A stretch of 64,000 bases of DNA. It comes from Spirosoma aerolatum. GTDB lineage: Bacteria; Bacteroidota; Bacteroidia; Cytophagales; Spirosomataceae. The DNA is taken from contig NZ_CP020104.1 in NCBI RefSeq assembly GCF_002056795.1, forward strand, positions 124,001 to 188,000. Reading direction: 5' to 3'. Positions 1 through 64,000 of this stretch are shown piece after piece. The position numbers and the translations under genes are program-made. The notes below the pieces were generated by a model. That model saw only the letters and a program-made list of their open reading frames with translations, searched no databases and was not told the DNA's origin. Within the stretch, counting starts at the first letter, position 1, and every line of letters starts with the position of its first letter.

Positions 1-986
1 GAATCGGCCAGTGTCAGAATGATGGCGCCACCCAGCGCAGAGCCGGTCAAGACACGTCGATGATCGGACCCGGCACCCATCCGAATCAGGTGGGGAACCA
101 CCAGCCCGATGAATCCAATGATGCCCGCAACGGCTACTGAGGTGCCGACGGCCAGTGTCGAGAAAAGAATGACCTGCCGTTTGACAAGTTTAAGGTTCAC
201 GCCCAGCATACTCGCCTGGCTTTCGCCCAGCGCCAGCAGATTCAGCGATTTGCCCAGACGGGGAATGCCAACCAGCGCAATGATCGTAAAGGGTAAAATG
301 GCCAGAACCGATGTCCAGCTAGCACCACCCAGACTGCCCAGGCTCCAGAAGGTAATATTGCGAAGTTGCTCATCCGTAGCCAGATAGGTCATAATACCCG
401 TCAACGCACCCGATAACGCATTGATCGCAATACCCGTGAGTAGCATGGTTGTGATGATATCTTTCCCGGCTATTCGCGCAATTCGGTACACCAGAAAAGC
501 GGTCGTACAGGCGCCCGAAAAGGCTACCACCGATAAGGCATACAGCCCCAGCATACCGCTTAACTTCTGAAAAAAACTCACTTCAAGCACGATCATCGTC
601 ACCGCAGCCAGCGATGCTCCTGATGAAATGCCGATCAGACCCGGATCGGCCAGCGGATTTCGAAAAAGCCCTTGAATCGCAGCGCCTGAAATAGCCAGGC
701 CAGCGCCAATCAAGACGGCCACACAAACGCGTGGCAATCGAATAGCTAAAAGAATGGCTTCCTTTGTCGGGTCAACAGCAACGGTGTAGCCGAGTGACCG
801 GGCTATAATTAACAGGATTTCGTAAGGCGACACGCGTACAGCACCAATCCCTGCCGAAAAAACGACGGTTGCCACTAACCCACCAAGTAAGACTGGCATC
901 AGCCAGGGATTGATAGATTGTTTTAGCGACGATGGCGAGACCCCTGTTTTCAACGGAGGATTACGAACCACGGTAAGGGTATCCAT
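1..986 (-). CDS. hmuU: FecCD-family heme/iron ABC transporter permease (partial, 3' end missing)
   Basis: Inner-membrane permease of the BtuC/FecCD type, expected to pass heme or a ferric chelate from the periplasmic binding protein into the cytoplasm. Reading the minus strand from the ATG at 984-986 gives MDTLTVVRNPPLK, a first membrane helix, then family blocks: RLPRVCVAVLIGAGLAISGA near residue 85, the NPLADPGLIGIS block after it, and GLVVPHLIRMGAGSDHR near the right end of the visible part. The frame is open to base 1, so roughly the last 10 residues are outside the window. The start lies 5 bp after the stop of the binding-protein gene, so the two are co-transcribed. The ATPase (hmuV) should follow outside. 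Family assignment is firm; heme as substrate is inferred from HmuY and the receptor upstream. Confidence 0.9.
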   Translation of the reverse strand, partial: MDTLTVVRNPPLKTGVSPSSLKQSINPWLMPVLLGGLVATVVFSAGIGAVRVSPYEILLIIARSLGYTVAVDPTKEAILLAIRLPRVCVAVLIGAGLAISGAAIQGLFRNPLADPGLIGISSGASLAAVTMIVLEVSFFQKLSGMLGLYALSVVAFSGACTTAFLVYRIARIAGKDIITTMLLTGIAINALSGALTGIMTYLATDEQLRNITFWSLGSLGGASWTSVLAILPFTIIALVGIPRLGKSLNLLALGESQASMLGVNLKLVKRQVILFSTLAVGTSVAVAGIIGFIGLVVPHLIRMGAGSDHRRVLTGSALGGAIILTLAD

Positions 987-991
987 CGGGT

Positions 992-1864
992 TTAGGCCTT
1001 AGGTTTTTGACTGATTTTCTGGGCTAATTCCTGTAGCGCTTTACCTAAACGTGGGGAAAACCCACTTAGCAAGTGCCCATCCATGCCGATGATGTGTCCG
1101 GCCTTACCCGCATTCGTCTGCGTAATACCCTGCACTTTTTGCAAGCCAGCTGCTCCGCCCAGGCTTTCAAGACCACTGTCGAATAGCAGAATAACATCGG
1201 GGTTGGCCGTTACGAGGGCTTCGGCAGTGAGGGGCTTGTAATTCTCGAAGTCGGATGCGGCATTGGTCCCTCCGGCCAATTCAATCATTTTATCGACCTG
1301 TGTTCCCCGACCTGAGACCATCATGGTGCCTGTTCCCCGGGCATAAATGAACAGGACTTTCGGATTGCCGGTCGCTTTTTTGACCTGCGCCAGATCAGTA
1401 TCTAGTTTTTTGATCAGGGGTTTGGCGCGCGAAGGAACCTGACAGGTATTGGCTACATCCTGAATCAGTTTTTTCGCTCCGGCAATGCTATAGTCCTGTC
1501 CAAACGTAATCACCTTGATGCCCGCCGATCTGATCTGATCGATCACTTCGGGTTTAGTACCTGCATTTTGCGACGTCAGGACAAGAGTTGGTTTCAGCGA
1601 GATAACCCCTTCGGCCGATATGTTCCGATTATGGCCGACTTTCGGGAGTTTCTGCAAGGATTCGGGATAGGTGCTGGTTACATCAACACCAACCAGATGT
1701 GCCTGTAGACCCAGATCGCACAGAATTTCACTGACTGTGCCATCCAGCGAAACAATCCGAATGGGGTCGTCTTTTGGGTTTTCAGGCATTGATACGGCCT
1801 GGTGGCTGGCTAAAATTCCCAGCAAACAACCGAGGCAGAGTATGACATAGGGTAGTTGTTTCAT
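992..1864 (-). CDS. hmuT: Heme/hemin ABC transporter periplasmic binding protein
   Basis: Periplasmic helical-backbone binding protein (BtuF/HmuT type) that captures heme after outer-membrane passage and hands it to the FecCD permease. 290 residues, a normal family length. The N-terminus has a hydrophobic signal segment followed by a cut near HQAVS; the cysteines there do not form a good lipobox, so a soluble periplasmic protein is favoured. Family landmarks are IVSLDGTVSEILCDLGL (about residue 37), the GHNRNISAEGVISLKPTLVL strand-helix unit and a late TAEALVTANPDVILL block, which are the two lobes of the fold. Third cistron of the hmu operon, 57 bp after hmuY. Cobalamin or siderophore binding cannot be excluded from sequence alone, but HmuY next door argues for heme. 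Confidence 0.88.
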   Translation of the reverse strand: MKQLPYVILCLGCLLGILASHQAVSMPENPKDDPIRIVSLDGTVSEILCDLGLQAHLVGVDVTSTYPESLQKLPKVGHNRNISAEGVISLKPTLVLTSQNAGTKPEVIDQIRSAGIKVITFGQDYSIAGAKKLIQDVANTCQVPSRAKPLIKKLDTDLAQVKKATGNPKVLFIYARGTGTMMVSGRGTQVDKMIELAGGTNAASDFENYKPLTAEALVTANPDVILLFDSGLESLGGAAGLQKVQGITQTNAGKAGHIIGMDGHLLSGFSPRLGKALQELAQKISQKPKA

Positions 1865-1921
1865 TGCGAGTATGGTAAAAGGAAACGGTCACGTCGACTT
1901 AGCGCCTTCGGTATGATGGGT

Positions 1922-3310
1922 TTAAGAAACTTTTTTAACCAGCTTGAATTCGAATTTGGGCTTGCCGCGTTCGCCACCATCCTGTGAAGCGAAGCTGATA
2001 AACTTGATCTTGTAAACGTTGCCCGCAGCGTCCTTCACCACATAGAATCGGTCGGTTCGAACACCCGTTGAGGTTTGGCTCGCTACGCGCCAGTTTGAAC
2101 CAATCACGTATTTGTCATTCTTGAAGGTAGTGGTGGCAATATTGCTGTCAGCGTAGGCATCATACGAAACCGTACTGGTAAGGATTTCGGCCGCCGTAAC
2201 TCCACCTAAGACGTTGATATAGACCTGATCAGCAAAGTAGTAGGGGATATCATTGGTGCCATCGCTGGTTTTGTAGATCCCACCACTCCATTCAATATCC
2301 CAACGTGCTTTTGCCGGTTCAACATCGACTACTGTGCCCGTTGTGAATGATATATACTTGAAGTTATACGCGTCATCTTTTGTAATCGACACGGTCTTAA
2401 AGGTCGTCTCTTTGATACCTGCATATTGTAGCGTATAACCTGTTGTTCCGTTCCGAAGTATCCGAACTTTTACCCAGCCCTTGGCAGGTGTTGATCCGCT
2501 GGTGCCCCGATTGATGATATACACTTTGTTATCGGCATCGGTAGCCGAAATGCTCGCAATAACCGTTTTGGTAAGATCGCCCGATACATCGTCGACCCAT
2601 TTCAAACCAGCCGGATCAAAGTTTCCTACGCTCAATGATAAGCCAGCCGTGTCGGCAGCCGTCACCTGGGCCAAGTCATTTTTGGCCAGGGCAATAGCCG
2701 CTGCTCCGGTCGTATTGTTCAGAATCACGCGGAAATCGGCACCGGAATAAAAGCCCAAATCCCAACTGTCCCGCCGGATGGAAGTAGCCGCATTATTACT
2801 TAAATCCACAAATACGGAGTTAACAGCACTGGAGCCTCCTGTACCACCATCGAGTGTGAGCGTAGTACCTGTTGATATGATGGATGTGAATTTAACCTTG
2901 AGGGATTTCGTCGTGCCGACCAAAACCGGGTTACCAGCCGAAGTAATGGCAAAATCGATGGTTTCTGTACCGCTCAGAAAAATTGAATTGGCTTTAGTAA
3001 TTGTAAACGAGGTTTCACTGCTTCCGGCTGGTACAGTCAACGACAAGGTATTGTTGGTGATGGCCGGGGTGGTCGTAAACTGAGTGCCATAGGTGATGCC
3101 AGTGGGGGTTACCTGAACAGTTATGGGGGTAGCCGCATCGACCGCCCGAGACAGCTTCAGCTTAATGGTTGACGATTGTGTAGCTGCATCCATACCCTGT
3201 TCGGTACTTTCAAACTGCACCAGATTGTCGGGTAGCGGAGGGTCGCTTTCTTTACAGGCATTTAAGGCACTAACCGTTATAAGGAATACGAAGCCAAGGA
3301 CTTTTTTCAT
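1922..3310 (-). CDS. hmuY: HmuY-family heme-binding lipoprotein
   Basis: Surface or periplasmic lipoprotein that scavenges heme and passes it to the TonB receptor, as known for HmuY of Porphyromonas. The signal peptide ends in the lipobox LNAC at Cys19. Residues about 30-145 form a Calx-beta/immunoglobulin-like N-terminal region. The HmuY domain fills the rest: a WDLGFYSGADFRVILNN block (about 180-200), WDIEWSGGIYK (about 340) and a C-terminal FYVVKDAAGNVYKIKF strand pair. At 462 residues it is about twice the length of P. gingivalis HmuY because of the extra N-terminal domain. Sits 77 bp downstream of the receptor gene in the same operon. Which histidines or methionines bind heme cannot be told without a structure alignment. 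Confidence 0.88.
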   Translation of the reverse strand: MKKVLGFVFLITVSALNACKESDPPLPDNLVQFESTEQGMDAATQSSTIKLKLSRAVDAATPITVQVTPTGITYGTQFTTTPAITNNTLSLTVPAGSSETSFTITKANSIFLSGTETIDFAITSAGNPVLVGTTKSLKVKFTSIISTGTTLTLDGGTGGSSAVNSVFVDLSNNAATSIRRDSWDLGFYSGADFRVILNNTTGAAAIALAKNDLAQVTAADTAGLSLSVGNFDPAGLKWVDDVSGDLTKTVIASISATDADNKVYIINRGTSGSTPAKGWVKVRILRNGTTGYTLQYAGIKETTFKTVSITKDDAYNFKYISFTTGTVVDVEPAKARWDIEWSGGIYKTSDGTNDIPYYFADQVYINVLGGVTAAEILTSTVSYDAYADSNIATTTFKNDKYVIGSNWRVASQTSTGVRTDRFYVVKDAAGNVYKIKFISFASQDGGERGKPKFEFKLVKKVS

Positions 3311-3387
3311 GGGATGTAAACTGTTTGGTAGACTTGTGTTGTAGCTGAGTGATAGCGTATTATGGGTTAGGTGTAGCCAGTGGTTGA

Positions 3388-5682
3388 TTAGTTTTTAGAC
3401 CATTGAAAACTAAGGCCCAGGAAGTAGGAACGTTCGTAGCTGACAGGCGATGGTCCGCCCGAACTATGGGCGCCACCCGTGTCGGTTGAGGTGTTCGACA
3501 GGCGGGTAATGTTGAAGAGATTTTTGGCCCCCGTAGTCAGTGTCAGGTAGCTGGTAATGGGCTTGGTCAGGGTAAGATCGGCCCAGTGGAAAGCGGCTAT
3601 TTCGGTCAATACTGCCGAAACATGACCGTCGGCAGTGGCGGTTGCCAGGTAGCTGGGTCGTTTGCCCGTGTATTTATAGAAAAGGCTGACTTTCGTACCG
3701 AGTTTTTTCAGTGTATAGGTCAGATTCGTATTGACTTCCGGCGACCAGATGAACGTGGGTAGCTTGCCTTCTACATAGGTCGTGGTATCTGTTCCGGTGA
3801 GTAGATTGTTGTACCGACCGATGTATGAAAAACCTACTGTTGCCTGAAGTGCCTTCCAGGAAAAGACGTTTTCCAGCGTAACGCCCATTGTTTTGAATCG
3901 GTCAATATTGATGTTTGTCGTAATGCGAGGGTCGCTGGGATCGATTCCATAAGTGATCAGGTTATTAAAATCGTTATAAAAAAAGCCCAGTGTCGATTTG
4001 GCTTTCGGCATCGCCTGCCAGACCAGCGATCCGTTGAAACTGTTCGAGTTTTCGGCTTTCAGATTCGGATTGCCTCGGATGGAGTGGCTGGCGTCGAAGA
4101 AATTGAAATACAATTCTCGTAGAGCGGGTGAGCGAAAACCGCGTGCATAGGCTAAACGCAAATCCAGTGTGGGGGTAAGGGCAAATTTGGTGTTGAGTGA
4201 AGGAATAACCGGAGGAGCCTCGTAAACCGAATTTTTGATGAACCGCAGGCCCGGACGGATACTGATGCGAGTACTTGGATTGAGTGTCGATGACACAAAA
4301 AAGGCATAATCGTTGATGCCTGGTGATCCTAAAATCCGGTCTCCTGAAGCGGCATCCCGATTTATATCGATTCCGGGTTGTAGTGAAACGACTGGTGAAA
4401 CCTTATAGGTAGCCGTTGCCCGGTACGTTTGACTGGTAAACGTGGCAACATCCTGCTCGCCCTGTCCCAATGAAAGTGTGCGCCGATTGGTCGTTACATC
4501 CAGAATAGTCGTTTGTGTACGGCGCTGATAATCCGTAAGCGAAGCCTGCCCATTGAACTGAAGCCGATCGGTTACTTTCCAGTCGCTCTGTAGTTGATGA
4601 ACATATCGATTGGTGATGTATTTCTGGTCGCGAGCCTGATGGGTGTTGCTATTTTCAGCCCCCTGGCTCAGTAAGTCTTCTTTGAGCGCATCCAGCCGGT
4701 AATAGATATTGAGGTGTTCGGTACGATAACCAATTTTCCCATGACCAAACAGCTGATTTTTGGGTAGCCAGTCTTTTACTCGTCCTTCCGATAGACCTTG
4801 CCAGCCACCAAACGTATTATTGGTGACTCCGGCCGATGCGTTCCAGCCTTTCTTTTGCCAGGTAATTCCAGCATTCTGGATGTGTAGTCCCTGGTTGGTG
4901 AGTACGTTGTACTCTTTACCGGCTGTCTCTTCCTGAATGCGTGCGGTAACACTTAGCCGTTCGCGGCCTGGTTTTTTGGTGATAATATTGACAACCCCCG
5001 CCAGCGCATCGGAGCCATACGAAACCGACATAGGGCCTTCGACAATTTCGATCCGCTCGATGCTGTTGATGTCGATCTGATTTAGGCTTTCCCGTGTATC
5101 GCCCCGGTCAACCATAGGGAGGCCATCCAGCAAGATTTTGACGTTGCGGCCCGACATCCCCATCAGTTGTACATCGGTAGTGCCTAAGGTAAGGTCGTTG
5201 GAAAATCGGAAGCCCAGTTCGTTATTCAGAACGCCCATCACATTCGTTGCCGCCCGCAAACGAATGCGTTCACTATCAATCACCCGGACATTGTACACCG
5301 ATTTCTTCAGTGATTGGGGTTCATACTGTCCAGTCACGATAACTTCATTCAACTGGCTGGTAGCAGGTTGTAGTCTAACCGTGAATTGAACGGGCTGATT
5401 GTCTCGTAGCATAATAGCCTGTTGCAGCGTTGCATAGCCTATCATTGAAATTTGAAGATGATATTTCCCCGGAGCGAGTTCCGATAAGGTAAAATGTCCT
5501 TTTTCGTCGGTTGTCGTGCCTTTGGGAGCGTCAATAACCTGAATAGTAGCTAATGCGCCCGGCGTACCGTCGGCCAGTAAGACAGTACCCTTGATCGTAT
5601 GGTTCTGCGCCCAGACTACAGATGAGTTTAATAAGATCAGCAAGCACAATTGAAGAAAGCTATTCGTACAGACTTGTTTCAT
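3388..5682 (-). CDS. hmuR: TonB-dependent heme receptor (HmuR/HemR type)
   Basis: Outer-membrane gated barrel that imports heme with energy from TonB/ExbBD. In order: signal peptide ending in SSVVWAQ, a carboxypeptidase-regulatory-like beta domain (about 35-110), the plug with LNEVIVTGQY and a VSYGSDALAGVVNIITK strand, and a 22-strand barrel ending in an aromatic-rich SYFLGLSFQW. A FRSP box (ARGFRSPALRELYF) and an NPNL box (GNPNLKAENS) flank a histidine in ASHSIRG; FRAP/NPDL boxes with a histidine between them are the signature of heme receptors such as HemR. I chose the ATG at 5680-5682 (MKQVCTN), which gives a compact signal peptide; an in-frame ATG lies 15 bp upstream at 5697. First gene of the heme operon. 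Confidence 0.9.
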   Translation of the reverse strand: MKQVCTNSFLQLCLLILLNSSVVWAQNHTIKGTVLLADGTPGALATIQVIDAPKGTTTDEKGHFTLSELAPGKYHLQISMIGYATLQQAIMLRDNQPVQFTVRLQPATSQLNEVIVTGQYEPQSLKKSVYNVRVIDSERIRLRAATNVMGVLNNELGFRFSNDLTLGTTDVQLMGMSGRNVKILLDGLPMVDRGDTRESLNQIDINSIERIEIVEGPMSVSYGSDALAGVVNIITKKPGRERLSVTARIQEETAGKEYNVLTNQGLHIQNAGITWQKKGWNASAGVTNNTFGGWQGLSEGRVKDWLPKNQLFGHGKIGYRTEHLNIYYRLDALKEDLLSQGAENSNTHQARDQKYITNRYVHQLQSDWKVTDRLQFNGQASLTDYQRRTQTTILDVTTNRRTLSLGQGEQDVATFTSQTYRATATYKVSPVVSLQPGIDINRDAASGDRILGSPGINDYAFFVSSTLNPSTRISIRPGLRFIKNSVYEAPPVIPSLNTKFALTPTLDLRLAYARGFRSPALRELYFNFFDASHSIRGNPNLKAENSNSFNGSLVWQAMPKAKSTLGFFYNDFNNLITYGIDPSDPRITTNINIDRFKTMGVTLENVFSWKALQATVGFSYIGRYNNLLTGTDTTTYVEGKLPTFIWSPEVNTNLTYTLKKLGTKVSLFYKYTGKRPSYLATATADGHVSAVLTEIAAFHWADLTLTKPITSYLTLTTGAKNLFNITRLSNTSTDTGGAHSSGGPSPVSYERSYFLGLSFQWSKN

Positions 5683-5751
5683 GATCCAGGTAGTCAATGG
5701 CTTGCCGTAATCAAATTTCTATTATTAAATAGACTAATTAAAAACAATGGA

Positions 5752-5784
5752 CAAAGATAAAATATAATAGGTGGGTTTATCAAA
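5752..5784 (-). promoter_or_regulatory. Candidate Bacteroidota promoter of the heme operon
   Basis: On the minus strand TATCTTTG (5759-5752) fits the phylum -7 consensus TAnnTTTG, with TTG at 5784-5782, 22 bp upstream of it. It is about 70 bp before the receptor start in an AT-rich stretch. The spacing is slightly long. No convincing Fur box was seen. Confidence 0.4.
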
Positions 5785-6326
5785 TATTATTTAGAATTTG
5801 TCTTAATAAATTTTGTTGTTACTAAACTGGATATACTGACATAATCGTACACGTTTCGTCAGGGCTTAGCTGTACCTAAATTTATTTGCCCAAGCCAACG
5901 GATATGGGGTAGTTCTGCGGAAAGGCATATAGTCGTCGTTTGCACGAGACGGGAACACGATCGTCTTAGATAGGAGATTCAATGAGACTGATCTGTGCGT
6001 GCAGTTAATCTGAAGTTTTGTACTTTAGCTTTTATATAAGAAGTGGTTGTTGTAAATGTATCCAAACAGGTTTAATTGTTACATAGTCTATAGTTGGGTC
6101 TATACAGCAAAACGGGGCTAGTATGGAAATAGGGAGGTCGGTAGTTGGGCACTTATCGCGTTAACGTCTTAGCAAAGGTTGCCACTACGAAAGCTTACTT
6201 TGATTATTTAATCGGGTTTCATGCCCGATAATTTGCATAAAAATCTATGTTTCGTCAATTCTGAGTGAGCCACAAGGGGAACGACCGTTTTTTTTTTCTA
6301 CAAATCACTCAGAATCAATATTTTAC
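5785..6326. other. Intergenic region, no gene recognised
   Basis: About 540 bp between the divergent heme operon and the histidine kinase gene. It must hold the kinase promoter. The only local structure seen is a small CGGG/CCCG inverted repeat near 6212-6228 and a T-rich run near 6290. No reading frame, RNA gene or repeat was recognised. Confidence 0.5.
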
Positions 6327-6377
6327 ATGCTTATTTTATTTAGCCCTCTTTTGCCTGATAGACGAAAGCTAGTGCTC

Positions 6378-8306
6378 ATGAAACTCAAGTCTATGGGTGG
6401 ATTAACCTCCACCTACTTCATAGTCCTCTTGGTTTTTGTAGGGTTAAATGGAGGGATTGCCAGCGCTCAGTCGTTCAAATTTGCTGATACCCACCCGATT
6501 ACTAATCCAGATAGCCTGGAGCATTGGCTAGTGCTCAACCCTACCCCATCCTTGAATCGACTCAGGAACCTGATTGTACTAGAGCGTACGTACTGTTGGG
6601 AGTATCATGATAAGGTTGGGAAATACCTACCTGAGATTAGCCGCTTGACTAAATTATACCACGATCGGACGGCTGATGCAGCTTATCAATATCTCCGTGC
6701 CTTTGCCCATTACTATCTGGACTATCGTGGGCAAACGACGTTATACGCTAATCAGGCTCTCCAGATCTTTCAGGAACTTGGTGATCAATCGGGCCTCTTA
6801 AATACCTATGGTTTGTTAGTGCTTATTAATGTAAAAAACTATCAATATAAGGTGCACTCCAAGACGCAGGTCAGCAAGGAATATTTAGCCCAAATTGATC
6901 AGATTCTAGCTACTACCCACGATCCGCATGATCTTCTGGTGGCCAAATTGGTGTATATCTGGGATCGGGCTATACTGACTGAGAAGGGAATAGCCCTCAT
7001 GCAACAAACCCTTGACCAAGCCTTCGAAATAATCAATAAGAATCCTTCCTGCAGCTATGCCCGTGTACAGTTTAGTCGCTTACAAGCTCATTGTTATTAT
7101 TTGCATGGCCAGTATAACCTAGCCTATGAACAGAGTAAACAGCTTATTAGGCAGTTAAAGCCAGCTCAGTTCTGGGAAATGACAGTCGTAAGTCAAAATC
7201 TAGCGGGCTATTGTTATAAACTCAGGCGAACCGATGAGGGAATTGCCTTGTGCCAGAACGTGATAACGTTGCTTTCCCAAACTAAACCGGTTAAGCATCA
7301 TATACCCATAAAAGATACCTATGACAAGTACCGGCAATTGTTAATGCAAAAGGGTGACTATGTTGAGGCCAATCGCCTGGCTGATAGCATTCAGCATTAC
7401 AATGATCGGATTCTGTTGGCCGAGAATGACGAAAAGATGCTCGAACTGGAAGCCCGCTATGAAGACCAACGCAAACAGCAACAAATCCTTTATCTGCAAC
7501 AACAACAGCAACAAACCCGACTCCTGCTGCTGATTGTAGCGGCTGTGCTGGTCATCGTTGGGTTTCTGTTATACCGACTCTATCAGGCCAATAACCAACT
7601 GAAAGCCCTCAATAAATCTCGAGAACGCTTCTTTAGCATCATCGCTCACGACCTGCGCCGACCCATGCATGCCTTCCAGGGGATGAACGAACTAGTGAGC
7701 TATTACCTGAAAAACCAGCGCTATGAGGCTATAGAAAAACTATCTCAGGCAATTGATGAAGCCGGAGCTCGCATCCAGCTTATGCTCGACAATTTGCTGC
7801 GCTGGGCTCTAGCCCAACGACAGGAGCTACCTTACCAACCACAACTGCTACTGTTGGCGCCCAAGCTGCGGGAAGTGGTGAGCCTGTTTGAGAGCCTGCC
7901 TTACTCTGATTCGGTTGTCTTTACTGTGCGTTGCTCCGACCGGCTTCAGGTGTATGCCGACCCCGATGCGCTGGAGTTAATTTTACGGAACCTGGTGGCC
8001 AATGCGCTTAAGGCGATGGATCGGCAACCAGGTCGACTTACGATTGAGGCTACTATTCAGGAGGCCTCCAAGGTCAGTATTGAGGTATGGGATTCGGGAC
8101 CCGGAATGAGCTCCGCCCAGTTATCGTCGGTACGGTCGGTATTGGCGCATCCTAAGGATGGTCAGTTGAGTGAATCCAATCGGGGTTTAGGATTAATTCT
8201 AGTGAGTGAGTTTACGCATCGAAATCGAGGAAAGATCAGGGTGGAGAGTTCGGCGGAGGGTGGCACTCGGTTCACCCTCGTATTACCGGGTAACAACTAC
8301 CTCTAA
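6378..8306 (+). CDS. TPR-containing sensor histidine kinase
   Basis: Membrane sensor kinase. A signal peptide (MKLKSMGGL to ASAQ) is followed by a periplasmic helical region with TPR-like repeats (about 80-365), a glutamine-rich helix, one membrane helix (LLLLIVAAVLVIVGFLLYRL) and a cytoplasmic kinase core. The phospho-acceptor is His424 in SIIAHDLRRP; the ATPase domain shows the N box (LRNLVANALKAM), G1 (WDSGPGMSS) and a G2 glycine run (RGLGLILVSE). The ATG at 6378 is preferred because it begins the signal peptide; an upstream in-frame ATG at 6327 would add 17 residues. No response regulator is adjacent, so this is an orphan kinase and its partner and signal are unknown. Downstream is a shared convergent terminator. 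Confidence 0.85.
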   Translation: MKLKSMGGLTSTYFIVLLVFVGLNGGIASAQSFKFADTHPITNPDSLEHWLVLNPTPSLNRLRNLIVLERTYCWEYHDKVGKYLPEISRLTKLYHDRTADAAYQYLRAFAHYYLDYRGQTTLYANQALQIFQELGDQSGLLNTYGLLVLINVKNYQYKVHSKTQVSKEYLAQIDQILATTHDPHDLLVAKLVYIWDRAILTEKGIALMQQTLDQAFEIINKNPSCSYARVQFSRLQAHCYYLHGQYNLAYEQSKQLIRQLKPAQFWEMTVVSQNLAGYCYKLRRTDEGIALCQNVITLLSQTKPVKHHIPIKDTYDKYRQLLMQKGDYVEANRLADSIQHYNDRILLAENDEKMLELEARYEDQRKQQQILYLQQQQQQTRLLLLIVAAVLVIVGFLLYRLYQANNQLKALNKSRERFFSIIAHDLRRPMHAFQGMNELVSYYLKNQRYEAIEKLSQAIDEAGARIQLMLDNLLRWALAQRQELPYQPQLLLLAPKLREVVSLFESLPYSDSVVFTVRCSDRLQVYADPDALELILRNLVANALKAMDRQPGRLTIEATIQEASKVSIEVWDSGPGMSSAQLSSVRSVLAHPKDGQLSESNRGLGLILVSEFTHRNRGKIRVESSAEGGTRFTLVLPGNNYL

Positions 8307-8334
8307 ACTGTCTGGGAAAGCATAGAAAAAAAAA

Positions 8335-8352
8335 GCCCTGCTTAGGCAGGGC
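8335..8352. terminator. Bidirectional intrinsic terminator
   Basis: GCCCTGC / GCAGGGC stem with a TTAG loop, preceded by an A-run (a T-run on the minus strand). It sits between the convergent kinase and oxidoreductase genes and suits the minus-strand transcript best. Confidence 0.85.
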
Positions 8353-8383
8353 CGTATTATTTGACGAATGGTAAACGTCGATT

Positions 8384-9550
8384 TTACGCTTTCAGGTTGA
8401 TCTTTCGGCCTGTTTCGGCAGCCTGATAAATGGCCTGTAACAACCGGACATCGCGTAGCCCTTCTTCGCCGGTAACGTGATCGGGTAATTTTTTGCCGTC
8501 CAGAAGGTCTTTGCAAACGCCGTCCATGTGCGCTGCCTGGTGATTTACCACAGGTTGTTCAATCGGTCCTTTGCTGGTGCGACCTTTCAGCGGGCCGTAG
8601 CCAAAAGCGGGCGATAATTCGAACCAGCCTTTCTCACAGGAAGCATAGAGCCGTTCAACACCGGCCGCATAACTGGTGGTGGAGTTTGAAACGGCACCTC
8701 CCGGAAATTCAAACTGCCAGAACATAGTTTCCTCAACATCCTTAAACTTCTGTGGATCAGTTTTTGGGGCAAATTGAGCCGTTACGGAGATCGGTTCTTC
8801 TCCCGTCACATAGCGGGCGCCCTGTACGGCATAGATGCCTACATCCATAAGTGGGCCACCCCCGGCCATGCTTTTCTTCAGCCGCCACTGGTTCGGATCG
8901 CCACTGCGGAACCCGTCGCTACTTTCGATGAATTTAACGGCGCCAAATACTTTTTCCTGTCCTAGTCGCATCACTTCTTTGGTAAAGGGCTCATAGTGAA
9001 GCCGATAGCCAATAGCCAGTTGTTTGTTTGCCTTCTTACAGGCATCAATCATATTCTGACATTCTTTAGCGGTAATCGCCATGGGTTTTTCACAAATGAC
9101 GTGTTTGCCCGCCTTCGCTGCCCGTATTACATATTCTTCGTGCATTGAGTTAGGAAGCACCACGTACACTACATCAATATCTTTATTGTCGGCAATACGA
9201 TCAAAGGTTTTATAGTCGTACACATTCGCTTTGGGGATGTTGTACTTCTGCATCCATTGCTCGGCTTTTGAAGGAGTACCCGTTACTATTCCGGCTAAAC
9301 GGCAGTTTTGAGTCTGCTGCAATGCTGGTGCCAGAAGATTGGTGCTGTAATAGCCGAGCCCAACCAGGGCAATTCCTAGTTTGCGGCCGGGCTGTCCCAA
9401 AGCGTTTGGCCGTAATGAATACAGGCCACTGGATTCGTTTTTTACAAATTCATTATCGGCATAACCGAGCATTGGAAGCGAGAGCGCCGATGCCCCGGCA
9501 CCTAAGTTGCGTAGAAAATCTCGTCGGGAAGTAGAGGATTGCTTTTTCAT
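8384..9550 (-). CDS. Gfo/Idh/MocA-family oxidoreductase with Tat signal
   Basis: NAD(P)-dependent sugar or polyol dehydrogenase of the glucose-fructose oxidoreductase family, exported folded through the Tat system. The N-terminus carries the twin-arginine motif SRRDFLRNL followed by a hydrophobic stretch. A Rossmann fold starts near residue 58 (LGIALVGLGYYS) and the family motif EKPMA lies near residue 155; a C-terminal alpha/beta substrate domain follows, with GGGPLMDVGIYAV and a late DHVTGEEGLRDV block. 388 residues is typical for the secreted subfamily in this phylum. It stands as a single gene between two hairpins. The substrate cannot be assigned. Confidence 0.88.
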   Translation of the reverse strand: MKKQSSTSRRDFLRNLGAGASALSLPMLGYADNEFVKNESSGLYSLRPNALGQPGRKLGIALVGLGYYSTNLLAPALQQTQNCRLAGIVTGTPSKAEQWMQKYNIPKANVYDYKTFDRIADNKDIDVVYVVLPNSMHEEYVIRAAKAGKHVICEKPMAITAKECQNMIDACKKANKQLAIGYRLHYEPFTKEVMRLGQEKVFGAVKFIESSDGFRSGDPNQWRLKKSMAGGGPLMDVGIYAVQGARYVTGEEPISVTAQFAPKTDPQKFKDVEETMFWQFEFPGGAVSNSTTSYAAGVERLYASCEKGWFELSPAFGYGPLKGRTSKGPIEQPVVNHQAAHMDGVCKDLLDGKKLPDHVTGEEGLRDVRLLQAIYQAAETGRKINLKA

Positions 9551-9596
9551 GAATAGCCGGTTGGTAAACCCAGTACGTTACTGAGCCTTAAACAAA

Positions 9597-9630
9597 GACC
9601 CGAAGTCAGGTTTTCTACCAGCTTCGGGTC
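9597..9630 (-). terminator. Candidate terminator after the GyrI-like gene
   Basis: GACCCGAAG / CTTCGGGTC 9-bp stem with a 16-nt loop, followed on the minus strand by a modest T-rich run. It separates the GyrI-like gene from the oxidoreductase gene. Confidence 0.55.
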
Positions 9631-9662
9631 GGAGTTGTTTAGGGGAAAACGGCTCTAATTAG

Positions 9663-10145
9663 CTAAAGGCCAATCTGAATCTCGGTTACGCAGTTGGCCT
9701 GATTCTGAAGGTCGACAACCGTGTACACCTCACGAACGCGCCCATCGTTCTGATAACCGTTCCGATAAAACTGACCGAATAGCGCATCATATACCGCACC
9801 AAAATCGCTCCAGGGACCCGTATAGGTGTACGCGGCACATCGAAAGGAAGGATAGTCTTTGTAGAAAAAGTGGTCGGATGGGGCTCCCGGTTGCGCAATG
9901 GGCAAGACAATCTCTAACTGGAATTCATGGGTTTCGTCGCCGTTGACATCGGTGTAAAGCCAATGAATTGGGCCAGTGACTGTCAAACCCAACAGGTTCG
10001 CTTCCTTGTATAAACTATCGGCTACCCCAGGTGCATGCTGCGAGAGGGTTTGTAGGGTCGCGCGGGTGGTGAAGCCAAGGGCGGTGAAGGGCTGTGTTTC
10101 GGTAATCGCCAGTGCATGTTCGGGTATCGACAGTTGCGTTGTCAT
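9663..10145 (-). CDS. GyrI-like small-molecule-binding domain protein
   Basis: Stand-alone SOUL/GyrI-like (AraC effector-binding-type) domain of 160 residues. Such domains bind small hydrophobic ligands or, for GyrI (SbmC), gyrase. Visible family features are the two beta-alpha-beta-beta halves: QPFTALGFTTRATLQ at the first strand, LEIVLPIAQPG in the middle and the RCAAYTYTGPWSDFGAVYDALF helix that closes the pocket. No DNA-binding domain is attached. It lies 88 bp after the DUF2071 gene on the same strand and may be read through from it. The family call is good; the function is unknown. Confidence 0.65.
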   Translation of the reverse strand: MTTQLSIPEHALAITETQPFTALGFTTRATLQTLSQHAPGVADSLYKEANLLGLTVTGPIHWLYTDVNGDETHEFQLEIVLPIAQPGAPSDHFFYKDYPSFRCAAYTYTGPWSDFGAVYDALFGQFYRNGYQNDGRVREVYTVVDLQNQANCVTEIQIGL

Positions 10146-10233
10146 GATTTGTTGTTTTGGTGAATGATCACAACAAAGATCATGCTTCGTAGTGACAGCC
10201 TTATGTCAGTAGGGTTGGCAACGATTAAATTAA

Positions 10234-10962
10234 TTATGTATGGAGTTTACCGGCAATTCGGACCGAAACAGGCGAACCATCGGCATAAAAGGCTGAATGT
10301 GGAGGTTGAGCTAGAAAGGGAACGAATTCGTTCCCGTATAAGTGGGCGACATCAGCATCCAGATAGGCATTATGAACATCGGCAATTTGCCAGGAAACGT
10401 GCTCGACCTGATACTCATGAGTACTCCGGTCGCTCAGTTTGTTATACCCCCAGTAATGTTCAAAAATAAACGCTTCGGCACTCTCCGGCGGCATAACCTG
10501 TAAATCAGTACTCACCGTTGCACCCAGTTTATTCCAGCGGCCTTTGGCTTTCCACTCGTATTGAATAGACTGAGAATGAGCATCAAGTGGCTGGATAGTA
10601 TGGCGTACAGGTAGCGCCCGGTAGCGCTCATGATAGAGTACATTGGCTACAGTAGCGATGATAGGTCTGGGCACGATTTCGCTAACGAACACAACACCCC
10701 GTTTCCATTGCTGACCATCGAAATGCCGAACGTAAAAACGCAGATTAACTTCATCAAAATTGGTGTGCCAGGGCCATTTTATTCCTAAAACGGCCGTTTC
10801 CAGAAATCGAAAGCCAACCATACTGACCAACGCCTTCCCCTGCCAGAAATCTAGCTCGGTAGCTGGGGGTAAATGCGGAATCAGTATGGCTGGATCTACT
10901 TCATAATTGAGCATCAACAAATTACGCCACTCTGCTCGCAGAAACGTTCGTTTCTTCGCCAT
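10234..10962 (-). CDS. DUF2071 (YqjF-like) protein
   Basis: 242-residue cytosolic protein of the YqjF/DUF2071 family, related in fold to acetoacetate decarboxylase but without known activity. Recognised from the start, FLRAEWRNLLMLNYEV, then VDPAILIPHLPPATELDFW, VSMVGFRFLETAVLGI and NLRFYVRH. It begins 9 bp after the stop of the ABC permease gene, so it is probably the last member of the PadR-permease transcript. No membrane segment or signal peptide is seen. The link to the permease may be incidental. Confidence 0.75.
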   Translation of the reverse strand: MAKKRTFLRAEWRNLLMLNYEVDPAILIPHLPPATELDFWQGKALVSMVGFRFLETAVLGIKWPWHTNFDEVNLRFYVRHFDGQQWKRGVVFVSEIVPRPIIATVANVLYHERYRALPVRHTIQPLDAHSQSIQYEWKAKGRWNKLGATVSTDLQVMPPESAEAFIFEHYWGYNKLSDRSTHEYQVEHVSWQIADVHNAYLDADVAHLYGNEFVPFLAQPPHSAFYADGSPVSVRIAGKLHT

Positions 10963-10971
10963 ATTAAGTTC

Positions 10972-13671
10972 TTATTCGCTTCTCAGGGTCTTTACCGGAT
11001 TTAATAATGCAGCTTTAATGGCCTGGTAACTGACCGTCAATAAGGTGATTAACAAAGCTATGGCTAATACGCCTACAAATACGCCGATATGAATCGTTAT
11101 TTTGTAAGTATAGCTTTCCAGCCATTGATTCATTGTATACCAGGCAATAGGGGAAGCGATCAGGCAGGCAATCATAACTAACTGAACAAAATCTTTCGAT
11201 AGTAATCCCCACAGATTCGCGATGCTGGCCCCTAATACTTTCCGAACGCCAATTTCTTTGGTACGCTGTTCGGCAATAAACGAAGCCAGCCCAAACAGAC
11301 CCAGACATGAAATAAAGATGGCCAATAAGCAGACAACAGCCGAAAGATTACCGACGAGTTCTTCGTACCGGAATTTTTTGGCGTACTCGACATCCGCAAA
11401 CTGATAATCGAACGGGAAACCGGGATTGTATTTATCGAAAATGGGTCTGATTTTGTCGATAGCTGCGGAAGGGGACATGGCCGGATTGATGCGCAGGTCG
11501 ATAAAATTAACCCAATCTTTAGCAAAGATAATTGTCATCGGAGCAACAGCGCGGTAGGGTGACCATTCGACGACGATGTCGGGGACTACGCCAACAATGG
11601 TCCAGTCTCTATTTGCCCAACGCATTCGTTCGCCAACAGGGTGTTTCAGACCCATGCGTTTGACAGCCGCTTCGTTCAAAATAACACCTGCCGAATCGGT
11701 CGCAAATTCTCTCGAAAAATCCCGCCCTTCTTTGAGCTTGATTCCCATTGTTTTGGTGTAGTCGTAGCTGGTCGCGATGGTTGTAAAAATGACGGATTCA
11801 TCGGCGGGGTTTGCGCCTTTCCACTTCCAGCCACTGTTACTGCTCCACCATTGTGTAGGCGGGGCGTTGGTCTTACAAATAGAGGATACGGCGCCCGTAG
11901 CCATTAGTTCGTCCCGAAGGGCGTCGTAATGATCAAGTAAACTTTTAGACGAGTTAACCGAAATAAGGCCTGCTTTCGTAAAACCAAGCGGGCGGTTTTT
12001 GCCATGTTCCAGTTGCTGATAAATGATAATGGTTCCAATCATCAGGGAAATAGAAAAGGCAAACTGAACGACAACCAGAATTTTCCGGGGTAATGTAGCG
12101 CCTTTACCAGCCTGGAAAGTCCCTTTGAGAATCTTCACTGGACTGAAGGAGGACAGATACAGAGCTGGATAACTACCGGCTAACAATCCGGTAAATAATG
12201 TAAAAGCCAGTGTGCCGCCCCAGAGCAGGGGATTTCCGAATTCGATCGTCATGGCTTTCTCCGTGAGTGTATTGAAAAAAGGCAGCGCAGCCAGAACAAT
12301 GACTACGGCTATGACCAATGCCATACCTGCAATCAGGATAGACTCACTTAAAAACTGCCCGATCAACTGCTCACGACCCGATCCCACCGCTTTTCGAACC
12401 CCCACTTCTTTCGCCCGCTTCTCGGAACGGGCCGTGCTGAGATTCATAAAGTTAATACAGGCAATGACCAGAATAAACAGGCCAAAAATGCCAAACAGTC
12501 GGACGTATTTAATAAAGCCTCCGGTATTCTTCCCTTCCGTAAACTCTGAATAAAGCCGCCATTTAGCCATAGGATGCAGGAATATTTCGGGCTTGACCTG
12601 GTTTCTCGACGTGGGGTCGTTGGCTGCTAAATGGGTTAGTATTACATCTTTAATTTTTGCGTTGGTTTGTGCCGGATCGATGCCCTCTTTAAGCTGTGCA
12701 AAGACGCCCCAATCGTTGTTTCGCCAGTCGGTTTTTGCCTTATTTCTTACCCAGTCATAGCGGGCCTCCTGCAATTGCCAAGGCAATAAATAATCAAACT
12801 GTAGCGTAGCATTGGCAGGCTGTTTGGCAACTACGGCTGTTACTTTCAGATCGACCGAATTGTCGATTCGAACAATCTTGCCAATGGGGTCCTGATTTCC
12901 GAAAAGCGTTCGGGCCGTTTCGTCCGTAAGGACGATCGAATAAGGTTCTTTTAGTGGATTTTTATCGCCATTCAGGACGGTTAGTGAAAACATGTCAATG
13001 GCATCCTGGCCAATGTAAATGCCGTTTTTGAGGAATTTCTGATCACCCACAATCAACGAGCGATTGCCTTCTGACCGTTGGTACATTGCCACGGCTTTAA
13101 AATCGGGATACTTGGCTTTTAATTCGTCGCCCAATGGAAACGGGATAGCGTCCTGCGTGCCCCGTTGTCCATCGAAGGTTTGGTTGAATTTAACCTGATA
13201 AAGGGTTTCATAGTTTTTATGATGCTTGTTGGCCGATACTTCGTCCTGGATCCAAATGCCAATCAGCATCGTTACGGCCATACCAACAGCCAACCCGGCA
13301 ATGTTGATGGCCGAATACCCCTTGTATTTAATCAGATTGCGAAAAGCGAGTTTTAAATAATTGCGGATCATGACAGGATGAAACGATAAGGGTTTAGAAA
13401 CGTCACTGTATTTCGTATAACGAGGTTTGAACGTAGGCTCCGGTTCGGGTCGCCAGAGCCTCGGGTGTACGAGCAGTAGGAAATCCCAGGCATACATAAA
13501 TCGGGCTTTGTTGGTGCCGTAACGACTGACACGTCTATGGAAAAGCTCTTCCATATCGCCCTGCAGTTCTTCGCGTAAATGCGGAGCGGTGATACGCTCC
13601 ATCAGCCAGTTTACCCAGCGAGGAGGCTTCACGTTCTGAACGGTATTATGCGTTGTTCGTCTTGACTTCAT
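10972..13671 (-). CDS. MacB/FtsX-type ABC transporter permease with N-terminal prefix domain
   Basis: Large (899 residues) inner-membrane permease of the MacB/FtsX mechanotransmission class. Residues about 15-75 form the permease prefix domain (PRWVNWLMERITAPHLREEL). A first membrane helix near 120 is followed by a periplasmic MacB-type domain, then two FtsX blocks: three helices around INFMNLSTARSEKRAKEVG and three at the C-terminus around FIAEQRTKEIGVRKVLG. The two blocks are internal duplicates of each other. No ATPase is encoded nearby, so it must use one in trans or act without it. Its ATG overlaps the stop of the PadR gene by 4 bp, so the two are translationally coupled. Substrate unknown. 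Confidence 0.85.
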   Translation of the reverse strand: MKSRRTTHNTVQNVKPPRWVNWLMERITAPHLREELQGDMEELFHRRVSRYGTNKARFMYAWDFLLLVHPRLWRPEPEPTFKPRYTKYSDVSKPLSFHPVMIRNYLKLAFRNLIKYKGYSAINIAGLAVGMAVTMLIGIWIQDEVSANKHHKNYETLYQVKFNQTFDGQRGTQDAIPFPLGDELKAKYPDFKAVAMYQRSEGNRSLIVGDQKFLKNGIYIGQDAIDMFSLTVLNGDKNPLKEPYSIVLTDETARTLFGNQDPIGKIVRIDNSVDLKVTAVVAKQPANATLQFDYLLPWQLQEARYDWVRNKAKTDWRNNDWGVFAQLKEGIDPAQTNAKIKDVILTHLAANDPTSRNQVKPEIFLHPMAKWRLYSEFTEGKNTGGFIKYVRLFGIFGLFILVIACINFMNLSTARSEKRAKEVGVRKAVGSGREQLIGQFLSESILIAGMALVIAVVIVLAALPFFNTLTEKAMTIEFGNPLLWGGTLAFTLFTGLLAGSYPALYLSSFSPVKILKGTFQAGKGATLPRKILVVVQFAFSISLMIGTIIIYQQLEHGKNRPLGFTKAGLISVNSSKSLLDHYDALRDELMATGAVSSICKTNAPPTQWWSSNSGWKWKGANPADESVIFTTIATSYDYTKTMGIKLKEGRDFSREFATDSAGVILNEAAVKRMGLKHPVGERMRWANRDWTIVGVVPDIVVEWSPYRAVAPMTIIFAKDWVNFIDLRINPAMSPSAAIDKIRPIFDKYNPGFPFDYQFADVEYAKKFRYEELVGNLSAVVCLLAIFISCLGLFGLASFIAEQRTKEIGVRKVLGASIANLWGLLSKDFVQLVMIACLIASPIAWYTMNQWLESYTYKITIHIGVFVGVLAIALLITLLTVSYQAIKAALLNPVKTLRSE

Positions 13672-14006
13672 GCCAGGCTTCCTCCAAAAGCAGCGTTAGG
13701 TATATCGGCCCAGAGGTCGTTCCGAATTTTACGCGCTTCCTGCAACGCCTGTTCACCCGCAGCGGTTACGGTAAAGAGCCGTTTACGTCGTCCGCCCCGT
13801 TCGGCTGTCGATTCGCCAAACCGTGACTGGACCAGTTCTTTTTCTTCGAGTCGCTGCATGGTACGATGAACAGCCCCCAGACTCATAGGGCGTTCTAGTC
13901 GGTTGCTAAGCTCTTCCATGACAGCCACGCTGTAGGCATTATCATAGAGCAAGGCAATCGTCAGCAAAACAAGCTCTTCAAACTCGCCTAGTTGAGCACC
14001 TTTCAT
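13668..14006 (-). CDS. PadR-family transcriptional regulator
   Basis: 112-residue winged-helix regulator of the PadR type. Landmarks are LGEFEELVLLTIALL at the start, the recognition-helix region SLGAVHRTMQRLEEKELVQ, and the wing with RKRLFTVTAAGEQAL. The C-terminal dimerisation helix is short, as in the PadR-s1 subgroup. The stop overlaps the permease start (ATGA), so regulator and transporter form one unit, a pairing that is common in this lineage. The 5' region carries a sigma-54-like promoter and a palindrome, described separately. Confidence 0.88.
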   Translation of the reverse strand: MKGAQLGEFEELVLLTIALLYDNAYSVAVMEELSNRLERPMSLGAVHRTMQRLEEKELVQSRFGESTAERGGRRKRLFTVTAAGEQALQEARKIRNDLWADIPNAAFGGSLA

Positions 14007-14039
14007 ACGTACATAAATAGTATCCTACTCATTTGTATA

Positions 14040-14053
14040 GCAAATAGGTGGCC
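14040..14053 (-). promoter_or_regulatory. Candidate sigma-54 (-24/-12) promoter for the PadR-permease unit
   Basis: On the minus strand TTGGCCACCTATTTGC (14055-14040) has GG at -24 and GC at -12 separated by exactly 10 bases, within TTGGC...TTGC context as in the RpoN consensus. Predicted start is near 14028, about 22 bases before the PadR ATG. Confidence 0.5.
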
Positions 14054-14107
14054 AACTTTATAAATGGGCTTTTCTGCTCAATAGAGCCGGTTTTGTGGTT
14101 GAACCAA

Positions 14108-14123
14108 TGTCCGTAAGCGGACA
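14108..14123. promoter_or_regulatory. Palindromic candidate enhancer/operator TGTCCG-TAAG-CGGACA
   Basis: A perfect 6-bp inverted repeat with a 4-base centre, about 88 bp upstream of the predicted sigma-54 start site, which is the usual distance for an NtrC-type activator site. The activator is not in the window. Confidence 0.45.
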
Positions 14124-14199
14124 CAGGCTGTCCGGCCTTGTACAGGAGTAGAACGTATTTTTTATGGGAAAAGGCAGATTCAAAAGGCGCATAAACACA

Positions 14200-14232
14200 A
14201 ACGGGCCAACCCTGAAACAGAGTCGGCCCGTT
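14200..14232 (-). terminator. Candidate terminator after acyl-CoA dehydrogenase
   Basis: AACGGGCC / GGCCCGTT 8-bp GC-rich stem with a 17-nt loop, 19 bp after the dehydrogenase stop. The following T-tract is weak. Confidence 0.55.
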
Positions 14233-14251
14233 GAACTTTAGCTGCTGATGA

Positions 14252-16063
14252 TTAGAAAATATATTTGTTCTCCGCAATCATAGCGTCGGCAATCTGACGG
14301 CGGGCATCTTTACGATTCATGGGGTCAATTTTGGTAAACCGTTTCAGGCCCATAAGCATTCCACGAAGTTCATCACCTTCGGCAAACGACGTAACGGCTG
14401 CCCGTCCGGCACTGGCTACTTTTTCAACGGCTTCATGGAGATAGACAAGCGCGATTTGTTTCTGTAGCACTACGGATTCTTCGCCTTGGGTGCCGATCAG
14501 TTTTTCCACCCGGAGCAATACCGACTCAGCGGCATAGATCTCGATCGCCATGTCGGCCACGTTCATCAGGATTTCCTGCTCGTCCGACAGGGTCATCATA
14601 AACTTCTGAACGGCTGCTCCGGCAACCATCAAGGCGGCTTTCTTCAGGTTTTTGAGCACTTTTTTCTCGGCAACGAACACGCCTTCTTCCTCATCCGAAC
14701 TGAAGTCTGGAATCGACATGATTTCTTTGGCAACAGCCATGGCGGGTGCCATCAGGTCAAGTTCACCTTTCATCGCCCGTTTCAATAGCATATCAACGAT
14801 GAGCATGCGGTTGATCTCGTTCGTGCCTTCGAAAATCCGGTTGATGCGCGCATCGCGATACGCCCGGTCCATTGGCGCGTCGGCTGAGTAGCCCATACCG
14901 CCGTAGACCTGAACGCCTTCGTCCACGACATAATCGAGGGTTTCGGAGCCGTGCACTTTCATGATCGCGCATTCGATGGCGAACTGCTCAAGCGCTTTCA
15001 GTTTTGCGGGCCCATCTTCCATGCCATTGGCTTTCAGGTCTTCGATCAGGTCGTCGATGTTCTGGCCAGCCCGGTACGAGGCCGTTTCGGATACATACAC
15101 TTTAATAGCCATTTCGGCCAGCTTATGCTTAATGGCCCCGAAGTTGGCAATGGCGGTTTTGAACTGCTTTCGTTCGTTGGCGTAGCGAATTGCGTTGTTG
15201 ATCACTTCTTTTGAACCGCCAACAGCCGCAATACCCAGCTTGATTCGGCCAATGTTCAGAATATTTACCGCGATCTTGAAACCGTTGCCGCGTTCCGACA
15301 ATAGGTTTTCGACGGGTACTTTCACATCGTTGAAGAAAATCTGACGGGTGTCTGAACCTTTGATCCCCATTTTATGCTCGGGTTCATTCATCGTAATCCC
15401 TTCGTAGGTACGCTCTACAATGAATGCTGACAGATTTTTATCCGTCTGGCCGTTTTCTTCGATTTTGGCGAATACAATATATAAGTCCGCAAAACCACCG
15501 TTGGTGATCCACATCTTCTGTCCATTCAGAACGTAATGTTTACCATCTTCAGTTAGTATTGCTTTCGTTTTTCCTGAGTTGGCATCTGATCCTGAATCGG
15601 GCTCGGTCAGGCAGTAAGCGGCTTTCCATTCACCACTAGCCAGCTTGGGAAGATATTTCGATTTCTGGTCTTCGTTGCCGTAATAAACGATAGGTAGCGT
15701 GCCAATACCGGTATGAGCTGATAGAGCTACGGAGAATGAATGTCCAGCGCCAGTGGTTTCGGCTACTAGCATGGATGTATTGAAATTAGTACCGAAGCCG
15801 CCGTATTGTTCAGGTACCGACGTACCTAAAAGGCCTAGTTCACCGGCTTTGTCCATGAGCGATGAGATTAGCTCCGGCGACTTGGCGTTATCGATTTCGT
15901 TCAGCCGAGGCCAAATTTCACGTTCCAGAAACTCACGGCATGTAGCCGCAATCATCTGCTGTTCTTCGGTGAATTCTTCGGGAATAAATACCTGGGAGGC
16001 TTCGGTTTCTTTTATCAGAAATTCGCCCCCTTTGATTGAGGCTTTAGGTTCTGTCGCAATCAT
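14252..16063 (-). CDS. fadE: Acyl-CoA dehydrogenase (long form)
   Basis: FAD-dependent enzyme of beta-oxidation that makes trans-2-enoyl-CoA. The 603 residues comprise the classic fold (about 30-430) plus a C-terminal helical extension (about 440-600) found in the long FadE-like class. Motifs include AAYCLTEPDSGSDANS and WITNGG for the flavin and substrate site, the GIKGSDTRQIFF strand, and IFEGTNEINR near residue 415. The catalytic glutamate should lie in the C-terminal part of the core, as in MCAD-type enzymes. It is transcribed separately from the thiolase upstream, because two operator-like palindromes stand in its own 5' region (16080-16143). The electron acceptor ETF is not encoded here. 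Confidence 0.92.
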   Translation of the reverse strand: MIATEPKASIKGGEFLIKETEASQVFIPEEFTEEQQMIAATCREFLEREIWPRLNEIDNAKSPELISSLMDKAGELGLLGTSVPEQYGGFGTNFNTSMLVAETTGAGHSFSVALSAHTGIGTLPIVYYGNEDQKSKYLPKLASGEWKAAYCLTEPDSGSDANSGKTKAILTEDGKHYVLNGQKMWITNGGFADLYIVFAKIEENGQTDKNLSAFIVERTYEGITMNEPEHKMGIKGSDTRQIFFNDVKVPVENLLSERGNGFKIAVNILNIGRIKLGIAAVGGSKEVINNAIRYANERKQFKTAIANFGAIKHKLAEMAIKVYVSETASYRAGQNIDDLIEDLKANGMEDGPAKLKALEQFAIECAIMKVHGSETLDYVVDEGVQVYGGMGYSADAPMDRAYRDARINRIFEGTNEINRMLIVDMLLKRAMKGELDLMAPAMAVAKEIMSIPDFSSDEEEGVFVAEKKVLKNLKKAALMVAGAAVQKFMMTLSDEQEILMNVADMAIEIYAAESVLLRVEKLIGTQGEESVVLQKQIALVYLHEAVEKVASAGRAAVTSFAEGDELRGMLMGLKRFTKIDPMNRKDARRQIADAMIAENKYIF

Positions 16064-16079
16064 GTGTCAGGGAATTTGT

Positions 16080-16091
16080 TATGCTTGCATA
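16080..16091. promoter_or_regulatory. fad operator copy 1 (TATGCTTGCATA)
   Basis: Same 12-bp site as the two other copies, in inverse orientation and followed by the same CTATTT flank. It is centred about 22 bp before the acyl-CoA dehydrogenase start, downstream of the putative -7 box TATTTTTG (16125-16118). Confidence 0.65.
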
Positions 16092-16121
16092 CTATTTCGA
16101 AACAAATAAAATCATTTCAAA

Positions 16122-16143
16122 AATAGTATGCAAGCATACTATT
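16122..16143. promoter_or_regulatory. fad operator copy 2, perfect 22-bp palindrome
   Basis: AATAGTATGC-AA-GCATACTATT: two perfect 10-bp arms around AA. It overlaps the putative -7 box TATTTTTG (minus strand, 16125-16118), so a bound regulator would block RNA polymerase. The shape fits a TetR-type regulator such as the fatty-acid repressors FadR or PsrA; none is in the window. Confidence 0.7.
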
Positions 16144-16226
16144 GATTTTTTAGTGTAAGGGTAATTGGTAAATCAGATTTATGAAACTTCCCGAAAGTGC
16201 GCAATTTTCGGGAAGTTAAACGTACC

Positions 16227-17405
16227 TTAGTTCAGTCGTTCGAAGATACCGGCAACACCCTGACCACCCCCTACGCAGGCAGATACCATCCCGTATTTCT
16301 GGTCACGACGACGCATCTCATTCAGTAATTGAACCGACAGGCGGGCACCCGTCGAGCCAAGGGCATGGCCCAAGGCAATAGCCCCTCCGTTGGGGTTGAT
16401 TTTGCTTCGGTCAAGGCCAAGCTCCTGAACAACGGCTAGGGCCTGGGCGGCAAAGGCTTCGTTCAGTTCTATCTGCTCAATATCGTCCTGCTTCAAACCC
16501 GCTTTTTTGAGGGCGATGGGAATAGCCGCTACCGGGCCAATCCCCATGATTTTAGGCTCAACCCCTGCCGTAGCATACGATACCATCCGGGCAATCGGCT
16601 TCAGATTAAGTTCATTCACCAGCTTTTCCGACATGACGATCACAAAAGCCGCTCCATCTGATGTCTGTGAGGAGTTTCCGGCTGTTACTGAACCACCAGC
16701 GGCAAATACAGGCTTTAGCTTCGCCAAGCCTTCGGCACTGGTGTCTTTACGGGGACCTTCGTCCTGCGCAACCGTCCATTCGCGGTTTTTTTTCTTACCA
16801 CTCTCGGCATCGAAGTAGGTTTCGGCGACTTTTATTGGAACGATTTCGTCAGTAAACTTCCCGTCTTTCTGGGCGGCCAACGCTTTCATATGCGACTCAA
16901 GAGCAAATTCGTCCTGCGCGTCACGGCTGATGTTAAACTGTTGGGCTACCTGTTCAGCGGTGAGTCCCATACCGATATAGTAGTCAGGGTGCGCTTTGGC
17001 AATTTCGTAGTTCAATGCCGTTTTCCAACCCATCACTGGTACCAGCGACATCGATTCGGTGCCACCCGCAATGATGCAATCGGCAAGACCCGCGTGAATT
17101 TTGGCTGAAGCAATGGCAATAGCTTCCAGGCCAGATCCGCAATAGCGATTGATGGTCATTCCAGGAACGCTTTGGGGCAGCGACAGTAGAGCAATGTATC
17201 GGGCAATCTGCATTCCCTGTTCTGCTTCGGGAACAGCATTTCCCACGATCAGGTCTTCCACCCTGGCTGGGTCAAGATTGGGTACCTGGCTAATTAAATG
17301 CTTGATTACTTCAGCCGCCATATCATCGGGGCGGGTGAAACGGAGACCTCCGCGTGGCGCTTTTCCCACTGCCGTGCGGTATCCGGCTACAATGTATGCA
17401 TCCAT
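16227..17405 (-). CDS. fadA: Acetyl-CoA C-acyltransferase (3-ketoacyl-CoA thiolase)
   Basis: Last step of beta-oxidation: cleaves 3-ketoacyl-CoA with CoA to acetyl-CoA and a shortened acyl-CoA. 392 residues, the standard length. The acyl-accepting cysteine is Cys89 in INRYCGSGLEA; the histidine is in GGAIALGHALG and the second cysteine in VSACVGGGQG. MTINRYCGSG and the NEAFAAQALA block support a degradative thiolase. A TATGCAAGCATA operator lies about 90 bp upstream. No 3-hydroxyacyl-CoA dehydrogenase partner lies next to it, although the trifunctional set is often clustered. The spacer to fadE has its own operators, so the two genes appear co-regulated but separately initiated. Confidence 0.92.
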   Translation of the reverse strand: MDAYIVAGYRTAVGKAPRGGLRFTRPDDMAAEVIKHLISQVPNLDPARVEDLIVGNAVPEAEQGMQIARYIALLSLPQSVPGMTINRYCGSGLEAIAIASAKIHAGLADCIIAGGTESMSLVPVMGWKTALNYEIAKAHPDYYIGMGLTAEQVAQQFNISRDAQDEFALESHMKALAAQKDGKFTDEIVPIKVAETYFDAESGKKKNREWTVAQDEGPRKDTSAEGLAKLKPVFAAGGSVTAGNSSQTSDGAAFVIVMSEKLVNELNLKPIARMVSYATAGVEPKIMGIGPVAAIPIALKKAGLKQDDIEQIELNEAFAAQALAVVQELGLDRSKINPNGGAIALGHALGSTGARLSVQLLNEMRRRDQKYGMVSACVGGGQGVAGIFERLN

Positions 17406-17492
17406 ATACGTTCTATTGATTACTGGCTTAGCAGAAACATTACTGTAATAACCACTTTTCGGTTGGAATCATTACAGCGTCTAATAAATTAT

Positions 17493-17504
17493 TATGCAAG
17501 CATA
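17493..17504. promoter_or_regulatory. fad operator copy 3 (TATGCAAGCATA) before the thiolase
   Basis: Identical core to the palindrome before acyl-CoA dehydrogenase, with the same CTATTT right flank. It is about 93 bp upstream of the thiolase start. Confidence 0.65.
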
Positions 17505-17540
17505 CTATTTTTCTGGCAAACCACAAAAAGCCAGTTGTGG

Positions 17541-17630
17541 GATAATGACTAATGCACAATGGACAATGAATAATGTAGGGCACGCATTCGGGGCCCAATA
17601 TCCATTGTCCATTGTGCATTAGTCATTATC
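17541..17630. repeat. Long inverted repeat, 32-bp arms
   Basis: Arms 17541-17572 and 17599-17630 are complementary at 31 of 32 positions with a 26-nt loop. They are made of ATG/AATG-rich steps and lie directly after the esterase stop. There is no T-tract, so it is not a standard terminator. Confidence 0.85.
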
Positions 17631-17636
17631 TATCAC

Positions 17637-18500
17637 CTACAATTGTCGCTTGAAAAAGGCGAGTGCTTCCAGATAGACATTGATATCGTTCGGATAGTCA
17701 TGCTTACCGCCAATAACTTTAAGGAGTGTGACTTCTGGTTTGTCCTTGGCTTTATAGGTGTACCGCTCGATCGTTTTGTGGTCGTTAGGGTCGTTATCAG
17801 GTAGGAGTTCTTTATTCGGTGAGCCCGTATAGCCAGCCAGATCAGCCCAATAATGGAACGTCCGTTCGGTAGAGCGAACCAATCCCAGGCTAATACCGCC
17901 CGTTATTACTTCACCACCTTCGTATGGATTAACCGTGTCGATGGTGCCGTTAACGATCATAACAGGGATTGCCATGCGCTTTTCAACGCAATCGATATTA
18001 TTGGTATCAGGTAAATTGGCGATCAAAGCGGTAATTGCTCGTAATCGTTCGGGCATGGTCAAGGCGAGTTTGTAAGCCATGTGACCACCGCCGGATGTAC
18101 CTACGGCAAAAACCTGCTTTGGGTTGATCTGGTATTTTTTATCAAAATATTGGATCATAGCCTCAAAAAAGGCATTCTCATTGATGTCTTCTTTATTGGC
18201 CAGGGTCTGGGCCGTTTTTCGACATTCGTTCCAATAGCGTTTATACCCGTCAGGGTAAACGATTAATAGATTTTCTGCATCCTGCTTCGCTTCCAGCTTG
18301 GCGGCTCCTTTTCGATTTCCCAGACCATCACCGCCTGAACCATGAAGGACAAAAATGAGCATAGCGCCGGGTTTGGAGGCCTTTAAGAAATGAAAAGTCC
18401 GATAGTGCCCTTCGATCAATACAGAATCTGTTTGTACCTGTTTTTGGGCGAGCGTAACCTGTATGCTGATTATAACTAAGAAAAATGTTATACGTACCAT
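17637..18500 (-). CDS. Secreted alpha/beta-hydrolase, PHB-depolymerase/feruloyl-esterase-like
   Basis: Exported serine esterase of the LpqC/PHB-depolymerase family. A signal peptide (MVRITFFLVIISIQVTLAQ) precedes a single alpha/beta-hydrolase domain. The oxyanion loop is FVLHGSGGDG (about residue 50) and the nucleophile elbow is GTSGGGHMAY (about residue 135). A late GGKHDYPNDI supplies the candidate catalytic histidine. At 287 residues it has no binding module or sorting domain. The substrate could be a hydroxycinnamate ester, an acetylated glycan or a polyester; sequence alone does not decide. A second, T9SS-exported relative lies at 45551-46735. Confidence 0.8.
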   Translation of the reverse strand: MVRITFFLVIISIQVTLAQKQVQTDSVLIEGHYRTFHFLKASKPGAMLIFVLHGSGGDGLGNRKGAAKLEAKQDAENLLIVYPDGYKRYWNECRKTAQTLANKEDINENAFFEAMIQYFDKKYQINPKQVFAVGTSGGGHMAYKLALTMPERLRAITALIANLPDTNNIDCVEKRMAIPVMIVNGTIDTVNPYEGGEVITGGISLGLVRSTERTFHYWADLAGYTGSPNKELLPDNDPNDHKTIERYTYKAKDKPEVTLLKVIGGKHDYPNDINVYLEALAFFKRQL

Positions 18501-18570
18501 GCCATTTGTGTTTAGTGTATAAAGAGACGATCGGACTATTTCTTATCATTGAGTTGTTAGCCATAAAAAA

Positions 18571-18590
18571 AGCCGCTCTTGGGAGCGGCT
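18571..18590 (-). terminator. Intrinsic terminator closing the nuo transcript
   Basis: AGCCGCTC / GAGCGGCT stem with a TTGG loop, followed on the minus strand by a run of T (18570-18565). It lies 47 bp after the nuoJ stop. Confidence 0.88.
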
Positions 18591-18636
18591 AAGAAACCAG
18601 GTAAATCGTATAAATCCTGCAGGGCCGCCTGTGCGG

Positions 18637-19191
18637 TCAGAAATGCCGGTCGCCTGCTTCGCGTTTGCCCAGCATCACCGCACCAACCATAGCCACCAGG
18701 AACAGAACAGAAGCCAGTTCGAAAGGCAGGATGTAATCATTGTATAGCAACCGCCCCAGGTTTTCTACCAATCCCGTTTTTGAATCAAAAGACATCTGAT
18801 TAACCGTTGGAATCTGAGCGCTCTTAGCCCGGAAAATGGTAATCAGCATAACCATCAGCAATCCACCGACGATTACCGAAGCCATTTTTGTCAGATTGGT
18901 TTTCGACTCTTCATCCTCCTTCCGAAGGTTCAGAAACATGATCGTAAACAGGAACAAAACCATGATCGCACCCGCATAAACGATGATGTTGACAGCCGCC
19001 AGAAACTGGGCGTTCAGCAATACATAGTGGCCCGACAGGCAGAAGAACGTAGCAATCAGCGCCAATACACTATAGATAGGGTTTCGGGCCGTAACAACGC
19101 CAATAGCGCTAAAAAGTGTAATGGCAGTTAAGGCCAGAAACAGATAGCCGGTGGGCGTGAGATTTTTAAAGAAGTCTAAAGTTTCAGTCAT
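18637..19191 (-). CDS. nuoJ: NADH-quinone oxidoreductase subunit J
   Basis: Membrane-arm subunit of complex I that takes part in the proton path near the quinone end. 184 residues with five predicted helices; the first cytoplasmic loop carries ARNPIYSVLALIATFFCLS and the third helix AAVNIIVYAGAIMVLFLFTI, both typical of NuoJ/ND6. Separated from nuoI by a 114-bp gap that holds an inverted repeat. Unusually it is the last nuo gene: a strong terminator follows and the next gene is an unrelated esterase, so nuoK, L, M and N must be elsewhere. Confidence 0.93.
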   Translation of the reverse strand: MTETLDFFKNLTPTGYLFLALTAITLFSAIGVVTARNPIYSVLALIATFFCLSGHYVLLNAQFLAAVNIIVYAGAIMVLFLFTIMFLNLRKEDEESKTNLTKMASVIVGGLLMVMLITIFRAKSAQIPTVNQMSFDSKTGLVENLGRLLYNDYILPFELASVLFLVAMVGAVMLGKREAGDRHF

Positions 19192-19209
19192 AATTAGAAA
19201 TCATTAATG

Positions 19210-19277
19210 GTCATTTGGTAGTCATTGAGGTCATTTATTGGAACGTGGTTATTGACAATCAATGACAACCGAATGAC
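19210..19277. repeat. Imperfect inverted repeat in the nuoI-nuoJ spacer
   Basis: Arms 19210-19232 and 19254-19277 pair over about 23 bases with few mismatches. Both are built from GTCATT/AATGAC steps. Confidence 0.7.
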
Positions 19278-19305
19278 GATAGATGACTACTGAAGGCTAA
19301 AGTTA

Positions 19306-19872
19306 CTAGGTGGCGGCCCGGGTTAAACTGGGTTCGGTTGGTGTTGCTTTTACTTCCGAATTGTTCACCCGGATATAGCGATCATCCATTTTTTCAACCA
19401 GCCGATCCTTGCCATAGATAACTTCATCCCGTTCCTGGAAAACAGGTACCATACGGTCGTGACGAAGGTAAACGGCCTGTTTAGGACACGCTTCTTCACA
19501 TAATCCGCAGAAGATGCAGCGCAGCATATTGATTTCATATACGGCAGCATATTTTTCTTCACGGTACAGATTTTCTTCCCCTTTTTTGCGCTCGGCGGCT
19601 ACCATCGAGATCGCTTCGGCCGGACAGGCTACGGCACAAAGACCACAGGCTGTACAGCGCTCACGGCCTTGTTCATCGCGCTTCAGTACGTGATGGCCAC
19701 GATAAATAGGCCCCAGATAGCGCTTCACTTCCGGGTACTGGATCGTGACCTTTTTGCGGAAAAAGTGGCGAAGGGTAATCGCCAACCCACCCACAACGGC
19801 GGGTAAGTACATTTTCTCCGCCAGGGTCATCTCTTTATTACTGACCTGTTTAGAGCGATTTGTTAACTGCAT
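19306..19872 (-). CDS. nuoI: NADH-quinone oxidoreductase subunit I
   Basis: Peripheral-arm subunit holding clusters N6a and N6b, which carry electrons towards NuoB. Two 4Fe-4S motifs are seen: CTACGLCAVACPAEA (about residue 80) and CIFCGLCEEACP (about residue 122). The N-terminal amphipathic helix (AEKMYLPAVVGGLAITLRHF) anchors it to the membrane. The 188 residues include a short divergent C-terminal tail after YIRVNN. Between nuoH and nuoJ in the usual order. Confidence 0.95.
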   Translation of the reverse strand: MQLTNRSKQVSNKEMTLAEKMYLPAVVGGLAITLRHFFRKKVTIQYPEVKRYLGPIYRGHHVLKRDEQGRERCTACGLCAVACPAEAISMVAAERKKGEENLYREEKYAAVYEINMLRCIFCGLCEEACPKQAVYLRHDRMVPVFQERDEVIYGKDRLVEKMDDRYIRVNNSEVKATPTEPSLTRAAT

Positions 19873-19941
19873 GCTTTTCAGTTTTCGGGTTTTGGATCAC
19901 GGTGTGTTGTTTAACAGCCCCTGATTCAAAAACAAATTAAC

Positions 19942-21111
19942 TTACACGGTTCCCTGTGCAATGGTTTCACGCTTCGGCGCCCGACTTGTTGACATGATTG
20001 CCAATACAATCATAACAATAGCGATTAACCAGGTTGCGTATTTAAAATCGTATAGCAATCCTGCACCAGTAATAACAACGTTGAGGATTGATAGTGGAAT
20101 AAAGGTTTTCCAGCCTAAGTTCATCAACTGATCGTAGCGGAAACGAGGTAATGTCCACCGAACCCACATGAAAAAGAAAATGAAGAAGAAAATCTTGGCG
20201 AAGAAAACAACAAAACAAATAAGCGTGGCGATGTTGTGGCCAGTTACGGCACCCAGTGAATTTTCCAGGGCTTCATTGACCAGACTCATAAAGGGATAGT
20301 GGAATCCGCCAAAGTAAAGTGCTGAGATAAATGCCGACGAAACGAACATATTGATATACTCCGCAAACAGGTAGAATCCCAGTTTCATGGAGCTATACTC
20401 GGTATGATACCCACCTACCAGTTCAGTTTCGCACTCGGGCAAATCGAACGGGGTTCGGTTACACTCAGCAAAGGCGCAGGTCAGGAAAATAACGAAGCCG
20501 AGTGGCTGAGTGAAAATGTTCCATTCGAAAAATGTAGCCTGTTCGTTGATGATGGCCCGAAGCGATAGTGAGCCCGTCATCATAAGAATAGTAATCAGCG
20601 ATAAACCAAGGGCAATTTCGTAGCTGATGTTCTGCGAAGCTGCCCGGATAGCGCCCAGCAACGAGAATTTGTTGTTCGACGCCCAGCCACCGACCATAAT
20701 GCCATACACCCCCAGCGATACTACGCCGAAAATGTATAAAACGCCAATGTTGATTTCGATTCCCTGAACGGGTATCTCGTAATTGATCTTATCCCAGGCA
20801 AACCGAATACTGTCGCTAAATGGAATTACAGCACTTGACATCAGCGCGGTAAGCATAGCCAGACAGGGACCAAGAATAAATAACCACTTGCTGGCCTGAG
20901 ATGGGATAAAATCTTCTTTGAAGAACATTTTACCGGCGTCGGCGATGGGTTGCAATAGGCCCCAGGGGCCTGCACGGTTTGGGCCGATACGATCTTGAAG
21001 GAATGCGGCTACCTTCCGCTCAGCATAGGTAGAATAAGTCGCAATCAGGAGCGTTATCCCGAAAATAACCAGGATAATCAGGCCCTTTACGATTAATACG
21101 GGTAATTCCAT
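19942..21111 (-). CDS. nuoH: NADH-quinone oxidoreductase subunit H
   Basis: Membrane subunit that forms the quinone-binding chamber together with NuoB and NuoD. 389 residues and about eight helices. Conserved loop sequences include [20 protein letters not shown] (residues about 27-46), [13 protein letters not shown], a later [15 protein letters not shown] loop, and the acidic [18 protein letters not shown] loop. The C-terminal [15 protein letters not shown] is also standard. It follows nuoG across a gap that holds an inverted repeat. Confidence 0.95.
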
Positions 21112-21126
21112 TTTTTTCTGTTTTCT

Positions 21127-21188
21127 GTTTACCGTCTTCTGTTTACATCAGCGTTGCTTTTGTCAACTACAGACAGAAGACGATAAAC
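21127..21188. repeat. Inverted repeat in the nuoG-nuoH spacer
   Basis: Arms 21127-21143 and 21172-21188 pair at 15 of 17 positions. The right arm is built around AGAAGACG, the left around CGTCTTCT. Confidence 0.7.
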
Positions 21189-21200
21189 GTTTTTAACTGA

Positions 21201-22292
21201 TTAAGGTTCTGGTTCCAGCGCTGATGGGAGTACTTTTGCAAATCGCTCAGGTGGTAATTGCTGAATATTGAGTTGCGATGTATCACGCTCATCATGGATT
21301 GACTTGTACTCGGCCGCTGCCAATCGTTGACCGAAGGATGGTTTTATTTCATCACGTCGGTATTTATTAGCCGAGATAACCGAACTCCGCGAAATTTTCG
21401 TAGGCCCTTCAATGGTCCAGTCGCTGGTTTTCTTCTTATCGAAGCGGCAGGTATTGCAGATGAATTCAGTTACCTCGTTCCACTCGTTTTTCCGGGCTGT
21501 TACCCGAATCACATCCTCTCCCCGATACCAGAGCGTTACCTTTCCTGAGCAGGTTGGACAATCACGGTGTGCATCAACTGGTTTAGTGAACCAAACGCGG
21601 TTTTTGAATCGGTAGGTTTTATCGGTCAATGCACCAACTGGGCAAACATCAATTACATTTCCTGAGAAATCGTTATCGATGGCTTTTTCAATGTAGGTAC
21701 TAATTTCGGCAGCATCGCCACGACCCATTACACCATGCACCCGTTTGTTCGTAATCTGATCGGCCGTAAACACGCAACGGTAGCAAAGGATGCAGCGTGT
21801 CATGTGTAACTGGATGTACGGACCAATATCACGCTTCTCAAAAGTCCGCCGATCTTCTTCATACCGGGTGGTCTCACGGCCATGATCAAACGCAAAATTT
21901 TGCAAATCACACTCACCAGCCTGGTCACATACGGGGCAATCGAGTGGGTGATTCAGCAACAAAAACTCAACAACCCCTTTGCGGGCTTCTACTACCTGCG
22001 GGCTGGTTTCATTTTCGACTATCATGCCATCCTGCACGGTTGTCAGGCAGGAGGCAACCAGTTTAGGCATGGGACGAGGGTCTTTGGCCGACCCGGCCGC
22101 TACCCGAACCAGACATGCCCGGCACTTGCCACCACTGCCTTTCAGGGGCTGATAGTAGCACATAGCCGGTGGAGCTACTGCCGGACCAATTTTACGAGCA
22201 GCCTGCAAAATGGTAGTGCCTGGCTCTACTTCGACCTCAATCCCGTCTATTGTGACTTTCAGTAATTGCGGCTTTATTTCCTGTTCAGCCAT
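21201..22292 (-). CDS. nuoG: NADH-quinone oxidoreductase subunit G, short form
   Basis: Carries the N1b, N5 and N4 iron-sulfur clusters of the NADH-oxidising arm. A 2Fe-2S ferredoxin domain (about 10-95) has cysteines in MCYYQPLKGSGGKCRAC; the His-Cys3 cluster region includes DCPVCDQAGECDLQ; the 4Fe-4S region has MTRCILCYRCV and a DVCPVGALTDK block. A CPTC / CNTC cysteine group lies near residues 245-285. The protein stops at 363 residues, without the roughly 400-residue molybdopterin-oxidoreductase-like half of E. coli NuoG. Short NuoG is, to my knowledge, normal in this phylum, so this is not a fresh truncation. It follows the inserted membrane-protein gene by 43 bp. Confidence 0.92.
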   Translation of the reverse strand: MAEQEIKPQLLKVTIDGIEVEVEPGTTILQAARKIGPAVAPPAMCYYQPLKGSGGKCRACLVRVAAGSAKDPRPMPKLVASCLTTVQDGMIVENETSPQVVEARKGVVEFLLLNHPLDCPVCDQAGECDLQNFAFDHGRETTRYEEDRRTFEKRDIGPYIQLHMTRCILCYRCVFTADQITNKRVHGVMGRGDAAEISTYIEKAIDNDFSGNVIDVCPVGALTDKTYRFKNRVWFTKPVDAHRDCPTCSGKVTLWYRGEDVIRVTARKNEWNEVTEFICNTCRFDKKKTSDWTIEGPTKISRSSVISANKYRRDEIKPSFGQRLAAAEYKSIHDERDTSQLNIQQLPPERFAKVLPSALEPEP

Positions 22293-22335
22293 AATCGTTT
22301 GCTAAGTTGACAAATCTACCACATTCGATGCGGTA

Positions 22336-23859
22336 TTAAATATGCTTAAAAATCTGATAGCCACTTATTTCTTTCTGGAGCACATAATCTTTTGGATTGA
22401 ATGTATACTCAAAAGCGAAATAATAAAGTGGTTGCTTTTTAGGCGCAATAATAAATTTAATAGAACCTTGCTTTACCAGCTTTTCGAACTGGCTAAAATC
22501 GTGTTTTTTGCCAATATACAGAAACCGGATAATGTCATCGGTATAGGCCAACTGGTGCCGAAACAGCATTTGCTGAAGCAGCCATCCACGGTAATTATCA
22601 CCCATGAGCGCTACCACATAATCCTGTTTGCCTAGTTGAGGCTCAACAAACGATTTTACGAGCATTTCATCCCGATACTGCCGGGCATAATACCCATAGT
22701 CCGTATTCAGATGATTGTCTAGCTGTTGGCTGGCAAAATAGAGCATTGTCATGCAGAGCATTGCCGGAAACAGATAGCGACCTAAGCTGCCCGTATGCGG
22801 GAGCTTTATTTCACCACAAAAATACCAAAATATTATGAGTAAGCCTGTATACGCGAACTCATGATAATAGCCCACAGCAGCACCATGTTTAAAAGCGGTT
22901 ACTGTAGCGAACCCAAAAAAGAACATTGCTGCCAGGCTAAGAAACTGTTGCCGAACATACAGGCTCGTAAACAGCCATTTAAGACTGATAAGCCATGTCA
23001 CTGCAATCAGAAGACTGGCTGCCGGAATCAGGTAGCGAAACGTGTACCCATAAAACCAGCCCGGTGAAAGCGGTAAGGTGACACTGATGAACAGATTCTG
23101 AAAGAAAATGCCCATATGCCCTTCATCGCACAGCAATGTCAGGACCAGGAATAGCGCTGCCATGATCCCTATTGTACGAATCAGAACGCGCCACTGAGCC
23201 ATAATGAAGAGAAACCCCAGGATTACGGCGATGTGTATCATACCACTTTGCTTCACGAAAAAAGCAATAACGGCGAGCAACGCTGCACTTATCCAATACC
23301 CATTCCAGATCGTTGGCCTCTTAAGTCCTTCCAGCGCGCAATAGAGCAAACCTGTTGTGCAAAGAAAGAGTAAGCTATCGACTCGGGAATTTGTCAAATG
23401 CCAATGTTGTAAAACACCAAAGACGAGACAGCAAAGGACTATATTCTGTAACAGCTGAAGTCTCAATTGGCGCATACCCGTGGCAAAAACCGCCAGCATC
23501 GACACCATCACCAGCGCAAATGATACCATTCGACTCAATAACTGAATTCGAAATACCTGCGTCGGGTCCCAGCCGATTAGCTTGTAAAGGGTTCCGACGA
23601 GCCGATAATAAAGGGGGGCGTATTGGGTAACCCAGAAAGGCGGAACTTCCGGGTTATAATACAAAGGGCGACCGTCGGCCACTAACTGAATGCCATACGT
23701 TGTACTCCGTTCTGAACCCGAAATATCGGGCAAATAGCTCGTAGCGAATTTTACCTTCACAAAAAAGATAACAACCGTACAGACCAGACAAAAAATCAGC
23801 GTAAGTAACCAGGTCTGGGCTTTCAGAAGGTTATATACGCTGACTAGAAAAAGCGGCAT
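22336..23859 (-). CDS. Polytopic membrane protein, GT-C glycosyltransferase-like
   Basis: 507 residues with about ten hydrophobic helices and a soluble C-terminal region (about 400-507). An acidic loop after helix 1 (SYLPDISGSERSTTYG) and the PPFWVTQYAPLYYRLVG segment resemble the first periplasmic loop of GT-C enzymes, which move sugars from polyprenyl phosphates. I do not see a decisive family motif, so the call rests on topology and that loop. It sits between nuoF (24-bp gap) and nuoG (43-bp gap) on the same strand, so it must be co-transcribed with complex I, with which it has no known connection. It could also be an uncharacterised membrane protein of another kind. Confidence 0.5.
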   Translation of the reverse strand: MPLFLVSVYNLLKAQTWLLTLIFCLVCTVVIFFVKVKFATSYLPDISGSERSTTYGIQLVADGRPLYYNPEVPPFWVTQYAPLYYRLVGTLYKLIGWDPTQVFRIQLLSRMVSFALVMVSMLAVFATGMRQLRLQLLQNIVLCCLVFGVLQHWHLTNSRVDSLLFLCTTGLLYCALEGLKRPTIWNGYWISAALLAVIAFFVKQSGMIHIAVILGFLFIMAQWRVLIRTIGIMAALFLVLTLLCDEGHMGIFFQNLFISVTLPLSPGWFYGYTFRYLIPAASLLIAVTWLISLKWLFTSLYVRQQFLSLAAMFFFGFATVTAFKHGAAVGYYHEFAYTGLLIIFWYFCGEIKLPHTGSLGRYLFPAMLCMTMLYFASQQLDNHLNTDYGYYARQYRDEMLVKSFVEPQLGKQDYVVALMGDNYRGWLLQQMLFRHQLAYTDDIIRFLYIGKKHDFSQFEKLVKQGSIKFIIAPKKQPLYYFAFEYTFNPKDYVLQKEISGYQIFKHI

Positions 23860-23883
23860 AATGACAGAGTAATGTGGATTGCA

Positions 23884-25224
23884 TTAAATCAGAGCCATCT
23901 CACCCCGATATACGGCACCTGGCTGGGTTGCTTCGGAGGGGTGGTCGATATGCCACTGAAATTCGTCGCGGAAATGCCGGATCGCACTGGCTACTGGCCA
24001 GGCAGCAGCATCGCCAAGCGGACAAATCGTATTTCCTTCAATCTTTTTAGCCACATCGACCAGCAGATCAATGTCCTGTTGATGACCGTGACCGTATTCG
24101 ATGCGATGCAGTACTTTTTCCATCCAGCCTGTTCCTTCCCGACAGGGGCTGCACTGGCCACAGGATTCGTGGTGATAGAACCGGGAGAAGTTCCACGTAT
24201 TCCGAACAATACAGGACGTTTCGTCAAACACGATGAAACCACCTGATCCAAGCATGGTTCCTGTAGCAAACCCGCCGTCCGACAGGGACTCGTAGGACAT
24301 TAAGCGTTTCTCGCCGTTGGCCAGCGTCAAGGCCAGGTTGGCTGGCAAAATGGGTACTGATGAGCCTCCTGCTACTAAGGCTTTGAATTTATGCCCCGGC
24401 CGGATACCGCCACACCATTCATCGGCAAAGATGAAATCTTCGACAGGGACTCCCAGTTCGATTTCGTAAACACCCGGTTTATTGATGTGCCCCGATGCCG
24501 AAATCAACTTTGTTCCCGTACTACGGCCAATGCCGATGGCTGCATAGGCATCCCCACCGTTGTTAACGATCCAGGAGGTAGTGGCGATGGATTCTACATT
24601 GTTAACCACCGTTGGGCACTGATAAAGGCCTTTAACAGCGGGGAACGGCGGTTTATTCCGAGGATTGCCTCGTTTACCTTCCAGCGATTCGAGCAAGGCC
24701 GTTTCTTCACCACAAATGTAGGCACCGCCCCCGGGCTGAACAACCAACTCAAGATCGTAGCCACTACCCAGAATGTTTTTGCCCAGGAAGCCTTTGGCTT
24801 TGGCTTCGGCAATAGCTTTTTCGAGGATATGGATGACGTACATCAATTCGCCCCGTACGTAGATGAATGACTTATTAGCCCCCAAAGCGTACGACGAAAT
24901 AATCATGCCCTCAATGAGTAAATGAGGGATGTTCTTCATCAAGTAGTGATCTTTAAAGGTGCCCGGCTCCGATTCATCGGCATTACAGACTAGATAGCGG
25001 GGAACTCCTTCGGGCTTAGCCAGGAAGCTCCATTTCATGCCCATCGGGAAGCCTGCGCCACCCCGGCCACGAACACCTGCTTTTTTTACCTCTTCAACAA
25101 TGGCATCGGGTGTCATGGTTTTGAGGGCCTTTTCAACAGCCGTATACCCGCCCTGTTTCCGATAAACATCGAACGTCTCGATGCCTGGGACGTTAATATG
25201 CTCGGTTAATATTTTAGTTGCCAT
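23884..25224 (-). CDS. nuoF: NADH-quinone oxidoreductase subunit F
   Basis: Binds NADH, FMN and cluster N3 at the tip of complex I. The glycine-rich FMN site is RGRGGAGFPMGMKWSF (about residue 55), the NADH region GGGAYICGEETALLES (about residue 165), and the 4Fe-4S ligands are in HESCGQCSPCREGTGWM (about residue 345). From the ATG at 25222-25224 (MATKILTEHINV) the protein has 446 residues and starts 7 bp after the nuoE stop; an upstream in-frame ATG at 25251 would overlap nuoE. The following gene is the unrelated membrane protein, not nuoG. Confidence 0.95.
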   Translation of the reverse strand: MATKILTEHINVPGIETFDVYRKQGGYTAVEKALKTMTPDAIVEEVKKAGVRGRGGAGFPMGMKWSFLAKPEGVPRYLVCNADESEPGTFKDHYLMKNIPHLLIEGMIISSYALGANKSFIYVRGELMYVIHILEKAIAEAKAKGFLGKNILGSGYDLELVVQPGGGAYICGEETALLESLEGKRGNPRNKPPFPAVKGLYQCPTVVNNVESIATTSWIVNNGGDAYAAIGIGRSTGTKLISASGHINKPGVYEIELGVPVEDFIFADEWCGGIRPGHKFKALVAGGSSVPILPANLALTLANGEKRLMSYESLSDGGFATGTMLGSGGFIVFDETSCIVRNTWNFSRFYHHESCGQCSPCREGTGWMEKVLHRIEYGHGHQQDIDLLVDVAKKIEGNTICPLGDAAAWPVASAIRHFRDEFQWHIDHPSEATQPGAVYRGEMALI

Positions 25225-25231
25225 GAGTGGA

Positions 25232-25735
25232 TTATTTCGACAGTTCGTCAATGATTTCGTCTACACGCTCGTTGGTCAGGTTCATGTAGTATTTTTCCCG
25301 AATCTGGAAAACGGGACCCATTCCGCAGGCGGCCAAACACTCCACTTCTTTCAGCGTGAACCGGCCATCGACCGTTGTTTGCCCTGCATCAATGCCCAGG
25401 CGCGTTTTCAGATGTGCATACACTTCTTCCCCGCCCATCAGGCAGCAAGGGCCTGTTCGGCAGTATTCGATGACGTGCTTACCGACCGGGTTAAGGTGAA
25501 ACATGGTGTAAAACGTAGCCACTTCATATACCTCGATCGGCTGGAGGTCGAGCATACGGGCCACGTAGTCCATCCCTTCAACACTTGTCCACCCTTCCTG
25601 TTCCTGTAACAGATGCAATAGTGGAAGTAAAGCGGATTTCTGTTTACCTTCCGGGTAACGGGAAATTATTTCCTTCGCCCGTTCCAGACGGTCGGGCGTA
25701 AATTGTATAGCAGAATGGTTTGTTTCTGTTGTCAT
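25232..25735 (-). CDS. nuoE: NADH-quinone oxidoreductase subunit E
   Basis: Thioredoxin-fold 2Fe-2S subunit (N1a) of the NADH-oxidising arm. The four cysteine ligands are visible: CRTGPCCLMG (about residue 93) and VECLAACGMGP (about residue 133). The helical N-terminal part begins with FTPDRLERAKEIISRYPEGK. I chose the ATG at 25733-25735 (MTTETNHSA), which lies 4 bp after the stop of hicB; an ATG at 25750 would read into the end of hicB and add MPIKC. This means nuoE translation begins right at the toxin-antitoxin unit. Confidence 0.93.
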   Translation of the reverse strand: MTTETNHSAIQFTPDRLERAKEIISRYPEGKQKSALLPLLHLLQEQEGWTSVEGMDYVARMLDLQPIEVYEVATFYTMFHLNPVGKHVIEYCRTGPCCLMGGEEVYAHLKTRLGIDAGQTTVDGRFTLKEVECLAACGMGPVFQIREKYYMNLTNERVDEIIDELSK

Positions 25736-25739
25736 ACAT

Positions 25740-25955
25740 TTAATAGGCAAAAACCATTGTTTCGGCTTCTGAATTCGCAGTTGGAATAGGATGCCCTTCT
25801 AGTTCTAAACCTTCTATATGAAATTGAATTCCTTCATAAATCAAGCGTTCGACTTCCTCTTTGGTCGGCGCAGTGGCTACACAGCCAGGTAAATCCGGCA
25901 CATAAGCTCCATACCCGGATGGCGTCTTTTCAAATATGACCAAATACTTTTTCAT
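25740..25955 (-). CDS. hicB: HicB-family antitoxin, short form
   Basis: 71-residue antitoxin with the partial RNase-H-like fold of HicB: YLVIFEKTPSGYGAYVPDLP followed by GCVATAPTKEEVERLIYEGI. It should bind and block the HicA ribonuclease. The usual C-terminal ribbon-helix-helix or HTH DNA-binding domain is missing, so this antitoxin probably cannot repress its own promoter. Its start overlaps the hicA stop by 4 bp and its stop is 4 bp from nuoE. The pair lies in the reading direction of the nuo operon, and I see no separate terminator. Confidence 0.85.
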   Translation of the reverse strand: MKKYLVIFEKTPSGYGAYVPDLPGCVATAPTKEEVERLIYEGIQFHIEGLELEGHPIPTANSEAETMVFAY

Positions 25956-26149
25956 CGATCAATCTGAGCCTGTTTATAAATACTATTTAGCGTTCCAACA
26001 GGAACATCGTCGTTTAAGCTATGATAAGCGATGGTTACTAGGCCCGTTTTTGTTTTATGCTTAAATTGACGATGACTTCCTCGATGCCTGACCTGATACC
26101 AGCCATCGTCCTCAATTATACGCACAACTTCGCGGAACTTTATGGCCAT
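25952..26149 (-). CDS. hicA: HicA-family mRNA interferase toxin
   Basis: 65-residue double-stranded-RNA-binding-like toxin that cleaves mRNA in a translation-independent way. The family core is complete: FREVVRIIEDDGWYQVRHRG, then GSHRQFKH with the catalytic histidine (His26), and a late GTLNSIYKQA helix. It begins 2 bp after the nuoD stop and overlaps hicB by 4 bp. The intact catalytic histidine and lack of frameshifts suggest a working toxin. Expression of complex I would then always express the toxin and antitoxin with it. Confidence 0.87.
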   Translation of the reverse strand: MAIKFREVVRIIEDDGWYQVRHRGSHRQFKHKTKTGLVTIAYHSLNDDVPVGTLNSIYKQAQIDR

Positions 26150-26151
26150 AC

Positions 26152-27384
26152 CTAGGCGTCTAACTCCCCGGCAATCACGTTCATACTACTCATGATCACA
26201 ATGGCATCGGATAGAGTCAGCCCTTTACACATTTCCGGATAAGCCTGGTAATAGATAAAACAGGGCCGACGGAAGTGCAGACGATACGGAGCTCGTCCGC
26301 CATCACTGATCAGGTAAAAGCCCAACTCGCCATTGCCTCCTTCAACTGCGTGGTACACCTCACCAACTGGTGCATCGATCTCACCCATCACAATTTTGAA
26401 GTGATAGATCAGGGCTTCCATGTTTTTGTACACTTCCTGCTTCGGAGGCAGGTAGTACTGTGGAGCGTCGGCATAGTAGGAACCTTCTGGCAGGTTATTG
26501 ATAGCCTGCTCGATGATTCGCAAACTCTGCCACATTTCGGCATTTCGAACCATAAAGCGGTCGTATGTATCGCCACTTTGACCGATGGGGATGTCGAATT
26601 CGAAATCCTCATACGACGAGTAGGGATTCATAACCCGAACGTCATAATCGACACCGGCGGCACGTAGGTTTGGGCCGGTAAATCCATAACTCAACGCCCG
26701 TTCGGCTGATATACCACCAACACCAATCACCCGATCCATGAAAATCCGGTTGCGGTTGAAGAGGTTTTCAAACTCGGTCAGTACTTTGCGGAAGCGTGGA
26801 ATTAATTCTTTGATCTTACGGATAGCTGTAGGGGACAAGTCCCGCTCCATGCCACCGATACGCCCCATGTTCGTCGTCAACCGGGCACCGCAGACTTCTT
26901 CGTAGATTTCGTAGATGTTTTCGCGCTCCTGATAGATGTACAGGAAGCCGGTAAACGCACCCGTATCAACACCAAGAATACCGTTGCAAATGAGGTGGTC
27001 GGCCAGGCGAGCTAACTCCATCATAATGACCCGAATGTACTGAGCCCGCTTGGGTATGTCAATCCCTAGCAATTTTTCGACCGTCATATGCCAGCCCATG
27101 TTGTTAATGGGCGACGAACAGTAGTTCATCCGGTCGGTAAGGGTCGTAATCTGGTAAAAAGGGCGTCGTTCGGCAATCTTCTCGAACGCCCGGTGGATAT
27201 AGCCGATGGTTTGCTCGCCCGATACGATTTTCTCTCCGTCCATTTGCAGAACGTTCTGAAAAATACCGTGTGTAGCCGGGTGAGTAGGACCGAGGTTCAA
27301 TGTGGTCAATTCGTTGACGTACTGAACCGGTCCTTGTTCGGCAGGTAAGTTTTTATTAGCTATATCGAGTTCTTCAGAAACCAT
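26152..27384 (-). CDS. nuoD: NADH-quinone oxidoreductase subunit D
   Basis: 49-kDa-type subunit that forms the quinone cavity with NuoB. Signature LNLGPTHPATHGIFQNVLQM (about residue 30) with the conserved His of the quinone site, ERRPFYQITTLTDRMNY, and the C-terminal YRLHFRRPCFIYYQAYPEM block plus DAIVIMSSMNVIAGELD at the end. 410 residues is normal. Not fused to nuoC, which is a separate gene upstream. A 2-bp gap leads into hicA. Confidence 0.95.
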   Translation of the reverse strand: MVSEELDIANKNLPAEQGPVQYVNELTTLNLGPTHPATHGIFQNVLQMDGEKIVSGEQTIGYIHRAFEKIAERRPFYQITTLTDRMNYCSSPINNMGWHMTVEKLLGIDIPKRAQYIRVIMMELARLADHLICNGILGVDTGAFTGFLYIYQERENIYEIYEEVCGARLTTNMGRIGGMERDLSPTAIRKIKELIPRFRKVLTEFENLFNRNRIFMDRVIGVGGISAERALSYGFTGPNLRAAGVDYDVRVMNPYSSYEDFEFDIPIGQSGDTYDRFMVRNAEMWQSLRIIEQAINNLPEGSYYADAPQYYLPPKQEVYKNMEALIYHFKIVMGEIDAPVGEVYHAVEGGNGELGFYLISDGGRAPYRLHFRRPCFIYYQAYPEMCKGLTLSDAIVIMSSMNVIAGELDA

Positions 27385-27387
27385 AAT

Positions 27388-27465
27388 TAAAGAGCGAAAG
27401 AGTGAAAGAGCGAAAGAGTGGCTGGCGTATGGATTTTCGCTCTTTCACTCTTTCGTTCTTTCGCC
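27388..27465. repeat. Inverted repeat in the nuoC-nuoD spacer
   Basis: Arms 27388-27412 and 27438-27465 are built from GAAAGAG(C/T) steps and pair over about 25 bases with one or two mismatches. The purine-rich left arm faces a pyrimidine-rich right arm. It fills almost the whole gap between the two genes. Confidence 0.75.
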
Positions 27466-27470
27466 ATTAT

Positions 27471-27977
27471 TTATCGTCCAAACAATGCATCTATTTTATC
27501 CTGCCGGGTGCTGTCTTCGAGTGGGTACTCTTTCCGCATTGGAAAGTAGTCCATCTCTTCCATGTTCAAAATCCGGCGTAAATCGGGATGGCCGTCGAAA
27601 ATAATCCCGAACAGATCAAACGTTTCACGCTCCATCCAGTTGGCACTGGCAAACAGGCTTGTCATCGTCGGAATATGGACATCGTCGGCGGCAAGGTACA
27701 CTTTTATACGTAGCCGGAAGTTATTGATTAGGCTATGTAAGTGATAGACGACGCAAAATTCCTTACCGGCCGAATCAGGGTAATGAACAGCCGTAATATC
27801 GGTCAAAAACCCGAACTGATAGGTAGAGTGCGACTTCAGAAATGAGACAAGTGGAATAATCTGCTCACGGCTGGTCGAAAACGTCAGCAGGTTATACGGG
27901 TCATCGAAGTCGGAAACGGCTTCGCCGAATTGGTTGATGATGTTCTGCGCAACTTCCTCGTTGGTCAGCATTGGCAA
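27471..27977 (-). CDS. nuoC: NADH-quinone oxidoreductase subunit C
   Basis: 30-kDa-type peripheral subunit of complex I. 168 residues. The family signature is WMERETFDLFGIIFDGHPDLRR (about residues 113-134; Asp, Gly and His conserved), followed by MEEMDYFPMRKEYPLED. It is a separate protein, not a NuoCD fusion. ATGs at the first and third codons both give a plausible start. Inverted repeats occupy the gaps on both sides. Confidence 0.95.
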   Translation of the reverse strand: MPMLTNEEVAQNIINQFGEAVSDFDDPYNLLTFSTSREQIIPLVSFLKSHSTYQFGFLTDITAVHYPDSAGKEFCVVYHLHSLINNFRLRIKVYLAADDVHIPTMTSLFASANWMERETFDLFGIIFDGHPDLRRILNMEEMDYFPMRKEYPLEDSTRQDKIDALFGR

Positions 27978-27997
27978 AAGTGAATGAGTGAAAGCAA

Positions 27998-28053
27998 ATG
28001 AGTGAATAGGGGAGAGGGCGTCTTAGCAATTACCAGCTCATCTATTCACTCAT
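27998..28053. repeat. Short inverted repeat in the nuoB-nuoC spacer
   Basis: 12-bp perfect arms (ATGAGTGAATAG and its complement, 27998-28009 and 28042-28053) around a 32-nt loop. Confidence 0.6.
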
Positions 28054-28060
28054 CCTGTAC

Positions 28061-28606
28061 TTATTGAATGCTATACGAATTCAGTAACTTCTGGTATTCT
28101 TCGGTATTTCGCCGACGGAGCGATTCGTTTTTGGCAAGCTCCTGAACCTGCAACACACCTTCCAGAATTTGCTCAGGGCGAGGTGGGCAACCAGGCACGT
28201 ATACATCGACAGGGATAATCCGGTCGATACCCTGCAGGACGCTGTAGGTGTCGAAAATACCACCGCTCGACGCACAGGCACCAATGGCAATGACCCAGCG
28301 AGGCTCGGCCATTTGCAGGTAGACCTGTTTGACAACGGGGGCCATCTTTTTCGCGATAGTTCCCGCTACCAGCAGCATGTCGGCCTGCCGGGGTGAAAAA
28401 CTCGGACGTTCGGCCCCAAAACGACCTAAATCGTAATGAGAAGCCATCGTCGACATAAACTCAATACCACAGCAGGAGGTGGCAAAGGGCAGTGGCCAAA
28501 GCGAATTAGCGCGGGCCAGGCCTATAATTTTATCGAATGAAGTAGCCGAAAAACCTGGTCCGTCATAACTTGCAGGGGCTTCAGCCAGCTTAATGTCAGT
28601 TGCCAT
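28061..28606 (-). CDS. nuoB: NADH-quinone oxidoreductase subunit B
   Basis: Holds the terminal cluster N2, which reduces quinone. Cysteine ligands are seen in [10 protein letters not shown] (the CC pair), [12 protein letters not shown] and VPGCPPRPE. The start [11 protein letters not shown] at 28604-28606 is preferred; an in-frame ATG 9 bp upstream exists. 181 residues. The gap to nuoA is 81 bp, and that to nuoC carries a small inverted repeat. Confidence 0.95.
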
Positions 28607-28687
28607 GAAAAACACGATCCGCCGTTGCGGTTGTAGTTGGTTACTATAACAACGAATAAATATGCTGTAAAATTCATTTGTTGGGGC

Positions 28688-29059
28688 TTATTCCCACTTC
28701 AACACACCCTTGCGAATGATGTAGTAAAAGCCAGCCAGCAAGAGCCCCATAAACAGCACCATCTCAATAAAACCGGCCATGCCTAAGCCTTTAAAATTAA
28801 CGGCCCAGGGATATAAAAAGATCACCTCTACATCGAACAGGACGAAGAGGATAGCAATCAGGAAATATTTGATGGAAATGGGTGTACGAGCGTCGCCCTG
28901 AACAGGAATACCACACTCAAATGGATCGTCTTTTTTCTGACTGTGGCGTTTAGGACCGATTGCGTGGGTAACGATCATCGTCGTTACGATGAATCCCAGT
29001 GCTAAACCGAGTTGAATCAGCACCGGCAAATAATCGGCCGGAACATAGGTTGCATTCAT
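28688..29059 (-). CDS. nuoA: NADH-quinone oxidoreductase subunit A
   Basis: Small membrane subunit at the base of the quinone channel; 123 residues, three helices. Marked by the loop DPFECGIPVQGDARTPISIKYFLI after helix 1 and FDVEVIFLYPWAV in helix 2, both family hallmarks. It is the first gene of the operon; a promoter pair lies just upstream (29141-29182). Confidence 0.95.
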   Translation of the reverse strand: MNATYVPADYLPVLIQLGLALGFIVTTMIVTHAIGPKRHSQKKDDPFECGIPVQGDARTPISIKYFLIAILFVLFDVEVIFLYPWAVNFKGLGMAGFIEMVLFMGLLLAGFYYIIRKGVLKWE

Positions 29060-29140
29060 AGACGTAGGTTGCGAAGAACGGGCAAAGGTAGCGATAAAAC
29101 GAATAAACTCACGTGAATAAGCTCATCGTAGCCTTTGCGT

Positions 29141-29182
29141 CAAATATACATCAAATATACGATACACGACTTGTTTAATCAA
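29141..29182 (-). promoter_or_regulatory. Promoter of the nuo operon (TTG-N20-TATATTTG)
   Basis: On the minus strand TATATTTG (29159-29152) fits TAnnTTTG, with TTG (29182-29180) 20 bp upstream. A second copy of TATATTTG occurs at 29148-29141. About 90 bp before nuoA. Confidence 0.55.
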
Positions 29183-29216
29183 TTACCGATTGCTTTGATC
29201 AATTGGATAAAAAGCC

Positions 29217-29245
29217 AAAAGCCTTTTCGAACAGAAAAGGCTTTT
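29217..29245 (-). terminator. Intrinsic terminator after SASA esterase 1
   Basis: AAAAGCCTTTTC / GAAAAGGCTTTT 12-bp stem, 5-nt loop, followed on the minus strand by a T-rich stretch. It ends the esterase transcript 22 bp after its stop and lies upstream of the nuo promoter. Confidence 0.88.
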
Positions 29246-29267
29246 GCAAAATGACTACTGATTTGGT

Positions 29268-31478
29268 TTATCGATTGATGATGACGCGTTTGGATAGGTC
29301 GAACCCGTTCGAATGAACGCGAATGAGATAAACTCCCTGTGCCAGTCCTGATAAATCGACTACCTTCCGTTGGTCAAGTAGTGGAATCTGGCTTGAATAG
29401 ATTTTTTGACCCGTTAACGTAAATACGTCAATATCGGCATTTTTTAAATCTTCCAGGGTTTCAATAGCTACTGTCCCATCAACTGACGGATTAGGGTAAA
29501 TAACCAGTCCTCCGTTAGAACGGTCGAATGTGAACGGTTTAGGCGCACTGAAGGTTGAATAACAGGTCAGATTATTCCCGTTAGCCAGTGCAAACGTAGT
29601 TTTTGTTCGCGCTGAATAATTGGCCGATACCACTACTTTAATTACGGCATCGTTTTTAGGAAGCACTTCTGTATTGTTACGTCGCCAATCGAATAAATCA
29701 GGTTGCCCGCCGGTAGGTGTAGGTAGTACCGCCTGTAAGCTGTAAGGGCCTACTTGCTCAATACTCGGTACAGGGACTTTGGGCCGAACCGTTAGATTGA
29801 TACTCGCTGTCTGGCTGGACTTACAGCCGTATACACTCTGTGCCTGTAACGTGTAGGTTCCGGCTTTACTCAGTGTAATGGTTTTACCAATCGATGTTGT
29901 GCCGCTTGCACTCCATATACCTGTGCTGTTGGCACTCGTATTCGCAAGAAAGACTGCCGACGAATCAGCACAGATTTGTTGTTGTGTATCAACTACTTTT
30001 CCAGGCTGGCTAGCCAGAGAAATAGTGGGTGCTGATGGCTGAATAGGACTTTGTACGTCAAGAATTGGCGATAAATAGGTTCGTCCACCTCCATCTTTCA
30101 ATGTAGCCTGATAAGTGCCCGGCTGACTAACGGTAATACTTTGTGTCGTCTGCCCTGTATTCCAGGTATACGATTTATAAGCGTTTGGCAAGGTGAGTGT
30201 TAAAGCGTTGCCCGAAGTGCCACAGGTGACATTAATAGCTGGTTGGAGCAGTGGAGGCAGCGGTAGTGAACTTGCAAAAAAGGCGGTGTTTAGGCTTTCG
30301 TACCAGGCTTGACCCAGATCAATAAGCCCTTTGTCGCCTGGATTATTAGTTGTACGGTTCCCGAAGTGAACGTCGTCGAAGCGGGGAATCTGGATATTAT
30401 CCGTAAAAGGGCCTGCAAATACGTTATTGGCGTAGGTGTTGATCACATCGTTTTGAGCCTGGATAACATCCTGGCTTACCGAATTGTTGCTGTACGACGA
30501 CCGGGCCAGAACCCAGGCTGGATAATTCTGGATGTCGGCACGGGTCTTATTGACCAGATACTGCATGGCAGTAGCATACTCTTTACGAGGAGTATGTAAT
30601 GGGAAGTTGTCGAATTCACCCTGCTGCCACAATACGGCACGTAGGCCAAGCAGTGAGCTATAATAGCGTAAGGATACAAGCAAATTGCCATAGGGCATGC
30701 CTACTGGAAAGTTTTCATCAGGCGTACCTAGGGCAAATATCTGTTTAGTGATTTTGCCATCGGCACTTTCGGTCCAGTTTTGAATCGTCGTTGCTTCCCA
30801 GGCCGTATTGATAAAGAGTACCGGAACATTATACTGCTTCACCAACAGATCGCCAAGATAGCCCCAGCACCAGGCACTCTGACCTCGAGGGCCGATAATG
30901 GCCGTTGCTGTTAATTGCTGGAAGGCGGGGGCTGGTGGATCAGCGAGTGAATTTTTGGCGATATTATCGTACGCCAGGCAATTGACCCGGTCATCATTGG
31001 CGGCCGTTGCGCCATAATTTAAGCCAGCCCTTGTGATGAAACCTTGTGCGTTGGACTGTCCCGTTATAATGAATACTTCGCCAACTCCTATTTTCCGAAC
31101 AACATCACTGCCTATTACATTGCCACCGGCAAATGCCTGAACTTCCAGCCGATACCAGCCACCTTTTGCTTTTAAAGAACCCTGGAAAATACCACCCTGT
31201 GGATTCTTTTGTATAGTAACCCAGTTCGTACCTAATCCTTGCCCAGCCACCTCTTCCTGAACGCGAGCCTGAACACTGTCGACGGGCTGGTATATACTTC
31301 CTGAAAGATAAAACGTACAGGTGTTATCATTCGCACGTTGGAAAATAGCCCGCGTAACCGGATAAGTAATTTTTATGATAGAGTTGGTACTTTGAGCGGA
31401 TACCCACGTACTCATCCACGTAAGGCAACATACTAAACCATGTACTAATAAATAACGATTGCTCATTTTATCTTTCAA
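29268..31478 (-). CDS. Secreted SASA-family esterase with T9SS sorting domain (paralog 1)
   Basis: Exported carbohydrate esterase of the sialate-O-acetylesterase (SASA/DUF303, CE6-like) type. Signal peptide ends in TWVSAQ. The SGNH-fold nucleophile motif is VFIITGQSNAQGF (about residue 135), a conserved VLWQQGEFDN comes later, and the DxxH motif is FDDVHFGNR. C-terminal to this are Ig-like segments and a T9SS type A sorting domain starting at YPNPSVDGT and ending in RVIINR. It likely removes O-acetyl groups from plant or algal polysaccharides at the cell surface. Adjacent to a longer paralog (165-bp gap). A start at codon 5 (31466) is also possible. Confidence 0.82.
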   Translation of the reverse strand: MKDKMSNRYLLVHGLVCCLTWMSTWVSAQSTNSIIKITYPVTRAIFQRANDNTCTFYLSGSIYQPVDSVQARVQEEVAGQGLGTNWVTIQKNPQGGIFQGSLKAKGGWYRLEVQAFAGGNVIGSDVVRKIGVGEVFIITGQSNAQGFITRAGLNYGATAANDDRVNCLAYDNIAKNSLADPPAPAFQQLTATAIIGPRGQSAWCWGYLGDLLVKQYNVPVLFINTAWEATTIQNWTESADGKITKQIFALGTPDENFPVGMPYGNLLVSLRYYSSLLGLRAVLWQQGEFDNFPLHTPRKEYATAMQYLVNKTRADIQNYPAWVLARSSYSNNSVSQDVIQAQNDVINTYANNVFAGPFTDNIQIPRFDDVHFGNRTTNNPGDKGLIDLGQAWYESLNTAFFASSLPLPPLLQPAINVTCGTSGNALTLTLPNAYKSYTWNTGQTTQSITVSQPGTYQATLKDGGGRTYLSPILDVQSPIQPSAPTISLASQPGKVVDTQQQICADSSAVFLANTSANSTGIWSASGTTSIGKTITLSKAGTYTLQAQSVYGCKSSQTASINLTVRPKVPVPSIEQVGPYSLQAVLPTPTGGQPDLFDWRRNNTEVLPKNDAVIKVVVSANYSARTKTTFALANGNNLTCYSTFSAPKPFTFDRSNGGLVIYPNPSVDGTVAIETLEDLKNADIDVFTLTGQKIYSSQIPLLDQRKVVDLSGLAQGVYLIRVHSNGFDLSKRVIINR

Positions 31479-31643
31479 TAACTTGTATACTGTTACTGCA
31501 TAAAATAATCAGTAACAAAAAGACATGCAAAAATCAGACCGCTCTAGATACCAGTCTCCGAATAACTGGATCAGTGCGATTTCCCAATAAAATGCAAAAT
31601 TAAGGTTAGCAACTATGATTAAACGGTTAAAACCAAATTAATA

Positions 31644-34625
31644 TTACAATCCGAGGATTATTCGCTTTGAAACGTCGAAACCCGGCGATTGAACCCGAAG
31701 AATATAAGAACCCGACGGCATTGCTGTTAAAGTGAGTTGTTTTCGATCATCAAACGTTGGTACCGCTGTCTTCAATACTACCTGCCCCGTGAGCGTGTAA
31801 ATGGTAAGCGTAGCATTCGTTAGGTTCTCTTTTGTTTCAATCGTTAAGATTTTGTCAGGATTTGGATTTGGGTACACACTTAATCCTTTGTCATTCGGGT
31901 CAATCGTAAAGGTTAGTGGGGCCGATGGCTGGGAGAAGCAGGTCAGCGTTCCAGAATAAACGATCGATGCACGAGCAGTGTACGTGCCTGATTCACTCGC
32001 TTTTATGCTGGAGGTCTGTACGGCCAGAGAGTCGTTGTCACGACGCCAGCGAAATATGGTGCCATTTGTTGAACTGATGGCTTGTAATGTATATGTACCA
32101 GCTACATTGATTGTTGGGGCTGGAGGCAAAGGTCTTAATTCAACAGTTGTTGAGCCTGCCTGGGCTGACACACAGCCATTCACATCCCGAATTTTAGCTG
32201 AATAAGTCCCCTCAGTAGTTCGGGTAATGCTCTGCGTCGAATCGCCCGTGCTCCAGAAAACCGTATACTGTCCATCTACGCGTAAGGTAACTTTATCTCC
32301 CTCGCATATGGTCGATGATGGGTTGGCTACAATGGTTGGAGTAGCTGGCAGTGGGTTTACTTTTACAGGAATAACCGATGAGTAGGGCGACAGACAATTA
32401 TTTTCGTCCCGGGCCTGTACAGCATAATTGCCAGACGTGGTGACCACAATTGATTTATCCGTTTGGCCACTCGACCAGACTACGCCTACGGCACTGGCCG
32501 CGTTTAGAGTAACCCGGTTTCCTTCGCAAAAGGTTGTTATACCCGCAGCCGACACAGTAGGTGTTTGGGGCAATGGATTTACTTTAATAATCACTTGGTC
32601 AGACTCCTCGGACGTACAGCCAAACTCGTTGCGGGTACGAACCGCAAAGTTGCCCGACTGGTTCAGGGTGATGCTCTGTGAGGTCTGACCACTGGTCCAC
32701 TGGTAGGCTACGTTCTGGGGAGCTGTTAGGGTTACGTTACGATCCGCACAAAAAATAGTCGGTCCATTGGCCGAAATAACGGGCTTGGCTGGTACAGGGT
32801 TTGCCGTGACAACGATGGTATTCGATTGGGCAGATGTACAGCCGTTTTGATCAGTAACTGTCAGAAAGTAGAAGCCAGACGATCCAATAGTGGCTACTTT
32901 ACCATTTTGACCGTCGCTCCAGTTATACTGTACGTTATCACTACTGGCACGGAGCGTTGTATTATCTCCCTGGCAGAAGGTCGTTGACTTTTCGTTGGTG
33001 ATTGTTGGCGTGGCAGGTAATGGATTAACTGTCACATTGAGGGTATTTGAGGTAAAGTCACAACCACTTATATCTCGGTAACGTACAAAATAGATACCCG
33101 CTGTAGTCGTAGAAAATCCTCGGGAGGTACTTACCGTGGTATTATTTTGCTGATTGATCCAGGTAACATTATCATAGTTACTTGTTAGGGAAAGGCTACT
33201 GCCTATACATACCGAAGGAGGACGATTGCCAACGACCAAGGCAACAGGGGCATCAGAGACTCTGATTTGGCCCGTATAAAATGTGTTACCTTTCGAATCT
33301 TTAACTTTAGCCCGGTAAGTTCCAGCTCCTTTTGTGATTGAACTCCCCGACTCACCCGATTCCCATTGTACGGTTGGATAGTTTCCGGCAACCGTCAATT
33401 TCAGGTTATTGCTGCCAGCACATTCTACACTGACGGTTGGTGCCAAAGCAGGGCTAATTGGCGTTGAGGTTTGAAAAAAGGCATCGGTTAAGCTGCCATT
33501 CCAGGCGCCAGCAACCTCAACAAGGCCGTTATAATCGAAGTGAACGCCGTCGGGATCATTTAAAGGCGGTCGTGTACGCGGTACTTGGATACCGTCGGTA
33601 TTAGGGCCTGCAAATACATTAGATACGGTACTTATGACCTGGTTCTGCCCAGCAATGATTTGTTGGTCTGTACCCCCTATAAAATCACCGTAGCTAGCTC
33701 TGGCAACCATCCAGGACATGTTCTGACCATAATCCTGACGAGCCTGATTAATCACAAACTGTAAGTCGTTGGCGTAGGAGTTTGCGCTGGTATTGATCAA
33801 ATTATCTGCTTCGCCCTGATGCCATAGTACAGCACGCACACCCAGCATGTTGGCGTAATACTGGAGAGCCAGTTTTAAGTTGATATAAGGTTGGCGTGGA
33901 CTATAGGGGGCTCCGCTGTACACGCTGTAAGCTACTCCTCCTTCGGGTGCACTTTCCCGCCAGTTCCGAACAGCCGTTCCTGTGAAAGCGCCGTTGAAGA
34001 ACATGATAGGAACGTTGAGTCGCTTTACCAATAGATCGCCTAACAAGCCCCAGCACCAACTTCCTACCCCTCGAGGTGCAATCGAAAATCCGTCCGTATT
34101 GTCCAGCATGGAAAAAACGGGAGTTGGAGGGTCATTTGGAAAGCCGTCTCCTGGATACTGGTAATTTACACAATTTACCCGGTCATTTTGAGGGTTTGGC
34201 GCACTTTGATGAACGCCCTGTGCATTGGATTGCCCCGCTACGACAAATACCTCGCCAATACCTACTCGCTCAATGGTGGTTACATTCCCAACCTGCTGGT
34301 CATTATTCATACCACGCACCTCAAGATTATACCAACCGCCTTTTCCTTTCAAATCGCCTGCAAAGACGCCCCCTGTAGGATTATTCTGAATAGCAGCCCA
34401 ATCAGTTGACGTACCCTGACCGTCGCGTGCTTGTATACGAGCTTCTATGCGGGTTACTGCTGATGTATAATAGCCTGTAATTCGAAAAGTTGCTTCATTT
34501 GACTGATTACGTTGAAAAACAGCCCGGCTCACGGGGAAAGACACCTGAATCTGTGCTGTTGCCAGAAAAGATAAGAGTAAACAGACTGTTGTACCGAGCG
34601 TCCTGAAAAAATGGTTCATAATCAT
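31644..34625 (-). CDS. Secreted SASA-family esterase with Ig-like repeats and T9SS domain (paralog 2)
   Basis: 993-residue paralog of the previous gene with the same order of parts: signal peptide (SFLATAQ), SASA domain with VFVVAGQSNAQGV, VLWHQGEADN and DPDGVHFDYNG, then an array of Ig-like repeats, and a C-terminal T9SS domain (YPNPNPDKILTIETKENL, RIILGL). The repeats, at about residues 455-830 (roughly 32130-33260), are about five units of about 80 residues, each with NPLPxTPT and an FCxGxxxTL core and a paired later cysteine. They lengthen the stalk between catalytic and sorting parts. It is encoded 46 bp after obg, with no terminator recognised between the two, so readthrough from obg is possible. 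Confidence 0.82.
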   Translation of the reverse strand: MIMNHFFRTLGTTVCLLLSFLATAQIQVSFPVSRAVFQRNQSNEATFRITGYYTSAVTRIEARIQARDGQGTSTDWAAIQNNPTGGVFAGDLKGKGGWYNLEVRGMNNDQQVGNVTTIERVGIGEVFVVAGQSNAQGVHQSAPNPQNDRVNCVNYQYPGDGFPNDPPTPVFSMLDNTDGFSIAPRGVGSWCWGLLGDLLVKRLNVPIMFFNGAFTGTAVRNWRESAPEGGVAYSVYSGAPYSPRQPYINLKLALQYYANMLGVRAVLWHQGEADNLINTSANSYANDLQFVINQARQDYGQNMSWMVARASYGDFIGGTDQQIIAGQNQVISTVSNVFAGPNTDGIQVPRTRPPLNDPDGVHFDYNGLVEVAGAWNGSLTDAFFQTSTPISPALAPTVSVECAGSNNLKLTVAGNYPTVQWESGESGSSITKGAGTYRAKVKDSKGNTFYTGQIRVSDAPVALVVGNRPPSVCIGSSLSLTSNYDNVTWINQQNNTTVSTSRGFSTTTAGIYFVRYRDISGCDFTSNTLNVTVNPLPATPTITNEKSTTFCQGDNTTLRASSDNVQYNWSDGQNGKVATIGSSGFYFLTVTDQNGCTSAQSNTIVVTANPVPAKPVISANGPTIFCADRNVTLTAPQNVAYQWTSGQTSQSITLNQSGNFAVRTRNEFGCTSEESDQVIIKVNPLPQTPTVSAAGITTFCEGNRVTLNAASAVGVVWSSGQTDKSIVVTTSGNYAVQARDENNCLSPYSSVIPVKVNPLPATPTIVANPSSTICEGDKVTLRVDGQYTVFWSTGDSTQSITRTTEGTYSAKIRDVNGCVSAQAGSTTVELRPLPPAPTINVAGTYTLQAISSTNGTIFRWRRDNDSLAVQTSSIKASESGTYTARASIVYSGTLTCFSQPSAPLTFTIDPNDKGLSVYPNPNPDKILTIETKENLTNATLTIYTLTGQVVLKTAVPTFDDRKQLTLTAMPSGSYILRVQSPGFDVSKRIILGL

Positions 34626-34670
34626 TGAAAATGCGACCAGTCAAGGCGTATGCGCTGACTTTTTCCCCAT

Positions 34671-35678
34671 CTACGTGCTTGGGTCAACGGCCGTCAGATT
34701 TTGCCAGATGATATCTTTTAACTCCTCAAGCCCACGTTGGCTTACCGATGAAATAAATGCGACTGGTACTTTCTTAGGTAAATACTCCTTTAAACCCGCT
34801 AACGTGTCATCATCGACTAAATCCATTTTAGTAATGGCGAGCAGGCGTGTTTTATCCATCAATTCTGGATTGAACTCGCGCAGTTCATGGAGCAGCGTAT
34901 TATATTCTTTCCGTATATCGTCAGAGGTAGCCGGAATGAGAAACAATAAGACTGAGTTCCGTTCGATATGGCGTAAAAATCGTAGACCAAGCCCCTTGCC
35001 CTGTGAAGCACCTTCAATAATCCCTGGAATGTCGGCCATAACGAATGACTTGAAGTCTCGATAAGCTACGACTCCCAGATTGGGTACGAGGGTTGTAAAG
35101 GGATAGTCGGCAATTTCGGGGCGTGCTGCAGACAAGACCGATAATAAAGTGGATTTTCCAGCATTCGGGAATCCAACCAGACCGACATCGGCCAATAATT
35201 TCAATTCCAGGATAACCCATTCATCCATACCCGGCTCACCCGGTTGAGCGTAGTAGGGTGCCTGCTGAGTCGATGTTTTATAATGATCATTTCCCAGGCC
35301 GCCACGGCCGCCCGGAAACAAAATAATCTCCTGTTGATCTTCAGTGATTTCCGCCAGTTGTTCTCCTGAATCAGGATTTCGGGCAATAGTACCCAGGGGT
35401 ACTTCTAGGATGACATCTTCTCCCTGTGCTCCACTTCGTCGGCCACCTTCACCCGCTACCCCGTTGCCTGCTTTAACATGCTTCCGGTATTTCAGGTGCA
35501 GCAACGTCCAGAGTTGTGCATTACCACGTAAAATAATATGCCCTCCTCGTCCACCATCTCCACCATCAGGTCCGCCTTTGGGGGTGTGCTTTTCCCGACG
35601 AAAGTGGACTGATCCCGCTCCGCCAGCACCTGACCGACAATTTATTTTAACGTAATCAATAAAATTTGACGAAGCCAT
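34671..35678 (-). CDS. obgE: Obg/CgtA ribosome-assembly GTPase
   Basis: Essential GTPase that assists 50S ribosome maturation and links growth to nucleotide levels. The glycine-rich Obg fold occupies about residues 1-160 (many GGxGG turns such as [10 protein letters not shown]), then the G domain: G1 GFPNAGKST (about 167), G3 [11 protein letters not shown]4 ITKMDLVD and G5 FISSVS. Length 335 fits the form lacking the variable C-terminal domain. It follows adk by 8 bp in the same direction. The start [12 protein letters not shown] is unambiguous. Confidence 0.95.
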
Positions 35679-35686
35679 AAATCTTT

Positions 35687-36268
35687 CTACCGCACAACCG
35701 ACTCTTCAATTTTTTGACAGATAGTTTGAAAAATATCTTCAATACTACCGATGCCGTCGATGGCTACGTATTTTTCCTGTTGATTATAATAGTCAGCCAC
35801 GGGAGCTGTTTTGTCGTTATACTCTTTAACACGCCGACGAATCAGCTCTTCGTTCTGGTCGTCGGGGCGGCCCGAAGTTTGCCCGCGTAATAAAAGGCGT
35901 CGGGTCAATTCTTCACTGTCAACAACCAGGGCAACCATGACCGTGATCCGGGTTTGATGCTGATCTAGCAGTTGATCAAGGGCAATGGCCTGGTTGACAG
36001 TTCGTGGAAACCCATCGAAAATAAACCCAGGAGCCGCTTGATTTTCCTGCAATTTACTCTCAATCATCCCAATTACGACTTCATCGGGAACCAATAAGCC
36101 GTTATCCATTAATTGTTTGGCTCTGAGGCCAAGCTCGGTACCCGCAGCAATTTGCGATCGTAGCAAATCGCCTGTAGACAAGTGAACCAGATTGTATTTT
36201 TGAATTAACTTTTCGCTTTGGGTACCTTTCCCTGCTCCCGGCGGGCCAAACAGTACAAGATTAAGCAT
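35687..36268 (-). CDS. adk: Adenylate kinase
   Basis: Converts AMP and ATP to two ADP. The P-loop is [11 protein letters not shown] close to the N-terminus, followed by [11 protein letters not shown] and later [10 protein letters not shown] and RRRVKEYN. From the ATG at 36266-36268 ([13 protein letters not shown]) the protein is 193 residues, the short (LID-reduced) form; a longer reading from 36382 adds an N-terminal extension without family support. It is upstream of obg, and a terminator-like hairpin lies ahead of it at 36387. Confidence 0.95.
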
Positions 36269-36386
36269 ACGGCTTCTTAAAGGGGTGTCGTTTTTAGACA
36301 AAAAAATTGCGCCCGCAAAGTTACAATAGCCCCGGAAAAATAATAGCGATATTCCTTGATAGTCATGCTTTTCTACTAGCAAAATA

Positions 36387-36417
36387 AAAAAGCGCAGGTT
36401 TCAAACCTACGCTTTTT
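36387..36417 (-). terminator. Intrinsic terminator after the TPR gene
   Basis: AAAAAAGCGcAGGTTT / AAACCTaCGCTTTTTT hairpin with an internal mismatch, flanked by A and T runs, 22 bp after the TPR stop. It can stop transcription in either direction. Confidence 0.85.
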
Positions 36418-36439
36418 TATTGTATTCTCTAAAATCTGC

Positions 36440-38224
36440 TTATTTACCGGCAACTTTCTTCTTCACAGGAGCAGCTTTTGGAGCAGCCTTTGCTGGTGCT
36501 GCGGGCGCTGCTGGTTTCGGATCTTCAAGTGCTTTTTTCACGCTTTCATCGTTCGGATCAAGCTCAAGCACTTTATTGAAATATTCTTTGGCTTTCCCAT
36601 CATCCTTTTTCAGTAAGCTAAACCCTGCCAGCGACTTATATGAAGTAATCAGATAACGCTTGTAATCAGTTTTATCAGTTGAGTCAGGAGTCGTAGCCTG
36701 CTCAATGAATTTTTCGTAGAGAGGAGTTGCTAATTCAGCCCCTTTCAGCTTATCGTTTGTATAGGCATAATAGTTTGCGCCTGCACGATAGTAATAAGCC
36801 AAAGGATATTTTTTGCCGTCTGCTTCAATCTTCTGCGCCATGATTGAGAAGGCTGAATCTGCTTTCAGATAATACATTTGTTTTATCTGACGAATCTGGG
36901 CAGTATCCATTGGAGCAGCGGTACTATCGCGACCTACACGAGGAGCATATTGATAGCTTGCCAAACCTAACCACAGATAGTCATTGTTCTGAGGTTTCTT
37001 ATCGGTCTGGATGGTTTTTGTGTAATAAGCGGCTGCTTTGTCATACTTTTTGTTATCGTAGAACGTCTTAGCAATTTCACGATACAGATTCTCCGTTGTG
37101 TCCATCGGAGCAGCTTTCTCCAAATTTACAATAGCCAACGAATCACCTTCTGGGGTATTTGTCTGATTGTATGCACGACCAAGGAATTTGTAATCATCAG
37201 CCATTACCTTTTGAGGGGCGGCATTGATAAAGCGGTTCAATGATTCAATGGCTTCCTGGTTTTTTCCCAAAGCTGTGTAAGCCCAACCGTACATCCGGTC
37301 AATGATTGGGTTATTGATTTTTCCTTTCAATTGATCCAGGTAAGTGATTGCGCCCTGATAATCTTCCGCCAGAAATTTATACCGAGCTATATCCAGCAGT
37401 TGTTCGGGGTCGGTAGTACCGCTTTTCTGAACATACAGTTCATAGTTTTGAGCAGCACTCTTGTAAGCCCGTGAGTTAGCTAATGCATCGGCATAAGCCA
37501 GATAGGTTGGCGCAAACTCAGGGTCGTTCTGGATCGCCAGTTTGAAATATTCCTGAGCTTTGGTATAATTTTTACCACGCAGGTATAACCGGCCTATTTT
37601 ATAGTTCGCTTCAGCCAGGTTTGGCGTAATAGTCATCGCATTTTCATACTTGGTAATCGCATTACCACCATCGTTTTTCAGGAAGTATGCATCACCAAGA
37701 AGCATTTCGATCTCCGAATTTTCGTTTTTCTTGTCCTTTTCGTCAGCAATTGTGAGTAAACGAATCGCTTCGGCCGGATTATTTTTCTTCGGATCTTCGA
37801 ATAGCGTGTACATTTCGCCACCGCGAATCAGTACATTCTGGTCCTTGCTTTTCGTTGCCGCAACAGCATTGTCGATCAATGTTTTAGCAGCTGGGCCGTC
37901 GCCTTTTGAGAGCGCTACACCCGCTAAACCGATGTTGTTTAATTGATTTTTGGCATCAGCGGCAGCGCCTTTTTCAAAAGCGGCTTTCGCTTTGTCAGTT
38001 TGACCGCTTCTCAGATAGTAGTAGCCAAGGTAAAACTGATTTTCAGCGTTTGGCGAACTGCTGGCTAATTTAGTTAGCGTTTGCTCGGCTTTTGTATAAC
38101 GATCAGCCTCTATGTCCTTCAACGCTGATTGGAGATCCTGCGCCACTAAAGGAGTCGTTATGGTAGCCCCAACGAACAGGATGGTCAATAGCGACTGCTT
38201 TCGGTTGTTCATCATGGATTTCAA
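36440..38224 (-). CDS. TPR-repeat protein of the TonB operon
   Basis: 594-residue secreted or periplasmic protein with a signal peptide (TITTPLVAQ) and about ten to twelve tetratricopeptide repeats, e.g. AENQFYLGYYYLRSGQTDKA, AEANYKIGRLYLRGKNY and EFAPTYLAYADALANS. A Pro/Ala/Lys-rich C-terminal tail (KPAAPAAPAKAAPK) could contact the cell wall or TonB complex. It closes the ExbB-ExbD-ExbD-TonB-PstS-like cluster. The precise function is unknown. Start codons at residues 1, 4 and 5 are all possible. Confidence 0.8.
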   Translation of the reverse strand: MKSMMNNRKQSLLTILFVGATITTPLVAQDLQSALKDIEADRYTKAEQTLTKLASSSPNAENQFYLGYYYLRSGQTDKAKAAFEKGAAADAKNQLNNIGLAGVALSKGDGPAAKTLIDNAVAATKSKDQNVLIRGGEMYTLFEDPKKNNPAEAIRLLTIADEKDKKNENSEIEMLLGDAYFLKNDGGNAITKYENAMTITPNLAEANYKIGRLYLRGKNYTKAQEYFKLAIQNDPEFAPTYLAYADALANSRAYKSAAQNYELYVQKSGTTDPEQLLDIARYKFLAEDYQGAITYLDQLKGKINNPIIDRMYGWAYTALGKNQEAIESLNRFINAAPQKVMADDYKFLGRAYNQTNTPEGDSLAIVNLEKAAPMDTTENLYREIAKTFYDNKKYDKAAAYYTKTIQTDKKPQNNDYLWLGLASYQYAPRVGRDSTAAPMDTAQIRQIKQMYYLKADSAFSIMAQKIEADGKKYPLAYYYRAGANYYAYTNDKLKGAELATPLYEKFIEQATTPDSTDKTDYKRYLITSYKSLAGFSLLKKDDGKAKEYFNKVLELDPNDESVKKALEDPKPAAPAAPAKAAPKAAPVKKKVAGK

Positions 38225-38307
38225 ATTGGAAATGAAAAAGGTTTGCGCTTATGCTTATAAAACAAATAGCAAAACTAAAAAATTGCGGTTAAACCAAAAA
38301 AACTAAA

Positions 38308-39237
38308 TCACTTTGTTAAGTTAATGATTCGATCATATGGCATTCTGGGCCAAAGTCCCAATTTACGAATGATCAGTGATCCGGCATCACGAGTGATGTA
38401 ATTTATCAACCCACCACCCAAACCTGGGTGCGTTTCCCGACTTAAAATATAGACAGGTCGCCGTAACGGGTAGCGTTGCATGCCTAAATCTTCCTGAAAC
38501 GGTTGAAAATAATCGTCCCGTTTCGTTGGGGTGGGTTTGGGCGATACACCCATTACCCGTAAATCACGAGCCAATTCAACAGAAAGAGGTTCATCGCTAT
38601 CACTTATCCAGTTGACACCGATAAAACCTAGTGCTGAAGGATTTTTACGCACGAAATCAATTACTTCACGATTCGAGTGGGTAGTGAAAATTCGTAGGCT
38701 CTTAACGTCTTTGACATTAAAAGTGTTTAATACAAACTCTAAATTGCTGGAATTATTGTTATCGAAGACTAAGGTTATTGGAGCCGACAGGTTTCCTGCT
38801 TTCAATTGAGACCATTGTTTGATTTGCCCATTGAAAATATCCTTTAATTCATTCATTGTAATCAGGCTATCGGTATTCGCCTTGTTGATAATCAGGGCTA
38901 CACCATCGGTCGCAATCTTCTCCGTAGCTCCCTTGATCTTTCGTTGTTTAAGTACCGCCGACTCGTTTGGCTTTAAAGAACGTGTAGCAAAGACCAGCCG
39001 GGCACTATCTTTAAGCATCATATTGATCGCTTCCTGCTCTGGCCTGTACACTACTTTAAAGTGAGCATCAGGATAAATGCCTGAATAAGCTGAGGTCAAC
39101 TGCATGACCAATGGCTGAAACGATTCATCAGCGGCAATTACAATTTCGCCCCTCGATGGGTTGTCTAACGGTTTATCCGTACTACATCCAAACAGGCTCA
39201 GCAATAGCCCAGCAAACACCCAAAATCGATTAGTCAT
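38308..39237 (-). CDS. PstS-like substrate-binding lipoprotein
   Basis: 309-residue lipoprotein with a periplasmic binding fold. I start it at the ATG at 39235-39237 (MTNRFWVF), which yields a signal peptide and lipobox LFGCS; the upstream reading from 39282 lacks a signal. The phosphate-binding-protein-like region shows GEIVIAADESFQPLV, TDGVALIINK and FVRKNPSALGFIGVNW. It has no ABC permease beside it, unlike true PstS; its place after TonB suggests a sensor or accessory role of the TonB system. It overlaps the small membrane gene upstream by 8 bp. Confidence 0.8.
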   Translation of the reverse strand: MTNRFWVFAGLLLSLFGCSTDKPLDNPSRGEIVIAADESFQPLVMQLTSAYSGIYPDAHFKVVYRPEQEAINMMLKDSARLVFATRSLKPNESAVLKQRKIKGATEKIATDGVALIINKANTDSLITMNELKDIFNGQIKQWSQLKAGNLSAPITLVFDNNNSSNLEFVLNTFNVKDVKSLRIFTTHSNREVIDFVRKNPSALGFIGVNWISDSDEPLSVELARDLRVMGVSPKPTPTKRDDYFQPFQEDLGMQRYPLRRPVYILSRETHPGLGGGLINYITRDAGSLIIRKLGLWPRMPYDRIINLTK

Positions 39238-39451
39238 TATTTTGAAAACGTTGGTAGGCCCGATATGCCCGAAAAGCTCCATAAATAATCAGCAAGGCAC
39301 CCATACTATATCGCAGTAATCCGGGCTCTGGCAACATGCCAAAAGATTGAGAGGAGGCTATCAGTGCGATGCCTCCTCCCAAATATGCCAGCGAAGCCAG
39401 CGCTGCTATGTACAGCGTTAACTGGGCTGCACCTTTATTTTGTCTACGCAT
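39230..39451 (-). CDS. Small two-helix membrane protein
   Basis: 73 residues, MRRQNKGAA then two hydrophobic helices (LTLYIAALASLAYLGGGIAL and LRYSMGALLIIYGAFRAY) and a charged C-terminus. Its stop overlaps the PstS-like start by 8 bp, and it follows tonB by 6 bp, so it is a translated member of the TonB operon. No known family recognised. Confidence 0.7.
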   Translation of the reverse strand: MRRQNKGAAQLTLYIAALASLAYLGGGIALIASSQSFGMLPEPGLLRYSMGALLIIYGAFRAYRAYQRFQNND

Positions 39452-39457
39452 ACAGAC

Positions 39458-40282
39458 TTACTCCAGCGTGAAGTTGATCGGCAGGTTGTATTTTACCCGT
39501 ACCGGACGGCCTGACTGTTTACCAGGACGCCACTTTGGCATGCTTTTTACTACACGCTGAGCCTCTTCATCCGTACCGAAACCCAGTCCTTTTAGAACTG
39601 CCACGTCCTGAATACTACCGTCCGTATTAACAACGAAGCTGACGAATACCCGACCCGATATATTTGCACGCTGAGCGGCAGCAGGGTATCGGAGCGTTTT
39701 GCTCAGGTACTGACCAAGAGCGGCCATACCACCTGGGAATTCGGGTTGCTGTTCTACCACTGTAAAGATTTCCTCTTCTTTCGGAGCGGCTTCTACAGCG
39801 ACCTCTACTTTGGTGGGAGCCGCAGTAGCTTCAGGCGCTGCAATTACCTCTTCAGCATTAGGGTCACCTTCCTGCGTTTTTTCAGCGGCAACAGCCTCTT
39901 TCAGCTCTTCAACGGCTGGTGGTGGCGTTTCTTCAGGCACTTCTTCATCCGGCTTTACTTCCGGTGGAAGGAACTTCACCGTATTCACCTTTGGTAGTTC
40001 GACCGGTGGTGGTGGCGGTGGTGGTGGCTCATTTGGGTCAATGGGTGGTGGTGGGAGCTTCATCAGATCCACCTCAACCATTGCTTCTTCCTTTTTCTCC
40101 GGAGTCAGGGCACTAATAATCGTTGGAGAAAGTACGCCCAGCGTAAACAGAACACCACCAATAATGAGGGCACGTGTTACGGTTTTAGGGTACGTTTTCC
40201 GAAGATCATAAGCACCATATGCTTTGTTCCGGTGGGCAAACACGATATCATCAAGTGTTGCCTTTTGGTCTACTTCTGCCAT
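39458..40282 (-). CDS. tonB: TonB energy transducer
   Basis: Spans the inner membrane and pushes energy to outer-membrane receptors such as the heme receptor in this window. One helix at about 40-58 (LIIGGVLFTLGVL), a proline-rich rod (PPPPPPPVELP, about 85-95) and Glu/Ala-rich linker, then a TonB C-terminal domain with VEQQPEFPGGMAALGQYL, VSFVVNTDGSIQDVAVLKG and a late KSMPKWRPGKQSGRPV. The N-terminal HRNKAYGAYDLRK is the Bacteroidota-style extension. 4 bp after the second exbD. Confidence 0.92.
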   Translation of the reverse strand: MAEVDQKATLDDIVFAHRNKAYGAYDLRKTYPKTVTRALIIGGVLFTLGVLSPTIISALTPEKKEEAMVEVDLMKLPPPPIDPNEPPPPPPPPVELPKVNTVKFLPPEVKPDEEVPEETPPPAVEELKEAVAAEKTQEGDPNAEEVIAAPEATAAPTKVEVAVEAAPKEEEIFTVVEQQPEFPGGMAALGQYLSKTLRYPAAAQRANISGRVFVSFVVNTDGSIQDVAVLKGLGFGTDEEAQRVVKSMPKWRPGKQSGRPVRVKYNLPINFTLE

Positions 40283-40286
40283 GGCG

Positions 40287-40823
40287 TTATGCGTCTATTT
40301 TTGCCTTATCCTTGAGGAGTTTTTTCTCGTCAGGAGTTAACTGATCCACAAGTGCGTAGCGTTTGGTTTTGGTAATAGCCATCTCATCCAGTACGTCAAC
40401 CATATTTTTGTAGGTCGATTCTTTGGTTGGTTTCACTACCACAACAAACTTATCGGCTGGAACTTTGCGGGCATTCTCCTGAATGGCCTGCCGAAATTCG
40501 TAACCGTAACCAACGGTCTTCACTTCTGGGTCTTCGTTAGCCGCTTTACCAAAGATGTAATAGGCTTTATTGTCTTTACCCAGGAAGATCGTCATAACGT
40601 TGGACGCCTTAATAGGCTCCGTTTCTTCGGTCTTTGTTTTATCTGGCACGTTGAGCGTCATCGAAGATGGTTTGCTCAGGGTGGTGGCCAAAATGAAGAA
40701 GGTAATCAGCAGGAAGCCCAGGTCAACCATCGGGGTCATATCCACCCGCGTCGACGCTTTCTTGGAGCGTACCTTACCACCATCATGTTTACCACCACCA
40801 CCGCCAGTGTTAATTTCTGCCAT
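40287..40823 (-). CDS. exbD: ExbD/TolR biopolymer transport protein (second copy)
   Basis: 178 residues: a short cytoplasmic N-terminus with basic residues, one membrane helix (VDMTPMVDLGFLLITFFILA) with the conserved Asp that carries protons, and a periplasmic domain. The Gly-rich and Lys-rich N-terminus (GGGGGKHDGGKVRSKK) is unusual but common in this group. Works with ExbB and TonB. Spaced 55 bp from the first exbD. Confidence 0.92.
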   Translation of the reverse strand: MAEINTGGGGGKHDGGKVRSKKASTRVDMTPMVDLGFLLITFFILATTLSKPSSMTLNVPDKTKTEETEPIKASNVMTIFLGKDNKAYYIFGKAANEDPEVKTVGYGYEFRQAIQENARKVPADKFVVVVKPTKESTYKNMVDVLDEMAITKTKRYALVDQLTPDEKKLLKDKAKIDA

Positions 40824-40878
40824 GTTTTCTTAACAGATTCGCGTGATGAAAAATCAATTCGGTTGCAATCACTGCACG

Positions 40879-41508
40879 TTAGTCATCCGCTTTCCAACCT
40901 GCCGGTGGTGCTTCCGTACCAGTGATCAGGTTGAATTTGTTGATGTTTTGTGCTTGCAGCGTAGCTAAGACGTTCTTGAATTCGGGGAACTTGGCAAGGT
41001 TGTCGCCTTTCAACGCAATTCGGAGATCGTTGTTAGCCTTACGGGCGTTAAACACCCAGTCTTTCAGTTCATTTGTAACACCGGCCCCTGTCGAATCGGT
41101 AGGGATACCAGGCTGTTTAATTTTCGCCTGTTGCTCGTGCGACAGGTTAAGGAACTGCTTTAACTGAGCGATTGGCATACCGAAGTTCGACATAAGGGCG
41201 AACTCCTTCTGCTCTTTTGGTGAAAAGGTAATGCCTTTTGCCTGGGCAATGTTATCCAGCATAGCCAACCGGTGCTGCTGGTTATCAATACCAAAGTAGA
41301 CTTTACCATCTCTGCCAAGACCAATGGTCATGATGTCCTTGTCAGGAACCTTAATGCCAGAAATAGACGAGGGGGTTTCGATTGTTGCGGCATCCTGCGC
41401 ACGGAATTGAGCGGTCAGAATAAAGAACGTCAACAACAGGAACGCCACGTCGCACATCGCGGTCATATCTACCGTCGAACTGGCACGTTTAATTTTTACT
41501 GCTGGCAT
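40879..41508 (-). CDS. exbD: ExbD/TolR biopolymer transport protein (first copy, enlarged periplasmic domain)
   Basis: 209 residues. The helix VDMTAMCDVAFLLLTFFIL contains the proton-carrying Asp. The periplasmic part is longer than in ExbD of Escherichia and includes an insertion around FGMPIAQLKQFLNLSHEQQ, perhaps a contact to TonB or the cell wall. Two different ExbD proteins with one ExbB is the pattern of many Bacteroidota TonB systems. Confidence 0.9.
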   Translation of the reverse strand: MPAVKIKRASSTVDMTAMCDVAFLLLTFFILTAQFRAQDAATIETPSSISGIKVPDKDIMTIGLGRDGKVYFGIDNQQHRLAMLDNIAQAKGITFSPKEQKEFALMSNFGMPIAQLKQFLNLSHEQQAKIKQPGIPTDSTGAGVTNELKDWVFNARKANNDLRIALKGDNLAKFPEFKNVLATLQAQNINKFNLITGTEAPPAGWKADD

Positions 41509-41580
41509 GAGTTGTTCTGTTTCGGCCTGCCTGGTTCAATTAGGCAGGTTGGTTAATTACATCAACTGCACTGGTACGGC

Positions 41581-42417
41581 TTAGTAGTGAGCCGCAAAGT
41601 TTTGCTGGATGCTCAGACCGATTTCGTCGATGTTGTAGGTCAATACGTCGATGCGGCTAGTGAAGTAGCTATACATGATCGTAGCGATAGCAGCTGTACC
41701 GATTCCAAGAGCCGTGTTTACCAGAGCTTCAGAAATACCCGTCGAAAGAGCAGCTGTGTCAGGTTGGCCCGTTGCACCCATGGCAGCGAAGGCCCGAATC
41801 ATACCAAGTACCGTTCCAAGCAGGGCGATCAGCGTCGAAACCGAAGCCAGCGTAGCAATGATGGTCAGGTTTTTCTCCAGCATTGGCAGCTCCAAGGTAG
41901 TAGCTTCTTCAACTTCTTTCTGCAAGGCAACTAACTTTTGTTCTTTGTTCAACTCGGTATCGGTCGATAATTGCTGGTACTTCAGCAGAGCCGTTTTCAC
42001 TACATTGCCGATAGAGCCTTTCTGACGATCGCACTCCTGGATAGCAGCAGCCACTTCATTGCGGTCGAGTTGGCTTTTGACTTTCCGAACGAAATCGTCA
42101 ATCGAACCTGAACCGTTCGCACGACCGATCGTGAAGAAGCGCTCAATTGAGAACACTAATACGGTCAGGAAACAGGTGAACAGAATAGGTACAATGAATC
42201 CTCCCTTATACACGGTACCGAAGTAGTCGCCTGGAAGAGGTTCTTTGGTATTGTCGCCTTCCTGAAAGTGACTGCCATCACCGAAGACGAACATGTACGT
42301 CAGGATACCGATGATCAACAGAACCGGAAGGACGAACGCGGGGTTCAGACCGCCCGACGACTTCTTTTTTGGGGCTGGTGCTTTAGCGGGTGCTGGAGAG
42401 GGAGTTTGTGTTTTCAT
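41581..42417 (-). CDS. exbB: ExbB/MotA/TolQ proton channel protein
   Basis: 278 residues; forms the proton channel with ExbD. The N-terminus has a Pro/Lys-rich cytoplasmic stretch and a first helix (FVLPVLLIIGILTYMFVFG), a second helix (VPILFTCFLTVLVFSIERFF), and the large cytoplasmic region. The MotA/TolQ signature is near the end: TIIATLASVSTLIALLGTVL and GIGTAAIATIMYSYF. First gene of the TonB operon; a 540-bp gene-free region lies upstream. Confidence 0.92.
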   Translation of the reverse strand: MKTQTPSPAPAKAPAPKKKSSGGLNPAFVLPVLLIIGILTYMFVFGDGSHFQEGDNTKEPLPGDYFGTVYKGGFIVPILFTCFLTVLVFSIERFFTIGRANGSGSIDDFVRKVKSQLDRNEVAAAIQECDRQKGSIGNVVKTALLKYQQLSTDTELNKEQKLVALQKEVEEATTLELPMLEKNLTIIATLASVSTLIALLGTVLGMIRAFAAMGATGQPDTAALSTGISEALVNTALGIGTAAIATIMYSYFTSRIDVLTYNIDEIGLSIQQNFAAHY

Positions 42418-42954
42418 TTGAACTGGACTGTAGGGTTAAAATTTAAAAGTTGGTTTACCCGGTAAAAAAAGTGAAAAATTTAGACTCTTTCGGTTTGATC
42501 CACTAAAAATTTAGCAGAAATACCGTCGAACCTCCACAAAAATAGGTGTTTTCAATTAAAAACCACACAACGGTTTTGGTCAAATGTTTCACTTTTATTG
42601 TAATCCACCAATAAATACTTGGATATATTTCACTTGATGGTCCTGGTTGTCAGCGATTAATACAACGGATAAACTCTGAACTTAGGCCTATATATCTAAA
42701 ACTCACTCCCAATAGGCTAATTCAGCCTGATAATTAAGGCGGATCGTGGATTATAAAAAAATTGTTAAGCTTGTCCATAATGCCTGAAAAACTACATCTG
42801 AAGCCTTTTACGGATAGATGCATCAACAGGGATTATTCCATAACGCTCGCTAGATTTTTTTGAAAGTTTAGATAATGTAACCAGTATGGCTTACCACTAA
42901 CAGGTCAGTTAACAGATACATAGATGGGGCTATCTGGTTCAAGACAAGGATGGG
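42418..42954. other. Gene-free region upstream of the TonB operon
   Basis: About 540 bp between exbB and a small secreted-protein gene. A TAnnTTTG-type box (TATTTTTG on the minus strand, 42544-42537) with TTG (42570-42568) 23 bp upstream is a candidate exbB promoter. Otherwise AT-rich; no gene or repeat seen. Confidence 0.5.
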
Positions 42955-43404
42955 CTAAGGCAGAAGGTAAGCAATGTTAGAAGCACCTACAGTTTTGGCT
43001 AACTTCCTGACAACACCATCCATGGCTAGAAAGCCACCTTTTTCAATGCCCCCTGTCGATCCTTTGAAAAGTAAAGGCGTATTACGGTATTGATACCCTA
43101 GCATCTCAGCATTGCCCTGACCATTAAAGACCGCTTTATTGCCCTCAACCCGGACAAAAATTCGTATAGCGATTTCATTACCCATGTTTTTGTATTCGGT
43201 TATGGCAAAGCCTTTGTTTTTATCTAATTGCTCGATAAAGAAACCGGACGACTCAAGACGAAAAGCAATCATGTCTACCAGCGCTGAGTCAGACAAACTA
43301 CTGGTTATCTCAATGCGATTAGCGCCTTTGGGAATGTCAATTTTTTGCGAGTAAGCAGTAACAGCTAAAACGAGAAAGATAAAGGTGTACAGGTAACGTT
43401 TCAT
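42955..43404 (-). CDS. Hypothetical secreted protein
   Basis: From the ATG at 43402-43404 (MKRYLYTFIF) 149 residues with a signal peptide ending near TAYSQ. The mature protein alternates beta-like stretches (IEITSSLSDSALVDMIAFRL, IAIRIFVRVEGNKAVFNGQG). I recognise no family. It stands between a gene-free region and the DUF2306 gene (gap about 130 bp). An upstream in-frame ATG at 43425 would add seven residues. Confidence 0.6.
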   Translation of the reverse strand: MKRYLYTFIFLVLAVTAYSQKIDIPKGANRIEITSSLSDSALVDMIAFRLESSGFFIEQLDKNKGFAITEYKNMGNEIAIRIFVRVEGNKAVFNGQGNAEMLGYQYRNTPLLFKGSTGGIEKGGFLAMDGVVRKLAKTVGASNIAYLLP

Positions 43405-43536
43405 GATCAACTTGATTTCCGGCAAATATAACTTTCTGGTTATCTAACGTGGATTATGAATTGCCGGGGTCGTATGTTTTTAATCTATTAAATGACAGTC
43501 GGACTACCGAAAAATAGCCTTTGACCCTACCTATCG

Positions 43537-44382
43537 TTACGGCTCTGCGAGCCTGGGGAGCCACATACCCATCATTGCTCCGGCTATTCCAACAAACTGA
43601 ATTGCTGTAGCCAGGAAAATTAAGGTTGAAACGAACAAGCTTAAAGCCTTTCGTTGCTTTCGCTGAGCATAGAAATAGAGTTCCAGAAGGCCGATCGAAA
43701 CAGGAATAGCATAGGTAAATATGGCAAGAGCTGTTAGGAAAGGGCCAGAGAACGTTTTAGGATTAAACCCAACAGGGCCTCCATGTATCAGTAACCAGCA
43801 CATCAGTTCAACTCTGAAAAGCCAGACACCATTTACCACCATAAATAGCCGTAGAGCCCAGACTCTGTGTTTATTAAATTGACGAGCTTTAGCGTAGATA
43901 AAAGAAAGTAAGGCGAAAATAATGCAATAAACCGCTTGTATACTGATGCTGATGTGTTGGATTGTATCGCCGACTGCACCGCGCGTCCAGACCATAATCA
44001 GCCCTGCTGTACTGACAATAATAGCCGTGATAATGTAAAGACGACCTAGCCAGCGATGAAATCGGGGAGCATGCCGGCGCACTGATGGAATAAATTGTAA
44101 AGGCCCGCCAATAACCAAGATAGACGCTAGCAGAACGTGTGTGCCTACTACTAGATTACCTAGCCAGTCACCAGTTACATAGCCATGCGGCAGCACGTTG
44201 TTCCATCTTTCGAAGTGGTTTTCCAGCGTGGCCTTGCCATAGAATAACAAGATATAAATGCCAAATAACCAAAGGCCGAGTGTAGTTACCCCAAACCAGC
44301 CTGTTGAAGCTATGGTTAAAATTTTGGTCGTGTTATAGAAACTTGTTTTATCAGATACAGAGATCGTTGTATTGGATGTCAT
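43537..44382 (-). CDS. DUF2306 membrane protein
   Basis: About 281 residues from the ATG at 44380-44382 (MTSNTTISVSD). About seven helices with family traits: HVLLASILVIGGPLQFIPSV, RFHRWLGRLYIITAIIVSTA and NKHRVWALRLFMVVNGVWLF. Function unknown; the histidines in helices 2 and 3 could bind heme or a metal. It follows the Crp-like regulator with a gap of about 100 bp and may be its target. An ATG at 44454 is less likely, since it extends the protein with no helix. Confidence 0.75.
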   Translation of the reverse strand: MTSNTTISVSDKTSFYNTTKILTIASTGWFGVTTLGLWLFGIYILLFYGKATLENHFERWNNVLPHGYVTGDWLGNLVVGTHVLLASILVIGGPLQFIPSVRRHAPRFHRWLGRLYIITAIIVSTAGLIMVWTRGAVGDTIQHISISIQAVYCIIFALLSFIYAKARQFNKHRVWALRLFMVVNGVWLFRVELMCWLLIHGGPVGFNPKTFSGPFLTALAIFTYAIPVSIGLLELYFYAQRKQRKALSLFVSTLIFLATAIQFVGIAGAMMGMWLPRLAEP

Positions 44383-44486
44383 GACAGAAAGGATGCTAAG
44401 GTTTGGAATAAACTTAAGCAGCGTCTTTCCGGGCGTAATTAGACAAATGTCCAATACGGATGAATGGTTATATTCTAGGGTGAGCG

Positions 44487-45071
44487 TTACGCGTTGTGTT
44501 GACTTCTGAGTCGGCTCAAATGCCGTTGCGTGATGCCTAAGTAAGAAGCAATGTAACGCAGGGGCACATGCTGTATAATGGTGGGTTTCTCCTGCAGAAA
44601 TTTAGAGTACCGCTCTTCGGCTGTCAGGTGAGCTAAGTCGTAAAGCCGTCTTTTTTCTTCTTCCAGGTGTCTTTGTAGAATCTGAATCGTGTAGTCTTTT
44701 TGTGTCTGGCTATATTCGGCTCTTATCGATACCTCCTCCCTGTTTATTCTGAGAAGTTCACAATCTGTAATACAGTGCAGATTTTCGTTGGAAACCGTAC
44801 GATTCATGAAATGGGAATACGACGTAAAAAAACGTGGTCCTTCGTTAAAATCCGTTGTTATTTCGGTACCGTCTTTATCGAGGTGGAAGTTCCTCATATA
44901 ACCCGACACGATAAAATTATGATATTGGGGTATTTGCCCCGCTGGCTCAATGATCGTGTCTTTAGGAACGAAAATTGGTTTAAAGGATTCACGGATAGAC
45001 GCTTTGTCTGTCTCGGGCAATACGATGATCTGTTCGATATAATTAAAAAGGCCTGTATAGTAATGTTCCAT
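44487..45071 (-). CDS. Crp/Fnr-family transcriptional regulator
   Basis: 194 residues from the ATG at 45069-45071 (MEHYYTGLFNYI). An N-terminal cyclic-nucleotide-type beta barrel (about 20-130: FVPKDTIIEPAGQIPQYHNF, NEGPRFFTSYSHF) and a C-terminal HTH with VPLRYIASYLGITQRHLSRL (about 170-190). No Fnr-type cysteine set. The ligand is unknown; the shape is that of the common Crp-like regulators in this phylum. Upstream lies an AT-rich gap of about 480 bp shared with the divergent esterase. Confidence 0.85.
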   Translation of the reverse strand: MEHYYTGLFNYIEQIIVLPETDKASIRESFKPIFVPKDTIIEPAGQIPQYHNFIVSGYMRNFHLDKDGTEITTDFNEGPRFFTSYSHFMNRTVSNENLHCITDCELLRINREEVSIRAEYSQTQKDYTIQILQRHLEEEKRRLYDLAHLTAEERYSKFLQEKPTIIQHVPLRYIASYLGITQRHLSRLRSQHNA

Positions 45072-45116
45072 ACGAAGCTGTTTGTGAGTTCTTGCCTTAA
45101 CTTGTACTACGCTCAC

Positions 45117-45550
45117 TATCGGAAATAGCCGTGATTTTATTGTTACTATGACTACTTTATCAGTAGAGATTGGCCCATCGCCGAATTACTCACGGATTCG
45201 GCCCAGACAGACATACCTCCAAAGTCATGTTTTTGACATTGGTAAAGCTACTCAAAAACATCAAAAGGGTAAGATTCGGGTGTTTCATTGTGTTAAAGCC
45301 AAATGGTGGTAAGTTCAGAAGTTATAATCAACTGTAACTTTTCATTACCAAACTAATCTAATCAAGGGTACCCTATCTTCAATGGTTAGAGGCTTTTTAA
45401 AGTAAATCCTCCATGGCCCGCTTTATTTCTTGACTAAAACAGATTACTTTTAAGTTGCCTTAGTAATCAATTTCCATAACAAGTCAAGCAATTATGTAAT
45501 TTAAATCACAATTGCTGCCAATTTACATTTAACTTTAATTACCGACTTTT
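45117..45550. other. AT-rich intergenic region between Crp-like regulator and esterase
   Basis: About 430 bp. A 54-codon frame (45148-45312) exists but has no recognised family. A 10-bp inverted repeat (45227-45236 / 45252-45261) is the only structure noted. The divergent promoters should lie here. Confidence 0.4.
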
Positions 45551-46735
45551 ATGGTCAAAGCTATTGGAATCACAGTATTCATAATAAGCTTAATCGTTTC
45601 TCATACAGCCTGGACCCAGAATTCGGTTAATCGTACAGGACAATTAATTTCAGGTGGACGTACACGTACATTTTCCTATCATTTGCCAACGAATCAGCCT
45701 GAAGACGGCTTACCTCTTCTTATTGGCTACCATGGTAATTATGCGTCAGGGGCTGCATTCCAAATGTATGCAGGTCTGGATGCCGTTGCAGATAGCCAAA
45801 ACTTCATTGCTGTCTATCCAGACGGGGTTATAATAGACCAAGTAGCTCATTTTAATTATTACGCTGATGATGTCCCTGGTTTTGGATCAGCAGATGACCT
45901 AGACGGGCCTAATCCAGTTGCCCCCGATGCCCCAGACGATATACTATTTACCGCTGATTTAATCGACTATTTTATAAAGACATACCATATAAATCACAAT
46001 CGAGTATATGCAACTGGCCACTCAAGTGGTGGTGTTATGTGCTACTACGCTAGTGTAGCTCTAGCTTATAAAATTGCAGCTTTTGTTCCGGTTGCATCCG
46101 GTTTATGGGGAAATAAAAAGTACTTAAATGACTATTTTACGAGTAGCAAGTATATTAAGACGCCTATTCTACATGTTCATAGCGCTGGGGATTTAGCCGC
46201 TCCATTACCCATTCCATCTTATCCAAAGCCGGCGACCGACGTTTGGCCTTTGTCAACATTTGGGCGGCTAAATGGTAACAGTACGGGTACTTATTCAACC
46301 AATGTTCTCAGTGACTATGTGGATTCTTTAACCTTTTGCGGTACGGGAAAAAAAGTTATTTTACTTGTAACTAAAGATGCCACTCATGCCTGGAGTTCTC
46401 AATTTAACACAGCGCAGGTCTTGTGGGATTTCGTAAAAAATTTTCAGTTGAACTCAACTGTTGAAAACCCTCCTAAAGGATTAAATCAGATGGTTATTGC
46501 TCCTAATCCTACAAAAGGAGTAGCTCAGATCCACTTCAAATTGGCTAAACAGGAAGAAGCAACTTTATCCGTAAGTAGCCTGTCAGGGTTCCAAATATAC
46601 CAGCAACGCGTCATCGGTACGGGAGAAGATCAAATAGAAAGCATTGACTTAAGTAAAGTTGCCATAGGCTCATACTTTGTTAAGCTACAAAATGCACAAG
46701 GGGTTCAAGTTAGGAAGGTTTTAAATGAATACTAG
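45551..46735 (+). CDS. PHB-depolymerase-like esterase with T9SS sorting domain
   Basis: 394-residue exported serine esterase. Signal peptide (IVSHTAWTQ). Hydrolase domain with oxyanion loop LLIGYHGNYASG (about 55), nucleophile ATGHSSGGVMCYY (about 155) and a candidate histidine in DATHAWSS. A C-terminal T9SS type A domain starts at APNPTKGVAQIHF and ends at KVLNEY. A relative of the esterase at 17637-18500, but with different export. Its codons and the flanking DNA are visibly more AT-rich than the neighbours, so transfer is possible. Confidence 0.82.
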   Translation: MVKAIGITVFIISLIVSHTAWTQNSVNRTGQLISGGRTRTFSYHLPTNQPEDGLPLLIGYHGNYASGAAFQMYAGLDAVADSQNFIAVYPDGVIIDQVAHFNYYADDVPGFGSADDLDGPNPVAPDAPDDILFTADLIDYFIKTYHINHNRVYATGHSSGGVMCYYASVALAYKIAAFVPVASGLWGNKKYLNDYFTSSKYIKTPILHVHSAGDLAAPLPIPSYPKPATDVWPLSTFGRLNGNSTGTYSTNVLSDYVDSLTFCGTGKKVILLVTKDATHAWSSQFNTAQVLWDFVKNFQLNSTVENPPKGLNQMVIAPNPTKGVAQIHFKLAKQEEATLSVSSLSGFQIYQQRVIGTGEDQIESIDLSKVAIGSYFVKLQNAQGVQVRKVLNEY

Positions 46736-47424
46736 ATAAAACTATAGTATAGCTACAATCGCCAGTCTGGCCTCTCTCTGACACATTGGGCGATAATAGC
46801 CCTTCTGGTTATTTCCACCAACGACCAACCGTCTGACCGATTCAGACTGGTGATCAGCAATAATTGAATACAGGTACTTATCTGGATTACATGCTACGTA
46901 GGGCACTCATGAACTTGATGGCGAAGTAGAAGTTTAGGAATTTAAAGATCGGCTGCCCTGATTCGCCTAGGCAAGTATATCAATTGTACAGTTTAACTAT
47001 CGTCAACGGCCTCTAAATGAACCTAATTTTATTTATCTATACAACAAGTCAATTAAGAGCTTTCTAGGTCTTCGCAAGATAGTTTGGCACAGATAAGCAT
47101 GCTCCAAAATCATTGATTTATCCTAATTTATATTGCGGATAAGTTAGGATGACCAACTACCGCTTACCGCTCTTAAAGGGTCAAAAATAGCTAGATTTTA
47201 GGGCAGTAAATGGCGAAGTTTATGTAGAAGATCTGCTTCTTACACACCAACCTGAATGATCCTTTAGGCTTCTATTAAGTGGTAAAATGATTCTTTTTAT
47301 TGTTTGTACTAAATTAAATGGAGGCTCTAATAAGGGTAATTTGTGAGTAAAATAAGTGGTTACTAGCTTAATCTATTTTTGAAGAAAGCGGATAACTGTT
47401 GGGACAAACATTGTACCTAAAACG
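46736..47424. other. AT-rich gene-free stretch before tRNA-Pro
   Basis: About 690 bp downstream of the esterase without any convincing gene. Short open stretches near 46860-46990 read like broken protein but match no family I recognise, so a decayed gene is possible. It ends at the tRNA terminator. Confidence 0.4.
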
Positions 47425-47459
47425 AAAAAGCCACCTATGATAAACATAAGTGGCTTTTT
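47425..47459 (-). terminator. Intrinsic terminator after tRNA-Pro
   Basis: AAAAAGCCACcTATG / CATAaGTGGCTTTTT hairpin with flanking A/T runs, 8 bp after the tRNA 3' end. Confidence 0.88.
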
Positions 47460-47466
47460 CGTTAAG

Positions 47467-47540
47467 TCGGGAAGGCGGGATTCGAACCCACGACCTCTTG
47501 CACCCCATGCAAGCACGCTACCGGACTGCGCTACATCCCG
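47467..47540 (-). tRNA. tRNA-Pro(GGG)
   Basis: Minus-strand cloverleaf: acceptor CGGGATG pairs with CTTCCCG (one T-T mismatch), anticodon stem CTTGC/GCAAG around the loop ATGGGGT, giving anticodon GGG, T-loop GTTCGAATC, and discriminator A. The CCA end is not encoded. Reads Pro codons CCC/CCU. Confidence 0.93.
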
Positions 47541-47549
47541 ATTGGAGCG

Positions 47550-47579
47550 CAAAAATAGTGAATTGACTTGGATGAACAA
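47550..47579 (-). promoter_or_regulatory. Promoter of tRNA-Pro (TTG-N19-TATTTTTG)
   Basis: TATTTTTG (47557-47550) with TTG 19 bp upstream (47579-47577), ending 9 bp before the tRNA 5' end, which fits transcription starting next to the mature end. The -33 TTG lies within the left arm of the inverted repeat at 47565-47581. Confidence 0.6.
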
Positions 47580-47630
47580 GGAAGATTAAGAGATTTTTCT
47601 AAATTCTATGACCCCTTGTTCATCCAAGTC
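47565..47630. repeat. Inverted repeat, 17-bp perfect arms
   Basis: GACTTGGATGAACAAGG (47565-47581) and its complement (47614-47630) with a 32-nt loop, just after the M1 peptidase stop. Confidence 0.85.
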
Positions 47631-47637
47631 GATTAAT

Positions 47638-50040
47638 CTAGTTCCTGCCAGTTCCCTGGCGGGCTGGTGGAGGAGTAGTTTGTTTCTGCTGTTGCATCGG
47701 GTTGGGGCCTTGTGGACCAAAGCCGCGTTGCTTGAACAACTGGAATCGAGTTGGTTGCGATACCCGTGGGAACGAGTTGTTCTCCGTATCAATGTCGGCA
47801 ATTTCCTGGAAGGGATCAAGCGTCCATTGCGTTACTTTTTTGCTGGTTGCAATCACCTTTTTGACCGATACATCATTGAAACGCCAGATTTCGGCTGGGA
47901 AACGGGCTACCGAATCAGTACCGTCTTCAAACTGCATCCGAATAATAACAGGCATTGGTAGGCCGCCTTTGTTTTTAAGCGACAAGGTGTAATAATTCGT
48001 ACCCGCGCTCTTTTCGAGGGTTGCCCGTTCCGATTCGCTAAGCGTTGCCAGGTAATCCTGGTATTTCTTCTTATCGTTTTCTGTGATGGCATACGGATCG
48101 TAGCTGTTGTAGAAATCTTTCATGGTGGAATCTTTCGCTACAACGGTTTCGGCTTTCGTGGCGGCATCCCGTTGTTTGCTGATGGTGCCCGCCCGACGCA
48201 TAGCCTCTTCTTTAGCGGCTGCTTTGGTCGCAACCGGATCGCCTGAGTCAACCTGGAACCAGTCCACTTCTACCAGATCCTGATCAACGGGTTCAACACC
48301 GTAGAACCAACCTTTCCAGAACCAGTCCAGATCAACGCCCGATGCGTCTTCAAGAGTACGGAAAAAGTCGGCTGGTTCGGGAGTTTTGAACGCCCAGCGA
48401 CGCGCATATTCTTTAAAAGCATAATCGAATAGTTCGCGGCCCATTACCGTTTCACGCAGAATATTGAGGGCCGTTGCCGGTTTGGCGTAGGCATTCGGAC
48501 CAAGGCTGATAACGTTATCGGACGAGGTCATGATCGGCGATAAAACTGACTTGTCCGACTTCATGTAATCGGTAATGTATTGGGGCTCTCCCCGGCGGCT
48601 TGGGAAATCGTAATCCCATTCTTTTTCGGCCAGATACTGACAGAAGGTGTTCAAGCCTTCATCCATCCAGGTCCACTGCCGCTCGTCGGAGTTAACAATC
48701 ATCGGGAAGAAGTTGTGGCCTACTTCGTGGATAATTACGCCAATCATACCTGCTTTGGTTTGTGCCGAATAGGTACCGTCGGCCTCAGGGCGACCCCCGT
48801 TGAACGAAATCATTGGGTATTCCATGCCGCCACCGGCTGTTGCATGGCACGAGATAGCGACTGGGTATGGGTATTTGATGGTCCGGTTGCCATACGACCG
48901 TAGCGTATGCTCAACAACGCGGGTGGAATATTGGCCCCAGAGCGGATTGCCTTCCTTAGAATAGAATGACATGCTCCAGATTTTATGTCCGTCGCCATAC
49001 ACATCCGTTTGCATGGCATCCCAGATGAATTTCCGGCTGCTGGCAAAAGCAAAGTCGCGGACATTTTGAGCTGCAAACACCCAGGTCTTTTTCGCTTTTG
49101 TATCACCTGGCTTGGCTTTCTCGGCAGCTTCAGCTTCGGCCTGCGTAACGATCACAACCGGCGTTTTTGAGGTAGCCGCCTGCGCCAGACGCTTTTGCTG
49201 GGTTGCGCTTAGCACCTGCTTGTAATTCTGACACTCGCCCGTAGCACCAATGACGTGATCGCTGGGAGCCGTGATGGCGACTTTATAGTTTCCGAAGATG
49301 AGCGTAAACTCACCCTGGCCTAGAAACTGCTTGTTTTGCCAGCCTGTCACATCGCTATAGGAGCAAAGACGAGGGAACCAGTGCGCAATAAAGTAGTTAT
49401 AGTTACCATCTTTTGGAAAAAACTCCATACCGCTCCGACCATAATATTCGGTAACGTAGTAGTTCCAATCGACGTTGAACGAATAGCTGCCACCGGGTTT
49501 CAGGGCTGTGGGCAGATCGATCCGCATCATCGTCTGGTTGATCGTATATTTCAGGTTCGTGCCCGTTTTAGCATCCTTCACGGCCGTGATTTTGTAGCCA
49601 TACTTGTCGGTGGCCTGCTGCTGGCTACGTTCACGTACAGAAGTCAGGTTCTGCAACTGGGCGAAACTCATACCGCTTTCGTTCACACCACCTGTCCGGG
49701 TAATACTCCCCGTTGAGCCTTTGGCAAATAGGTTTTGATCGAGTTGCAACCAGATAAAAGGTAGTTCATCGGTCGAATTGTTGTGATACGTAACGGTTTC
49801 CGAACCAATGATTTTCTGGTTGGCATCGTCAAGTTCGACCTTGATGTCATAATCAGCACGGTTCTGGAAATAATCTTTTCCCGGAGCACCTGCGGCCGTA
49901 CGGAACGTATTGGGCGTAGGCAGCATAGGCCCGAGTTGTTCAAAACGATTGTTAGCGTTTTGGGTTGATGGAGCCGGAGCCTGGGCAAACAGCGTGGCCG
50001 ACCCAAGGACAAGCCCGACTGCTACCATTACTTTTTTCAT
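47638..50040 (-). CDS. M1-family zinc metallopeptidase (paralog 1)
   Basis: 800-residue exported aminopeptidase-type enzyme. Signal peptide to ATLFAQ. The M1 zinc site is complete: HEVGH at residues 438-442, then 18 residues to Glu461 in WMDEGLN, i.e. HExxH-X18-E. An N-terminal beta domain (YDIKVELDDANQKIIGSETV) resembles the M1 saddle. The C-terminal helical part has SGVDLDWFWKGWFYGVEP. It should cut N-terminal residues from peptides outside the inner membrane. It is followed by its near twin upstream (gap 25 bp). The exopeptidase GxMEN motif appears as GGGMEYP, typical of the M1 subgroup in this phylum. Confidence 0.88.
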   Translation of the reverse strand: MKKVMVAVGLVLGSATLFAQAPAPSTQNANNRFEQLGPMLPTPNTFRTAAGAPGKDYFQNRADYDIKVELDDANQKIIGSETVTYHNNSTDELPFIWLQLDQNLFAKGSTGSITRTGGVNESGMSFAQLQNLTSVRERSQQQATDKYGYKITAVKDAKTGTNLKYTINQTMMRIDLPTALKPGGSYSFNVDWNYYVTEYYGRSGMEFFPKDGNYNYFIAHWFPRLCSYSDVTGWQNKQFLGQGEFTLIFGNYKVAITAPSDHVIGATGECQNYKQVLSATQQKRLAQAATSKTPVVIVTQAEAEAAEKAKPGDTKAKKTWVFAAQNVRDFAFASSRKFIWDAMQTDVYGDGHKIWSMSFYSKEGNPLWGQYSTRVVEHTLRSYGNRTIKYPYPVAISCHATAGGGMEYPMISFNGGRPEADGTYSAQTKAGMIGVIIHEVGHNFFPMIVNSDERQWTWMDEGLNTFCQYLAEKEWDYDFPSRRGEPQYITDYMKSDKSVLSPIMTSSDNVISLGPNAYAKPATALNILRETVMGRELFDYAFKEYARRWAFKTPEPADFFRTLEDASGVDLDWFWKGWFYGVEPVDQDLVEVDWFQVDSGDPVATKAAAKEEAMRRAGTISKQRDAATKAETVVAKDSTMKDFYNSYDPYAITENDKKKYQDYLATLSESERATLEKSAGTNYYTLSLKNKGGLPMPVIIRMQFEDGTDSVARFPAEIWRFNDVSVKKVIATSKKVTQWTLDPFQEIADIDTENNSFPRVSQPTRFQLFKQRGFGPQGPNPMQQQKQTTPPPARQGTGRN

Positions 50041-50065
50041 AGTATGCTTAGGTTAATAGAGATGA

Positions 50066-52453
50066 TTAATTTCGACCACTGCCTTGCCGGGCAGGAGATG
50101 ACTGACGTTGCTGCTGCATAGGATTAGTAACTGCTGCACCTGGCCCTTGCCGTTGTTTGAATAATTGGAAGCGGGTTGGCCGGGCTACGCGTGGAAATGA
50201 GTTGTCCTCGGTATTGATATCGGCAATTTCGTAGAATGGATCGAGGGTCCATTGCTTCACTTTTTTATTGGTGGCAATCACCTTTTTGACTGATACATCG
50301 TTGAAACGCCAGATTTCGGCTGGGAAACGGGCTACCGAATCGGTTCCGTCTTCGAACTCCATGCGTACAATCACGGGCATTGGAAGTCCGCCTTTGTTTT
50401 GCAGCGACAGTGTATAAAAGTTTGTGCCTGCTTCGGCTAACAGCCGCTCTTCGGCAGTCAGCGTGGCGAGGTAGTCCTGGTATTTTTTTCGGTCCTGATC
50501 GGTTACAGCATAGGGGTCATATCGGTTGTAGAAGTCGCGCATGGCGCTATCCTGCGAGACAACCGTTTGGTCTTTACTGAGTGCATCCCGCTGTTTGCTG
50601 ATGGTATTCAGTTTTCGCTGGGCTTCCTTACGAGCTTCGGCTTTAGAAATTTCCGGATTTTGCGAGTCGGCCTGGAACCAGTCAACTTTTACCAGCGATT
50701 GATCGACAGGCTGTACGCCGTAGAACCAACCTTTCCAGAACCAGTCCAAGTCTACTCCTGAAGCATCTTCCATTGTACGGAAAAAGTCGGCCGGTTCGGG
50801 GCTTTTAAACGCCCAGCGACGTGCGTACTCCTTGAACGCGTAGTCGAAAAGTTCACGTCCCATCACCGTTTCGCGCAGGATGTTCAGGCCGGTAGCGGGT
50901 TTGGTATAGGCATTGGGGCCGAACGTATTCCGGGAAATATTATCCGAACTGCTCATAATGGGTACCTGCTGAGTCGAGTCGAGCTGCATATAGGGTACGA
51001 TGTACTGCGGGTCGATACCATGAGCTGGGAAGTTGGCATCCCATTCGAGGCAGGCCAGCCCTTCCAGAAAGCTGTTCAATCCTTCGTCCATCCACGACCA
51101 TTGCCGTTCATCAGAGTTAACAATCATCGGAAAGAAGTTATGGCCTACTTCGTGGATAACCACCGAAATCAGGAAATTTTTGGTGCCTTCTGAATACGTA
51201 CCATCTTCGAGCGGCCGGGCTCCATTGAAGCTGATCATCGGATACTCCATGCCGCCCACCGGGCCATGAACGGAATAAGCAACCGGATAAGGATACCCAA
51301 TGGTCCGGCGCGAATACGAACGCAGTGTATGAGCCACAAGTCGGGTCGAATATTGTCCCCAGAGCGGATTCGCTTCTTTCGGATAAAGTGACATAGCCCA
51401 CACCCGTTTGCCTTCCACATTGGGTTGTAAGGCATCCCAGATAAACTTACGGCTGCTGGCAAACGAGAAGTCACGAACGTTGTCGGCTTTGTAAATCCAG
51501 GTTTTCGTGCCGGTGGGCTTGCTTTTTTCTGCTGCCTGTGCTTCGGCCTGCGTAACGATCAATACGGGATTTTCGCCCGGTTTATCACCCTTGCCTTTAG
51601 CGTCGTTCCAGCGTTTTAACTGAGTAGCGCTCAGTACCTGCGTTGGGTTCTGAAGTTCGCCGGTTGCTCCTACAATGTGGTCGTTGGGTACGGTCAGGGC
51701 TACTTTGTAATTTCCGAAGATCAGCGTGAATTCGCCTGTTCCCAAAAATTGCTTGTTCTGCCAGCCGGTCACGTCATTGTAGGCGCAAAGACGGGGAAAC
51801 CACTGGGCTATTTCGTAAATATAGTTGCCATCGGCTGGAAAAAATTCATAACCCGAACGGGCGCCAACGGCTTTGACATCGACAATCTTAAAATTCCAGT
51901 CAATGGAAAAACTGACCGATTTGCCGGGGGAAACGGGCTGCGGCAGGTCGATTCGCATCATTGTCTGGTTAATAGTGTACCGTAGAGGCTTTCCTGCGGC
52001 ATCCCGTACCGACGTGATCTTATGGCCGTAATCTTTCGTAGCTAAGTCTCCACCCTGATTAAGTTGCTGGAACGACATACCCCGATCGGCATTAATGCTA
52101 TTTGTGCGTGAGGTATTGCCAATGGCGTCGGGCCGAAACAGGTTCTGATCGAGTTGTAGCCACAGATAGGGCAGGGCATCGCTGGAATTGTTGTGGTAAG
52201 TAATTGTTTCGGAGCCCGTTATTTTCTGGATGGCATCGTCGAGCGTGGCTTTGATGTCGTAATCGGCGCGGTTCTGGAAATAGTCCTTTCCCGGAGCGCC
52301 CGAAGCCGTACGAAACGTGTTGGGAGTGGGAAGCAATGGGCCGAGTTGCTCAAAGCGAGTGTTAGCGTGCTGGTTGCTCGGAGCTGTCGGTTGTGCCCAG
52401 GCAGATCCAGCTGAAATCGCAAAACCCGCAATCAGCAAAATTATCTTTTGCAT
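50066..52453 (-). CDS. M1-family zinc metallopeptidase (paralog 2)
   Basis: Close paralog of the previous gene with the same domain order, zinc motif (HEVGH and DEGLN) and C-terminus ending ARQGSGRN. From the ATG at 52451-52453 (MQKIILLIAGFAI) it has 795 residues and a signal peptide ending SAWAQ; the in-frame extension to 52552 adds a second hydrophobic stretch and is less likely. It is transcribed first, then paralog 1. Long runs are nearly identical between the two (e.g. the YDIKATLDDAIQKITGSET and KPATGLNILRETVMGRELFD regions), pointing to a tandem duplication. Confidence 0.85.
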   Translation of the reverse strand: MQKIILLIAGFAISAGSAWAQPTAPSNQHANTRFEQLGPLLPTPNTFRTASGAPGKDYFQNRADYDIKATLDDAIQKITGSETITYHNNSSDALPYLWLQLDQNLFRPDAIGNTSRTNSINADRGMSFQQLNQGGDLATKDYGHKITSVRDAAGKPLRYTINQTMMRIDLPQPVSPGKSVSFSIDWNFKIVDVKAVGARSGYEFFPADGNYIYEIAQWFPRLCAYNDVTGWQNKQFLGTGEFTLIFGNYKVALTVPNDHIVGATGELQNPTQVLSATQLKRWNDAKGKGDKPGENPVLIVTQAEAQAAEKSKPTGTKTWIYKADNVRDFSFASSRKFIWDALQPNVEGKRVWAMSLYPKEANPLWGQYSTRLVAHTLRSYSRRTIGYPYPVAYSVHGPVGGMEYPMISFNGARPLEDGTYSEGTKNFLISVVIHEVGHNFFPMIVNSDERQWSWMDEGLNSFLEGLACLEWDANFPAHGIDPQYIVPYMQLDSTQQVPIMSSSDNISRNTFGPNAYTKPATGLNILRETVMGRELFDYAFKEYARRWAFKSPEPADFFRTMEDASGVDLDWFWKGWFYGVQPVDQSLVKVDWFQADSQNPEISKAEARKEAQRKLNTISKQRDALSKDQTVVSQDSAMRDFYNRYDPYAVTDQDRKKYQDYLATLTAEERLLAEAGTNFYTLSLQNKGGLPMPVIVRMEFEDGTDSVARFPAEIWRFNDVSVKKVIATNKKVKQWTLDPFYEIADINTEDNSFPRVARPTRFQLFKQRQGPGAAVTNPMQQQRQSSPARQGSGRN

Positions 52454-52567
52454 GCGTTTAATTTTAGTTGTTGATAGCAGTGGTAAAATTAAGAAAAAAC
52501 TAGTAAACGCTGTGACTGGATAGATAAGGTTTATGTAGACTATACGAATCAAGGGTGCCTAATTGGT

Positions 52568-53485
52568 TCAGGAAGGTAACCGGGGTGGTTTGGTGATCCT
52601 ATACTGATGGCCTGTTGTGTATTGACGAATGAATCCGCGTACCGATTCTCCCAGGAAAAAGGAATATACCCGTTTGGCAAAGGCAATAAACTCGATCATC
52701 CGGTTGATTTTCCAACTTGTGAACGTAGTTAAGTGCGCATCATCGACGTAGGAAGCTAGTACGGAACGTGCTTTTTTTGAGAAAATAAAGAAGTCCTGTA
52801 GTGACCAGTACGTATGGGTACTTTTTGGGTAGTATCGTTTTATGCAGTATTGTGCATTGTTGTACAGAAGCCGGCCTTGTAAACATAAACCGAAGGTCCA
52901 GTAAATATCAGCAAAATCGGGGCGGCTATTTATTTTTTTCAGGAAAAGCTCCCGTTCAAGTATACGCTGGCGATTAAAAATTCCTCGAAACGGAATGCCG
53001 ATGTTCCAAAAACACATAAGGTAAACGGCAAGTACGGGCCGGTGTGGATTCAGACGGATGCTGAATCGTCTTGGCATGTACATTCGTTGATGGCGTTGTG
53101 TGGTTAAATCAATGGTAATGATGTCGCCAAAGCTAAGCCAGGCATCGGGGTTATCGTCCAGATCCTGAACCAAGCCTGTAACGTATCCAGCCGGAAATGT
53201 GTCGTCGTGCGGCATCCACATGAAGTATTTTGCCTTGGCTTCCCGAAGTAGAAAATTATAATGATCGACCCAGTCTATTCGATCTGTAGCCCGTAAAAAT
53301 CGAATACGCTTATCTCCATCGAATCGCTTTTCTAAAATGGTCAGTGTGTCATCCTCGCAATGACGGTCTGAAATCAGAATTTCAGTACCTTCAGTAGGCA
53401 GATTCGTAATGTTCTGAGTGATTATATCTAAGAAGCGATAAGACCGATACAGGGGGATCGCAATCGAAACCTTGGGTGCCGTCAT
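52568..53485 (-). CDS. Glycosyltransferase family 2
   Basis: GT-A-fold sugar transferase of 305 residues. KVSIAIPLYRSYRFLDIITQ opens the nucleotide-binding fold; the acidic metal motif is in MPHDDTFPAGYV (about residue 95). Single-domain with a basic C-terminal region that could sit on the membrane. 10 bp after the FAD oxidoreductase, so the two form a unit of unknown target, likely a surface glycan or glycolipid. Confidence 0.82.
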   Translation of the reverse strand: MTAPKVSIAIPLYRSYRFLDIITQNITNLPTEGTEILISDRHCEDDTLTILEKRFDGDKRIRFLRATDRIDWVDHYNFLLREAKAKYFMWMPHDDTFPAGYVTGLVQDLDDNPDAWLSFGDIITIDLTTQRHQRMYMPRRFSIRLNPHRPVLAVYLMCFWNIGIPFRGIFNRQRILERELFLKKINSRPDFADIYWTFGLCLQGRLLYNNAQYCIKRYYPKSTHTYWSLQDFFIFSKKARSVLASYVDDAHLTTFTSWKINRMIEFIAFAKRVYSFFLGESVRGFIRQYTTGHQYRITKPPRLPS

Positions 53486-53495
53486 CGGATAGAGT

Positions 53496-54698
53496 CTAGC
53501 CTAATTGGTCGATTAAAGATTGAGCAAAATAAGGCGCCGAGGTGAACTTTCCGGTGTCGACAGAAAAATAGCCATCGAACCCGTTGACGCCAATATTGTA
53601 CCGATAATGAAGTAGGCTATCGGGATCGTCTATATCTGTTTCGCCCCACGAGAAAATAACACCTGCATGAGCTTGCTTTATGTCAAAATGGCGAACGCCC
53701 GGCACTAGGGCATCCAGAGCCTGTAGTGTTTCCTGTTGCCAATTTTCGGTGAGTCGTGTAGCCTGTGTTTGGTTCGACCAGTGATCGGGGGGCTGTAGTT
53801 GATCCGACCAGCCACGCAAACAGGTTGGATACCACGACAGATAGGTAAGACCGCTGGGATAGGTGACTAAATCCCCAAAAGGCCCTAAAACAATCGTATG
53901 GGATGCTACATGGGTTAATTTCTGAGGAAGATGACCTAATAAACTATGCTTGAGCCGATATACCCAAGGTTGTTTGGGATGAAGGCCTAATGACGAGTCG
54001 AGCTGTAACCGACCATCCCATAAGCAGTTAACAACAATACTCCCTTCATCGGACCAAGACTGACCTGTAATTGTGTCTCCGTTTATCCGAAAACCGACGG
54101 GTGCACGTTCAACAGTCCGAACACGTCGGTTTGGTAAGAAACGAACAAGCTGTTGTTGCAAGGTATCGATCAGAACAGGCCTTAGCAGTTGGGTTTGAAT
54201 AGCTAGCTCGGGAGTTGCAATGGCTGCTTTAGCCAATAATGGATTCAGGTAGGAGGGCAAAGGCTGGCATTGGGTTAGCAATTGTGAAGGGCTATGCCCA
54301 ACATAATGTAAACCTTGTTGCTGGTAGGCCTTGTAGTCAACAGCAATTCGGTCGTAATGACGTTGAAGTGTATCAACAGCGACCATAGAATCGCGATGAA
54401 CAATATACGTAAATGGAGTTGAGCAAATCGACCGCCAATTGATTCGGTGGTTAGTCCATGCATCTAATAAAGGGCCAAAATGCATAGCAGACTTAAGAAG
54501 TAATGATGCTGTGCGAAAAGACGTATCATTAGCATACACATAGCCAAGATGAATTTTGGCTTCGCCCTTCATACTTGTCTGGCTAAACGGTTCCTGAGAC
54601 TGATCGATCAGGGTTACCTCATATCCTTTTTTACGCAGTGCCAATGCACAGCAAATGCCTTGTATGCCAGCGCCAAGGACTAGTGCTTTATCTTTCAT
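53496..54698 (-). CDS. FAD-dependent oxidoreductase (DAO type)
   Basis: About 400 residues from the ATG at 54696-54698 (MKDKALVLGAGIQGICCALA), which starts right at the FAD-binding Rossmann motif GAGIQG; the longer reading from 54728 adds only MTGQAAPSSS. A second flavin contact (KGEAKIHLGYVYAN) is seen near residue 45, and the C-terminal region (DGYFSVDTGKFTSAPY) closes the fold. Substrate unknown; the linked glycosyltransferase suggests a modified sugar or lipid. Confidence 0.8.
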   Translation of the reverse strand: MKDKALVLGAGIQGICCALALRKKGYEVTLIDQSQEPFSQTSMKGEAKIHLGYVYANDTSFRTASLLLKSAMHFGPLLDAWTNHRINWRSICSTPFTYIVHRDSMVAVDTLQRHYDRIAVDYKAYQQQGLHYVGHSPSQLLTQCQPLPSYLNPLLAKAAIATPELAIQTQLLRPVLIDTLQQQLVRFLPNRRVRTVERAPVGFRINGDTITGQSWSDEGSIVVNCLWDGRLQLDSSLGLHPKQPWVYRLKHSLLGHLPQKLTHVASHTIVLGPFGDLVTYPSGLTYLSWYPTCLRGWSDQLQPPDHWSNQTQATRLTENWQQETLQALDALVPGVRHFDIKQAHAGVIFSWGETDIDDPDSLLHYRYNIGVNGFDGYFSVDTGKFTSAPYFAQSLIDQLG

Positions 54699-54905
54699 AG
54701 AAGAGGAGGGGGCCGCCTGACCAGTCAATCATGAACAGTCGGTCTGCTAAAATATATCTGCAAATAAAGGAATCAAAAAGCCAGGCTGTACGGATGCTGC
54801 CAGTTTACGTTATGGTTGATGTTGAATGTCGTAATTATACTCCTTGTTTTTGATTTGTAATCTTTGTTAAATTGCAGGTAACTAATTTGCCCATGTCTGC
54901 TTAAA

Positions 54906-56315
54906 ATGCTTTTTACCAGCTTTGAATTTTTTATACTGGTAGTTATCACCTTTGTCCTCTATTATTTACCTCTTCTGAATCGGTGGCAGGTACTGATACT
55001 CATTGTTGCCAGTTTAGTATTCTATTCAGTTAATCAGGCAAATTTGCTCTGGCTATTATTGCTTTCTGTAAGTATCAATATTGTATCGAGTTATTGCGTC
55101 ATTTATGGGCGTACCGATCTGCGCCAATTTCATGCCATCTGGGGCGTAGTGGCTAATCTAAGTATTCTGTGTTTCTTTAAATACGGACCCTTGCTAAGCC
55201 GTACATTCTTATCGCCCGATAGCTCACTGGCCGAAACACTGGTTGCCTTACCCTTGCCGGTTGGGATTTCATTTTTTACCTTTCAGGGTATAAGCCTGGT
55301 TGTCGATACCTATCGCTACCGCGATGTTCCCCAGTTTCGGTCATTGATCGTTAAAAACTGGGCGCAGCATGCACAAAACGTCTTCTTCTTCAAAGCCTTT
55401 TTCCCCCAGCTAGTTTCTGGGCCGATTGTGAAGGCGCACTTTTTTCTACCCCAGATCAGCCCTAAATTCCTTTCCAACATCAAATGGGATGCTTGCTTTC
55501 GGGCCTTGGTAGTCGGCTATTTCTTAAAGACAGTAGTTGCCGATAACCTGAAAGATTACACAGCCCTCATTGCTTATCCCTATTTTGAAGGCTATTCGTC
55601 GCTTACCCTAGTAGGTTTACTTTTTGGTTACTCAATGCAAATTTTTGCTGATTTTGCAGGCTACTCATTAATTGCCCTGGGCCTTGCCGGATTGTTTGGG
55701 TACGATTTTCCGATAAACTTCAACTTTCCTTATGTAGCGGTCTCGTTCTCTGATTTCTGGCGACGCTGGCACATTTCCCTGTCGAGTTTCCTACGCGAAT
55801 ACCTGTATATCCCTTTGGGCGGAAATCGGCATGGGGACTTCCGTACCTACCTGAATTTGATGTTGACGATGGTATTGGGTGGGCTTTGGCATGGTGCAGC
55901 CTGGAGTTATGCGGTCTGGGGATTTGCACATGGGCTGGCGCTGGCCGTTGAGCGGTTTGTCGATCATCGGTTTGTTTCGAAGCCAGGCGCTATGTCACAG
56001 ATTGGTAGGGGTATACTCGTATTTGGTTACGTAACCTTATTATGGCTGCTCTTTAAATTGCCCGATTTCAATCACGTAATCGCTTATTGCCAGGCATTGG
56101 CTAGTAATGTTCATAAGCCTCATGATATGCGTGCGTTGGGGCTGATCGCTTTGTATTCGCTACCCGTAATTGCTTACCATGTTCATTATTTGGTTCAGGA
56201 GCAAGTAGCCCATTATCAGTCGGTTCGTTGGGAGTTTGTGGGGTATGGACTCATGCTTTTTTTAGTGATTACGAACGCGGGGTCGGAGGGGGTGTTTATT
56301 TATTTTCAATTCTAA
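54906..56315 (+). CDS. MBOAT-family O-acyltransferase (AlgI-like)
   Basis: 469 residues with about ten helices. N-terminal FEFFILVVITFVLYYLP and SLVFYSVNQANL are as in AlgI/DltB-like proteins; the SFSDFWRRWHISLSSFLREY block and LGGLWHGAAWSYAVWG with the catalytic histidine (about residue 330) are diagnostic. It moves acyl groups, typically acetyl, across the membrane to a glycan. The next gene begins within its stop codon (TAATG), so the two are coupled. Confidence 0.92.
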   Translation: MLFTSFEFFILVVITFVLYYLPLLNRWQVLILIVASLVFYSVNQANLLWLLLLSVSINIVSSYCVIYGRTDLRQFHAIWGVVANLSILCFFKYGPLLSRTFLSPDSSLAETLVALPLPVGISFFTFQGISLVVDTYRYRDVPQFRSLIVKNWAQHAQNVFFFKAFFPQLVSGPIVKAHFFLPQISPKFLSNIKWDACFRALVVGYFLKTVVADNLKDYTALIAYPYFEGYSSLTLVGLLFGYSMQIFADFAGYSLIALGLAGLFGYDFPINFNFPYVAVSFSDFWRRWHISLSSFLREYLYIPLGGNRHGDFRTYLNLMLTMVLGGLWHGAAWSYAVWGFAHGLALAVERFVDHRFVSKPGAMSQIGRGILVFGYVTLLWLLFKLPDFNHVIAYCQALASNVHKPHDMRALGLIALYSLPVIAYHVHYLVQEQVAHYQSVRWEFVGYGLMLFLVITNAGSEGVFIYFQF

Positions 56316-57187
56316 TGGTTCGGAAGGCAGTACTTACAACGCTACTACTCCTGCTGCTATACAGTCTGTTTATTTATGCTTTTCAGGAGCATATTCATCG
56401 TACGGGCCTGACTGTTCAACAGAATAACATTGTCAAAGCCGAGGAGTTCCTTTACGAAAACGGACAGAAGGCCGACACGATTGTGGTGGGCTCGTCGATG
56501 AGTAATCGATTGCTGTTTGATAGTCTGCCGGGTCATTATTACAATCTGGCACTTGAAGGATTGTCGTCAGCCGATGGACTCGGCCTGATTGTGCAGGCAA
56601 AGCATCGACCACGACTGCTGTTGATTGAAACGAATAGCATGGATCGTTTGCCTGATACGGCTTTCTTTGCTGCTCTGACGAAACCCGCCTTGCGTGTTAT
56701 TCGGAAGTACCTGCCATTAACCCGATTGAAGTATCAGCCCGTCGGTGTTGTAAAAGCGTTGTTTCGTGATTGGAGGGCAGAAAAGATACCAGCAGGGGCA
56801 ACCGAAGCCATCGATACTGCCTTCGTATCCAAATTGATTCAGGCCCGTTTGGTGGATATGAACCGGATTCCGCCTGAGAATGAAATGCAGGCAAAGATCG
56901 ATGTATCGGCGGCCTCTATTAGAAGCTTGCAGGAGTCTGGAACACAGGTGATTTTCTTTGAAATGCCTACCGATCCAAGGGTGCGGAACACCATCCTGTC
57001 GGGGCGGGTTCGAAAACTGGTGGGATCGACGTTTCCTGAGTCTGCTTATCGTTACATTCAATTTCCCTCAGATTTTTACCAGACAACAGACGGGGTACAC
57101 TTGCCATTGACCGAATGCGCTCGATACACGCGCTATCTGTATACGCAGTTGAGCCGGGCGACGGTTCAGTTGACAGAAGTTCGGTAG
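56315..57187 (+). CDS. SGNH-like protein partnered with MBOAT
   Basis: From the ATG at 56315-56317 (MVRKAVLTTLLLLLL), which overlaps the MBOAT stop, the protein has 290 residues: a membrane anchor then a periplasmic domain. It has a GDS-like block (VVGSSMSNRLLF, about residue 60) and a late DGVHLP, which resemble the Ser and the Asp-x-x-His of SGNH hydrolases such as DltD, AlgJ/AlgX and PatB. With MBOAT this suggests O-acylation of a surface polymer. A longer reading from 56228 would run through the MBOAT end and is unlikely. Confidence 0.72.
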   Translation: MVRKAVLTTLLLLLLYSLFIYAFQEHIHRTGLTVQQNNIVKAEEFLYENGQKADTIVVGSSMSNRLLFDSLPGHYYNLALEGLSSADGLGLIVQAKHRPRLLLIETNSMDRLPDTAFFAALTKPALRVIRKYLPLTRLKYQPVGVVKALFRDWRAEKIPAGATEAIDTAFVSKLIQARLVDMNRIPPENEMQAKIDVSAASIRSLQESGTQVIFFEMPTDPRVRNTILSGRVRKLVGSTFPESAYRYIQFPSDFYQTTDGVHLPLTECARYTRYLYTQLSRATVQLTEVR

Positions 57188-57193
57188 CGATGC

Positions 57194-57817
57194 CTACTTC
57201 CCCTGCATAAACTCATGCAAATACTCATTGTTGATAATGAGTGATAAGGCCATTCCGGCTACAACTCCTGAAACGATCAACACCCACCGCAATCGACGAC
57301 TTTTGACAATATCGAGCAGGAAGTAGGCGACTGCCAAAACAAGACTGACGATAACCAGTTGCCCAAGTTCGAGGCCGATATTAAAGGCCAGTAAGGGCTG
57401 GACGATAGCCGCTTCCCGGCCGAGTAAACTGCGCAGGTAGTTGGAAAAGCCCATCCCATGAATAAGTCCGAACGATAGAGCCAGTATATATCGGCCAATA
57501 GGGGTGGATGATTGACTGATAACCGGGCCTCGGGGCTTTGATTCCCGAAAAAAGAAGTTTGTAATGGCCGTGATTAGAATTGTGATCGGGATCAGCAATT
57601 CAATCAGTTCAGTCTTGTACTTAATGAGTTGTAAAGTAGCCAGGGCGAGCGTAATGGAATGCCCAATAGTAAAGGCCGTAACCAGAATTAGAACCTGTCG
57701 CCACTGCTGAACCGTATAAACGGCACACAAGGCTATAACGAAAAGAATGTGGTCATATCCGCCTGGGTCGGTAATATGATCGAATCCTAAACGGAGGTAG
57801 ATTAGAAAGTCTTCCAT
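57194..57817 (-). CDS. HupE/UreJ-family membrane protein
   Basis: 207 residues, about six helices. Family blocks DHILFVIALCAVYTVQQWRQ, LVTAFTIGHSITLALATL and GLIHGMGFSNYLRSLLGR hold conserved histidines thought to move or bind a metal (nickel in HupE and UreJ). No urease or hydrogenase genes are in the window, so the metal is open. It starts 2 bp after the gamma-carbonic-anhydrase gene, its likely operon partner, and is convergent with the SGNH gene (6-bp gap). Confidence 0.8.
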   Translation of the reverse strand: MEDFLIYLRLGFDHITDPGGYDHILFVIALCAVYTVQQWRQVLILVTAFTIGHSITLALATLQLIKYKTELIELLIPITILITAITNFFFRESKPRGPVISQSSTPIGRYILALSFGLIHGMGFSNYLRSLLGREAAIVQPLLAFNIGLELGQLVIVSLVLAVAYFLLDIVKSRRLRWVLIVSGVVAGMALSLIINNEYLHEFMQGK

Positions 57818-57819
57818 AC

Positions 57820-58332
57820 TTATTCTTTAAACCATTCAGCGTACATGACGTAGTTGTTGGCGGTCCGTTTGAAGATTTCGGCCTGCTCGGGCGAAACGGC
57901 TTTCAGGAAGCGGGCCGGATTGCCTGCATAAATGGATCCGGGAGGGATAATGGTGTTCTGGGTAACAATAGCACCAGCCGCTACAATACTGCCTTCGCCC
58001 ACGACGGCGCCGTCCATCACGATAGCCCCCATACCAATCAGGACGTTATCTTCCAGCGTACAGCCGTGTACAATGGCATTATGCGCAATGGAAACGTAAT
58101 GGCCAATCGTCGTTTTGAATCGTTGGTACGTGCAATGAATGACGGCCCCATCCTGAATGTTGGTCCGGTCGCCAATGGTAATGGCGTTGACATCGCCCCG
58201 AATCACGGCGTTGAACCAAACCGTACAGTCGCGACCCATGGTCACATCACCCACGATGGTTGCATTATCGGCAAACCAGCAGTTTTCGCCAATTTGGGGC
58301 GTATTTCCCCGAACAGATTTAATCAGTGCCAT
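57820..58332 (-). CDS. Gamma-class carbonic-anhydrase-like hexapeptide protein
   Basis: 170 residues of left-handed beta-helix with hexapeptide repeats (IVGDVTMGRDCTVWFNAVIR, VLIGMGAIVMDGAVVGEG). Three histidines that could bind zinc occur in AVIHC, TTIGHYVSIAHNAIVHG. The CaiE/PaaY/YrdA subgroup often has unproven anhydrase activity. Upstream of the HupE-like gene with a 2-bp gap, and 47 bp after the PPTase stop. Confidence 0.88.
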   Translation of the reverse strand: MALIKSVRGNTPQIGENCWFADNATIVGDVTMGRDCTVWFNAVIRGDVNAITIGDRTNIQDGAVIHCTYQRFKTTIGHYVSIAHNAIVHGCTLEDNVLIGMGAIVMDGAVVGEGSIVAAGAIVTQNTIIPPGSIYAGNPARFLKAVSPEQAEIFKRTANNYVMYAEWFKE

Positions 58333-58379
58333 ATTGCAAAGATAATGGCTATCGGTTCTGTTCGACGAATACGATCACG

Positions 58380-58997
58380 TCAGTTGCATTCGTGTGTAGG
58401 CCAGCCAATGGCAAAGGAGCCGTAGCCGCCATGATGACTTATACTGACCGGAATAATCATTGATTGGCTGTCTGATTGTGCAACGATCAAATCAGGAATC
58501 CCATTAGCCTGTTGGCTGAGGAGAATATCGGATGCCGGAACGGACAATTTCCAGGAACAATACTGAAGGAGCTTTTGTCGAACCTGAACTGATTGATACA
58601 AACGAGCTGTACGATCGAGATGAATGGTTTGCTGTTGAACATTAGAAGAGTTGGCTACTGAAAAGGCTAAACTGGCTATATAGGTTGACGTGAGTATGGT
58701 TTTTGCCTGGTAAGTAAGTTCATAAAAAACGCTGCCCGTTGCTTCGGTTTCGGTTATAGCAGTAAGTTGGCAGCTAATTTTCTGGGGTGCAAAACGACGA
58801 AGACTGGTTTGGCGGAAATTTGCTTTATAGGCACTTTCCTTCATGCTCCACAACAACCAGACCATCCGTTCGGGATCGTCTGCCGTGTTGATCAGGTATT
58901 GCTCATGGGCAGTGAAAAGTTTTTGGAAAAAGCCTTTTCGTTGCCAGTTGCTTTCCTTTCGGGCCTGAGTCAGGTCAACGATGTCGTTGCCGATCAT
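58380..58997 (-). CDS. 4'-phosphopantetheinyl transferase
   Basis: 205-residue enzyme that loads the phosphopantetheine arm onto carrier proteins. Core motifs are GNDIVDL at the start (Mg/CoA site) and WLLWSMKESAYK (about residue 65), in the Sfp/AcpS superfamily. Overlaps the ACP stop by 4 bp, so it is matched to the cluster's own ACP. Last gene of the biosynthetic run. Confidence 0.88.
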   Translation of the reverse strand: MIGNDIVDLTQARKESNWQRKGFFQKLFTAHEQYLINTADDPERMVWLLWSMKESAYKANFRQTSLRRFAPQKISCQLTAITETEATGSVFYELTYQAKTILTSTYIASLAFSVANSSNVQQQTIHLDRTARLYQSVQVRQKLLQYCSWKLSVPASDILLSQQANGIPDLIVAQSDSQSMIIPVSISHHGGYGSFAIGWPTHECN

Positions 58998-59251
58998 TTG
59001 GCTTCCAGCTTCTGCCTGATAATCTCAATAGCCGACCCAACGGTCAGCATTCGCTCCATCGACTCATTATCGATTTCAATATCGTAGGCTTCTTCAACAT
59101 CCAGCGCAATATCTACTAGATTTGCCGAGTTGATTTTCAGGTCTTTAATGAAGTCAGTGTCTTCGGTCAGATTCTGAAACGCCTGTTCGTCCTGAACGTA
59201 GGGCTTTACAATTTTTTTGAGCGTTGCAATGAGTTCTTCTTTGTTTTCCAT
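58994..59251 (-). CDS. Acyl carrier protein of the PKS cluster
   Basis: 85-residue ACP: ELIATLKKIVKPYVQ helix 1, a DLKINSANLVDIALDVEEAY region, then the IEIDNESMERMLTVGSAIEI helix 3-4 area. The usual DSL attachment motif is NSA, with Ser42 as the only candidate for the phosphopantetheine arm. This marks it as a specialised ACP, not the main FabC/AcpP. A 34-bp inverted repeat lies just upstream. Confidence 0.85.
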   Translation of the reverse strand: MENKEELIATLKKIVKPYVQDEQAFQNLTEDTDFIKDLKINSANLVDIALDVEEAYDIEIDNESMERMLTVGSAIEIIRQKLEAK

Positions 59252-59268
59252 GATCTTATCGGGAACTG

Positions 59269-59348
59269 ATAGAACACGGATTTTTATGCTTCTTATGATT
59301 TACACAGAGTATATTAAATCATAAGAAGCATAAAAATCCGTGTTCTAT
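59269..59348. repeat. Perfect 34-bp inverted repeat between ketosynthase and ACP
   Basis: Arms 59269-59302 and 59315-59348 are fully complementary over 34 bases with a 12-nt loop. The right arm includes the ketosynthase stop codon. It carries no T-tract beyond the arm. Confidence 0.92.
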
Positions 59349-60619
59349 TCAAGGTTAAATTTTTTCAAAATCGCACAGGCATTCACATCCCCAAAACCAA
59401 AGTTTGCCTTCGCAATGACCTGAACATCCTTATGAATTAGCTGTTGGGGTATTTTGTCGGAATCGATCAATGACTCGATTTCAGGATGAATAGTTTCGGA
59501 ATTGATGGAGGGATAAATAAATCCATAACGTAGCTCTAACACCGATGCCACACATTCAACACTACCAGCCGCGCTCAGGCAATGTCCCACCATTGATTTC
59601 AGTGAGTTAATATAGGGAAAATCCTTTCCGCGTCGACCCAGCGCGTCGCTCCAGGCACTTACTTCGGCTGGGTCTTTACTCGTTGCTGTTAAATGCCCGT
59701 CGATGACATCGACAGCTGATGGCGGAATTTCGGCTTGTTCCAGCGCTTTCTGAATACATCGACTGACAGCAATGGGGTTTGGCGCCGTCATCGTGCCCCC
59801 GCTTCGTTGCCCACCTGAGTTGACATGCCCACCCAGTACTTCAGCGTAGATAGTAGCGTTTCGGGCCAATGCACTTTCCAGTGATTCCAGCACCAGCGCA
59901 CCTGCACCACTGGCTGGTACGAATCCACTGGCGGTGGCACTCATTGGTCGTGACCCCTGCTCGGGCGTTTGGTTGTATTGATAGGGGAGTACGCGCATGG
60001 CATCGAACCCACCCCAGATATACGGACCATGATCGTTGCAACTGCCTGCCAGCATCCGTTTCGCCTGACCCAATGCAATGCGGTCGTAGGCTATCAGAAG
60101 CGCTTCGGTACCTGTGGCACAAGCCGATGAATTGGCGCTGATCTGATTGCCGCAACCCAGCATACCGGCCAGATACGCACTAACCCCGCTAGTCATGGTT
60201 TGTACAACAGCGGTACTACCCAACCGCCTGACCTGTCCCTGATCGACTTTATAAATGGCTTCCCGGATTTTATCGATGCCTAAAATGCCCGTACCGAACA
60301 TGATGCCGCTCTCCCAATCAGGCTCGTCGTTGGCAATAGGCAAGCCTGCGTTTTGCCAGGCTTCCATTCCGGCAATAACCCCGTAAATAATACCGCTGCT
60401 ATTGAGCTGATGAAGTTGTAACTCGCTAAAGTATTGATGCTTATGCGTTTCGGTTATGGGTGGGATCCCCCCAATCTGGCAGGAAAATTTCAGATCGGCC
60501 AACTCCTGATGAAAGGTAATCCCACTGCGGCCTGCTTTGATTGCCTCCAAAAAGTTGGGAACACCAACGCCATTCGGAGCGACAATACCCAAACCTGTGA
60601 TAACAACTCGGCTACGCAT
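59345..60619 (-). CDS. Beta-ketoacyl-ACP synthase (FabF-like)
   Basis: 424 residues. Thiolase-fold condensing enzyme with triad Cys167 (SSACATGTE), His309 (VIDGHLTATSKDP) and His346 (SMVGHCLSAAG). The chain-lengthening step of the cluster's fatty-acid line. The DGHLTAT variant (usually NAHGTST) is off the FabF norm and may reflect a specialised acyl chain. It overlaps the dehydratase upstream by 8 bp. Confidence 0.9.
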   Translation of the reverse strand: MRSRVVITGLGIVAPNGVGVPNFLEAIKAGRSGITFHQELADLKFSCQIGGIPPITETHKHQYFSELQLHQLNSSGIIYGVIAGMEAWQNAGLPIANDEPDWESGIMFGTGILGIDKIREAIYKVDQGQVRRLGSTAVVQTMTSGVSAYLAGMLGCGNQISANSSACATGTEALLIAYDRIALGQAKRMLAGSCNDHGPYIWGGFDAMRVLPYQYNQTPEQGSRPMSATASGFVPASGAGALVLESLESALARNATIYAEVLGGHVNSGGQRSGGTMTAPNPIAVSRCIQKALEQAEIPPSAVDVIDGHLTATSKDPAEVSAWSDALGRRGKDFPYINSLKSMVGHCLSAAGSVECVASVLELRYGFIYPSINSETIHPEIESLIDSDKIPQQLIHKDVQVIAKANFGFGDVNACAILKKFNLE

Positions 60620-61058
60620 AACTTTTGGGTTTCATCATTCCGGCAATAGTGCCCCGGCAAACCAATTCGCCGTTACTATTTAGCATTTCAACCTTACACT
60701 TTAACTTATGAAACCGGAAATAGTCTTTTGTGGATCGAACGGTAACGGTTTCGGTGGGGAAAACCGGCCGGAAAAAATCGATTTGCGTTGAGGTAAGCGC
60801 AATTTCTACCTCGTTGCTCAGCGCATCGGTTACTAAAAAGATTCCCAGACAAACCACACCAATCTGGGCCATCACCTCGGTCAGGATAACACCGGGCGTT
60901 ACGGGCCTATCTGCAAAATGGCCCTTATAAAACGTCGAATCTTCGGGAAAGGTGTAACTGCCTTCTACCCCATTTTCATCAACAGAATGCAGTTTGTCGA
61001 CAAACAGAAACGGTTTGCTGTAGGGTAATCGGGCGATGATCTGGTCGAAGTGCTGCAA
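60612..61058 (-). CDS. FabZ-like 3-hydroxyacyl-ACP dehydratase
   Basis: 148 residues, hot-dog fold. The catalytic His47 in FYKGHFADRPVTPG and Glu61 in LTEVMAQIG are kept, while the LPHRYPF signature reads LPYSKPF. It removes water from 3-hydroxyacyl-ACP. Overlaps the ketosynthase start by 8 bp. Confidence 0.88.
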   Translation of the reverse strand: MQHFDQIIARLPYSKPFLFVDKLHSVDENGVEGSYTFPEDSTFYKGHFADRPVTPGVILTEVMAQIGVVCLGIFLVTDALSNEVEIALTSTQIDFFRPVFPTETVTVRSTKDYFRFHKLKCKVEMLNSNGELVCRGTIAGMMKPKSYA

Positions 61059-61067
61059 GGGGTTGGT

Positions 61068-61865
61068 TTATTGAAGGTGTTCACCACCCGTCACTGGAAT
61101 AAGGGCTCCATTGATCCAGGCGGCTTCATCTTTACACAATAGATACGCAACATTGGCGATGTCGGTTGCCTGAGTCGTTCGGGCAAATGGATTTCGTTGC
61201 TGGCTATACGCAAGCAAAGCGTCGGCCCCCGGAATCATACGCAAGGAAGCTGTATCGGTAACGCCTGCCAGAATGCAGTTGGACCGGATACCTAATGGTG
61301 CCAGTTCCAGGGCAATACTTCGGGAAATGGCTTCCAGGGCGGCTTTGGCCGCCGAAACAGCCGCGTAGTTTTTCCAGGCCCGTTGGCTGCCTTCGCTCGT
61401 AAAACTAATCACGCGGGCGTCGGTTGTAAAAAGGTTGGCTGAGAGCAAGGCTTTGGTCCAGTCGTACAGGCTAATGGCCATCGCGTCAATAGTTAACTGA
61501 AAATCGTCGTGCTGAAGTACCGGCTGGTTTTCGGCCAGCATTGGTTTCAGATTGCCTTTGGCAAGGCTGTGGATCAGAGCACGTATCTTTCCCTGTTTGC
61601 CAAGTTGCTCGGTTAATTCACCAATAACGATGGCCCGTTTTTCGGCATTTGTTGCGTCCAGATTATACGACCTAATTAATATGTCATTGGCCTGCATTTG
61701 ATTAAACTCGGCTTCAACGGCGGGCTGGTCTGCCTTTCGGGTACGATGTATGATGCAGAGGTTCATGCCGTGCCGTGCCAGTTTGTGCGCCGTAGCAAGC
61801 CCTAATCCCGAACTGCCGCCCAGAATAACGCCCCAATAATTCAGTCCATCAAATTCCTTTACCAT
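61068..61865 (-). CDS. SDR-family enoyl-ACP reductase (FabL-like)
   Basis: 265 residues, short-chain dehydrogenase. The NAD(P) motif is GGSSGLG (residues 16-22). The active pair Tyr167 and Lys174 has six residues between (Y-x6-K: NYAAVSAAKAALEA), the enoyl-reductase spacing of FabI and FabL rather than the Y-x3-K of ketoreductases. FabL of Bacillus has a similar YxxVxxxKAALEA stretch. So it likely reduces enoyl-ACP; a ketoreductase role is the alternative. Overlaps the type III PKS by 7 bp. Confidence 0.8.
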   Translation of the reverse strand: MVKEFDGLNYWGVILGGSSGLGLATAHKLARHGMNLCIIHRTRKADQPAVEAEFNQMQANDILIRSYNLDATNAEKRAIVIGELTEQLGKQGKIRALIHSLAKGNLKPMLAENQPVLQHDDFQLTIDAMAISLYDWTKALLSANLFTTDARVISFTSEGSQRAWKNYAAVSAAKAALEAISRSIALELAPLGIRSNCILAGVTDTASLRMIPGADALLAYSQQRNPFARTTQATDIANVAYLLCKDEAAWINGALIPVTGGEHLQ

Positions 61866-62911
61866 CGTAGTAGAACCCGTTGCGCTGAAAAGCCTGGTCC
61901 AAAACTAAGCATCAGCCCATACGAATCTTTTTCCGGCTGGCGTTCCATAAACCGCTCCAGCACGTAAAGTACCGTTGCGCTCGACATGTTGCCGTACAGG
62001 CGCAGCACTTCTTTCGTATCATCAATATTCTTATCCAGTTTCCCAAAAAGCTCCTGTACGACTTCCACAATTTTACGCCCGCCCGGATGGAAAATCAGGT
62101 GAGAGATTTGTTCGATAGCCAGTTTGTTTTTTTCTAGAAATGGGAAAATAATATCCGAAAAATGGGCGGCTATGGTTTCGGTAACGGACTTGTCGAGAAC
62201 CATTTGCAAGCCCGTATTGGTCAGATCGAACCCCATTAGGTGGGTAGCATCGTAAAAATGATACATTTCCTCGGCCAGAATTTCCGGGCCGGGATCGTTG
62301 TCATGCGAAGAGAGTAGTACACAGGCTGCGCCATCGCCAAAAATAGCTGCGCTAACGATGTTTGCCATCGAATAATCGTCAAGCTGAAAGGTCGCCGTTG
62401 GGGATTCGACAGCCAGCAAAGCGGCTCGCTTTCCCGGATTGGCTTTCAAAAAATTCTTCGCGTAAATAATGCCCGAAATACCAGCCACACAACCCATTTC
62501 GGTAACGGGCAATCGCACAATATCCTGCCGCATCTGCATACTGTTGATCAGATACGCGTCGAGCGAGGGAATCATAATGCCTGTACAACTGACCGTTATC
62601 AGGAAATCGATGTCGGTAATGACCCAGTCGGTTTTGGCTAATGCATTGGTCAGTGCGGTTTCGGCCAATTTGATGGATTCGCGGGCATAGAGGGCATTTT
62701 TTTCTTCAAAGGAAGTTTTTGAAAATACCTCTGTGGGTCCCATAATGGAGTACCGTCGGTCGACAGCCGCGTTTTCAAAGATCTTTTTGACCTTGCGCTG
62801 AAACCGCGAATCCTGGCCCGCCAGCCACTGGTCCAGAAAGGGTAAAATATCGGAGGTGTCCCGCCAATTGGATGGTAAGGCTTTTGCTACTGACGTAATT
62901 TTTACTGACAT
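61859..62911 (-). CDS. Type III polyketide synthase (chalcone-synthase-like)
   Basis: 350 residues. Triad Cys141 (TEMGCVAGISG), His275 (LIFHPGGRK) and Asn308 (RLYGNMSSATV) are complete. The fold is as in alkylresorcinol/alkylpyrone synthases (SrsA, ArsB/C, BpsA). It should extend a fatty-acyl starter with malonyl units and cyclise it to a resorcinol or pyrone. It overlaps the methyltransferase upstream by 10 bp. Confidence 0.92.
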   Translation of the reverse strand: MSVKITSVAKALPSNWRDTSDILPFLDQWLAGQDSRFQRKVKKIFENAAVDRRYSIMGPTEVFSKTSFEEKNALYARESIKLAETALTNALAKTDWVITDIDFLITVSCTGIMIPSLDAYLINSMQMRQDIVRLPVTEMGCVAGISGIIYAKNFLKANPGKRAALLAVESPTATFQLDDYSMANIVSAAIFGDGAACVLLSSHDNDPGPEILAEEMYHFYDATHLMGFDLTNTGLQMVLDKSVTETIAAHFSDIIFPFLEKNKLAIEQISHLIFHPGGRKIVEVVQELFGKLDKNIDDTKEVLRLYGNMSSATVLYVLERFMERQPEKDSYGLMLSFGPGFSAQRVLLRW

Positions 62912-63621
62912 AGGTTTTTAATAATCCATTGATAGCGAAAAGCCCATTTCCAGCGAATACGGTAATTGGCTAGCTGAAGTTGCCGGGAATAATTTTCCAA
63001 CTCGTTTTTTTTAAAACCTCGTAAAATGGAAATGAGTCCATCTTCTCTTGAAAGATCGTTGAGCTGGAAAACGAAGCAAATCAGTTGGAACAATCGATAG
63101 GCCAGCGCACTCCGGTGCAAATCATTTATAACGATACCCAACCGGGCTTTGTTTGCCAGCAAGGCCATTAGTGAGAGAATGTCGGCATCCGAAAAATGAT
63201 GTAACGTCAGGGTACATACGGCAATATCGTATTGGAGGCTGGCGAACCTCTTGTCGAACACATTCTGAACGGCATACGAAATGGTCGGGTAATTTTTGGA
63301 GCAGAGCTGCGCATGAGCAATGGTGTCGGGGTTCGCATCGATGCCCAAGATATTGATTTTCAGCCTTTCATGGTTGGCGTAATCAGCAATGGCCCGGCAC
63401 ATATCCCCGTTGCCACAACCAATGTCGATAATGGTCAGTGGTGTAGTTGAGGGGCAGTATTGACGTAAATAGTGAATACCATCAAGCGTAATTTTATTAC
63501 CGCCCAACCACCGATTGATGACTGCAATTTTATCTAGTGCGTCGCGCAAATCAGTGCCCGCCAGGTCAAAATCGTCCAGCGCTTCTTCCTGACTCGTACG
63601 GTGTGAGGTATCTAAGGGCAT
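62902..63621 (-). CDS. SAM-dependent methyltransferase (class I)
   Basis: 239 residues. SAM motif I is TIIDIGCGNGDM (about residue 70), followed by LGIDANPDTIAHA and VCTLTLHHFSD. Methylation of the polyketide (O or C) is the likely role by position. Directly upstream of, and overlapping, the PKS gene. Confidence 0.87.
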   Translation of the reverse strand: MPLDTSHRTSQEEALDDFDLAGTDLRDALDKIAVINRWLGGNKITLDGIHYLRQYCPSTTPLTIIDIGCGNGDMCRAIADYANHERLKINILGIDANPDTIAHAQLCSKNYPTISYAVQNVFDKRFASLQYDIAVCTLTLHHFSDADILSLMALLANKARLGIVINDLHRSALAYRLFQLICFVFQLNDLSREDGLISILRGFKKNELENYSRQLQLANYRIRWKWAFRYQWIIKNLCQ

Positions 63622-63742
63622 CTGTTATGAATAATGTAAAATGTAAAATGAATTTCGTGCTGTCAGATGCTTTCATCTGACACAGTGAGGTTTCTCAAAA
63701 CCGACACCATAGCGCCACCATAGTAGCATTATCCATTTTACA
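63622..63742. repeat. REP-like element with two hairpins
   Basis: Holds TGTCAGATG-CTTT-CATCTGACA (63661-63682) and GGTTT-CTCA-AAACC (63689-63702) in a row, plus AATG-rich outer segments that partly pair across the whole gap. It separates the partial flavoprotein gene from the methyltransferase. Confidence 0.7.
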
Positions 63743-64000
63743 TTACCCATTATCCATTAATTTCCCATGGGTTTGTTTAATGATCAATGGCAAAAGGCTG
63801 GGTGTCAGTTGCAGGCTTTTTAGCATAACTGATGTAGCCAGGGGATGTTGCAAAACGGATTGCAAAAGCCGCCCGGCGGTTAATCGATTGGTAAACTCGT
63901 TTCGCCAGGCAAGAGCATAACTTTTTTCCAGAGCTGCTCGGTCTTTTAGTTGCCTATCAAAATAAGCAATAATCCGTTCCGATACCAATTTAGCACTATG
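63743..64000 (-). CDS. Flavoprotein monooxygenase/hydroxylase C-terminus (partial)
   Basis: C-terminal 85 residues of a protein continuing beyond the right edge; the frame reads HSAKLVSERIIAYFDRQL at the border, resembling the conserved C-terminal SAKLVSE region of FAD-dependent (UbiH/geranylgeranyl-reductase-like) oxidoreductases, and ends in GKLMDNG. The start and the flavin site are outside the window. By position it could be the SrsC-type hydroxylase of the cluster. The fold assignment is moderate. Confidence 0.55.
   Translation of the reverse strand, partial: HSAKLVSERIIAYFDRQLKDRAALEKSYALAWRNEFTNRLTAGRLLQSVLQHPLATSVMLKSLQLTPSLLPLIIKQTHGKLMDNG

Follow-up and report, generated by a model that had tools for sequence, protein, structure and literature searches.

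A Class 1 HicAB toxin-antitoxin pair at a recurrently occupied junction of the complex I operon in Spirosoma

The complex I (nuo) operon of Spirosoma aerolatum carries a HicA-HicB pair between nuoD and nuoE, at a junction that is recurrently occupied and exchangeable among its relatives. That junction is the new element here; the module itself is known. Our analysis started from a 64,000-nucleotide stretch of the S. aerolatum genome, referred to as the window, in which all positions below are counted. The explanation we favor, and hold to be probable, is that the pair is a Class 1 HicAB that lacks its own repressor, which would be transcribed with the nuo genes and carried by recombination as a selfish or defensive passenger at a repeatedly filled site.

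The HicAB pair between nuoD and nuoE

The genes lie on the minus strand in the order nuoA-nuoB-nuoC-nuoD-hicA-hicB-nuoE-nuoF, followed by a 507-aa ORF and nuoG-nuoH. Pfam identified nuoC (27471..27977, 30-kDa subunit), nuoD (26152..27384, 49-kDa subunit; Complex1_49kDa, 371 bits), nuoE (25232..25735; 2Fe-2S_thioredx, 188.8 bits) and nuoF (23884..25224), and nuoA, nuoB, nuoG and nuoH were named by eye, nuoG (21201..22292, 363 aa) from its position as well and not from a family search. The 507-aa protein at the nuoF-nuoG junction (22336..23859) appeared hydrophobic by eye and had no match in Pfam or NCBIfam. Between nuoD and nuoE, hicA (25952..26149, 65 aa) follows nuoD after 2 bp (26150..26151), its stop overlaps the start of hicB (25740..25955, 71 aa) by four bases (25952..25955), and hicB ends 4 bp (25736..25739) before nuoE. 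The initial annotation had described this spacing correctly to the base, and the two gaps bear out the compact fit that it stressed. The overlap likely reflects translational coupling of the two genes.

Both proteins scored above the Pfam cut-off of 27 bits (HicA: HicA_toxin, PF07927, 75.2 bits; HicB: HicB_lk_antitox, PF15919, 35.5 bits), so the pair is complete, as had been claimed. The match of HicB spanned profile positions 7–60 of 123, and Pfam found no further domain, including an HTH or RHH at the C-terminus, before the protein ends at residue 71; the reported absence of a DNA-binding domain thus holds. Neither protein was listed by NCBIfam at E 0.001, and no family of the PADLOC anti-phage defense models was matched at that threshold by HicA, HicB or one DUF29 protein (see below). 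Against solved structures, HicA matched 4c26, 6g26 and 9svk. Its His26, within a GSH motif, aligned with a histidine in 9svk and with alanine in the 4c26 and 6g26 chains, which we take to be His-to-Ala variants. HicB matched HicB3 (4p78) across residues 5–61. In characterized HicA proteins the equivalent histidines are described as required for toxicity or RNase activity (PMC11594946).

By the sequence features that we compared, the pair is a Class 1 HicAB and therefore belongs to a known kind of module. Class 1 is defined by a HicB of 67–97 aa without a DNA-binding domain (Gerdes 2024, mBio, PMC10865869), and the window pair shares with it the gene order, the overlap, a HicA of 65 aa (typically 60–85 aa), a HicB of 71 aa and a histidine of the catalytic type. 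The C-terminal HTH or RHH of HicB that marks the autoregulated Classes 3 and 4 is absent. A protein search returned 4775 relatives of HicB; the best 120 of them were all 63–91 aa long, and the nearest named ones among these came from Spirosoma. Carriage by phage was also considered, and viral contigs held one 47% relative. The HicAB systems of E. coli, Y. pestis (HicAB3) and B. pseudomallei resemble the window pair in HicA family, GSH histidine and N-terminal HicB region but differ in that their HicB carries an HTH or RHH and is described as repressing its own promoter (PMC11594946). The initial annotation had treated the missing domain as a departure from the usual, a view that does not stand: Classes 1 and 2, which do without it, are called the most prevalent in PMC10865869, where they appear as experimentally unanalyzed at that time, with their regulation and transcription left open. 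What sets the window pair apart from the Class 1 modules described there is its position inside the complex I operon, in alternation with another gene; the available sections of that source describe no module within a core metabolic operon.

Occupants of the nuo junctions

We compared the nuoD-nuoE junction across 36 genomes of the genus Spirosoma. The hicAB pair was present at this site in five: the window's genome (G000), Spirosoma sp. 48-14 (G027), G032, G002 and G015, with the same gene order and near-identical spacing in the other four carriers. Recurrence of one arrangement in five assemblies rules out an assembly or annotation artefact, a reading in favor of which we found nothing and to which we give practically no weight. 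The hicA frame was intact in three carriers and broken in G002 and G015; the G015 assembly is noisy, because its nuoE frame is broken as well. The remaining 31 genomes lacked the pair and had nothing or another gene in its place. The suggestion that the pair makes loss of the nuoD-nuoE link costly to the cell is thus unsupported, since so many genomes do without it and two carriers have a broken hicA.

The other gene at this junction encodes a DUF29 protein (PF01724) of about 145 aa. It was intact in four of the 36 genomes (G020, S. profusum G004, G024 and G011), confirmed by Pfam in the first two (71.7 and 71.6 bits) and recognized by similarity in the other two. Short DUF29 remnants were present in G010 and G033, the latter judged by its 3' end only, and the junctions of the other 25 genomes contained no gene. 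In a scan of genome contigs, the best 80 named loci, which overlap with the 36 genomes, included eight with an intact DUF29 gene at the junction (among them Larkinella terrae, L. humicola, Fibrisoma montanum and Arcicella aurantiaca), two with a remnant and a single one with hicAB, that of Spirosoma sp. 48-14. Among 222 genomes of the family, DUF29 was found in 28, and every HicA match of at least 60% identity lay between nuoD and nuoE; a search of the window's own genome for DUF29 found none. DUF29 thus fills the same junction as hicAB in relatives but is one helical protein, and we detected no relation between the two. By sequence it had no relative in the PDB, where the matches, with E values of 0.39 or higher, were all unrelated, and the best structural match, 3fcn (E 0.2, TM about 0.5), is itself a protein of unknown function, so that assignment to a fold of known function was abandoned.

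Some empty junctions may be deletion scars of DUF29. When 20 empty spacers (19 of the 25 empty Spirosoma junctions, those of G005, G017, G019, G021, G029 and G030 lying outside the set, plus that of Fibrisoma limi) were compared with the 3' end of the G020 DUF29 gene, four (G007, G012, G014 and G016) matched it at 12–13 of 15 positions, a level reached in 0 of 2000 shuffles for each. The other 16 matched at 2–9 of 15 positions.

Occupancy extended to other junctions of the operon. Between nuoB and nuoC, G016 had a DUF29-like gene and G028 additional length that we could not explain. At the nuoC-nuoD junction of a Cytophagales MAG (L156), a ParE_toxin gene (50.5 bits) was accompanied by a weak RelB-like partner (22.1 bits, below the cut-off). 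The nuoE-nuoF junction of S. profusum held an intact 66-aa ORF and, in a frame interrupted by a stop, a ParE_like piece (24.8 bits, cut-off 24.4); G015 had a similar 66-aa ORF at this place. In Larkinella the same junction was occupied by a PhyH protein (59.1 bits in the one tested), with similar ORFs in Flectobacillus and others; elsewhere it held ORFs weakly resembling Uma2 (20.2 bits in one, below the cut-off, and no match in the other). The nuoF-nuoG junction was filled by DUF29 relatives (30.7 bits in the one run through Pfam) or, as in the window, by the 507-aa protein.

Across the 36 genomes we took a junction as extended when its length exceeded the lower quartile by more than 120 bp. 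This flagged 26 of 317 nuoA-J junctions (B-C 2, D-E 11, E-F 2, F-G 11), compared to 1 of 614 in the S10-L17 ribosomal cluster and 1 of 212 in murD-ftsZ; shared ancestry keeps these counts from being independent, and as a control the ribosomal cluster is extreme. MraZ, sought as an anchor for the control, was not found in the 36 genomes, and MurG was taken in its place. The flagged ribosomal junction contained no inserted gene, and the flagged murD-ftsZ junction held a 134-aa ORF in G032. Our search of the open literature found no account of HicAB or other toxin-antitoxin genes in a nuo or complex I operon, and nothing relevant on DUF29, on Spirosoma HicA, or on HicAB together with Bacteroidetes or homologous recombination. 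The closest parallel is a predicted MNT-HEPN module that Thermus thermophilus HB8, but not HB27, carries within its lysine operon (Makarova 2009, PMC2701414). As described there, one strain likewise has a predicted toxin-antitoxin module in a metabolic operon and another strain lacks it, but the module belongs to another family, and the Spirosoma nuo junctions host several recurring cassette types together with evidence of exchange by recombination.

Probable recombination, history and selection at the junction

Divergence between the S. aerolatum operon and that of Spirosoma sp. 48-14 drops around the insert. Synonymous differences between the two were 0.45, 0.39, 0.14 and 0.25 in nuoA to nuoD, 0.10 in hicA and 0.04 in hicB, and 0.41 and 0.39 in nuoE and nuoF. 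Third positions followed the same course, with differences of 0.09 in nuoC, 0.17 in nuoD and 0.04 in hicAB compared to 0.24–0.29 in nuoA, nuoB, nuoE, nuoF and nuoH. The low-divergence tract, which includes nuoC, ran from the end of nuoB to the start of nuoE with a value of 0.12, against 0.21 over nuoA-J with hicAB included, and 0 of 1000 permutations were as low. Since nuoI is also low (0.16 at third positions), and other genome pairs likewise contain stretches lower than in any permutation, the cassette is not the only place affected by recombination or uneven constraint.

The tract ends at the start of nuoE. Over about the first 70 codons, Spirosoma sp. 48-14 differed from the DUF29 carrier G020 at 2, 2 and 1 third positions per 25 codons, then at 9, 11 and 11; compared to S. 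aerolatum, the counts from the same start were 2, 7 and 11. In nuoC and most of nuoD, Spirosoma sp. 48-14 resembles S. aerolatum. Its operon is therefore a mosaic with a border adjoining the insert, S. aerolatum-like to the left of it and G020-like at the nuoE start. Most simply, the insert would travel in a recombination tract anchored in the nuo genes, with nuoD as the left arm of the proposed exchange; direction and donor are our inference, and the nuoE segment could reflect a separate event. The view that the pair was not a typical mobile arrival thus survives in part: in the junctions that we compared we saw nothing to suggest a transposon-like arrival, yet homologous recombination with the flanking nuo genes appears to move the cassette.

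We placed the occupants on two trees. On the tree of nuo genes from all 36 genomes, the hicAB label requires at least four changes for its five carriers; on a tree of ribosomal and murD-ftsZ genes from 33 genomes (without G002, G021 and G033, which have no ribosomal locus) it requires three for four carriers. This indicates that gains, losses and exchange are mixed. The 33-genome tree groups the window's clade as (G004 DUF29,(G020 DUF29,(G000 hicAB, G027 hicAB))), with SH-aLRT support of 100 at each node. The G020 DUF29 protein is 81% identical to the same-junction copy of Fibrisoma montanum and 73% to that of Larkinella humicola, and therefore belongs to a family-wide lineage, which makes DUF29 the likelier earlier occupant of the junction in this clade. 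The proposed order, DUF29 and then hicAB, is weakened because the G004 copy, only 48% identical to that of G020, may have been acquired separately, and because G004 falls outside the window's clade on the nuo tree.

The hicB genes have diverged about as far as the genes around them: synonymous pS among G000, G032, G015 and G002 was 0.44–0.79, similar to that of nuo genes. Their dN/dS was 0.04–0.07 in seven of ten carrier pairs, 0 between G000 and G027, and not computable in two. For hicA, dN/dS could be scored for G000-G027 only (0.13), and G000 and G032 differed by a pN of 0.089 and a pS of 0.77 (saturated). These values fit long residence in the genus under constraint better than recent import from a distant source. 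We also considered whether hicAB had landed at this site several times, independently and recently, and thought this unlikely, the copies being alike and hicB pS, apart from G000-G027, being nuo-like. The same values bear on the possibility that the pair is a decaying neutral passenger, whose toxin is already inactive and whose genes linger through slow deletion. The two broken hicA frames would fit such decay, as would the interrupted ParE_like frame beside an intact 66-aa partner at the other S. profusum junction, but hicA remains intact in three of the five carriers, with pN below the saturated pS between G000 and G032, hicB has a low dN/dS in seven of ten carrier pairs, and one of the broken frames comes from the noisy assembly. 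We regard this alternative as quite unlikely.

Transcription of the pair and its meaning

The pair would likely depend on the nuo transcript. Sigma-70 and Bacteroidota-type scans gave no promoter-like match on the coding strand from 25735 to 26400, although neither scan exceeded shuffled sequence and both have little power either way. The Bacteroidota-type consensus motif occurred twice in the window, which is the chance level, and not near the junction. A sigma-70-like match of 10/12 positions lies inside nuoD on the coding strand (27034..27062, minus strand; read 27062-27034), about 0.9 kb before hicA, and would be the candidate if an internal nuoD promoter drove the pair largely independently of the nuo promoter. 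This match is one of five, compared to a mean of 7.6 in shuffles, and is probably due to chance; the sigma-70 consensus is also poorly suited to Bacteroidota. Own promoters are described for hicAB of E. coli (PMC10865869), and some class-level relatives stand alone or beside an oppositely directed gene (for example L364), the latter probably with a promoter of their own. We consider an internal promoter unlikely.

Riding on a host operon is not confined to nuo. In three genomes (G031, G013 and G032) the same cassette type follows an aspartate/ornithine carbamoyltransferase gene by 47–49 bp, measured to the ATG taken and with the carbamoyltransferase family confirmed for G013 only, and in G032 a reversed pair stands directly before an SRP54 gene. 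At the level of the class, a search with a limit of E 1e-12 found relatives of HicB in 13 of 395 genomes besides the window's. Their 14 loci included just three (L363, L368 and L375) with a co-directional ORF within 50 bp upstream, the hicA frame being unresolved or cut in some of the other 11, and we dropped the idea that close placement behind a host gene is a general rule for Class 1 HicAB. Association with a host operon is thus frequent within the genus, behind nuoD in five genomes and behind the carbamoyltransferase gene in three, but is not a rule of the class.

These loci also bear on whether the pair has been co-opted as a regulator linked to respiration, such that a fall in nuo transcription would let HicB decay and HicA slow growth. 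Its place between two nuo genes without its own repressor, the purifying selection on hicB and its retention at the site in five genomes are all compatible with such a role. A link to respiration is, however, not specific, because the same cassette type also sits behind the carbamoyltransferase gene. The distribution is patchy as well: most Spirosoma genomes do without the pair, sister genomes differ, DUF29 fills the same place, and hicA is broken in two carriers. Co-option therefore seems improbable to us.

In the passenger explanation that we prefer, hicAB would be transcribed mainly within the nuo message, and its translation would be coupled through the short gaps to nuoD and nuoE and the hicA-hicB overlap. 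HicA would act as an mRNA-cutting toxin, a ribonuclease, blocked by HicB, and translation together with antitoxin turnover, in place of autorepression, would set the ratio of the two. The junction would be a repeatedly filled slot, with DUF29 as its commoner occupant in the family and seemingly the earlier one in the window's clade. The hicAB pair would then have replaced DUF29 by homologous recombination, with nuoC-nuoD and nuoE as arms. Purifying selection would maintain it there, in the role of a selfish or defensive passenger and not of a complex I subunit.

A broader reading, which we regard as doubtful, is that the nuo operon of the Spirosomataceae is a standing exchange slot for small cassettes of the addiction or defense type, in which HicAB, the ParE-like pair and DUF29 compete for junctions, the nuo genes serve as recombination arms and steady respiratory transcription replaces autoregulation. 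If this were true, DUF29 would be an unrecognized functional equivalent of a toxin-antitoxin module. For some Class 1 and 2 modules, the locus offers a concrete and testable answer to the transcription question left open in PMC10865869, namely that they ride on a host operon, and close species pairs with and without the cassette are available for comparison. The locus also points to a route by which toxin-antitoxin genes could spread with no mobile element involved, carried along when alleles of a core operon recombine in the ordinary way.

Insertions at other junctions of the nuo operon

At the nuoF-nuoG junction of the window, a gene on the minus strand (22336-23859) is inserted that encodes a 507-aa protein with no match in Pfam or NCBIfam. 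ORFs of 505-514 aa that resemble it, as judged by eye or by tblastn, occupy the same junction elsewhere in Spirosoma and in Dyadobacter. This junction also harbors, at one locus from another genome (L122), a tandem of genes for DUF29 (PF01724), the ~145-aa protein found at the nuoD-nuoE junction in relatives. Tandem arrangement is frequent among DUF29 genes, and coordinates point to further tandems in four genomes (G102, G180, G183 and G226).

Toxin-related genes were found at two more junctions. In a Cytophagales MAG (L156), nuoC and nuoD are separated by an inserted pair, ParE and a weakly RelB-like partner. In S. profusum (L091, about 4508-4970), a ParE_like toxin frame broken by an internal stop lies between nuoE and nuoF, together with an intact 66-aa partner ORF; a similar 66-aa ORF is present in G015, a noisy assembly.

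Large ORFs beyond nuoA

Two large minus-strand ORFs of the window (29268-31478 and 31644-34625) appear by eye to encode secreted proteins with C-terminal sorting-like ends. They are flanked by nuoA and an Obg-like GTPase ORF, likewise named by eye.

Insertions and cassettes near other housekeeping genes

In the murD-ftsZ control cluster of G032 (L300), a 134-aa ORF is inserted between genes that we take to be ftsW and murG; by eye, it looks like 23S-rRNA intervening-sequence proteins. HicAB-type cassettes lie 47-49 bp downstream of a carbamoyltransferase gene at three loci from three genomes (L008, L009 and L022; neighbor family confirmed in L009) and immediately upstream of an SRP54 (ffh) gene at L018 and L031 (neighbor family confirmed in L031).
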